From the NCBI GenBank assembly GCA_021818865.1, contig JAKASX010000032.1, forward strand, positions 1 to 34,493: a stretch of DNA of 34,493 nt. The letters are read 5' to 3'. Source of the stretch: Acidobacteriota bacterium (GTDB taxonomy: Bacteria; Acidobacteriota; Terriglobia; Acidiferrales; UBA7541). Below, in pieces: positions 1 through 34,493 of this stretch (its first letter is position 1; each line of letters begins with the position of its first letter). The notes beneath the pieces are model-generated. The model searched no databases and was not told the origin of the DNA. It saw nothing but the letters and a program-made list of their open reading frames with translations. The position numbers and the translations under genes were made by a program.

Positions 1-23
1 CATTTTGCCGTGGGGGAGCTGTG

Positions 24-383
24 ATGTCTTCGGACCAACCAGAAGCCGCGATTACCGGATTGAAACTCCGCACGCACACGCAGGGCGATGAAACGGTAAT
101 TTATTGCATCGGGAGATTGACGATCGAACACGCCGAAGTTCTGAAGCGGCATGGGAAATCGGTGATCCCGCAGACGAAGCGGCTGGTTTTGGACTTGAAG
201 GAAGTGAACTGGATGGATAGCGCGGGAATCGGCGCGCTGGTGGGGCTCTACGTTTCCGCGAAAAAGGCCGGCTGCGAATTTCTTCTGGTCAACTACAACA
301 AAACGATTCGGGACCTGCTGGGAATCACCCACTTGCTCTCTGTGTTCGAAACGTGCGCGCGAGCAGGCATGCGGGTGCCGTAA
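24..383 (+). CDS. STAS-domain protein, anti-sigma factor antagonist type
   Basis: A 119-residue single-domain STAS protein of the SpoIIAA/RsbV type. The family binds anti-sigma kinases in partner-switching and is controlled by phosphorylation of a Ser/Thr. The signature MDSAGIGALVGLY is visible, with Ser66 as the candidate phosphosite, preceded by the RLVLDLKEVNWMD strand typical of the fold. The length is normal for a stand-alone antagonist. I chose ATG 24 over GTG 21 because GGGGGAG at 12-18 is 5 nt from the ATG but only 2 nt from the GTG. No cognate kinase or sigma factor is seen nearby. Its last 20 codons resemble a gene remnant at 1221-1282. The family is clear; the partner is unknown. 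Confidence 0.9.
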   Translation: MSSDQPEAAITGLKLRTHTQGDETVIYCIGRLTIEHAEVLKRHGKSVIPQTKRLVLDLKEVNWMDSAGIGALVGLYVSAKKAGCEFLLVNYNKTIRDLLGITHLLSVFETCARAGMRVP

Positions 384-496
384 GATAGCGCCCGAATTCC
401 GTTCCCGAGTTCATTTCCTCCGAGACAGGAGCCAATCCATGACGACTGTGATGGCACTGCAGGGCCGCACGGCCTCAACGCTAACGAGTTGAAGCG

Positions 497-1159
497 ATGG
501 CGCATCGCGCTTTCATCTATTGCGTGCTGGCGGCGGTGATTGCCGGTAGCTGCCTGGTGGAGTATTGGGGCGCGCGGGGGCTGGCACGCTTGCCACAGAG
601 GAAACGGCTCCTCGTTGCCGGAGCCATCGCGGCGTTGTGTGCCTTGGGTGCGGTAGCCTTCCGCGGGAGCTTTCTAGCGAGCGATTGTTTCGTCTTGGCG
701 GCGGCGCTGCTCGTGGCAGTGCTCTTGGCACCGCCGCTGCGCTCAGTGGGCGCCCTGGCGGCTTTTCTGCTCACTGGGGCCGTCGCGGACCTCCTGTCCA
801 CCTACATGGGGCCAACGCAGTGGCTGGTGCGCTCATGGATCCACGGCTCGAGGTTGACGGCGATGCGATTCTTGGCGGTTACCGTGCCATTCAAAGGCAA
901 GCCGATACCCGTAATCGGCGTGGCCGACATGCTGTTCTTTGCCGTTTGCGTGACAGTGACAAGGAGGCTCGGCTGGCCAGAGCCGCCGGTTTTCCTCGTC
1001 CCGCTCGCGTCGCTTCTGACTGCACTGGGCGTGGGATTGCTGATCGGCTTGACGCCCGCGCTCCCTTTCCTTGCTGTGGGCGTGTTTGCCTACGTCGGCA
1101 TTTCCGGTCGCCATGGTTCGGGAACACCGAACCATGGGTCGAATTCTGCATTGAGTTAG
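497..1159 (+). CDS. Seven-TM membrane protein, candidate presenilin/SPP-like GxGD aspartyl protease
   Basis: A 220-residue, very hydrophobic protein with about seven predicted membrane segments (roughly 7-24, 38-55, 63-82, 84-101, 137-155, 163-183, 187-203). Segment 4 carries ADLLSTY with Asp98, and segment 5 carries IGVADMLFF with Asp144. After one further helix comes TPALPFLAVG at 186-195. This order (Asp helix, G-x-G/A-D helix, spacer helix, PAL helix) matches TM6 to TM9 of presenilins, signal peptide peptidases and archaeal PSH proteins, which often have DxxSxY around the first aspartate. GVAD departs from canonical GxGD by one residue. Family membership is inferred from motifs and their order, not from a search. 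The Shine-Dalgarno is weak (GAAG at 491-494, GAG at 486-488). A plain unknown membrane protein is the alternative. Confidence 0.6.
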   Translation: MAHRAFIYCVLAAVIAGSCLVEYWGARGLARLPQRKRLLVAGAIAALCALGAVAFRGSFLASDCFVLAAALLVAVLLAPPLRSVGALAAFLLTGAVADLLSTYMGPTQWLVRSWIHGSRLTAMRFLAVTVPFKGKPIPVIGVADMLFFAVCVTVTRRLGWPEPPVFLVPLASLLTALGVGLLIGLTPALPFLAVGVFAYVGISGRHGSGTPNHGSNSALS

Positions 1160-1220
1160 GCCATTTATCGCGCAAGCAAGCCCGAACTGCTGCAGCGAGG
1201 GAGCACATCTGCTTGCTGGC

Positions 1221-1282
1221 TATCAAACACTTGCCCTCGGTGTTTGAAACGTGCGCCAAAGCGGGTATGCGCCTGCCGGAAG
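1221..1282 (+). pseudogene. Remnant of a second STAS gene 3' end
   Basis: This stretch encodes IKHLPSVFETCAKAGMRLP, close to the C-terminus of the STAS protein at 24-383 (ITHLLSVFETCARAGMRVP). The nucleotides are roughly 75% identical to about 322-384 by eye. Only the tail is present: the sequence upstream (about 1160-1220) has no STAS core, and the equivalent of the stop codon has become GGA. It looks like the leftover end of a paralogous gene joined to an RHS fragment by recombination. Confidence 0.6.
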
Positions 1283-1283
1283 G

Positions 1284-2658
1284 ACGGTCACGGGTTTCGC
1301 GCCCGCACGTCGGGCTCGGCAACGAACGGCACGACGACCACCGCCTACAATCCCCTGAACCGCCCCAATCGGATCACCCAGCCTGACGGCAGTTCCGCGA
1401 CGACGCCCGAATCCGGCGCCACGTCCTGCGGTTATGCCGGCGACGGCCTGCGCGTCGAAGAATCCAGCGGCACGCTCTATTGGCCCGCGTATACTGGCCA
1501 GGTGATCGAAGAGACGAACACGAGCGGCGGAGTGCAACGCGACTACATTTTCCTCGCCGGGTGCCGCATCGCGTGGAAGGACTCCTCCGGCAACGTCTAC
1601 TATTATTTCTTGGACGCGATTGGCTCAACGCGAGCGGTCGCAGATTCGAGCGGGAACGTCTGTTTCAGCGCCGATTATTACCCCTACGGACAGGAGAATG
1701 ACTACGACACGTCCTGTTCGCCGACGTACAAGTTCACGGGCTACGAATACGATTCCGAGACGGGAAATTATTACGCATATGCGCGATATTACAATCCGCG
1801 CCTGGGCCGCTTCATGAGCGCCGATCCGTTGGCTGGCTCGGTCGACAATCCGCAATCTCTCAATCGGTACGCGTACGTGCTCAACAACTCGGAGAGCTTT
1901 ATTGATCCGTTCGGCCTACAGTGCTTCGAGAACGGAGATCCCACGTCCTGCCCTCCTTCCCCTCCGCAGTGCTTCCAGCTCGTCTATTGCGAAGGTGGCA
2001 GCGGCGGTGGCACCGGTGGCACGGACAACCCGCCGTGCAGCAGCGTTGCCGTGTATGGGAGCGGCGGTGACATGGCCGCCCGTGCCGTTTTCGCTGACCT
2101 CCTGTACGGCGCTGTCGGCTGCCAGCGACCCGGCACCGATCACGGTCCGACAAGGGTGCAAAAAAATTCGCCGCAAACGCAGGGCCCCCGCTCCTCTATT
2201 GGGCCGGCGGGAGGAACCTGGCAGGCTCCCACGTCAATTGGGTTGGTGAACCTGGCATTTGACGGGCAGCAGTATCTGACCGGAATCGGCGTGCCGCTCA
2301 CAGGCTCGAAGGGTGTGACTGTTGGCGGCTACCACGTTCCGCCAAACACGCTCTTCGGTGCGCAGCTGCTAGCCGGCCGGGGCGTCTCCCCGGGCTTCAA
2401 CAATCCGGCGCAGTCTCCCGGATTCACATCCGGAGAGATAACCACCGCCCGTTTGCCGGTGGCCACTTCACCGAGGTCAACGGGGCCGTCACGGTTGGAG
2501 GGTTCACCCCGTTCTCGGCCTTCACCCCTTCCAGCACGGTCCTCAATAGCCTCAACGCGAACTCTTCGGCACTCCGGGCGGCGTCCGACATCCAAAGTAT
2601 CCTCCAGTTCACCAGCAAGAATGTCAGCTGTCAGTCGCTCTTTGGAGGCGCACAATGA
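1284..2658 (+). pseudogene. RHS-repeat protein C-terminal fragment (5'-truncated, frameshifted)
   Basis: The reading frame lacks a start and enters directly into YD/RHS sequence (AYNPLNRPNRITQPDG, YAGDGLRVEESSGTLYW). The hallmark RHS core end follows: YDSETGNYYAYARYYNPRLG, then GRFMSADPLAGSV and LNNSESFIDPFGL. Intact RHS proteins are very large secreted or surface proteins in which the region after DPxG is a variable C-terminal domain, often a toxin. Here that tail is Cys/Pro/Gly-rich and matches no toxin I recognise. The frame used to about 2440 gives unlikely Ser/Arg-rich sequence afterwards. A frame shifted by one nucleotide gives GGHFTEVNGAVTVGGF and ends LFGGAQ at TGA 2656-2658, so a frameshift lies near 2435-2455. 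The stop overlaps the next gene's ATG. Confidence 0.75.
1433..1486 (+). repeat. 54-bp RHS-core direct repeat, copy 1
   Basis: The repeat starts TATGCCGGCGACGGCCTGCG and ends ATTGGCCC, encoding YAGDGLRVEESSGTLYWP. It matches 3878-3931 with two mismatches. It is the only segment shared by the two RHS fragments and could serve as a recombination site. Confidence 0.85.
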
Positions 2659-3209
2659 GGAAGCTAGCGCTCGGCGCGCTCACCGGCCTCTTGGCTGCCG
2701 CCGGACTCCTTCTGGGGGCCCGGTATGTGGCCCAGCGCAACATGAGGAGGGCCAACCTCTCACCCTTGGCCGACCTGGTAAAGGCCCGGATGGGCGCGGC
2801 AGTGTCGGCGTCCGGAGCGCAAAGTCAAAGCATACGGCGCGAGAGCAACCTGTTTGACACCTACGCCAGGGCGTTTCGGCTCGGGCTGTACGCGGCGCAG
2901 AGGGGCGTGCCGCAACCCAGCTCGCCACCGATCTCGAGCCGGGCGCTCCCGCTGCCCTCCCTCGGCGTCGCCCTAGACGCCTGGGGCCGGCCCTTCTGCC
3001 TTGCGAGGACCGCCGACCGGCTTGTGGTTTACAGCTCGGGCCCGGCCGCGCCCCCTGCGGTCGATTGCCGGTCGGTCCTCACCACAAGTGGCATATCCAA
3101 GCTTGAGACGGGCCGTCTCATTCAGCTCCGCTCCGGTGCACTCCTGCTCGTCCTTGCGCCGAGGGCCCCCACTCCCGCGACGCATCGGTCGCCCGGAGGC
3201 CCGAGTTAG
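2655..3209 (+). CDS. Small single-pass membrane protein coupled to the RHS C-terminus
   Basis: A 184-residue protein with an N-terminal hydrophobic helix (about 4-25, ALGALTGLLAAAGLLLGARY) after a short basic start, so probably membrane-anchored with an exported C-terminal part. Around residues 107-125 it has DAWGRPFCLARTADRLVVYS, reminiscent of the D-x-WG-x-P segment in C-terminal domains of GspG-type pseudopilins; this similarity is weak. The ATG at 2655 overlaps the RHS stop (ATGA), indicating translational coupling. A gene immediately after an RHS tip is often its immunity gene, which makes immunity one possibility; a pseudopilin-like accessory protein is another. No function can be assigned. 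Confidence 0.6.
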   Translation: MRKLALGALTGLLAAAGLLLGARYVAQRNMRRANLSPLADLVKARMGAAVSASGAQSQSIRRESNLFDTYARAFRLGLYAAQRGVPQPSSPPISSRALPLPSLGVALDAWGRPFCLARTADRLVVYSSGPAAPPAVDCRSVLTTSGISKLETGRLIQLRSGALLLVLAPRAPTPATHRSPGGPS

Positions 3210-3317
3210 CCATGACGCATGCAGCCAGCGGCGGCAGTGCGGTGGTGAGCGGTATGTAGACCACAGGTCTACGAGGTTGCGGGGCCGCGCTTTACAGCGA
3301 GGCCAGTCGGGCGGCTT

Positions 3318-3337
3318 GGCGGAGCGCCGGCTCCGCC
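3318..3337. terminator. Perfect 8-bp hairpin downstream of the RHS-linked gene
   Basis: GGCGGAGC (3318-3325), loop GCCG, then GCTCCGCC (3330-3337). It lies about 110 nt after the stop at 3209. No U-tract follows, so intrinsic termination is uncertain; it could be a palindromic repeat. Confidence 0.3.
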
Positions 3338-3543
3338 GAGCATCCTCGGCAGAGCCGGGACTTCTGCTGGCCGGGGAGCCAAGCGCCGAGAACACTACGC
3401 TTCGGCGCGTTTGAGAAAATGAAAGCCCCCGGAACTGGGACACCGTGCAACGGACAATCTACGGACAATTGAGGAGGGTTTGGAAGGCCGCTCGGCTCGT
3501 GAGCGACACCAAAGAAAGCACTCGGATTTTACCCTTAAAACCA

Positions 3544-3586
3544 GTTAACCGAAGGGTTGCAGGCTCGAATCCTACCCGGGGACCCA
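3544..3586 (+). other. tRNA-like 3' half (possible attachment-site remnant)
   Basis: The segment reads like the 3' half of a tRNA from the anticodon loop onward: GTTAAC, a T-arm GCAGG-CTCGAAT-CCTAC (one C/A mismatch, C instead of T at position 54), an acceptor strand CCGGGGA, discriminator C, then CCA at 3584-3586. No matching 5' half (expected TCCCCGG) lies within the preceding tRNA length. tRNA 3' halves are commonly left at junctions of integrative elements. It may equally be a chance resemblance or a dead tRNA-Asn-like gene. Confidence 0.3.
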
Positions 3587-3712
3587 TTCCAAACCTTCCT
3601 CGTTCTATTACGCGGCAACTCCGACTTCAACTGAGGCCAATTTTTTACGGACATTATGGACAATTGGGCTCAATCGGTCCAAACCGCCCGGAGCTAAGAT
3701 CCCGCAGGGCGC

Positions 3713-3940
3713 ATGGTGGCCGAAGAGAGGACCATTGCCGGCGTCACAAAAACGATCGGCTACCCGTACAACCTCGACGGCTCGCTCGCCCCAACCACCT
3801 ACCCCGACGGCCGCACGGCCAATTACACGTTCAACGGCGCGAACGAAATGACCAGCGCCAACGGCGCGAATTACACGTATGCCGGCGACGGCCTGCGCGT
3901 CGAAAAATCCAGCGGCACGCTCCATTGGCCCCCCCATTGG
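3713..3940 (+). pseudogene. RHS core fragment, second piece
   Basis: An open stretch encodes YD-repeat sequence (TKTIGYPYNLDGSLAP, YPDGRTANYTFNGANEMTS, NYTYAGDGLRVEKSSGTLHW), then loses RHS character at a run of seven C around 3930 and continues as unrelated sequence to a stop at 4036. It corresponds to the core just upstream of, and overlapping, the start of the fragment at 1284-2658. No variable C-terminal domain or stop of its own remains, so it is non-functional alone. Confidence 0.7.
3878..3931 (+). repeat. 54-bp RHS-core direct repeat, copy 2
   Basis: Matches 1433-1486 except for GAAA for GAAG and CTCCAT for CTCTAT; the offset between copies is 2445 bp. RHS homology in this fragment stops at the repeat's right end. 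Confidence 0.85.
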
Positions 3941-4103
3941 GCCGCCGGGCAGGCGAGCGCGATTCTCCGAGGACGAGGGGCCAATCCTGAATCTTGGGTT
4001 GCGAATGCGAGCACGAGTCGCCTAGCATGCGGGTGAACGCGCCTCGGTCGCCTTGCCCGGATGCAAAGCGGCCCTCTGGAAACGGTCAGGAGGTCATGAG
4101 CGA

Positions 4104-5306
4104 ATGAATACGAACGCAGGCAAGGCCGCGGCATCCATGGAGGCCGTCGTCGTGGAGGCACTCGATGGCCTGAAGATTGAACTGCCTTCCTGGGGTTTCG
4201 CCGACACGGGAACGCGGTTTGGAAAATTTCTGCAGCCTGCGGCCCAGACGATCGAGGAAAAGCTGGCCGATGCCGGCCAGGTCCACCAGTTCACCGGAAC
4301 TTGCCCAACGGTGGCGTTGCACGTTCTCTGGGATCTGCCGAAGGGGACGAAGCCGCCAGAAATTCTGAAGATGGCGGCGCGCTTTGGCGTGCGTGCGGGC
4401 TCGATCAGCCCGAACGTCTTCGAAGACCAGATCTACAAGCATGGGTCGCTTTCGAACGAGCAAGCGGAGGTACGCAGGCATGCGCTCGATCGCATTCTGG
4501 ATTCCGTGCACATCGCCCAGGAACTGGGATCGCGGGACGTGACTCCGTGGTTCGCCGACGGCTCGAACTATCCCGGGACGGCGAGCATCCGCGCGCGAAA
4601 GCACTGGATGGCGGAAGGATTGAAGCAGGCGCACGACGCCCTCAGCGAGAAGCAGCGCTTGCTGATCGAATACAAGCCGTTCGAGCCGGCGTTCTATCAC
4701 ACCGATATCGCCGACTGGGGCATGGCCTTGACGCTGGCCCGCTACGCCGGGCCGAAGGCGCGGGTGCTGGTCGATACGGGGCACCACTACCAGGCGCAGA
4801 ACATCGAGCAGATCGTCGCGTGGCTGCTCGACGAGGATATGCTGGGCGGGTTTCACTTCAATGACCGGCGGTACGCGGACGACGATCTCACGCTCGGCTC
4901 GATCGACCCTTATCAGGTCTTTCGAATCTTCGCCGAGATCCGCTACTACGAATGGGAAACAGGCCGGCGCGCGGACATCGCCTTCATGATCGATCAGAGC
5001 CACAACCTCAAGGGAAAGATCGAGGAGATGATCCAGACGGCGATGACCGCGCAGGAACTCTACGCCAAAGCCGCGCTCGTCGATTTCGCCGCACTGGCCA
5101 TAGCGCAGCGGGATCAGCGGCTGATCGATGCGGAAACCATTTACAAGGACGCCTTCAGCACCGACGTGCGGCCGAGCGTGCGCGACTGGAGACGGGCCAA
5201 GCGGCTTCCTGAGAATCCTCTGGCGGCGTTCCGGGAGAGCGGGTATATGGAACGCATCAGGCGGGAACGCGCGGGCCGTTCCGCGGCCGCCGGGAAATAC
5301 GCCTGA
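4104..5306 (+). CDS. rhaI: L-rhamnose isomerase (RhaI-type sugar isomerase)
   Basis: A 400-residue TIM-barrel sugar isomerase, expected to convert L-rhamnose to L-rhamnulose in the cytoplasm using divalent metal. It resembles the Pseudomonas stutzeri/rhizobial RhaI branch rather than E. coli RhaA. Visible family segments include HQFTGTCPTVALHVLWD, PWFADGSNYPG, LLIEYKPFEPAFYHTD, VLVDTGHHYQ, GGFHFNDRRYADDDLTLGS and FMIDQSHN, which carry the candidate metal- and sugar-binding His/Glu/Asp residues. I chose ATG 4104 because AGGAGG lies at 4088-4093; ATG 4096 is out of frame and stops after three codons. It is first in a three-gene rhamnose operon, with the next gene starting 36 nt after its stop. 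No dedicated promoter was recognised upstream. Confidence 0.93.
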   Translation: MNTNAGKAAASMEAVVVEALDGLKIELPSWGFADTGTRFGKFLQPAAQTIEEKLADAGQVHQFTGTCPTVALHVLWDLPKGTKPPEILKMAARFGVRAGSISPNVFEDQIYKHGSLSNEQAEVRRHALDRILDSVHIAQELGSRDVTPWFADGSNYPGTASIRARKHWMAEGLKQAHDALSEKQRLLIEYKPFEPAFYHTDIADWGMALTLARYAGPKARVLVDTGHHYQAQNIEQIVAWLLDEDMLGGFHFNDRRYADDDLTLGSIDPYQVFRIFAEIRYYEWETGRRADIAFMIDQSHNLKGKIEEMIQTAMTAQELYAKAALVDFAALAIAQRDQRLIDAETIYKDAFSTDVRPSVRDWRRAKRLPENPLAAFRESGYMERIRRERAGRSAAAGKYA

Positions 5307-5342
5307 ACGGTGCAAGCTTCGAAATCTGGCGGGAGAAATCCG

Positions 5343-7568
5343 ATGAGTCCGCGGGAAGTCCAAGCCGGCCCTGAATTGCATTACCTCAAGGATTTATGGG
5401 ACGAGAACGTCGCGTCCGCGCTCGATGAACCCGAAACTCTTCGCTACCGGTCGAACCTGCTCGGAGCGGATCTGCGCATCACGAACTTTGGTGGCGGCAA
5501 TACAAGCTCGAAACTCAAGCAGCGCGACCCGCTCGAAGACCGGGATGTCGAGGTGCTGTGGGTGAAAGGCAGCGGCGGGGATCTGGGCAGCGCGCAGCGC
5601 GGAGGCTTCGCCACGCTCTATTTGCAAAAGCTTCGCGGCCTGGAGCGAATCTACCGCGGGGTCGAGCACGAAGACGAAATGGTGGACTGCTACCCGCTCA
5701 TCCGGTTCGGCGTGAATCCGGTGGCGCCCTCCATCGATACCGCCTTGCATGGTTTCCTGCCGTTCGTTCACGCCGACCACCTGCATCCGGACTGGGCCAC
5801 GGCGCTGGCAGCAGCGGCCAATGGTCGCGAGCGGCTCGAGGAATACAACCGGCGCTTCGGCCATCACTTGCTCTGGTTGCCCTGGCAGCGGCCGGGATTC
5901 GAGCTGGCGATGATGCTGAAGCGCGCCGTCGAGGCAAATCCCTCGGCTGATGGCGCGGTGCTCGGCTGCCACGGTCTTTTCACCTGGGGCGACACTCAGC
6001 GGGAATGCTACCTGGCGAGCATTCGCATTATCGACCAACTCGGCCAGTTCGTTCAGGAGCATGTGGAACGCAAGGGCGAGAGCTTGTTTGGCGGGTCCCT
6101 CCACTCTGCGCGCTCCGATTCTCGCGAGATCGTTCAGGAAATCTTCCCGTTCCTGCGTGGCCGTGTCTCCAGCCACGAACGCGTGATTGGAAGCTTTAGC
6201 GATCTTCCGGAGGTGCAGCGCTTTGTAAACTCGCGAGACGCCCAGCGGCTGGCGTACCTGGGCACGAGTTGTCCGGACCACTTTGTCCGCACCAAGATTC
6301 GCCCGCTGTTCGTGGCATGGGATCCTGCTAGCGATAGCGTCACGGCCCTCAAGGAGATCCTCGATCGGTCGCTCGCCGAATACCGGCGAGAATACGAACA
6401 GTACTACCGCGAATTCGCCAAGCCGGATTCGCCGGGCATGCGCAATCCCAATCCCAGTGTGGTTCTGGTGCCCGGCGTCGGGATGTTCACCTTCGGGAAG
6501 AGCAAGAAGGAGGCGCGGCTCACCGGCGAATTCTACGTGAACGCGATTCACGTGATGCAGGGAGCGACAGCGCTCGAAAACGGCGCCCCGCCGCAAACCC
6601 TTCCCCAAGCGGGGAAGGCAGCGCCCTCCGGGGCCTTTGCTGTCTGCCGCAACTATGTGGCCTTGCCACCGAGGGAAGCGTTCGGAATCGAGTATTGGCC
6701 GCTCGAAGAAGCGAAATTGCGCCGGCAGCCGCCGGAAAAGGAACTGAGCCGCAAAGTCGCGTTCATTGCGGGTGCCGGGCACGGTATCGGGCGTGAAGTG
6801 GCGTTGCTGGCGGCCAGGCGCGGAGCTCACGTCGTGGCTGCCGATCTCGATCGGGAAGCCGCTGAGACAGTGGATCGGGAAGTAGCTGAGATCGGCGAGC
6901 GGGATGCGGTCGTGAACGCCATGCTCGATATCCGCGAACGCGCTTCGGTGTCCTCCGCCATGGCCAAAGCTGTCGAAACATTCGGTGGAATCGATATCCT
7001 CGTGAACACGGCAGCATTGTTTCCTGCCTCGGCCGATGGCCAGATCACCGATGAACAGTGGCGGCTGACGCTCGAGATCAATGTGACGGGGAATCATCTA
7101 TTGACTTCGGAGGCCGAGAAGATCTTCAGCCGACAGGGGCTTTCCGGAGCGGTCGTGCTCACCAGCTCCGCGAATGCCGTGGTCGCCAAACGAGGCAGCG
7201 AGGCCTACGACGTGAGCAAGGCCGCGGTGAGCCACCTTGTGCGTGAACTGGCGGTGCGGCTGGCTCCGCGCGTCCGCGTGAACGCCATTTGTCCGGCCAC
7301 CGTGGTCAAGGGTTCAACCATGTTCCCACGCGAGCGCGTCCTGGCTTCGCTTTCCAAATATGGGCTTGAACACAGCGCGCAGGAATCAACGGACGAACTG
7401 AGGAGAAAACTGGCGCATTTTTATGCTCGGCGGACGCTGATTGGCGTGAGTATCGATCCGGCGGATTGCGCCGAGGCCATACTTTTCCTGGCCAGCGAGC
7501 GCTCGCGCTGCACGACGGGGCATCTGTTCCCCGTGGATGGTGGGCTGGTCGAGGCGTTCCTGCGATAA
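5343..7568 (+). CDS. rhaD: Bifunctional rhamnulose-1-phosphate aldolase / short-chain (lactaldehyde) dehydrogenase
   Basis: A 741-residue fusion. Residues about 1-440 form a class II aldolase domain (RITNFGGGNTSSK, WVKGSGGDLG, HADHLHPDW, GCHGLFTWGD). Residues about 465-741 form a Rossmann short-chain dehydrogenase with GAGHGIGRE for NAD binding, a TSSAN serine, YDVSK (Tyr622) and a C-terminal VDGG. The family cleaves rhamnulose-1-phosphate to dihydroxyacetone phosphate and L-lactaldehyde, and the SDR half is thought to oxidise the lactaldehyde. ATG 5343 is preferred over GTG 5310 because GGGAG lies at 5331-5335. The linker near residues 420-435 (QTLPQAGKAAPSGAF) looks low-complexity. It lies between the isomerase and kinase genes. 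Confidence 0.94.
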   Translation: MSPREVQAGPELHYLKDLWDENVASALDEPETLRYRSNLLGADLRITNFGGGNTSSKLKQRDPLEDRDVEVLWVKGSGGDLGSAQRGGFATLYLQKLRGLERIYRGVEHEDEMVDCYPLIRFGVNPVAPSIDTALHGFLPFVHADHLHPDWATALAAAANGRERLEEYNRRFGHHLLWLPWQRPGFELAMMLKRAVEANPSADGAVLGCHGLFTWGDTQRECYLASIRIIDQLGQFVQEHVERKGESLFGGSLHSARSDSREIVQEIFPFLRGRVSSHERVIGSFSDLPEVQRFVNSRDAQRLAYLGTSCPDHFVRTKIRPLFVAWDPASDSVTALKEILDRSLAEYRREYEQYYREFAKPDSPGMRNPNPSVVLVPGVGMFTFGKSKKEARLTGEFYVNAIHVMQGATALENGAPPQTLPQAGKAAPSGAFAVCRNYVALPPREAFGIEYWPLEEAKLRRQPPEKELSRKVAFIAGAGHGIGREVALLAARRGAHVVAADLDREAAETVDREVAEIGERDAVVNAMLDIRERASVSSAMAKAVETFGGIDILVNTAALFPASADGQITDEQWRLTLEINVTGNHLLTSEAEKIFSRQGLSGAVVLTSSANAVVAKRGSEAYDVSKAAVSHLVRELAVRLAPRVRVNAICPATVVKGSTMFPRERVLASLSKYGLEHSAQESTDELRRKLAHFYARRTLIGVSIDPADCAEAILFLASERSRCTTGHLFPVDGGLVEAFLR

Positions 7569-7606
7569 GGAATTGCCAGGGTTTCGAGAGAAACTTCGGA
7601 AAGTAA

Positions 7607-9058
7607 ATGGAGACGCTCTGCTGCGTAGCTGTGGATTTGGGCGCTGCAAGTTGCCGTGTTTCGCTCGGGGAATGGGATGGCAGCCGAACCCGAGTACGCA
7701 CCGTACACCGGTACCCAAACTGTCCGATCGAGCGCGATGGCCATCTTTGGTGGCCGCTCGAGCGCCTTTGCCGGGAAGCCGATGAAGGATTGCGCCGGGC
7801 GGCGGAACTCCTTCCGGAGGGAAAGCGCCGGATCGATTCCATTGGAGTGGACGGCTGGGCGGTAGATTACGTCCGGCTGAATTCGGAGGGAAGGCCCCTC
7901 GCGCCTCCTTTTTGTTACCGCGATCCACGCACAGAGTCAGCGATGCCGGAGGTGTGGGAGCGAATTGGCAGGGAACGGCTCTACGAGCTGACAGGGATTC
8001 AGTTCCTGCGTTTCAACACGCTTTACCAGCTTTACGCCGATCGGCGCGACGCCATCAAGCCGGGCGCGGGCTGGCTCAACCTTCCTGAATTTTTCCTGTA
8101 CCGCTACGCCGGGTTCGAGCCGGATTCCGCCGTCTCCGAATATACCAACGCGACTCACACTCAGCTGCTGAACGCGCGGACGCGCAATTGGTGTGACGAA
8201 ATTTTTTCGCTCGCGGGCCTGGACCGCTCGGCTGCCCCACCGATCGTCGCCCCCGGAACTCAATTGGGGCCAGTTCGTGGCGAGCTCGCGGCGCTTCCCG
8301 CGTACCAGGCGACTCGAGTCATCACGCCCGCGTGCCACGATACAGGGTCGGCAGTCGCAGGAATTCCGGATGCCTCCGGGGATTGGGCCTTCATCAGCTC
8401 CGGCACGTGGTCGCTGGTCGGGACGCTGCTCGACGAGCCTTGCATCTCGAAGGAGGCTCTCGACGGGAACTTCACGAATGAGGGCGGAATCGGAGGCCAG
8501 ATCCGATTCCTGAAGAACGTCAACGGCATGTGGCTACTCGAGGAGTGCCTGCGCGAGTGGCATTCGGCCGAGGGACGTTCGTGGTCGGTCGCCGAACTCG
8601 TCGCCGAGTGCGAACGTCTTCCCGTGCCAACCGCGGTCTTCGACGTCGACGCCACCGATCTCATTCTGCCCGGGCGCATGCTTTCGCGAATCAATCGCGA
8701 ACTGCGAAACGCCGGCCACCCGCCCGTGCCGGAAGACGCAGCTCATGCACCCGAGATGGCGGGAGTGATTTTTGCCAGCCTCGCAGCCCGCTACGCAGAG
8801 GTTCTGAGAGCGCTGCTTCGGGTGACGCGCCGCGGCATTCGGAGCCTCTACGTCGTGGGCGGTGGCGCGCAAAATGCCTACGTCAATCGTCTGATCGCAA
8901 AGTACTCCGCGCTCGAAGTGAAGCGTGGGCCGGTCGAGAGTTCAACCCTGGGCAATCTTGCCGTTCAGTTCGCATCGCTTGAAAGCGGGCGGGGCCATGT
9001 CACGCGAGAGGCAGTCGCTCGTTGGGCAGTTCGCCTAAACGAGGGCACCTTCACCTAA
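7607..9058 (+). CDS. rhaB: Rhamnulokinase (FGGY family)
   Basis: A 483-residue sugar kinase that phosphorylates L-rhamnulose with ATP, supplying the aldolase encoded just upstream. The N-terminal phosphate-binding segment VDLGAASCRVSLGEWDG, the SIGVDGWAVDYV strand, PACHDTGSAVAGIP, FISSGTWSLVG and the ATP-site VVGGGAQNAYVNRL are all visible. The length matches the family. The start has a modest Shine-Dalgarno (GGAAAG) and is 38 nt after the rhaD stop. The stop codon is only 2 nt from the left end of an insertion-sequence remnant at 9061, so the IS landed at the operon's 3' edge and any later genes would be cut off from it. Confidence 0.93.
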   Translation: METLCCVAVDLGAASCRVSLGEWDGSRTRVRTVHRYPNCPIERDGHLWWPLERLCREADEGLRRAAELLPEGKRRIDSIGVDGWAVDYVRLNSEGRPLAPPFCYRDPRTESAMPEVWERIGRERLYELTGIQFLRFNTLYQLYADRRDAIKPGAGWLNLPEFFLYRYAGFEPDSAVSEYTNATHTQLLNARTRNWCDEIFSLAGLDRSAAPPIVAPGTQLGPVRGELAALPAYQATRVITPACHDTGSAVAGIPDASGDWAFISSGTWSLVGTLLDEPCISKEALDGNFTNEGGIGGQIRFLKNVNGMWLLEECLREWHSAEGRSWSVAELVAECERLPVPTAVFDVDATDLILPGRMLSRINRELRNAGHPPVPEDAAHAPEMAGVIFASLAARYAEVLRALLRVTRRGIRSLYVVGGGAQNAYVNRLIAKYSALEVKRGPVESSTLGNLAVQFASLESGRGHVTREAVARWAVRLNEGTFT

Positions 9059-9310
9059 GTGGCTGCTGAAAAACCCGGAAATTTTGTAACGGATCAGCGC
9101 GTGCGGAAGGACCATCCGCTGCGAGCGATCCGGGCCATGGTGGACGAAGTTCTGAAACAACTCTCGCCTCGGTTCGATAAAATGTATGCCAAGGCGGACC
9201 GCTCGTCGATCCCTCCCGAGCAACTGCTCCTGGTGGCCAAGACCGCCTTCAAGGCGGTCGCCGCCGCCGACTGCAAGGGCCTCTTTTTTAGCGTCCGGTA
9301 CGCTACATAA
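9059..9310 (+). pseudogene. Truncated transposase (IS5/IS1182-like, DUF772 N-terminus)
   Basis: The first ~55 residues match the N-terminus of IS5-group transposases: DHPLRAIRAMVDEVLKQL, SPRFDKMYAKADRSSIPPEQLL. After about 9235 the similarity ends and a short unrelated tail (KTAFKAVAAADCKG) runs to a stop, so the catalytic DDE region is absent. The frame begins at the IS terminal repeat, and a perfect 7-bp hairpin (GACCGCC/GGCGGTC, 9241-9259) sits at the break. This is an immobile stub. Confidence 0.75.
9061..9073 (+). repeat. IS terminal inverted repeat, left
   Basis: GGCTGCTGAAAAA, the exact reverse complement of 10748-10760. GGCTG(T/C)TGAAAAA-type ends are familiar from IS5/IS1182-group elements, which fits the transposase stub inside. 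Confidence 0.8.
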
Positions 9311-9329
9311 AAAATAGAACTCCCCTAGA

Positions 9330-9827
9330 CTACTTCATCCCAACGAGCGCGAATTTCCACGAGCCGTCGCTCTGCCGTTTCAGCAAACGCATTCCTTTGG
9401 TCCTCGGAACGATGACCGGTTTGCCGTTCGGAGAGATCTGGTAGGCCGCTTCGGTATAGCCCACCTCGATTGCCCAGCCGTCGAGGATTCGGACTTGCGT
9501 TATGTCGGTCTTGTACTTCAACACTCGGAAATTCGGATACTCGGTCCGGAACTTCGCATAAGCCTCTCCCATGGCTTTGATTCCCACAACCGGCGGGCCG
9601 GGGAACCCCAAATTGACCCCATCGGCGGACCAGAGAGCGGTAAGACATTTCGGATCTTGCGTCAGGGTGCACGCTTCATCTTCGCTGTGAAGGTTTGCGA
9701 TGGCCGCCATGTCTGCGGCGTGCGTGGCTTTTTGCCGCTGCGCGGCCGCGGTCGTGCCACGGGCAAAGGAACCGGCTCCGAAGCCCACGAGAAACGCCAT
9801 CGCCACGAGCGCAAAGGTCCGTGCCAT
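9330..9827 (-). CDS. Exported SnoaL/DUF4440-like (NTF2-fold) protein
   Basis: A 165-residue protein with an N-terminal signal peptide (ARTFALVAMAFLVGFGAGSF, cleavage likely near residues 23-29). A small cone-shaped NTF2-like domain follows: IANLHSEDEACTLTQD, LWSADGVNL, AMGEAYAKFRTEYPNF, a strand with GWAIEVGYTEAAYQ, and a final GSWKFALVGMK. The family includes enzymes and ligand-binding proteins of varied or unknown role; no substrate can be named. The start is well supported by AAAGGAGG (9833-9840), 5 nt from the ATG. It lies inside the IS-bounded segment. Confidence 0.8.
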   Translation of the reverse strand: MARTFALVAMAFLVGFGAGSFARGTTAAAQRQKATHAADMAAIANLHSEDEACTLTQDPKCLTALWSADGVNLGFPGPPVVGIKAMGEAYAKFRTEYPNFRVLKYKTDITQVRILDGWAIEVGYTEAAYQISPNGKPVIVPRTKGMRLLKRQSDGSWKFALVGMK

Positions 9828-10097
9828 GGGGGCCTCCTTTCGATGATCGCCTGCCGGAACGAAGAAACTTGTACGGAGTTTACTACGCCGAATTTGTTCC
9901 CGGCGTCATTTCTTCAGCACGGATGACCAGCTCATGGGCGGCGCAACATAGAAACTTGAGGCCGCACACGGTTCGCGATAACGCGGTTAGCGATCGCGAC
10001 GTTGCGCGGCCTCGATCAGTTCCTGAAGGCCCTTTGGAGACGGACGGGCTGGGGTGCGGAGATCCCGACCCAAGGCGCTTGCGGGCGTGATGCCCTG

Positions 10098-10742
10098 CTA
10101 CTGCCGGGTGACGTGGATATGGAACGTCAGATTGAAATCGCCGTCGTTGTAAGTTGTCGTAGATTTGTGCGTATTCACGGTCTCTGATGAGCGAGCGATG
10201 GTTGTGCCGTAGGTGGTGATGCTGTTCGGGTCGCTACTGCTCACCAGTACGGGGTCGATGGTCCAGTCAGTGCAGTAAGTCCCGTTGTCGGTGTTGCACG
10301 CAAAATTCACCAGGCCGGTTTCTGGCTCGCTGGCATAGGGACCTGTCATGGAAAGGCCATTGGTGTCGCCGCTCGTGCCTGTGGGAATCAGGTCAATGAG
10401 CATCGGGCAGGTGAAGTGATCGCCCGCCTTCATGGTCACGGGATTGTTGCCGGCGAGATAGCACTTGTCCTCCATTTTCGCCACTGTATGGAGGATGCCC
10501 AGCTCATTGGCGTTTGTCCCTGGAACAGCATTAGAGCTGTCAAGCGTGATGGTGAATGTGCGCTGGGTAGAGCTGGTGAGATTGAGTTCCCAGCGGCCCG
10601 TTGCGGCAGGATAAGTCAAGGCCGTGGTGTCTTTGAACGCCGCTGCGGAGCTGGCTCGGGACGCCGGCAGCACAAAAACACCGCGGTAAAACCCGCTCAG
10701 CACTCCAAAATCAAGCAAAAGAGAAAGAAAACGGCCGCCCAA
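10098..10742 (-). CDS. Exported beta-rich protein of unknown function, possibly 5'-altered by an IS end
   Basis: A 214-residue frame rich in Thr, Ser and Asn with alternating strands (GRWELNLTSSTQRTFTITL, TSGDTNGLSMTGPYASEPE, FNLTFHIHVTRQ) and four cysteines after the N-terminus (in CYLAG, FTCPM, FACNT, YCTDW). This suggests an extracellular beta-sandwich. The N-terminus (MGGRFLSLLLDFGVLSGF) is hydrophobic but irregular, and its start codon is 5 bp from the IS right inverted repeat. The original start and signal peptide may have been lost or replaced. I do not recognise the family. Confidence 0.5.
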   Translation of the reverse strand: MGGRFLSLLLDFGVLSGFYRGVFVLPASRASSAAAFKDTTALTYPAATGRWELNLTSSTQRTFTITLDSSNAVPGTNANELGILHTVAKMEDKCYLAGNNPVTMKAGDHFTCPMLIDLIPTGTSGDTNGLSMTGPYASEPETGLVNFACNTDNGTYCTDWTIDPVLVSSSDPNSITTYGTTIARSSETVNTHKSTTTYNDGDFNLTFHIHVTRQ

Positions 10743-10747
10743 AGCGA

Positions 10748-10760
10748 TTTTTCAGCAGCC
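10748..10760 (-). repeat. IS terminal inverted repeat, right
   Basis: TTTTTCAGCAGCC, the perfect 13-bp inverse of 9061-9073. It directly precedes the truncated TPR gene. Confidence 0.8.
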
Positions 10761-10761
10761 T

Positions 10762-11074
10762 GCTAGGCGCCGAAGCCTTGGCCAAGGCGTGTGAGAGGCA
10801 GGGCGACACTTCCGCTGCCCTCCAGGTTCTCGAATCCGCCTCCGCCAATAGGGCACGCGTCAACTACTATATCTCCATCGTCGGCGGGCCGTTCTGGATG
10901 CGCGACGAAATGGACTTGGCCCAGCTTTACCGCCGCCTTGGCCGCATCCAGGACGCCGAGAAAATCGAAAACGAATTGCGTAAGCTGCTAGCCTACGCCG
11001 ATCCCGATTTCCCCCTCCTCGTTGAATTGAAGCGGCTGCAAAATGCCTCTCGCCACGTCCGCAAGCCGAACTGA
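10762..11074 (+). pseudogene. C-terminal fragment of a TPR protein
   Basis: About 103 codons open from the IS end to TGA 11072-11074. They encode a TPR-like helix pair (ALAKACERQGDTSAALQVLE) and LAQLYRRLGRIQDAEKIENE, ending LLAYADPDFPLLVELKRLQ. This is the usual C-terminal ending of large acidobacterial TPR proteins, often fused to Ser/Thr kinases or winged-helix domains. The only start is a TTG at 10778 with no Shine-Dalgarno, so the gene appears truncated by the insertion at 10760. Confidence 0.65.
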
Positions 11075-11590
11075 CGTCTCGCCAGGCTTGCGCGAACCGG
11101 AAAAACGCCGGAATCTACGCCGCGTCACTCGCGCCGGCCGCAAATCCCCCTCCTTACGTAGAACCACCCCTCGCGCTCCGAGTCGCATCGCGCGAAAATG
11201 CCGTCGCGTGCAGATAAAAGCGGCCCTCTATTCGCGCAAAGGAGGAAGCATCACATGCCGAGCCTTGCATCGAGAGAAAATCGGCTCGCTCGCCCGACGA
11301 GGGCCGCAACCCTCAATTCGGCTGCCGCAGCCCACTCAAAAGAGGCCCAAAAAATGACACCCTGCAAAAATTATCTCGCTGAAACAAAACCACCTACCGG
11401 TTTTTTTGCTCGACAGGGTTGACACCCTGCCACGCCATCCCCGAACCTTTCGCGCGCCCCATGTTTGCCATCGCCCAAACGCCGAGCCTCTCGACGCCCC
11501 CACTCCCTCCGCATTCCGTAACGTTTCCGCGGACCGGCCCGTCGGCCGTCACGCATTTCCAAACCTGCCCCCACGTGCTGTCCCTCCTTG
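11075..11590. other. Gene-poor interval
   Basis: No convincing coding region is present; open frames have no family resemblance or ribosome site. A direct repeat TGACACCCTGC occurs at 11355-11365 and 11420-11430, and a small palindrome CAGGGT-TGAC-ACCCTG lies at 11414-11429 after a run of seven T. This appears to be decayed DNA between the truncated TPR gene and an inverted-repeat element. Confidence 0.5.
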
Positions 11591-11768
11591 ACATTGTCCC
11601 CTTTTGTCCTCGTTAAGAATGTCCCCTTAATAGGGCGACAATATACCTGACAAATCAAACGGCATCGCAGGGAAAAGCGAGCAAGACCAACGACGAAAAC
11701 CAGAACAAAACTAAACCAAAACCTGCAAAGGGGACACTTCAAACGAGGTAAAAAAGGGGACATTTTAA
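11591..11768. mobile_element. Short inverted-repeat element with IS21-like ends (MITE-like)
   Basis: Left arm 11591-11630 contains TTGTCCCCTTTTGTCCTCGTT then ATGTCCCCTTA. The right arm, about 11726-11768, read in reverse complement gives ATGTCCCCTTTTTTACCTCG and then GTGTCCCCTT. Each arm thus has two direct copies of TGTCCCCTT separated by a CCTCGTT box, and the arms are inverted. Multiple terminal repeats beginning TGT are a feature of IS21-type ends. The 95-bp interior codes for nothing, so this is a non-autonomous or deleted element. Confidence 0.6.
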
Positions 11769-11837
11769 GAGAGCGTTGACGAATTGCTGCTCGTTGCCTT
11801 GACACTTTGGCGGGCTTGCTGTTACGGTGCGGCACGG

Positions 11838-12944
11838 ATGAAACGAATCGCACGAAATCTGATTCTGCTCGCCGCGATCGTGGTGGTGCTGGGGCTCTTG
11901 CTCTACCACTCGCGCGGCGCGCTGGCCAAACAGGGATTCAGCTGGGCCAAGCTGGAGGAGGCCGTTGAGGGCGCACGGCTGAGCTTGCTGCTGCTGGCGG
12001 CGGCGGCGATCTACGTCTGCTACGCGATCCGATCGCAGCGGTGGGTTGCGTTTTCGCGGTATCTGGGGCGGACGCGATTCTGGAGCGTCTACGAATCGAC
12101 GCTGATGGGATTTTCGGCGATTTTTCTCTTGGGCCGGGCGGGCGAGCCGGTGCGGCCGCTGCTGATCGCGCGGAAGGAGCGGGTGTCGATTTCGGGAACG
12201 TTTGGCGTGTATGTGCTGGAGCGGATTTTCGACCTAGCGGCGGCGCTGGCGGTTTTCAGCCTGGGCTTGGTCCTCGCAAGCGGGCGTTTGGCGGCGACGG
12301 GAGACGATTCGGCGATCGTGGCGGCGCGAGCGGGCGGACTGGTAATGATGGGGTTGCTGGTGCTGATCGTTGCGTTTCTCGTCTATTTCCGGATGCATGG
12401 AGCGGGATGGCTGGCGCAGCGGCTGGACGTTTGGCGGCAGAAGCGCGGCTGGCGGAGAAAGGTGGCGCTGATTTTCGCGGGATTCAGCGAAGGGCTGCAA
12501 TGCATTCGGACGTGGCGGGACCTTGTGGAAGCGTTGATCTATTCCGTGGCGCACTGGGCGCTGGTGGCGCTTTCGTTTCTGTGGGTTTGCCATAGTTTCG
12601 GCGGGAGCCTGGGGAAATTGGGCTACGCGGACGCGATGCTGCTGCTCGGCGTGACGATGCTGGGAGCGATGGTCCAATTGCCGGCGATCGGCGGCGGCGC
12701 GCAGGTGGCCAGCATGATCGCGCTGACTGAGTTTTTCGGCATCGGACAAGCGCCCGCCGCGGCGGCGGCGATCGTGCTGTGGCTGGTGACGTTTGCGGCG
12801 GTGCTGGTGGCGGGAATACCGCTCTTCATCCGGCAGGGGCTTTCGATGCACGAGCTGTGGGCGCTGGCTTCGGAATCGAAGCGCGAGGAGCTAAACGCGG
12901 AAGACGCCGAAGCCGAGCAGCCGGCCCGGGAGGCGCGGCGATGA
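11838..12944 (+). CDS. Flippase-like membrane protein (LPG-synthase TM / UPF0104 family)
   Basis: A 368-residue polytopic inner-membrane protein with about eight hydrophobic segments (first about 7-24, last about 315-336). It shows the family signatures LLGRAGEPVRPLLIARKERV and FGVYVLERIFDLAA near residues 95-140, and LPAIGGGAQVASMIALTEFF near residues 280-300. The family includes the flippase half of MprF and YbhN-like proteins, whose substrates are lipids or polyprenyl-linked sugars. No aminoacyl-transferase domain is attached, so the substrate is unknown. I chose ATG 11838 (KRIARN, typical positive N-terminus) over upstream TTG 11784; the ribosome site is weak for both. It overlaps nrdR by 4 nt. 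Confidence 0.82.
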   Translation: MKRIARNLILLAAIVVVLGLLLYHSRGALAKQGFSWAKLEEAVEGARLSLLLLAAAAIYVCYAIRSQRWVAFSRYLGRTRFWSVYESTLMGFSAIFLLGRAGEPVRPLLIARKERVSISGTFGVYVLERIFDLAAALAVFSLGLVLASGRLAATGDDSAIVAARAGGLVMMGLLVLIVAFLVYFRMHGAGWLAQRLDVWRQKRGWRRKVALIFAGFSEGLQCIRTWRDLVEALIYSVAHWALVALSFLWVCHSFGGSLGKLGYADAMLLLGVTMLGAMVQLPAIGGGAQVASMIALTEFFGIGQAPAAAAAIVLWLVTFAAVLVAGIPLFIRQGLSMHELWALASESKREELNAEDAEAEQPAREARR

Positions 12945-13411
12945 GATGCCCTTTCTGCGCTTCGCGCGAGGACCGCGTGGTGGATTCCCGCGAGAGCGGG
13001 CGCGGCGAACTGATCCGGCGCCGGAGGGAATGCCATCGCTGCCGGAGGCGGTTCACGACCTACGAACGAATCGACGAAATTCCGTACATGGTGGTGAAGA
13101 AAGACGGGCGGCGCGAGAAATTCGACCGGCAGAAGGTGCTGCAAGGGCTGCTGAAAGCGTGCGAGAAGCGGCCGGTGCCGACGCCAAAGCTTGAGGCGCT
13201 GGTGGACGAGGTCGAGCACTTCGTGCTGGATTCGCCGAACCGGGAGCGATCTACGAGCGAGATTGGGTCGCTGCTAATGAATCATTTGAAGAAATTGGAC
13301 AAGGTCGCTTACGTGCGGTTTGCCTCGGTGTATCTGGATTTCAAGGATGTGCGGGAATTTTTGGGGGAGCTGAAGGGGCTGCTGAAGGAACGGTCGCGCA
13401 AGGGCGGGTAG
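12941..13411 (+). CDS. nrdR: Transcriptional repressor NrdR
   Basis: A 156-residue protein with the diagnostic N-terminal zinc ribbon MRCPFC...CHRCRRRFTTYER (Cys3, Cys6, Cys31, Cys34), followed by an ATP-cone domain (about 46-136: VVKKDGRREKFDRQKVLQGL through VAYVRFASVYLDFKD). NrdR senses (d)ATP and represses ribonucleotide reductase genes by binding paired NrdR boxes. The length is standard. The start ATG overlaps the upstream stop (ATGA), with GGGAGG at 12928-12933. No nrd gene lies in the window, so its targets are elsewhere. The C-terminal LKERSRKGG is slightly extended. Confidence 0.96.
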   Translation: MRCPFCASREDRVVDSRESGRGELIRRRRECHRCRRRFTTYERIDEIPYMVVKKDGRREKFDRQKVLQGLLKACEKRPVPTPKLEALVDEVEHFVLDSPNRERSTSEIGSLLMNHLKKLDKVAYVRFASVYLDFKDVREFLGELKGLLKERSRKGG

Positions 13412-13770
13412 GTGGCGTTTCTTGATGTCGGCCGCGCCTCGGCGCGGCGGGGATTCTTCCCCGCTCGGAACCGTCGGGACTCCCCGCGGTCGCCACAAAG
13501 ACTTCGTTCAGGACGACCGACGGTTTTGAACTACCGCAATGGAGCCGGCAAACTCCCGGGAAAAGTGCGCCCTGACGCGACCTACTGAGTCTCGCCCAAG
13601 ATAGTGGCAAGTTGGCCCGGCTTGACGCATCCGCCGTTCCGGCGCCGGGGCTCCTCATCCTCCCGCCCGCGGCGGGCGATTTCAGCGCGCAGCGGGGCTC
13701 GAAGCGCAGAAATCGCGCTGCTCGTCTTCGGAATGAGGGTGGGAGGGGGTGTCACCGTAAAGTGCAAGTC
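13412..13770. other. Intergenic interval with palindromes and an interspersed repeat
   Basis: Between convergent nrdR and the acetyltransferase gene. It holds GCCGCGCC-TC-GGCGCGGC (13431-13448), the overlapping hairpin GCGGGGA-TTCT-TCCCCGC type (13447-13464) and an interspersed repeat (13451-13526). The hairpins could help termination from both sides, but no U-tract follows. No gene is evident in the remainder. Confidence 0.5.
13451..13526 (-). repeat. Interspersed palindromic repeat, intergenic copy
   Basis: Read on the minus strand: GTCGTCCTGAACGAAGTC, then GCGACCG, then GAGTCCCGACGG, then GAGCGGGGAAGAATCC. The same order of blocks occurs at 28058-28125 on the minus strand. It resembles the GTCATCCTGAGCGAAG-type repeat seen widely in acidobacterial and other soil genomes. 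Confidence 0.55.
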
Positions 13771-14727
13771 TCAGTGGGGCAGCAAGACGCCGGCGGAGAA
13801 ACGGCGGAGGGTGCGGAATCCGATGCTTTCGTAAAGGCGGATGGCGGGGAGATTGGCCGAGGTGACGGTGAGCGAAAGCGCGGAGTAGCCGGCGCGTTCG
13901 AGAGAGGCGATCGAAGCTTCGAGCAGGCGGCGACCCAGACCGTGGCCCTGATAGCCGGGCAGGACGCAAATTTGCGTGGTGTGGGCGACGCCGGGGGCGA
14001 CCGCCGACGTGAGCACGATCCCGATGGGAACGTCGGTTTCGGAAAAGGAAACGACGAAGGAAGCGCGCGGCAGGAATTCACCGCAGCCGCGCAGGAAGAC
14101 GATGTTGCGCAGAAAGCGCAAAGCGCCGGCTTCGCTGCGGTATTGGTCGTTGATTTCGCCGTCGATGTGGCTGTCGTAGGCGAGGCGAATCAGGCGCGCG
14201 GCGGGCTGGAGCCAGCGATCGCTCCAGGATTCCAGGCGCAAACCTTCGGCCGGGCGCGGCTCGCGGACCATGCGGGGAACGAGCGCGAGCAGCATGAATT
14301 GGCGGAGGTAGAGGCGGAAACCTTCCTCGGAGAGAACGTCGTCCATTTCCGGGCCGCTTGGCATGAGTTGGGCTTCGACGCGCTCGATGTGCGGGAGATG
14401 GCGCAGGCTCGAAACCATTTCCGAAAGCAACAGCCGAGCGATTTCGACCTGAGAAAAACGCTGCGAGACGAACAGGCCGCCGATCAATCCTTTGCGATCT
14501 TCGAGAACGTAGAAGCCGTAGCCGGCGGGTTCGCCATTTTGCCAGGCGGCGTAGCCGAGCAGGGAGCGCGCTTCGATGAAGCTGCGGATGAGATCGAGGG
14601 AGGGGCGATAGTCCCAGTGGAGGAGTTCGCGCCAGCAGCGCGCCTCTTCGTCAAACAGTGGTTGCAGCTTGCGCGTGTTGACGCGGCGCAGGTCGGTCAC
14701 TTCCACGCGAGTGCGCAAGAGGGACAC
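13771..14727 (-). CDS. Tandem GNAT-family N-acetyltransferase
   Basis: A 318-residue protein of two GNAT-like halves. The N-terminal half (about 1-150) has strands YAAWQNGEPAGYGFYVLEDR and GGLFVSQRF but a degenerate acetyl-CoA motif. The C-terminal half (about 170-318) has ICVLPGYQGHGLGRRLLEAS, with the Q-x-x-G-x-G acetyl-CoA loop, then TSANLPAIRLYESIGF. It should transfer an acetyl group from acetyl-CoA to an unidentified amine. The only usable start is GTG 14727. It is the last gene of a minus-strand run, 75 nt after the Fe-S protein gene, so co-transcription is likely but a functional link is not shown. Confidence 0.85.
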   Translation of the reverse strand: MSLLRTRVEVTDLRRVNTRKLQPLFDEEARCWRELLHWDYRPSLDLIRSFIEARSLLGYAAWQNGEPAGYGFYVLEDRKGLIGGLFVSQRFSQVEIARLLLSEMVSSLRHLPHIERVEAQLMPSGPEMDDVLSEEGFRLYLRQFMLLALVPRMVREPRPAEGLRLESWSDRWLQPAARLIRLAYDSHIDGEINDQYRSEAGALRFLRNIVFLRGCGEFLPRASFVVSFSETDVPIGIVLTSAVAPGVAHTTQICVLPGYQGHGLGRRLLEASIASLERAGYSALSLTVTSANLPAIRLYESIGFRTLRRFSAGVLLPH

Positions 14728-14802
14728 GGTTGACCCACGGCATTATACCGTTAGCGCGACCGGCGGGGAACGCTGGAGCGGTGGAAAAATCGGCGCAGGC
14801 AG

Positions 14803-15909
14803 CTAGCGCGGGCGGCCGGGCGAAGGCGACGCGGCGGAGGCGAGCGGGGCGATCTGGACGAGCGAGGCCCTCTGAGGCGCGTGGGAGCGGGCGTTTTCGA
14901 GGCGTAACACGCCGCGCGGGCAGACCTCGGCGCAAAGGCCGCAGCCGACGCAAGAAGCGCGGGTGAAGCTCTGGTTGGCCTGAGCGTAGGCGCGGACGTC
15001 GATTCCCATTTCGCAATATTTGCTGCACAGGCCGCAGGAAATGCACATGTTCGGCTTGACGGTGATGCGGAAGCGGCCGAGTTTCTGGACCAAACCGAGA
15101 ACCGCGGCCATGGGGCAGAAATTGCGGCACCAGATGCGCGTTCCGCCGAGCGGATAGAGACCGGCGCCGACGACACCGCTGAGCGTGGCGACGACGAGAA
15201 AGGCGTACACCGTCTGGAAATTGTAGGTGAAGCGGGCGAGCGCGGGAGCGCGACTGCCGAGGCCGTAGCTGACGAACAGGAGCGCGGTGAGAAGCACGGA
15301 AACGGCGAGAACGGCGTGGATGGAGATTTTTTCAAATTTCCACGCGCGGCTGGATTTGCTGGTGAGATGGCGCAGGCCGTCGCCGGCGGTATTCGCGAGG
15401 CCGCCACAGCCGCATACCCACGAGCAGTACCAGCGCTTGCCGAAGACAACGCCGAGGAACGGGGCGAGCAGAAGCGCACCAAGAAAACTGTAGAGCGCGT
15501 AAAAGAGCGGGAGATGGAAGACGACGCTCGGATTCAGATCGTCGAATTTGAGCGGCCAGAAATAGCTGAAGTAATACTCGGGTTGATGGAAGAATTGCAG
15601 GATTTCGGGGATGGAAAAGGCGAAAACCACCTGAACGAACATCACGACCGAGGTGCGCACGACTTGATAGCGGTTGTGCCGGTATTTGCGCAGGACGTGG
15701 ACGCCGCCCGCGAGAATCGCGAGGGTGTAGAGCAGGCCGTAGAGGGTCCACTTGCTCGAAAGGCCGAGCGAATGGGCGACGGGCGTAAAGAAATGGGTGA
15801 AATAGAGCAAGAGGTAAAAGGCAACGAGGAGAGCCGTCAGGAGCCATGCGGTGGGGCCGCGATGGGTGAGGTCGTGAAGCAGCCAGGCGGATTTTCCTTT
15901 TCTTACCAT
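14803..15909 (-). CDS. Membrane-bound 4Fe-4S protein (NapH/FixG-like polyferredoxin)
   Basis: A 368-residue inner-membrane electron-transfer protein with about five hydrophobic segments (near 22-40, 55-71, 88-105, 130-158, 200-250). It has membrane-edge cysteine motifs CSWVCGC (Cys162, 166, 168) and WCRNFCP (Cys261, 265), then two cytoplasmic ferredoxin clusters CISCGLCSKYC (289-299) and CVGCGLCAEVCP (320-331). NapH/RdxA/FixG-type proteins pass electrons between quinones or cytosolic donors and periplasmic or membrane acceptors. It starts 4 nt after the FAD oxidoreductase gene, which suggests that flavoprotein is its electron partner. The terminal acceptor is not visible. Confidence 0.87.
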   Translation of the reverse strand: MVRKGKSAWLLHDLTHRGPTAWLLTALLVAFYLLLYFTHFFTPVAHSLGLSSKWTLYGLLYTLAILAGGVHVLRKYRHNRYQVVRTSVVMFVQVVFAFSIPEILQFFHQPEYYFSYFWPLKFDDLNPSVVFHLPLFYALYSFLGALLLAPFLGVVFGKRWYCSWVCGCGGLANTAGDGLRHLTSKSSRAWKFEKISIHAVLAVSVLLTALLFVSYGLGSRAPALARFTYNFQTVYAFLVVATLSGVVGAGLYPLGGTRIWCRNFCPMAAVLGLVQKLGRFRITVKPNMCISCGLCSKYCEMGIDVRAYAQANQSFTRASCVGCGLCAEVCPRGVLRLENARSHAPQRASLVQIAPLASAASPSPGRPR

Positions 15910-15913
15910 GTTC

Positions 15914-17218
15914 TCACGATGGCGAGCCTGTGCCTGCGGAGCGTGCGCGCCACTCGCGATAGGCGCCGGAGACGGAAGCGAGGTCCACGCGGCCGAATTC
16001 GACGTCGAATTGGGCTTCGGCGAGATGCGAGATAGCGTAGTCCATATCGCGTTGCTCCGCGATCCAGCGCTCGAAAATCGAATGGTCCCAGCGCGCGCCG
16101 AGCATATTGACGCCGATGATCGAGCCGGCGCGTTCCGTGATGCGGACGCTCGCTTCGCGGCCGGGCAATCGGCAGAAAAAAGTTTGGGCGCCGGGAAGCG
16201 AGGGCGAGATTTCGCCGGTTGCGGTGTATTCGATTTCGAAGAATTTGGCGCTGTTGTAAAAAATCGGTAGATCGTAGCGAACCTGGTGGCCGAGCATGGC
16301 GAGAGCGGCGAGTTCTCCCTGGCGGCGCGCGGAATACCAGATTTGCTCGACGAGGGATTGGCCGTTTGCGGAAAATTCGGCGCAATCGCCGGTCGCCCAA
16401 ACGTTTTCGAGCGAGGTTTGGAAGCTCGAAGAGACCTGGATACCGCGGCCGAGGCTCGGAGGGGTTTTCACGCCGCGCAGCCAGGCGATTTGCGGGCTGA
16501 CGCCGATTGCAATGCCGAGCAGTTGGCACGAGTATTCGTGCCCGGATTTCGTGCGGACGGCGCGGACGCGGCCTTCCGGTGCGGCGAGAACTTCGGCCAC
16601 TTCCTCATCCATACGCAAATCCACACCGTGGCGGCGAATGTGCTCGGAGACGATTTCAGCTTCTTCGCGGGCGAGCGCGCCGGGCCAATACCACGGCGCG
16701 CGCACGAGAAACGTGACTTTTTGGCGATGGTAGACGAGGCATTCGACGAGTTCGACGCCGATGAGGCCGCCGCCTACGACGACCGCTTCGCGCGTGGTGC
16801 GTGCGAGCGATTCGGCGCGCTGGAGATCCTGGAGTGTGACGAAATGCACCGCGCCTTCGCGGACGTGGTCGAGACCGGGCCAATCGGGGGCATCGCCGAG
16901 CGAGCCGGTGGCAAGGAGCAGACGATCGTATGCGAGCGATGAGCCGGATTGGAGGGTGAGGAGGCGGCGCGAAGCGTCGAGATTGGTGACCCAATCGCGG
17001 ACGAGGCGAATATTTTGCTCCGCGTAGACATGCCGCTCGTATGGCTCGAGATCGCGCAGGGACATGCGGTCCATGAACGCGTACATGAGCGCGGTGCGGG
17101 AAAAGAAATAGTCGCTTTCGCCGCTGAGGAGAAGGATTTCCGCGGCAGCGTCGCGCGCGCGGAGGGTGAAGGCGGCGGTGACGCCGGCGACGCCGTTGCC
17201 GATGATGACGTAGCGCAC
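15914..17218 (-). CDS. FAD-dependent pyridine nucleotide oxidoreductase
   Basis: A 434-residue two-dinucleotide-fold flavoprotein. It has N-terminal GNGVAG (7-12) for FAD, LLLATGS (about 101-107), GGGLIG (149-154) for NAD(P)H and ATGDCAEF (275-282), the FAD-ribityl aspartate motif. Related proteins include NirB-like and ferredoxin/rubredoxin reductase-like NADH oxidoreductases. No redox-active CxxxxC disulfide is seen. The unusual C-terminal segment (about 370-420: GVNMLGARWDHSIFERWIAE) may bind the partner. GTG 17218 is the start: an in-frame stop lies just upstream, and GGAG precedes it by about 10 nt. It is first in a three-gene minus-strand operon with the membrane Fe-S protein. Confidence 0.87.
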   Translation of the reverse strand: MRYVIIGNGVAGVTAAFTLRARDAAAEILLLSGESDYFFSRTALMYAFMDRMSLRDLEPYERHVYAEQNIRLVRDWVTNLDASRRLLTLQSGSSLAYDRLLLATGSLGDAPDWPGLDHVREGAVHFVTLQDLQRAESLARTTREAVVVGGGLIGVELVECLVYHRQKVTFLVRAPWYWPGALAREEAEIVSEHIRRHGVDLRMDEEVAEVLAAPEGRVRAVRTKSGHEYSCQLLGIAIGVSPQIAWLRGVKTPPSLGRGIQVSSSFQTSLENVWATGDCAEFSANGQSLVEQIWYSARRQGELAALAMLGHQVRYDLPIFYNSAKFFEIEYTATGEISPSLPGAQTFFCRLPGREASVRITERAGSIIGVNMLGARWDHSIFERWIAEQRDMDYAISHLAEAQFDVEFGRVDLASVSGAYREWRARSAGTGSPS

Positions 17219-17720
17219 CGGTCATTCACTCCGAAGGGTTACGTCCGCCGACGGCGCGGCGAAGTGGCGCGTGGCAAAAAGAATCGGGGGCAGGTTCCGG
17301 AAGCGATAGAAACGGAATACCGGCCCGCCTTCAATTTGGCATCAGCAAAGAGCGTTCGCAGATGATCCATGCCCACCGCTTTCCTTGTCCTCGGCTGGCC
17401 TCTTTCGAAATCAAGTGCTCGATAATATCGCGGCGCCTCCGCTCATTGGCAATGCCGCGTCTTGCGCGGGGATTTCGAATTGGGAGCTAACGAAGCGCAC
17501 GTACGAGGGCATGACGAGCCTCCGTGGCAACGGCCTTGAAAGCTCCGGGCCCGCTCATTGTATCAACATCCGCGCTCGCCTGACGGCTACCGGTACGCCG
17601 GGCATCGGAAGCAGGCAACTTGCCCGAGGTATGACCAGCGAATCGCAGTATCCTTGGCGATTGATCGCCCCTTTGCGCGCTACGAGGGCGGCCGTCGAGA
17701 GGCGGGAGTTCCTTATGGGG
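17219..17720. other. Intergenic interval, no recognised feature
   Basis: About 500 bp between the divergently placed FAD-oxidoreductase start and the 3' end of the TPR regulator gene. The only open frame of size (17385-17753, plus) runs into the neighbouring gene's antisense, lacks a ribosome site and shows no family motif. The promoter of the minus-strand redox operon must lie here, but I cannot point to it. Confidence 0.45.
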
Positions 17721-20700
17721 TCACATCTTGGGTTCTGGGGCCGGCGGCTTTGATGCAAGCTTCAGGGCGCTCTGCCGGCTGGCAAGACGGTGGGTGGCCC
17801 TTGCAGCTTGGATTCGGCGCTCCAAGCCCAGAAATCCTAGCGACCGGGCTCGGTTTTCGATAGTCGCAAGCACGGAAGAAGTATCCGGGGAGCCGCGTCT
17901 CCGCTCGACTGTTGCGATCGTCAGCTTCGCCTCCAATGACAGCGGGATGAGGTGCATGGATTGGGCCAGAGCCCCGGAAATCCTCAACCCACGCAGTTCG
18001 GCTCCAAGTTCCGGCGAGTTTGCCTGTTGGTCCGCGGCGACTAGAACCCTGCCTGCCTCCACCGCGACGATCACTTGCGGTAATCGTCCCTGTGTGCCGG
18101 CCTCGAGTTGTCGGGCACGAGTCGCTTCGACGACGGCTGCCTGAGTTTGTCTATCCGCCCATAGGACCTGTGCCAGAACGGAACGTGCACGCCCTTCATC
18201 CGCAACTCGCCCGAGGCGCTGAAACGCTGCCGCAGCCTGATTGGCTGGGCGAAGGGCATCTTGCGCCCAGCCTTCGTCGAGGTAAACGCGAGCGAGGGCA
18301 AGCTGCGAGTCGGCGATTTGGCCGTCGCTTTGGCCTTTGTCAAGCCGGGCGAGGGCCTCACGGCATTGGCTCTCCGCCGTTCGATAATCTCCGCGGGCTC
18401 TCGAAACGCCCGCCAAACCCGTCATCACCTTGTCCTGGGCGCCGTTTCCCTCACCAATGCCGCGAAATTCGGCGGCTGCTTGATTGTAGTTTTTTGCGGC
18501 TCCAGCGAGGTCACCCTCCAAACCGTCGATCTCCGCCAGATCAAACAGCGCGTCGGCAACGCCAATCTTCTGCCCGATCCTTTTGGAAACGGCCACGGCC
18601 TCTTCTTCCGTACGTTTCGCTTCGTCGACGCTGCCTTCCTCCAGTTCCGCTTCGCCCAGGTTATTGAGATACATCTGAAGGCCAAAGGCGTCGTGCGTAC
18701 GGCGCGCCTTCGCCAAAAATGATCGATAAATGCGGTCGGCTTCGGCGTACCGGCCTTCGTTCATGTAAATGGCGGCAAGCCCGTTCTGGTCGTTCCCAGA
18801 TTCAATCTGATTTCCGATTCGCCGGGCGATCTGGAGAGCGTGATCCAAGGCCAACTCCGCCCCGCGAGGGTCGCTGTCCAATTCTCGATATCCCAGGCGC
18901 CGATAGACGCTGGCCACGCAACTTTGGTCGCTCAGTTGGCGGCAGATTTGCTCGGCCTCACGGTCGAGCGCCAAGGAACGCGGATCTTCGTTGTTCAGGC
19001 TGGCGCGGGCCCCGGCCTCCATCATGAGCGCGCGGGCGTAGAGCCACTCTTCTCCGCGCGCGTGGGCGTTCATGGCAGCGCGCCGGAGGGGGGTCAGCGA
19101 GCGTTGAAAATCGGACATATCCTGCCACGCGGCGGCTTCGCAGAGATCGATTCGCGGGTCGGTGGAAAGCGGAGCAGGCAGTTCCCGCAACCTACGCAGT
19201 GTATCGAGAGCCTCGCTCCGCTTTCCCAGGGCAATCTGCATCCGTGCCAGCCGCACGGCGTAGCGAATTCTGTCGGGATAGAAGGTGAACAACGCGCGAT
19301 AGACTTCCTCTGCTTCCACCCATCGACTCTCGCTCTCGAGGTACTGCGCCCGAATCCAAAGCCGTTGCTCCCTGCTCAGAGGCGGAGAAAGCTGGTACGC
19401 CCGGCGGGCCTCGGCTTCCTCGCGCACTTGATAGCCCAGAGTGGAGTCCGCGCGCGCCAGAGCTTCGAACGCCAGCGCAAATTTCGGATCGGTTTCCGCG
19501 GCCTGCTCGAGTAGCCTCCGCGCGCCGAGCGGATCGAAATCGCGCAGCTTTGCCAAACCTTCCGCGTAAAGCCGTGCGGCGCGCAGATTGGAGGGCGAGG
19601 CGGCCCGCGCTTCCAATCTGCTAGCCGCGGACACTCGCTCTACGTTCAAGTCCCGGCGCAATTTTGATCCTGCGCGAGAAACCAGCGGGAAAAGGTCCGA
19701 CAGTTTCCCGCTCAGGGTGTCCGTGGCGACGGTGCGTCCCGTGGCCCCCTCCTGGACGCGCACATCCAAGCGAATCTGGTCGTCCTCCTGGCGCGAAGGG
19801 CCTACCAAGGCGTAGGCGCCAGTGACAACAAGATCGGCGCCCAAATTGCGGTGCACCTCGGACAACGTGGCTGGCGACAAACCGTCGTAGGGGACGATCC
19901 GCAACTCACGGCGCGCATGAGCAACCGATTCGCCCGAGATGGCCCGGAATTGTCTCCCGGCGGTGATTTCCGTGCTCAACATATCCGCCAACGCGTCCGA
20001 AAGCCAATTGTCGGCCGGGCGCCCGGAAAGATTTTGGAAGCCCAACACGGCAATCGATCTTCGCGGAACGGCGCTCTGCTTTACCACGGAGTAAGCCACT
20101 TCGCCTGGGAGGGTCCCGGCCGAAGGGGGAGAGCTGGATGAAAGATTCATCTTCGCAAGCAGGGAACGAAATCCCCGATCACCGTGCAGGGAATCGAACT
20201 GAGGGTCGCTGGCTGCGAACAGCATCCAGTTCGATCGAGATTTGTAGGCGTGGTCGAGCATAGTTAGCGCTGCTTTCTTGTCGCCCACCGCAGCCCAGGC
20301 ACCGCCAGCGAAATAGCCGAGAGCACTGTTTTCAACGCGAGGAGCGGCCTTTGCCAGAGTCTTCCGCGCTGCCGCTGGATGCGAGGAAAGAGCCTCCAGC
20401 CGAGCGAGCAGCAGAGGGGTCGCCGGGTTCGCCGGAGCCAATTGCGAAACGCGAGAGATATCCTTTTCCGCCTGACTGATGTTCCCCTCCTGCATGAGCA
20501 CGATGGCCATCAATTGCAGCGCGGGGGCGTAAAGCGGGTGGAGAACGAGCGTTTGCTTGAGCTGTGCTACGCTCGCATTGTATTGCCGAGCCAGATAGTA
20601 GGCCCAAGCCAACGATGTGCCCACGCTTGGCGAAAGAGGATCCAGAGCGAGGGCACGCTGCATCTCCTGGATCGCGGCATTGCTTCGCTTCTCCGCGAGG

Positions 20701-22034
20701 AGTACGTAGGCATACCATTGATAAGCCGTGGCGTAGTCGGGGTCAGCCGCTACAGCTAGTCTGAACTCGCGTTCCGCACCGGCCCAATCCCAATCGTAAT
20801 CGGTCATGATCGACATCATCACGGCATGAGCCTGGGCGAGCGACGGATCGATCTTCAGAGCTTCTTCGGCCTCTCGACGCGCCAGTGGATAGCCGGCTTC
20901 CGGCTTGATGAACCCATAGAAGGCGAGCAGCGTGTGAGATTCTGCCAGACCCGCGTAGGCTTCCGCATAGTCCGGGTCACGGAGCAGCGCCACGCGGAAA
21001 TGCTGAACGGCCTGCTCCAATCCCCGCTCACTGCGATCGGTCTCGGAGTAGAGCCCCTGCATGTACGCGTCGTAGGCGCCGATATTGGTGGTGCCGTGCC
21101 GCGGAGGCCAGGCCATTGCCGCCTCGTTCAGCGCAGGGAGCAGCGCTGCGGCGACTTGCCGGGAGATCGTGTCCTCGACGTCAAAGATGTCCGAATAGCG
21201 AGCATTGAATTGTCCCGACCACAGCGAAGCTCCGCTCAACGCGTCCCAAAGCTCCGCGGATACGCGGATTTTCGCGCCGTCGCGCTGGATGGTTCCCGAA
21301 AGAATCGCCTGCGCCTGAAGCTTTCTGGCGATACGCGCCAGCCCCGAGGCCGAATGGGAAAAAGGCAGCGTGCTTTCCAGCGGAAGCACGCCAAACCCGG
21401 GTTGATGAGTCTGGCTGAGCTGCACGATCAGAGCGTTCGCCAACCCCACTCCAAGATATTGGTTCGTCGTTTTCGGAACCACGGGCTCGAAGGGAAGAAC
21501 GGCTAGGAGCCTGCGAGCGGGGAATGCCGAGGGTGATCTGACCGCGCGGGAAGCGCGCGTGTGGTTCCGGGTAAGAACGACGTAGGCCGCCGCTCCGGCT
21601 AGAAGCAGAAGGAAGACCGCTCCTGCTCTGCGAATCCACGATTTGCCGCCCGTGCGCGAGGGATCAGCGAGGAGGGCGCCGTTGCTTGCGCCAGTATGCA
21701 CTTCCGGGGTTGCGCTTTCCACTTCCACGGTGCCGATGAAGGAGTAGCCGTGGCCGGGGAGGGTGGCGATGTATTCGGGCTGCCTGGGGTCGTCGTCCAG
21801 CGCGCGACGGAGCGCGGTGATGACCTGATTCAGGTTGTTTTCGGAAACGGAAGTGCCCGGCCAGATTCTCGACGTCAGCTCGGCCCGCGACAGCCGGTTT
21901 CCCCGCTCCGAAACCAGAACGACAAGCGCGTCGAAAGCCTTGGGAAAAAGCGTTACCGGCTCACCGGCGCGCAACAAGCGCCTTTTGGCAGGGTCAAGCT
22001 CGAAGGCTCCGAAGCGATACAACTCGTTGCTCAT
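17721..22034 (-). CDS. Winged-helix regulator with tandem TolB-like and TPR regions
   Basis: A 1437-residue protein. Residues 1-102 are an OmpR/CadC-type winged helix (YRFGAFELDPAKRRLLRAGE, ending EYIATLPGHGYSFIG), followed by a single TM helix (about 136-156). The remainder should face the periplasm. A TolB-like/FlgO-like segment (about 173-300, RRLLAVLPFEPV) and TPRs (about 310-620) follow. A second TolB-like segment starts near residue 655 (RRSIAVLGFQNLSGRPADNW), with TPRs from about 800 to 1400. Acidobacteriota encode many wHTH-TM-TolB-TPR proteins and, separately, kinase-TolB-TPR proteins; this one seems to join both output halves. A CadC-like membrane-bound transcription factor is likely; signal and targets are unknown. 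The upstream SBBP gene is divergent. Confidence 0.85.
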   Translation of the reverse strand: MSNELYRFGAFELDPAKRRLLRAGEPVTLFPKAFDALVVLVSERGNRLSRAELTSRIWPGTSVSENNLNQVITALRRALDDDPRQPEYIATLPGHGYSFIGTVEVESATPEVHTGASNGALLADPSRTGGKSWIRRAGAVFLLLLAGAAAYVVLTRNHTRASRAVRSPSAFPARRLLAVLPFEPVVPKTTNQYLGVGLANALIVQLSQTHQPGFGVLPLESTLPFSHSASGLARIARKLQAQAILSGTIQRDGAKIRVSAELWDALSGASLWSGQFNARYSDIFDVEDTISRQVAAALLPALNEAAMAWPPRHGTTNIGAYDAYMQGLYSETDRSERGLEQAVQHFRVALLRDPDYAEAYAGLAESHTLLAFYGFIKPEAGYPLARREAEEALKIDPSLAQAHAVMMSIMTDYDWDWAGAEREFRLAVAADPDYATAYQWYAYVLLAEKRSNAAIQEMQRALALDPLSPSVGTSLAWAYYLARQYNASVAQLKQTLVLHPLYAPALQLMAIVLMQEGNISQAEKDISRVSQLAPANPATPLLLARLEALSSHPAAARKTLAKAAPRVENSALGYFAGGAWAAVGDKKAALTMLDHAYKSRSNWMLFAASDPQFDSLHGDRGFRSLLAKMNLSSSSPPSAGTLPGEVAYSVVKQSAVPRRSIAVLGFQNLSGRPADNWLSDALADMLSTEITAGRQFRAISGESVAHARRELRIVPYDGLSPATLSEVHRNLGADLVVTGAYALVGPSRQEDDQIRLDVRVQEGATGRTVATDTLSGKLSDLFPLVSRAGSKLRRDLNVERVSAASRLEARAASPSNLRAARLYAEGLAKLRDFDPLGARRLLEQAAETDPKFALAFEALARADSTLGYQVREEAEARRAYQLSPPLSREQRLWIRAQYLESESRWVEAEEVYRALFTFYPDRIRYAVRLARMQIALGKRSEALDTLRRLRELPAPLSTDPRIDLCEAAAWQDMSDFQRSLTPLRRAAMNAHARGEEWLYARALMMEAGARASLNNEDPRSLALDREAEQICRQLSDQSCVASVYRRLGYRELDSDPRGAELALDHALQIARRIGNQIESGNDQNGLAAIYMNEGRYAEADRIYRSFLAKARRTHDAFGLQMYLNNLGEAELEEGSVDEAKRTEEEAVAVSKRIGQKIGVADALFDLAEIDGLEGDLAGAAKNYNQAAAEFRGIGEGNGAQDKVMTGLAGVSRARGDYRTAESQCREALARLDKGQSDGQIADSQLALARVYLDEGWAQDALRPANQAAAAFQRLGRVADEGRARSVLAQVLWADRQTQAAVVEATRARQLEAGTQGRLPQVIVAVEAGRVLVAADQQANSPELGAELRGLRISGALAQSMHLIPLSLEAKLTIATVERRRGSPDTSSVLATIENRARSLGFLGLERRIQAARATHRLASRQSALKLASKPPAPEPKM

Positions 22035-22058
22035 GAGCGAGATGTTCCGCTCTCACAA

Positions 22059-22088
22059 ATTCTAATTTCTTTTCATTCGACTTATTAA
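22059..22088 (-). promoter_or_regulatory. Possible promoter of the TPR regulator gene
   Basis: On the minus strand, TTAATA (22088-22083) and TAGAAT (22064-22059) are separated by 18 nt, 25 nt upstream of the ATG, in an AT-rich patch unlike its GC-rich surroundings. The -35 match is only four of six. Confidence 0.28.
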
Positions 22089-22300
22089 GGGATCGTCTCT
22101 ACAAAGGGCGTCGCCGGGAATGGTAGCACACTTAGCGACAGATGGTGCCCACTGCCCGCGGAGAATCGGTAGCCGGAGAAAGAGCGATTGGATTAGTACT
22201 GGAGCCAATTTGGCGCGCCGGTTTTTCGCGGATTCTTTGACGGCACGTAGGCGGATGCGCTGCTGGCCAGCGTTGTGATCCTGGTGCAAGGGGGAGACAG

Positions 22301-25300
22301 ATGGAAAGGGCGTGGATACGGTCTAAGGCGGTCTGGCTGGTTTGCGCGGTCGCGGTGCTGGGAACTTTAGGATGGCTCAGTTTACACAGGCTTCCCGGGG
22401 CGGTGATGGCGGGGCCAAGGGCGAGGCGCACGACTGCCCCGGTGCTCGCGTCCCGGGTGGAGGCTGCTTACGGGAAGCTGCCGATCAGCTTCGAAAAGAA
22501 TGAGGGCCAATCCAACCCGCAGGTGAAGTACCTTGCGCACGGGCAGGGCTACACGCTATTCCTCGCCAAAGGCGAAGCGGTGCTCTCCTTGACGGGCAGG
22601 GCGGGTGGGCGGGTGGCTGGCAGGCATGGTGGGCGGACCGCAAAGGGCAGCCGGGGGCCCGGGCCGACGGAGTCGGCGATGCTCGGGCGAAAAGGGGAAC
22701 GGGACCAGGTGAGAACGAGCCTCGTCCGGCTGAAATTCGTTGGCGCCAACCCTCGCGCCAAGGTCGTTGCTCTCGACGAATTGCCGGGCAAAAGCAACTA
22801 CTTCATCGGGAACGACCGAAGCGACTGGCGCACGAACGTACCTAATTATGCCGAGGTGGAATACCTAAACGTCTATCCCGGAATTGACTTGATGTACCAT
22901 GGCAACCAGCAGCAGTTGGAACTCGACTTGATCGCGGCCCCCGGCGCGGACCCCGACCAGGTGCGCCTTACGATTTCAGGCGCAGGGGGCCCTCAGCTGT
23001 CCCCGGCCGGCGATCTCGTCATTCACGCTCGCAGTGGTGATGTGAGCCTGCTGAAGCCGGTTGTTTACCAAGTCACGAGGGAAGGAAGGCTCGCCGTCAG
23101 CGGGCGCTATGTACTCTCGGGTCGCCACGAAGTCGCTTTCGATTTGGGACCATACGACCGGTCGAAGGCGCTTGTCATCGACCCCACTCTCGCCTATTCC
23201 ACCTACCTTGGCGGCAGCGCGAGCGAAGCCGGCAATGCCATCGCGGTCGACTCCTCAGGAGACGCTTACGTCGCCGGCTGCACGGTCTCGTCGAATTTTC
23301 CGACCACCAGCCCGTATCAGACGAGCGGCGTCGGCTTCGTCGCGAAGCTCAACCCGAGCGGCAACGGTCTCGTCTATTCTTCGTACTTCGGTACCGTCCC
23401 CTCCGCGAACGAGAGCGGGTCCTCCTGTTCGTTTGTTTTCAACGGCCTCTACGTGGCAGGGATTGCGGTGGATGGCTCAGGGGATGCTTACTTGACAGGT
23501 AAGGTTAATTTTCAGGAAATCCCGGGCACCTTCCCGACCGTGAATCAGATTGCTAGCGCCTGCGACAGCAGCTGTGTCACGAATGGAGGCGGATTCGTGG
23601 CGAAGCTCAATGCCAACGGATCGGCCTTGGTCTACTCAAGCCTCATAGCCGATGCTGACGCAAAAGACATCGCCGTTGACTCGGCGGGGAACGCCTACGT
23701 TACGGGAACGGTCTTTTGCGGCGGCGGCTTCCCCGTGCTGAACGCCGTTCAGCCCGCGTGCGGGGGACCGCAGGACGCCTTCCTGCTCAAGGTCAACTCG
23801 GCCGGCTCGGCGCTCGTCTACTCCACTTACCTCGGCGGCAGCAGTACCGACGTGGGCAATGCAGTTGCCGTGGACTCCTCCGGCGACGCGTATGTCGGAG
23901 GGTACACCTTTTCGCCGGACTTCCCCGTGGTTAACCAGATCCCCGGCGCGTGCGTTGGAACGTGCGGGACCGGCGAGACCGGCACGGCGGCTAGCACCGA
24001 CGCTTTCGTGACCAAGTTCAATGCGGCGGGCTCGGCTCTCGTTTACTCCACGTTGGTGGGCGGGAGCTGGAGTGATTTCCTCGGTCCCGTTAACAATGGT
24101 GGGGACTCCGGCGGACTTGCTCTGGACTCCGCCGACAACGTCTATATCACCGGCGAGTCTCAGTTCGCGCCAGGCTTTGGTTTTCCGACAACGAACGACT
24201 TTCCAACGACGACGGGCGCCTTCGAAACCTCCTGCACCAACGCCGGGTCGTGCGGATTCGTAACCAAGATTAATGCGGGGGGAACCGCGCTTATGTACTC
24301 GACGTTCCTGGGGCAAGCGACCAACGCCACAAACTCGCCCTTCGACCTGGCGGTAGACGCTTCCGGCGACGCAGCGGTAGTCGGGGAAATTTACGTTCCA
24401 TTGGTCAACCCCATTGGAAGCCAGACGGGCAATGCGGCCGTGGCCGTGCTTAATCCTGCCGGGTCCGCTTTGCTGCTCTCCACCACGTTGGGATCGGGTG
24501 AATGCAGCAGTTTCAGCACCTGCCCGGAGCGCGTCACCTTCGATGGCTCTGGCAACGTTTATGTAGTTGGCCAAACCACCGACGGCTCCTTCCCGACGAC
24601 AACCGGAGCTTTCCAGACGACCTACAATGGGGCGATAAACGGCGCCAGCGGTTACGGGGACGCCTTCGTTTCTAAGATCTCTCTGGCGGGGGGCTCCGCC
24701 CCTGCGGTCAGCCTTTCGGCAGCCTCGCTGAACTTGGGATCGGAGCCTGTTGGCACGACGAGCCCGGCCCAATCGGTAACCGTTACGAACAGCGGCAATG
24801 CCAACCTGACGTTTGCGGCGGGAGCCGTGACGATTTCAGGCACGAACCAGGCGGACTTTAAGGTCAGCGCGGACTCATGCAGCGGGCAAACGGTCACCGC
24901 CGGCAACACCTGTTCGGTGAGCGTGACTTTTACGCCCTCGGTGGCATCGAGCGAATCCGCGACGCTCAATTTCGCGGATAATGCCGCAAACAGTCCGCAG
25001 ACCGTGAGTCTCAGCGGCACGGGCACTACCCCCGAGCCGACGGCAGCCGTTGCGCCCACCAGCTTGACGTTTGGATCCCAGGCGCAAGGCACGACGAGCG
25101 CGGCGCAGACGGTCACCCTCAGCAATAGCGGCAACGCATCGCTGAGCATCGCCAGCATCACCGCCAGCGCGAATTTCAGCGAATCCGATAATTGCGGATC
25201 GAGCCTGGGCGCGGGCAATAACTGCGCGATCAGCGTGACACTCGCACCGACGACCACCGGCACGCTCACCGGGACGCTTACGGTCACGGACAATAGCAAC

Positions 25301-25909
25301 GGCACGGCGAACAGCACGCAGACCGTGAGCCTGAGCGGCACGGGGACTGCCCCACCCGATTTCGCCATCGCGGTAGCTTCGGGCGGGGCATCCTCGGCCA
25401 CGGTTTCGCCTGGCGGAACGGCGAGCTACACGCTGAGCGTCACGCCGCAGAACGGCTTTAATCAGGCCGTCTCGCTCACTTGCTCCGGCGCGCCTTCGGA
25501 AGCCACGTGCAGCGTTTCGCCGACGTCGGTTACGCCGAGTGGGACCACCACGAGCGCGGCGACCGTCACCGTTGTCACGACGGCGGCTTCGAATCTGCCG
25601 CCGAGCGGACCCGCATGGCCGGTGTCAAAAGGTCCCGGTGTCTGGCTGCTGGTTCCTGGCTTGCTATTGCTTCTGGCCTTGGCACGCGAGCTCCGTCGGC
25701 GGCAATTCGGCGACACTGCTCGGTTGGCGTGGCGGAGGCGAATCGTGCTGGCGGGAATTCTTCTGGCCGTAGCCACTATGGCAGCCTGTGGCGGCGGATC
25801 GAATAAGAGTTCGAATCCGGGTACGCCTGCGGGCACCTACACCGTAACGGTCACCGGAACGTCGGGTAGTCTTTCGCATTCAACAAGTCTGTCTCTGACG
25901 GTCAATTAG
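22301..25909 (+). CDS. SBBP-repeat beta-propeller surface protein with choice-of-anchor D domains
   Basis: A 1202-residue exported protein. An N-terminal hydrophobic segment (about 10-28) is followed by the domain that commonly precedes SBBP repeats (about 55-290: ISFEKNEGQSNPQVKYLAHG). SBBP-type propeller repeats follow (about 295-800; units such as YSTYLGGSASEAGNAIAVDS and SSGDAYVGGYTFSPDFPVVN), then two choice-of-anchor D Ig-like domains (about 810-1015, LNLGSEPVGTTSPAQSVTVT) and a further Ig-like domain. The C-terminus is odd: TM helix about 1117-1135, a basic loop, a second helix about 1147-1163 ending AACGGGS, and a short beta-rich tail. Probably a cell-surface or adhesin-like protein. 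GGGGAG at 22291-22296 supports the start. Confidence 0.85.
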   Translation: MERAWIRSKAVWLVCAVAVLGTLGWLSLHRLPGAVMAGPRARRTTAPVLASRVEAAYGKLPISFEKNEGQSNPQVKYLAHGQGYTLFLAKGEAVLSLTGRAGGRVAGRHGGRTAKGSRGPGPTESAMLGRKGERDQVRTSLVRLKFVGANPRAKVVALDELPGKSNYFIGNDRSDWRTNVPNYAEVEYLNVYPGIDLMYHGNQQQLELDLIAAPGADPDQVRLTISGAGGPQLSPAGDLVIHARSGDVSLLKPVVYQVTREGRLAVSGRYVLSGRHEVAFDLGPYDRSKALVIDPTLAYSTYLGGSASEAGNAIAVDSSGDAYVAGCTVSSNFPTTSPYQTSGVGFVAKLNPSGNGLVYSSYFGTVPSANESGSSCSFVFNGLYVAGIAVDGSGDAYLTGKVNFQEIPGTFPTVNQIASACDSSCVTNGGGFVAKLNANGSALVYSSLIADADAKDIAVDSAGNAYVTGTVFCGGGFPVLNAVQPACGGPQDAFLLKVNSAGSALVYSTYLGGSSTDVGNAVAVDSSGDAYVGGYTFSPDFPVVNQIPGACVGTCGTGETGTAASTDAFVTKFNAAGSALVYSTLVGGSWSDFLGPVNNGGDSGGLALDSADNVYITGESQFAPGFGFPTTNDFPTTTGAFETSCTNAGSCGFVTKINAGGTALMYSTFLGQATNATNSPFDLAVDASGDAAVVGEIYVPLVNPIGSQTGNAAVAVLNPAGSALLLSTTLGSGECSSFSTCPERVTFDGSGNVYVVGQTTDGSFPTTTGAFQTTYNGAINGASGYGDAFVSKISLAGGSAPAVSLSAASLNLGSEPVGTTSPAQSVTVTNSGNANLTFAAGAVTISGTNQADFKVSADSCSGQTVTAGNTCSVSVTFTPSVASSESATLNFADNAANSPQTVSLSGTGTTPEPTAAVAPTSLTFGSQAQGTTSAAQTVTLSNSGNASLSIASITASANFSESDNCGSSLGAGNNCAISVTLAPTTTGTLTGTLTVTDNSNGTANSTQTVSLSGTGTAPPDFAIAVASGGASSATVSPGGTASYTLSVTPQNGFNQAVSLTCSGAPSEATCSVSPTSVTPSGTTTSAATVTVVTTAASNLPPSGPAWPVSKGPGVWLLVPGLLLLLALARELRRRQFGDTARLAWRRRIVLAGILLAVATMAACGGGSNKSSNPGTPAGTYTVTVTGTSGSLSHSTSLSLTVN

Positions 25910-26155
25910 CTGGGCTCTAAAGATAGCGGTCGATCTAACCTGCGATCGGGGGTTTCGGGATGGGTTGCGCGTGGAAGCTCCCGCAGGCTGCAGGCCGGAA
26001 AAAGTGCCAAACGCGGCAGCCAGGGACAAGCCCGCAGAGGCTGGCCTTGGTAACCAAAGCGCAGCCAGAAGGAGTCGAGCAGGTGCCTTTTGGTTTCAAC
26101 CTGGTCCGGGCGGCCCGGCCCAATTCAATCCGCGGTGTTTCCCCCTGGCGCGACC

Positions 26156-27283
26156 CTACGCACCGATTTGTTGGAGGAGGCGGAGGTAATCGACGACGTC
26201 GTCGCGGGAGAGCATGCCGACGACGGAGCCATCCTCGACGACCGGGAGCTGATTGACGCCGTCGCGGCCCATTTTTTCAAAGGCGGTCCAGAGTTCGGCG
26301 GAGCCGGGGATGGCGACGGCGTCGGCGATCGGAATCATCGCTTGCGCGGCGGTGGTTGTGGACCACGCTTCGCGAGGAACCTGGCGAATGGCGGAAAGCG
26401 TGAGCAGGCCGGCGGGATGGCCGTTCTGGGAAACGAGGAACGCGCGGCGGCCGGCGGCGAGGACGTGATGCTCGACGACGTCGGCAATGGTCATCGTGCC
26501 GTCGAGCGAGAGGAAATTGCGATTCATGACTTCGGAGACTTTGTGGCCGACGAGCAGGCCCTTGACCAGCGTTTGCTGAATTTGGGCGGCGGCGGCGCTT
26601 TCGAGGAACCAGCCGATGAAGGCGATCCAGAGGCCGCCGACGATGTCTCCCCGCAGAACGCTCCACAGGCCGAAGAAAATCATCGCGTAGCCGAAGAAGC
26701 GACCGGTGCTGGCGGCGATGGTCGTTGCGCGGCGGAAATTGTCGGTGGCTCCCCAGACGACCGCGCGCAGGACGCGGCCACCGTCGAGCGGAAAGCCGGG
26801 AAGCAGATTGAAAATCGCGAGGGCGAGATTCAGCAGCCACAGATAGCCCGCCATGGCGTAGAGCGCCGAGCCGCGGGCGGTGAGCAGTTGAATCTGGCCG
26901 AAGAGAAAGGCAATCGCCAGACTGACGAGCGGGCCGACGATTGAAATCCAGAATTCGGCGCTGGCGCTGGGCGGCTCGGCGGTGATTTCGGAAACGCCGC
27001 CGAAGACGAACAGGGTGATGCGGCCGACGGAGACCTTGTATCGCTGGGCCACGAGCGAATGGCCGAGTTCGTGGAGAAGCACGCAGACGAAAAGCAATGC
27101 CGCGGAGATCGCGCCCATGAGCCAGTTCTGCGCGTGGGACCATTGCGGGAAACGCTGCGGGTAGTAGCCGACGGCGAGCATCCAGGTGAACAGGCCGAAA
27201 ATCAGGAACCAGGAGTAATCGAGATCCACAGGAATGCCGAAAACGCGGCCGAGAGGAATCGTGTGGCGAGAGGATTGGTCCAT
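26156..27283 (-). CDS. Site-2-protease-like M50 zinc metallopeptidase with CBS domains
   Basis: A 375-residue polytopic intramembrane protease of the SpoIVFB/Rip type. The zinc-binding HELGH lies at 71-75, with the third ligand in NLLPGFPLDGG (Asp167). About six membrane segments span residues 20-225. A C-terminal CBS pair (about 240-370: VSEVMNRNFLSLDGTMTIAD, VEDGSVVGMLSRDDVVDYL) probably binds an adenine nucleotide to regulate activity. The family cleaves membrane-embedded substrates such as anti-sigma factors; none is adjacent. I chose ATG 27283 because GGGAG (27289-27293) lies 5 nt upstream; the open frame extending to 27433 adds only Arg-rich sequence outside the family. It is 187 nt after the glycosyltransferase gene and may be co-transcribed. 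Confidence 0.9.
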   Translation of the reverse strand: MDQSSRHTIPLGRVFGIPVDLDYSWFLIFGLFTWMLAVGYYPQRFPQWSHAQNWLMGAISAALLFVCVLLHELGHSLVAQRYKVSVGRITLFVFGGVSEITAEPPSASAEFWISIVGPLVSLAIAFLFGQIQLLTARGSALYAMAGYLWLLNLALAIFNLLPGFPLDGGRVLRAVVWGATDNFRRATTIAASTGRFFGYAMIFFGLWSVLRGDIVGGLWIAFIGWFLESAAAAQIQQTLVKGLLVGHKVSEVMNRNFLSLDGTMTIADVVEHHVLAAGRRAFLVSQNGHPAGLLTLSAIRQVPREAWSTTTAAQAMIPIADAVAIPGSAELWTAFEKMGRDGVNQLPVVEDGSVVGMLSRDDVVDYLRLLQQIGA

Positions 27284-27470
27284 CAGTGCTCCCTGGCGAG
27301 TCTCCTCGAGGAGCGTCCCGAAGCGCGGAGCGAAACGAACGAGGGAACGACGAAGCGCGTTCGCTCGCCGGCGACCGGGAAACGGGATGATTCGCTCTAA
27401 GAAAACGATACGACGAGCGAGGGTAGGATTCAACTGAGCGGGCGTGCGTGACCGGCGTGGAAAATCAAGG

Positions 27471-29183
27471 CTAGGGTGCGGACGGGGTGACGCGGGCGAG
27501 GACGAGCGGCCCGGCGAGCGGGGTGATGCGGGAGACGGTTGCAGCGGAGCGGGGAAGCGCGGCGAGAGATTTGCGCGTGGTGCAGATCCAAGCTGGGCGG
27601 GGCTGGCTGGCCGACCATTCGGTCAGTTCGCGGCCGAGGTAGAAATCGAGGCCGTAAACCCAATCGCGAGACAACTGGTACGTTTGAGGCGTGGCACCGG
27701 GAGGTAGCAACCGGGTCGCGCTGCACGCGGCGTCGCGCGCGGAGAGATACGGAGAGACACGCGGCAGGAAAAACCAGCTCACCGCGGCCACGAGAACGCC
27801 CATCCAGATTGCCGAAAGAACTACCGAGCGGAGCGGGTTGCGAGCGGCGAACGCCAAGACGACGATCAGCAGACCGACGGCGGCGGTGGTCCACAAAAAT
27901 CCGGCGATGGCGGCGTGGTGGGAGACGTCCGAGGCGGAGGGCAAACGGCGCAGCCAATGGCCGGCGGTTGCGGCGAGAACGATCCAGAGGGCGCCGACGA
28001 GGGCGACTGAGACGCGGCCGAAAGTGGCGCGCGGGGATGCGGGGATGCGAAAAGCAGATCCTTCCCGACGAAGAGCGTCGGGAGTTCCTTCGGTCGTCGC
28101 TAAACCGCTACGCTCGGGACGACAGTGAATCGGGGAAGTTGGCGCGGCGGCGTCGAGGGTGCCGGCGAGCATGAGGATGAGCGGCGGGAGGGCGGGAAGG
28201 ATGTAGCCGGGGAGTTTGGAATCGGAAAAGCTGAAAAAGAGGAGTGGGAACGCGGCCCAGGCGGCGAGGAAGAGCTGGGGCGAGCGCGAGGCGTTGCCGG
28301 AACGAACGGTGCGCCACAGATCGCGAGCCGTGGCGATGAGAAGGGGCGTCCATGGGACGAGGCCGAGCGCGAGGACGGGGATGAAGAACCACCAGGGCTG
28401 AACGTGCTCGAAAACGGGCGTGAGGAAACGCTGGAAATTCTGGTACCACAAGAAGCTGTACGCGAAATGAGGATTGGCGAGCGAGCAGGCGATGTACCAC
28501 GGGAGCGCGACGACGGAAAAAGCCAGGAGCGATTCCCAGCGCAGGAAGCGAATCGCGTGACGCCAGCGGCGCGTGAAAAGAGCCCAGAGCAAAACGGACC
28601 CGCCGGAAAGGATGATGGCCACGGGGCCCTTGGCGAGCGTGCCAAGGCCGATGAAAGCGCCGACGAGCGCGTAGCTCCAGCGCGAGACAGGTGCGCTGTC
28701 GCCTTGCCGCGGCCAGAGCGCGGCGAGGACGGCGACCATGGCTGCTTCGACGGAAACCGTGAGAAGCATATCCATGGTGGCGGCGCGGGCGAAAGCGAAA
28801 ATGCCGAGGGAGGTGGGAAAAAGGAGCAGCGCGAGAAATGCGGCGCGACGATTCCAGATGCGGCGCGCGGCCCAGGCGAGAAGCAACGCCCCGGAGAGCG
28901 CGGCGAGAGCGTCGGGCAGGCGTGCGGTTCGCGCGCTCGCGCCAAAAAGGCGGAAGGAAACGGCGGCCGACCAGTAGTAGAGGATCGGTTTTTCGAACCA
29001 GGGATGGCCCCAGAGACGCGGCGTCGTCCAATCACCCGTTTGCGCCATGGCGCGGGCGATCCAGGCGTAACGCGGCTCGTCGGGACCGACGAGGCCAATG
29101 GCGCCGAGGCCGGCGAAAAAACAGACGGCGAGCAGGGAAGCGGCAAAGGCGAAGCAGGCGGCGAATCTGCGGCGCAGAGCCAA
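27471..29183 (-). CDS. ArnT/PMT-like membrane glycosyltransferase (GT39/GT83 type)
   Basis: A 570-residue polytopic GT-C enzyme with about ten to twelve membrane helices. The catalytic loop after helix 1 is clear: GPDEPRYAWIARAM, the acidic pair of this family. GHPWFEKPILYYW and a KGPVAI loop follow. Such enzymes transfer a sugar from a polyprenyl-phosphate donor to lipid A, another lipid or protein. Adjacent lipid A genes make an envelope lipid acceptor plausible but unproven. The start is TTG 29183: TAG lies five codons upstream and the first ATG falls after the catalytic loop. Residues about 350-385 (RPERSGLATTEG...) come from an inserted repeat. Divergent from the acyltransferase gene. 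Confidence 0.87.
   Translation of the reverse strand: MALRRRFAACFAFAASLLAVCFFAGLGAIGLVGPDEPRYAWIARAMAQTGDWTTPRLWGHPWFEKPILYYWSAAVSFRLFGASARTARLPDALAALSGALLLAWAARRIWNRRAAFLALLLFPTSLGIFAFARAATMDMLLTVSVEAAMVAVLAALWPRQGDSAPVSRWSYALVGAFIGLGTLAKGPVAIILSGGSVLLWALFTRRWRHAIRFLRWESLLAFSVVALPWYIACSLANPHFAYSFLWYQNFQRFLTPVFEHVQPWWFFIPVLALGLVPWTPLLIATARDLWRTVRSGNASRSPQLFLAAWAAFPLLFFSFSDSKLPGYILPALPPLILMLAGTLDAAAPTSPIHCRPERSGLATTEGTPDALRREGSAFRIPASPRATFGRVSVALVGALWIVLAATAGHWLRRLPSASDVSHHAAIAGFLWTTAAVGLLIVVLAFAARNPLRSVVLSAIWMGVLVAAVSWFFLPRVSPYLSARDAACSATRLLPPGATPQTYQLSRDWVYGLDFYLGRELTEWSASQPRPAWICTTRKSLAALPRSAATVSRITPLAGPLVLARVTPSAP
28058..28125 (-). repeat. Interspersed palindromic repeat inside the glycosyltransferase gene
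   Basis: Contains a perfect 8-bp stem TCCCGACG-AAGAG-CGTCGGGA (28063-28083), and GTCGTC (28094-28099) inverted as GACGAC (28118-28123). Read on the minus strand, GTCGTCCCGAGCGTAGCG, GCGACGACCG, ACTCCCGACGC and CGTCGGGAAGGATCTGC parallel the copy at 13451-13526. It is translated in frame as an Arg/Glu-rich loop. Confidence 0.6.
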
Positions 29184-29281
29184 AACGAGAAGAGTCTACT
29201 ATGAGTGGGCGCCGGCAGGCGGGGATCTCGCGCCGCGGGCGCGGTGCGTGGCGGATGGGTCCTGATGGATAATGAGCGCTG

Positions 29282-30187
29282 ATGCGGGAATGGATGGAAT
29301 ACGTGGCGGCGCGGTCGGCGCTGGGACTGCTGGGGGCGTTGCCGCGGCCGATGGCGCGGGCGGCGGGCGTGGGAGTGGTGCGCTCCCTTTATTGGTTGCG
29401 GCCGGAGCTTACGCGCACCGCGCACTGGAACTTGAAATTGGCGTTTCCTGAATGGACGGCGAAGCAGCGGCGGCGGGCGATTCGTGGAGTGATCCGGCAG
29501 GTGGGGTGGATGGCGGGGGAATTCGCGTATTTTCCCCGGTACACGAGGGAAAGCATCGAGCGGGTGGTGCTGCTCGACGGATTCGAGAATTTCGCCGCGG
29601 CGCGGGAGCGGGGAAAAGGCGTGCTGTTTCTCACCGGGCACATGAGCGCATGGGAGTTGGCGCCATTCGCGCAGGCCCTTTTCGGGCACCCGCTGCATTT
29701 TCTGGCGCGGCCGGTGGAAAATCGGCGCGTGGACGAGCTAGTGAACCGTTACCGGTGCCTTTCGGGGAATCAGCCTATCGATAAAAACGCTTCGGCGCGG
29801 GCGGTGCTCTCGCTTTTGCGGCAAGGGCAGACGGTGGGCGTGCTGATCGATCACAATACGTCGCGCGAAGAGGGAGTATTCGTGAATTTTTTCGGCGTGC
29901 CGGCGTGCACGACGTCGGGCCTGGCGCGGCTGGCGCTGAGAACCGGTGCGGCGGTGGTGCCAGGATTCCTGGTGTGGGACGCGGAACTGGGAAAATACCG
30001 GCTGCGGTTCGAGCCGGAGGTGGAACTCGTGCGGACGGGCGACGACGAGCGGGACGTCGTGGAAAACACGGCGCGATTCACGGGGGAAGTGGAGAAATTC
30101 GTGCGGAGCCACCCGGACCAGTGGCTGTGGGTGCACAAACGGTGGAAGACGCGCCCACCGGGCGCGCCGCCGATTTACCCGTTTTAA
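29282..30187 (+). CDS. LpxL/HtrB-like lysophospholipid acyltransferase
   Basis: A 301-residue peripheral inner-membrane acyltransferase. The catalytic HX4E motif is HMSAWE (His120, Glu125) in [58 protein letters not shown] and the C-terminal [16 protein letters not shown] are all typical of late lipid A acyltransferases. It probably adds a secondary acyl chain to lipid A or a related lysolipid; neighbouring lpxD supports lipid A. No good Shine-Dalgarno precedes ATG 29282, and Met5 (29294) is an alternative start. It is the first gene of a plus-strand envelope-lipid run, with lpxD starting 73 nt after its stop. Confidence 0.88.
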
Positions 30188-30260
30188 CTTTTGGGCGTTT
30201 GGGCGTGTTGCGGACGAAGGGAAGGCCATTCAGAAATCCCGTTGGGAATGCGAGGTTGCC

Positions 30261-31280
30261 ATGAAGCGTACCGCTCGAGAACTGGCAGCGGTTTTGCGGG
30301 CTGAACTCGAAGGCGATCCCGAGCGCGTGGTGAGCGGGATTGCCGGGCCGGGTGAAGCTCGGGCCGAGGACCTGATTTATTGCGAAAGTGGGAGGCACCG
30401 GGAGCGGGCGCAAGCGTCGGCGGCAGAAACGGCGGTGGTGGGGCCAGGGATTACGCTCGAAGGGAAAACGTTGCTGCGCGTGGCGGAGCCGAAATTGGGT
30501 TTCGCGCGGGCGGCGGCGTTGCTCGTCGAGCCGGCGCGCGTGGCGGAGGGCATTCATCCGACGGCGGTGATTGCGCCGAGCGCGTGGCTGGGAAAGAACG
30601 TGGCGATTGGGCCGTACGCGGTGATCGAGGACGGTGTGGAAATCGGTGACGGAACGGAAATCGGCGCGTTCGTTTCGCTGGGACGCGGAGTGAAGCTTGG
30701 CAAGCGGTGCCGATTGTATCCGCGCGTGACGATTTATCCCAGAGCGCGACTCGGCGACCGCGTGACTTTGCACGCGGGGGTGGTGGTGGGGAGCGACGGG
30801 TTCGGGTATGTAAGAGGGCCGGATGGACAATGCAAATTTCCGCAGGTGGGAGGGTTGGAGATCGGGGATGATGTCGAAATCGGTGCAAACTCGACAATTG
30901 ACCGAGGCTCTTTGGGCGTTACCCGCATCCAAACGGGGGTGAAGATCGACAACCTGGTGCAGATCGCCCACAACGTGGAGATCGGCAGGGACGCCGTGAT
31001 CGCCGCGCAGACGGGAATTTCGGGCAGCAGCGTAGTGGAACGCGACGCGGTGATCGGCGGACAGGTGGGCATCGGGGACCATTGCCGGATCGAGCGCGGA
31101 GCGATTTGCGGCGCGCAGGCCGGGATTCCGAGCGGGAAGACGATTCGAAGCGGGTGGATGGTGTGGGGCACGCCGGCGCGGCCGATGGAGAAATTCAAGG
31201 CGCTGTACGCGTGGCAGACGCGGCTGCCGGAGCTGGCGGAGCGGCTGAAACGGCTGGAGGAAAAGGCTGGAATGAGGTGA
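30261..31280 (+). CDS. lpxD: UDP-3-O-(3-hydroxyacyl)glucosamine N-acyltransferase
   Basis: A 339-residue acyltransferase that adds the N-linked 3-hydroxyacyl chain from acyl-ACP to UDP-3-O-acyl-glucosamine, the third step of lipid A synthesis. The N-terminal uridine-binding domain (about 1-100) precedes a left-handed beta-helix of hexapeptide repeats (about 105-310: [34 protein letters not shown]). [12 protein letters not shown] contains the catalytic base His237, equivalent to His239 of E. coli. A C-terminal helix (about 313-337) completes the trimer fold. ATG 30261 has GAGG at 30252-30255. Other raetz-pathway genes are not in the window; the lpxL-like gene lies directly upstream. Confidence 0.95.
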
Positions 31281-31634
31281 AAGGGAAGCCGCGACCGCCC
31301 TGCGGCTGGTTGCGAGAAGTGAAAGGGGAAATGGCGGCAAAGCATTGAAGGGTGCGACTTTCGAGTTGACCCCCGGCACCCAACCCGAAGATAATTATGG
31401 CGGCGTACTACATCCGCCGAATCCACGGCGGCGTTTGGCAGGAACCGGCTTGGGCGGAGAACCCGAGGGAAACAGGAACCTGTCGTGCAACTGCCGCCGA
31501 ACGGCCGGGCTGGCACCGGAGGGACAGGACGGTGCGGAACGGCGTGAGGGAAGGCCAATTCACAAGCCAGAGAGGGACAGAGTGGAGTTGGCACGGCTGG
31601 TGTGTACACCCGGTAGGGGTCGAGCAGAGAGGCC
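31281..31634. other. Leader region between lpxD and shc
   Basis: No convincing gene is present: the open frames here are short and Arg/Gly-rich without a ribosome site. A sigma70-like promoter is visible at 31366-31395, which would give shc a leader of about 230 nt. I see no riboswitch class or clear terminator. Confidence 0.45.
31366..31395 (+). promoter_or_regulatory. Candidate sigma70-type promoter for shc-hpnH
   Basis: TTGACC (31366-31371) and GATAAT (31390-31395) are separated by 18 nt; each matches consensus at five of six positions. It lies in the gap after lpxD and would start transcription about 235 nt before shc. Confidence 0.45.
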
Positions 31635-33644
31635 ATGACTGACGTGGCAGGGATTGGAGTGCAACCGGCACTGGAACCGCCGGAACGAGGCGCGGACCGC
31701 GCATTTGCGACGCGGCTGGAGCGGGCGGTCGCGCTCTCGATCAAATCGCTGCTTGCGCAGCAGGTTCCGGCCGGTTTCTGGTGCGCGGAACTCGAAGCGG
31801 ATACGACGCTCGAATCCGACTACATTTTCTACCTGAATCTAATTGGACGGGCCGACCCGGAGCGGGTGCGGCAGCTGGCGAACTACATTCGGCCGCGGCA
31901 GTTGGAAGATGGCGGCTGGAACACGTACACCGGCGGGCCTTCGGAACTCAATGCGACGGTGAAGGGGTGGGTGGCGCTGCGGCTGGCGGGAGACGCGGCC
32001 GATGCGGCGCACCTGGAACGGGCGGCGCAGAGGATTCGGGAACTGGGCGGGCTGGAAACGACGAATTCGTTTACCCGGTTTTACCTGGCGCTCGCCGGGG
32101 TGATCGACTGGGACATGGTTCCGGCGATTCCGCCCGAGCTGATGCTGCTGCCGTCGTGGTTGCCGGTGAATTTGTACGAGATGTCGTCGTGGACGCGGGG
32201 GATCGTGGTGCCGCTGACGATTCTATGGGCGCTGCGACCGGGCTGGCGATTGCCGATCAAGCTGGAAATCGAACGGTTGCTGCGCGACGCGGATAACCGG
32301 CACCTGGCGTTTCGTTGGGACAGGCGAGTGGTCAGCTGGCGGAATCTGTTTTTGCTGCTCGACCGCGTGCTGAAGCTGCGGGAGCGGATGCCGGACAAGC
32401 TGCTGCGGGAGCGGGCGCTGAAGGCCTCGAAAGAGTGGATGATCGAGCATCTGGAGCGGTCGGAGGGTCTGGCGGCGATCTATCCGGCGATGATGAATTC
32501 GATTTTCGCGCTGGTGGCGATGGGTTTCCCGCTGGAGGACCCGCTGACGGCGCGGGAAATGAGGAAGCTGGACGATCTGGCCATCGAGGACGGCGAGACG
32601 ATTCGGTTGCAGCCGTGCGTTTCGCCTGTTTGGGACACGTGCATCGCGATGGCATCGCTGGAGGAAGCCGGGCTCGCCGCGGACGACCCGGCGCTGGTGC
32701 GAGCGGCGGATTGGCTGCTGGATAAACAGGTGCTGGGACCGGGCGACTGGCAGAAGAAAGCGAAAGCGCCGTCGGGGGGATGGGCTTTCGAATTCCAAAA
32801 CGATTTCTATCCCGACGTGGACGACACGGCTTTCGTGCTGATGGCGCTGCGGAGGGTGGCGCATCCCGATGCGGGGCGGATGGAACGAGCGATTCGGCGC
32901 GGCGTGGAATGGCTGCTGGCGATGCAGAACCGTGACGGCGGCTGGGGCGCTTTCGACAAGGACAACAACCGCTGGCTGCTGACGCAAATTCCCTTCGCCG
33001 ACCACAACGCGATGATCGATCCTTCGACGGCGGACGTGACGGCGCGCGTGGTGGAATGCTTGGGGCTGCTGGGATGGCCGGCGACGCACCCGGCGATCGA
33101 GCGCGCACGCGCGTTTCTGCTGCGCGACCAGAAGGCCGAAGGGCCGTGGTACGGGCGCTGGGGCGTGAACTACATTTACGGAACGAGCGGCGTGCTGCGG
33201 GCGCTCGAAGCGGTGGGGTTGAGCCGAGAAACGTTCGCCCTGCGGTCGGCGGAATGGCTGCGAAAGGTGCAGAATGTCGAGGGATCGTTCGGAGAGACGA
33301 TCGCCAGCTATGACGATCCTTCGCTGAAGGGAAAAGGCGAACCGACGCCATCGCAGACGGCCTGGGCGTTGATCGGCCTCTTGGCGGCGGCCGGGCCGGA
33401 GGAGGATCCAGCGGCGCGGCGGGCGGCCGAATGGCTGCTCGAAACGCAGCGCGAGGATGGGTCGTGGGATGAGGAACCCTTCACGGGAACGGGTTTCCCC
33501 AGCGTCTTCTATCTGCGGTACCATCTGTATCGTCATTCCTTCCCCTTGTACGCGCTGGCGCGGTACCGGAACCTGATTTCGGCAAAGGGAGCGGCGGCGG
33601 GGATGCGGATCTTGCCCGAACAAATCGAAACGAACGGAGCCTGA
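31635..33644 (+). CDS. shc: Squalene-hopene cyclase
   Basis: A 669-residue monotopic membrane enzyme that cyclises squalene to hopene/hopanol, the committed step of hopanoid synthesis. The catalytic DVDD motif (Asp394-Asp397, in FYPDVDDTAFVLMAL) provides the acid that protonates squalene. QW repeats are visible throughout (QLEDGGWNTY, APSGGWAFEF, QNRDGGWGAF, VEGSFGET, QREDGSWDE). SQTAWALIGLLAA, GTGFPSVFYLRYHLYRH and FPLYALARYR close the protein as in other cyclases. The length is normal. ATG 31635 follows GAGAGG (31624-31629). It is followed 5 nt later by hpnH, a common order in hopanoid clusters. Confidence 0.96.
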   Translation: MTDVAGIGVQPALEPPERGADRAFATRLERAVALSIKSLLAQQVPAGFWCAELEADTTLESDYIFYLNLIGRADPERVRQLANYIRPRQLEDGGWNTYTGGPSELNATVKGWVALRLAGDAADAAHLERAAQRIRELGGLETTNSFTRFYLALAGVIDWDMVPAIPPELMLLPSWLPVNLYEMSSWTRGIVVPLTILWALRPGWRLPIKLEIERLLRDADNRHLAFRWDRRVVSWRNLFLLLDRVLKLRERMPDKLLRERALKASKEWMIEHLERSEGLAAIYPAMMNSIFALVAMGFPLEDPLTAREMRKLDDLAIEDGETIRLQPCVSPVWDTCIAMASLEEAGLAADDPALVRAADWLLDKQVLGPGDWQKKAKAPSGGWAFEFQNDFYPDVDDTAFVLMALRRVAHPDAGRMERAIRRGVEWLLAMQNRDGGWGAFDKDNNRWLLTQIPFADHNAMIDPSTADVTARVVECLGLLGWPATHPAIERARAFLLRDQKAEGPWYGRWGVNYIYGTSGVLRALEAVGLSRETFALRSAEWLRKVQNVEGSFGETIASYDDPSLKGKGEPTPSQTAWALIGLLAAAGPEEDPAARRAAEWLLETQREDGSWDEEPFTGTGFPSVFYLRYHLYRHSFPLYALARYRNLISAKGAAAGMRILPEQIETNGA

Positions 33645-33649
33645 GCATC

Positions 33650-34493
33650 ATGCGCTTTCCGATGACACTGACACGCCGCATGACCGGATACATCATGCGG
33701 AACAAGATGGCCGGGAAGGAGAAGTTTCCGCTGGTGCTGATGCTCGAGCCGCTGCACGCGTGCAACCTCACCTGCACCGGCTGCGGACGGATCCGCGAAT
33801 ACAAACCCACGATCAACGAGATGCTAACGGTGGAGCAGTGCTTGGGTGCAGCGGAGGAATGCGGAGCGCCGGTGGTTTCGATCTGCGGAGGCGAGCCGCT
33901 GATCTATCCGGAAATCGGGCGGCTGACGAAGGAATTGCTAGACCGGAAGAAACACATTTACCTGTGCACGAACGGAATGTTTATCCGGAAGCGGCTGCAC
34001 GAATTCAAGCCGGATTCGAGCTTTTTCTTCAACGTGCACCTGGACGGAATGGAAAAGACGCACGACATGTGCGTCGAGCGGGACGGCGTGTTCCGGGAAG
34101 CGGTGGAAGGAATCAAGGCGGCGAAGGCGGCGGGATTCCTGGTGAGCTCGAACACGACGATTTACAAGGAGACCGACCTCGAGGAGATCGCCGAACTGTA
34201 CGATTTCCTGACGGGGCTGGGCGTGGACGGGTTCATGCTTTCGCCGGCGTACTCGTATTCGGCGGTGCAGACGACCGAGATGTTCATGTCGCGGGAAGAG
34301 ATTCAAGAGAAATTCCGGTTGGCGTGCGCGCTGCTGGAAAAGTACAACCTGATGGTTTCGCCGCTGTATCTGGAATATCTGCGCGGCGAGCGGGACCTGA
34401 TGTGCACGGCGTGGGGCAATCCGACCTACAATCCGCGCGGGTGGAAGGGTCCCTGCTACCTGATGACTGATTCGCACTCGAAGTCATACAAGG
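33650..34493 (+). CDS. hpnH: Adenosyl-hopene transferase HpnH, radical SAM (3'-truncated by window end)
   Basis: Open from ATG 33650 to the window edge without a stop (281 codons). The N-terminus (MRFPMTLTRRMTGYIMRNKM) and the radical-SAM cluster motif CNLTCTGCG (CxxxCxxC) in LEPLHACNLTCTGCGRIREY are typical of HpnH. SICGGEPLIYPEI is the SAM-binding GGE motif, and LCTNGMF, NVHLDGMEKTHD and GFMLSPAYSY follow. HpnH joins a 5'-deoxyadenosyl radical to hopene to make adenosylhopane, the first step of side-chain extended hopanoids. Family length is about 330-380 residues, so roughly 50-100 are missing. It starts 5 nt after the shc stop and is surely co-transcribed. Confidence 0.95.
   Translation, partial: MRFPMTLTRRMTGYIMRNKMAGKEKFPLVLMLEPLHACNLTCTGCGRIREYKPTINEMLTVEQCLGAAEECGAPVVSICGGEPLIYPEIGRLTKELLDRKKHIYLCTNGMFIRKRLHEFKPDSSFFFNVHLDGMEKTHDMCVERDGVFREAVEGIKAAKAAGFLVSSNTTIYKETDLEEIAELYDFLTGLGVDGFMLSPAYSYSAVQTTEMFMSREEIQEKFRLACALLEKYNLMVSPLYLEYLRGERDLMCTAWGNPTYNPRGWKGPCYLMTDSHSKSYK

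What the first reader, a model, noticed from the sequence alone, without database searches (positions are those of the whole stretch)
497..1159. Possible minimal bacterial presenilin/SPP-like intramembrane aspartyl protease
The sequence shows two aspartates in consecutive hydrophobic helices (ADLLSTY, Asp98; GVADMLFF, Asp144), then one helix, then TPALPF at a helix start. Presenilins, signal peptide peptidases and archaeal PSH proteins share this order: Asp helix, GxGD helix, spacer helix, PAL helix. The D-L-L-S-T-Y context also recalls archaeal PSH sequences. Three N-terminal helices instead of five would make it unusually small. The GVAD variant (Ala for the second Gly) is atypical. Presenilin-type proteases are well known in eukaryotes and archaea and poorly described in bacteria.
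Basis: partly seen in the sequence, partly recalled or inferred. Interest (0 to 1): 0.78.

Follow-up and report, generated by a model that had tools for sequence, protein, structure and literature searches.

The report
Compact bacterial presenilin-fold membrane protease
This bacterium carries a small, unnamed membrane protein that appears to be a stripped-down version of presenilin, the cutting enzyme behind Alzheimer's amyloid, in a domain of life where such enzymes have hardly been described.

Summary
ORF 497-1159 (+) is a 220-aa, seven-helix membrane protein with Asp98 and Asp144 in consecutive helices and Pro-Ala-Leu-Pro at the start of the last helix. No Pfam, NCBIfam, PHROG or PDB sequence model recognises it. 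I found ten further intact homologues (25-53% identical) scattered over Acidobacteriota, one in the same genome. Both aspartates, the first Gly of GxGD and the last Pro of PALP are invariant in all 11; eight have a true GxGD. AlphaFold2 on nine family sequences, without templates, gave a confident model (pLDDT 87.7, pTM 0.82). Its 24 best structural alignments in the PDB are all presenilin, SPPL2a or archaeal PSH (Z 11.9-16.7; next fold 6.2). Loop charges suggest the orientation of signal peptide peptidase. Best reading: an intramembrane aspartyl protease of a new, compact bacterial family with the presenilin/SPP fold, with two helices fewer than the usual nine. The window copy has GVAD, the substitution (G384A/G219A) that slows but does not abolish presenilin and PSH. 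Sequence homology to PSH is not significant, activity is untested, and the Asp-Asp distance could not be measured.

The parts
497..1159 (+). Gene for the 220-aa seven-helix presenilin/SPP-fold protein
   Evidence: ORF and translation; homologues; model and fold matches
500..727 (+). Helices 1-3 (residues 2-30, 34-54, 59-77), N-terminal part; two helices fewer than in presenilin/SPP/PSH
   Evidence: AlphaFold2 model, hydropathy
746..808 (+). Helix 4 (residues 84-104) with first putative catalytic aspartate Asp98 (788-790) in A-D-L-L-S
   Evidence: Asp98 and Ser101 invariant in 11/11
812..919 (+). Inter-aspartate loop: short helices 106-115 and 121-125, strands 127-132 and 135-141 just before the GxGD helix; predicted periplasmic
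   Evidence: secondary structure of model; charge pattern
917..967 (+). GVAD (residues 141-144) and helix 5 (residues 142-157), second putative catalytic aspartate Asp144 (926-928)
   Evidence: Gly141 and Asp144 invariant in 11/11; GxGD in 8/11
980..1045 (+). Helix 6 (residues 162-183), spacer helix
1055..1117 (+). PALP motif (residues 187-190, nt 1055-1066) at the start of helix 7 (residues 188-207)
   Evidence: Pro190 invariant in 11/11
21..383 (+). Upstream STAS-domain gene (context; present in the genus without the protease)
   Evidence: Pfam STAS 7e-16; 84% nt identity in G003
1214..1282 (+). Diverged second copy of the 3' end of the STAS gene, just downstream of the protease gene (context)
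   Evidence: 69 bp, 78% identity to 316-384

Best explanation
The gene encodes a compact intramembrane aspartyl protease with the presenilin / signal peptide peptidase fold, a member of an unnamed bacterial family (Acidobacteriota). Asp98 and Asp144, on neighbouring helices, would share and activate a water molecule to cut a peptide bond in a substrate transmembrane segment. A beta-hairpin just before the GxGD helix and the PALP turn at the last helix would hold the unwound substrate as an added beta-strand, as in gamma-secretase. Charges suggest periplasmic N terminus and inter-aspartate loop and cytoplasmic C terminus, the SPP rather than the presenilin orientation, so likely substrates are N-in segments: signal-peptide remnants or signal-anchored proteins. 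The window copy (GVAD) should be slow. Shown: the gene, its homologues, conservation, predicted fold. Inferred: catalysis, orientation, substrates.
For: Both Asp, Gly141 and Pro190 invariant in 11 homologues down to 25% identity; eight of 11 have canonical GxGD, nine of 11 keep the first Pro of PALP. Template-free AlphaFold2 on family sequences only: pLDDT 87.7, pTM 0.82; with three sequences the model failed (pLDDT 41), so the motif alone did not evoke the fold. Foldseek ranks 1-16 in PDB all presenilin/SPPL2a; VIA-align ranks 1-24 all PS1, PS2, SPPL2a, PSH at Z 11.9-16.7 over 159-207 residues, then 6.2. The model shows Asp helix, short helix, two strands, then GxGD helix, the order in substrate-bound presenilin (PMC7248309). 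Loops alternate in K+R as expected for N-out/C-in; SPP has its N terminus outside (PMC7768045). dN/dS 0.32-0.41 where measurable. PSH G219A and PS1 G384A are slowed, not dead (PMC2947513).
Against: No sequence model of A22 recognises it: Pfam, NCBIfam, PHROGs and PDB searches are empty, and profile comparison with PSH is not significant (hhalign score 19.1-19.6; 3 of 60 block-shuffles score as high). AlphaFold2 was trained on presenilin structures, so the model is not fully independent of them. The tyrosine of YD is absent in all members, and the window copy and its paralogue have GVAD and GVTD. Seven helices, not nine. No activity data, no conserved neighbour.
Confidence: 0.8

Rival explanations
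1. Presenilin/SPP fold, but the window copy (GVAD) and its paralogue (GVTD) are inactive pseudoproteases that bind or chaperone membrane segments, while the GxGD members are active.
For: Second Gly lost in both copies of this genome and as GVSD in G890. A broken copy with the second Asp position lost exists in G759.
Against: Both Asp, Gly141 and the PALP proline stay invariant in these copies too, unlike typical pseudoenzymes. The equivalent Gly-to-Ala change in PSH (G219A), PS1 and SPPL2b slows but does not abolish activity (PMC2947513). No sign of relaxed dN/dS, though the window's own pairs are nearly saturated.
Confidence: 0.12
2. A type IV prepilin peptidase-like (A24) or other GxGD enzyme acting at the membrane surface.
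For: A24 enzymes also use two Asp, one in GxGD, and are common in bacteria.
Against: No A24 Pfam hit in any of 11 members; no PALP motif in A24 (own knowledge); the genome has two separate A24 genes; structural matches are A22 only.
Confidence: 0.03
3. A membrane protein of unrelated function (transporter, scaffold) whose model resembles presenilin by chance or by AlphaFold2's memory of presenilin folds.
For: No significant sequence homology to PSH; AlphaFold2 was trained on presenilins.
Against: Gap between A22 matches (Z 11.9 or more) and the next fold (6.2). The residues the presenilin mechanism needs are the invariant ones. The first, shallow model did not fold at all.
Confidence: 0.05

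Closest known systems
Archaeal presenilin homologue PSH (MCMJR1, PDB 4hyc/4hyg/4y6k; NCBIfam NF041679; Pfam PF06550)
   Same: Predicted fold (Z 12.1-13.4 over 172-178 residues); D-x-[IL]-S after the first Asp; GxGD; [LI]-P at the last helix; single-chain prokaryotic protein
   Different: Nine helices against seven; YD against [AV]D; archaeal; no significant sequence match; PF06550 finds nothing in 247 Acidobacteriota genomes
Signal peptide peptidase / SPPL2a (MEROPS A22B; PDB 9k92, 9k93)
   Same: Best single Foldseek match (E 3e-3), Z 14.2-14.6 over 183-187 residues; predicted N-out/C-in orientation as in SPP
   Different: Nine helices and, in SPPL2a, an N-terminal extension; YD tyrosine; sequence identity about 13-14%
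Presenilin-1/2, catalytic subunit of gamma-secretase (MEROPS A22A)
   Same: Highest structural Z (16.7 over 207 residues); Asp helix, short helix, strands, GxGD helix, spacer helix, PALP helix in the same order
   Different: Nine helices, long cleaved loop between Asp helices, needs three partner proteins, opposite predicted membrane orientation
Type IV prepilin peptidase / FlaK (MEROPS A24)
   Same: GxGD-type di-aspartyl membrane proteases found in bacteria
   Different: No PAL motif, different Asp spacing (own knowledge), no Pfam match; two genuine A24 genes lie elsewhere in the genome

Membership tests
Presenilin/SPP family (MEROPS A22; PF06550, NF041679) | Two aspartates in consecutive transmembrane helices, invariant | tested here: met
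   Asp98 and Asp144 invariant in 11/11 homologues; in helices 4 and 5 of the model. Essentiality for activity not tested.
Presenilin/SPP family (MEROPS A22; PF06550, NF041679) | YD motif at the first aspartate | tested here: not met
   Residue before Asp98 is Ala or Val in all 11 members
Presenilin/SPP family (MEROPS A22; PF06550, NF041679) | GxGD at the second aspartate | tested here: inconclusive
   Met in 8 of 11 members; window copy GVAD, paralogue GVTD, G890 GVSD
Presenilin/SPP family (MEROPS A22; PF06550, NF041679) | PAL motif at the start of the last helix | tested here: met
   PALP in the window protein; P-[AV]-[LIV]-P in nine of 11, AALP and FAIP in two; last Pro invariant; lies at the start of helix 7
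Presenilin/SPP family (MEROPS A22; PF06550, NF041679) | Presenilin/SPP three-dimensional fold | tested here: met
   Predicted model only; 24 best PDB alignments all A22
Presenilin/SPP family (MEROPS A22; PF06550, NF041679) | Nine transmembrane helices | tested here: not met
   Seven in model and hydropathy
Presenilin/SPP family (MEROPS A22; PF06550, NF041679) | Match to the family profile HMM | tested here: not met
   No PF06550 or NF041679 hit for any member; positive control Natrinema PSH hits NF041679 at 3e-120
Presenilin/SPP family (MEROPS A22; PF06550, NF041679) | Intramembrane proteolysis blocked by transition-state inhibitors | not testable with these tools
   Needs purified protein
Type IV prepilin peptidase (MEROPS A24, PF01478) | Match to PF01478 | tested here: not met
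   No PF01478 hit for any of 11 members; genome has two separate PF01478 genes
Type IV prepilin peptidase (MEROPS A24, PF01478) | A24/FlaK fold | tested here: inconclusive
   No A24 chain among the rows listed, which does not exclude it

The most novel reading that the evidence does not exclude
A naturally minimal, 200-220-aa bacterial branch of the presenilin/SPP superfamily that works with seven helices, without two of the N-terminal helices (most likely TM2-TM3, which include the mobile substrate gate of presenilin), in SPP orientation and without partner proteins; some members, including this one, have the slowing Gly-to-Ala (or Thr, Ser) change next to the catalytic aspartate as their wild type.
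Probability: 0.5. Interest if true: 0.82.

Novelty: new variant of a known kind. Interest (0 to 1): 0.72.

Why it matters
Presenilin-type proteases are studied in eukaryotes and archaea; in the open-access library I found no described bacterial member. A 200-residue single-chain version would be among the smallest natural forms of the fold. It would show which helices catalysis needs, and offer an easy protein for structure and inhibitor work. It would also give intramembrane aspartyl proteolysis a bacterial branch whose origin (ancient or transferred) can be asked. The GVAD/GVTD/GVSD members allow a natural test of what the glycine next to the catalytic aspartate does, the position hit by the Alzheimer mutation G384A.

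Tried and rejected
Pfam, NCBIfam, PHROG and PDB sequence searches with the protein, its homologues and profiles: nothing above noise. Profile-profile comparison with PSH: register of the first Asp correct but score within the range of block-shuffled controls, so sequence homology is not claimed. First AlphaFold2 run with three sequences: useless. Scan of 84,980 genomes with the single protein: none; with the three-sequence A3 profile: three loci, all Acidobacteriota; this method reaches close relatives only, so absence elsewhere is not shown. Plasmid search with a homologue: none. Viral structure library: no match. The G381 hit of the 11-row profile (E 7.6e-4) is a MacB/FtsX-like ABC permease frame by eye, taken as chance. 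Prepilin peptidase reading rejected; no A24 chain was among the listed structural matches. Gene neighbourhoods of ten homologous loci show no shared partner.

Full report
WHAT IS THERE. The frame 497-1159 (+) starts with ATG and encodes 220 residues. Hydropathy and the model both give seven helices, three before the first Asp helix.

IT IS A FAMILY. The protein has no hit in Pfam, NCBIfam or the PDB. Iterated searches of Acidobacteriota genomes gave ten more intact homologues: a second copy in the same genome (contig 118, 46%), G002 (53%), G076, G230, G432, G458, G764, G787, G890 and G917. They are rare and patchy (4 of 396 genomes in one phylum draw; 5 of 399 in the class). A broken copy lies in G759, and the G787 copy has a stop at its extreme N terminus. 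The phylum is inferred from record titles of matching contigs. In the 11-row alignment only 11 columns are invariant; they include Asp98, Ser101, Gly141, Asp144 and Pro190. Eight members have true GxGD (GVGD, GMGD, GIGD, GEGD); the window copy has GVAD, its paralogue GVTD, G890 GVSD. dN/dS is 0.32-0.41 for the pairs least saturated. A composite motif pattern finds all 11 members and nothing else in 832 frames.

FOLD. With three sequences AlphaFold2 failed (pLDDT 41). With nine family sequences and no templates it gave pLDDT 87.7 and pTM 0.82. Foldseek against the PDB ranks SPPL2a first (E 3.4e-3, probability 1.00), then 15 presenilin chains, before any other fold. VIA-align gives 24 A22 chains at the top: PS1 up to Z 16.7 (207 residues, 4.0 A), SPPL2a 14.6 (187, 3.3 A), PSH 13.4 (172, 4.0 A); the next fold is at 6.2. 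The viral structure library gives nothing. The order of elements after the first Asp helix is short helix, two strands, GxGD helix, spacer helix, PALP helix. Substrate-bound gamma-secretase shows TM6, TM6a, beta-1, beta-2, TM7 (PMC7248309).

WHICH HELICES ARE MISSING. The structural alignments run from the start of TM1 of presenilin, SPPL2a and PSH to their last helix, so the deletion seems internal. The weak profile alignment pairs the end of helix 2 and helices 3-4 here with the end of TM4 and TM5-TM6 of PSH. Together these suggest that TM2-TM3 are lacking; TM2 is the mobile gate for substrates in presenilin (PMC7248309). This is inference; coordinates could not be read.

ORIENTATION. Over the family, mean Lys+Arg per loop is 3.4, 1.7, 2.0 and 2.5 for loops 1, 3, 5 and the C terminus, and 0.4, 1.0 and 0.2 for the N terminus and loops 2 and 6. 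This suggests N-out, C-in, with the inter-aspartate loop outside. SPP has its N terminus outside and cuts N-in (type II) segments, presenilin the reverse (PMC7768045). So an SPP-like choice of substrates (signal-peptide remnants, signal anchors) is the better guess. Loop 4 is long and less informative.

THE GVAD VARIANT. In PSH the matching change G219A slows proteolysis considerably, as G384A does in presenilin and the equivalent does in SPPL2b (PMC2947513). The window protein has this residue as its natural state, so slow rather than dead is the expectation; Thr and Ser at this position are untested.

CONTEXT. The gene stands alone between a STAS gene (21-383) and a diverged copy of the STAS 3' end (1214-1282), followed by frames resembling RHS repeats and sugar-catabolism genes. 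In relative G003 the STAS gene is followed after about 80 bp by sequence matching window 11061-12577, so about 10.6 kb including the protease gene is absent there. No neighbour is shared among homologues, save for the two closely related genomes G432 and G458. This fits a dispensable, movable single gene, and gives no clue to the substrate.

WHAT IT IS NOT SHOWN TO BE. Sequence homology with PSH is not significant. The protein lacks the YD tyrosine, has seven helices, and no A22 profile matches it (positive control), so I do not file it in A22/PF06550/NF041679; I describe it as a new family with the A22 fold and the same catalytic residues. AlphaFold2 learned from presenilin structures, which lowers the independence of the fold result. 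Activity, substrate and Asp-Asp geometry remain open. Literature searches were limited to open-access papers; they gave no described bacterial presenilin or SPP (the single 'bacterial presenilin' phrase stands in a review for a homologue used in lipid-binding work).

Noticed in passing
window 408-11060: About 10.6 kb between the STAS gene and 11061 is absent in same-genus genome G003 (L038), where about 80 bp lie in its place: a strain-variable segment with the protease gene, RHS-like frames and sugar-catabolism genes (isomerase-like, aldolase/dehydrogenase, FGGY kinase).
   Followed up: partly
window 1214-1282: Diverged (78%, 69 bp) repeat of the 3' end of the STAS gene directly downstream of the protease gene, perhaps a recombination scar.
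   Followed up: partly
window 1318-2000 and 3713-4036: Two fragments of RHS-like YD-repeat sequence (my reading; no Pfam hit), similar to each other, apparently decayed.
   Followed up: no
window 11152-11546; L005 7341-7736: A roughly 395-bp repeat, 85% identical, that also lies downstream of the protease paralogue on contig 118 and after the STAS gene in G003: a dispersed intergenic repeat.
   Followed up: no
L022 about 1392-1677 (G759): A decayed copy of the protease gene, split over frames, with IGVGAL in place of GxGD.
   Followed up: partly
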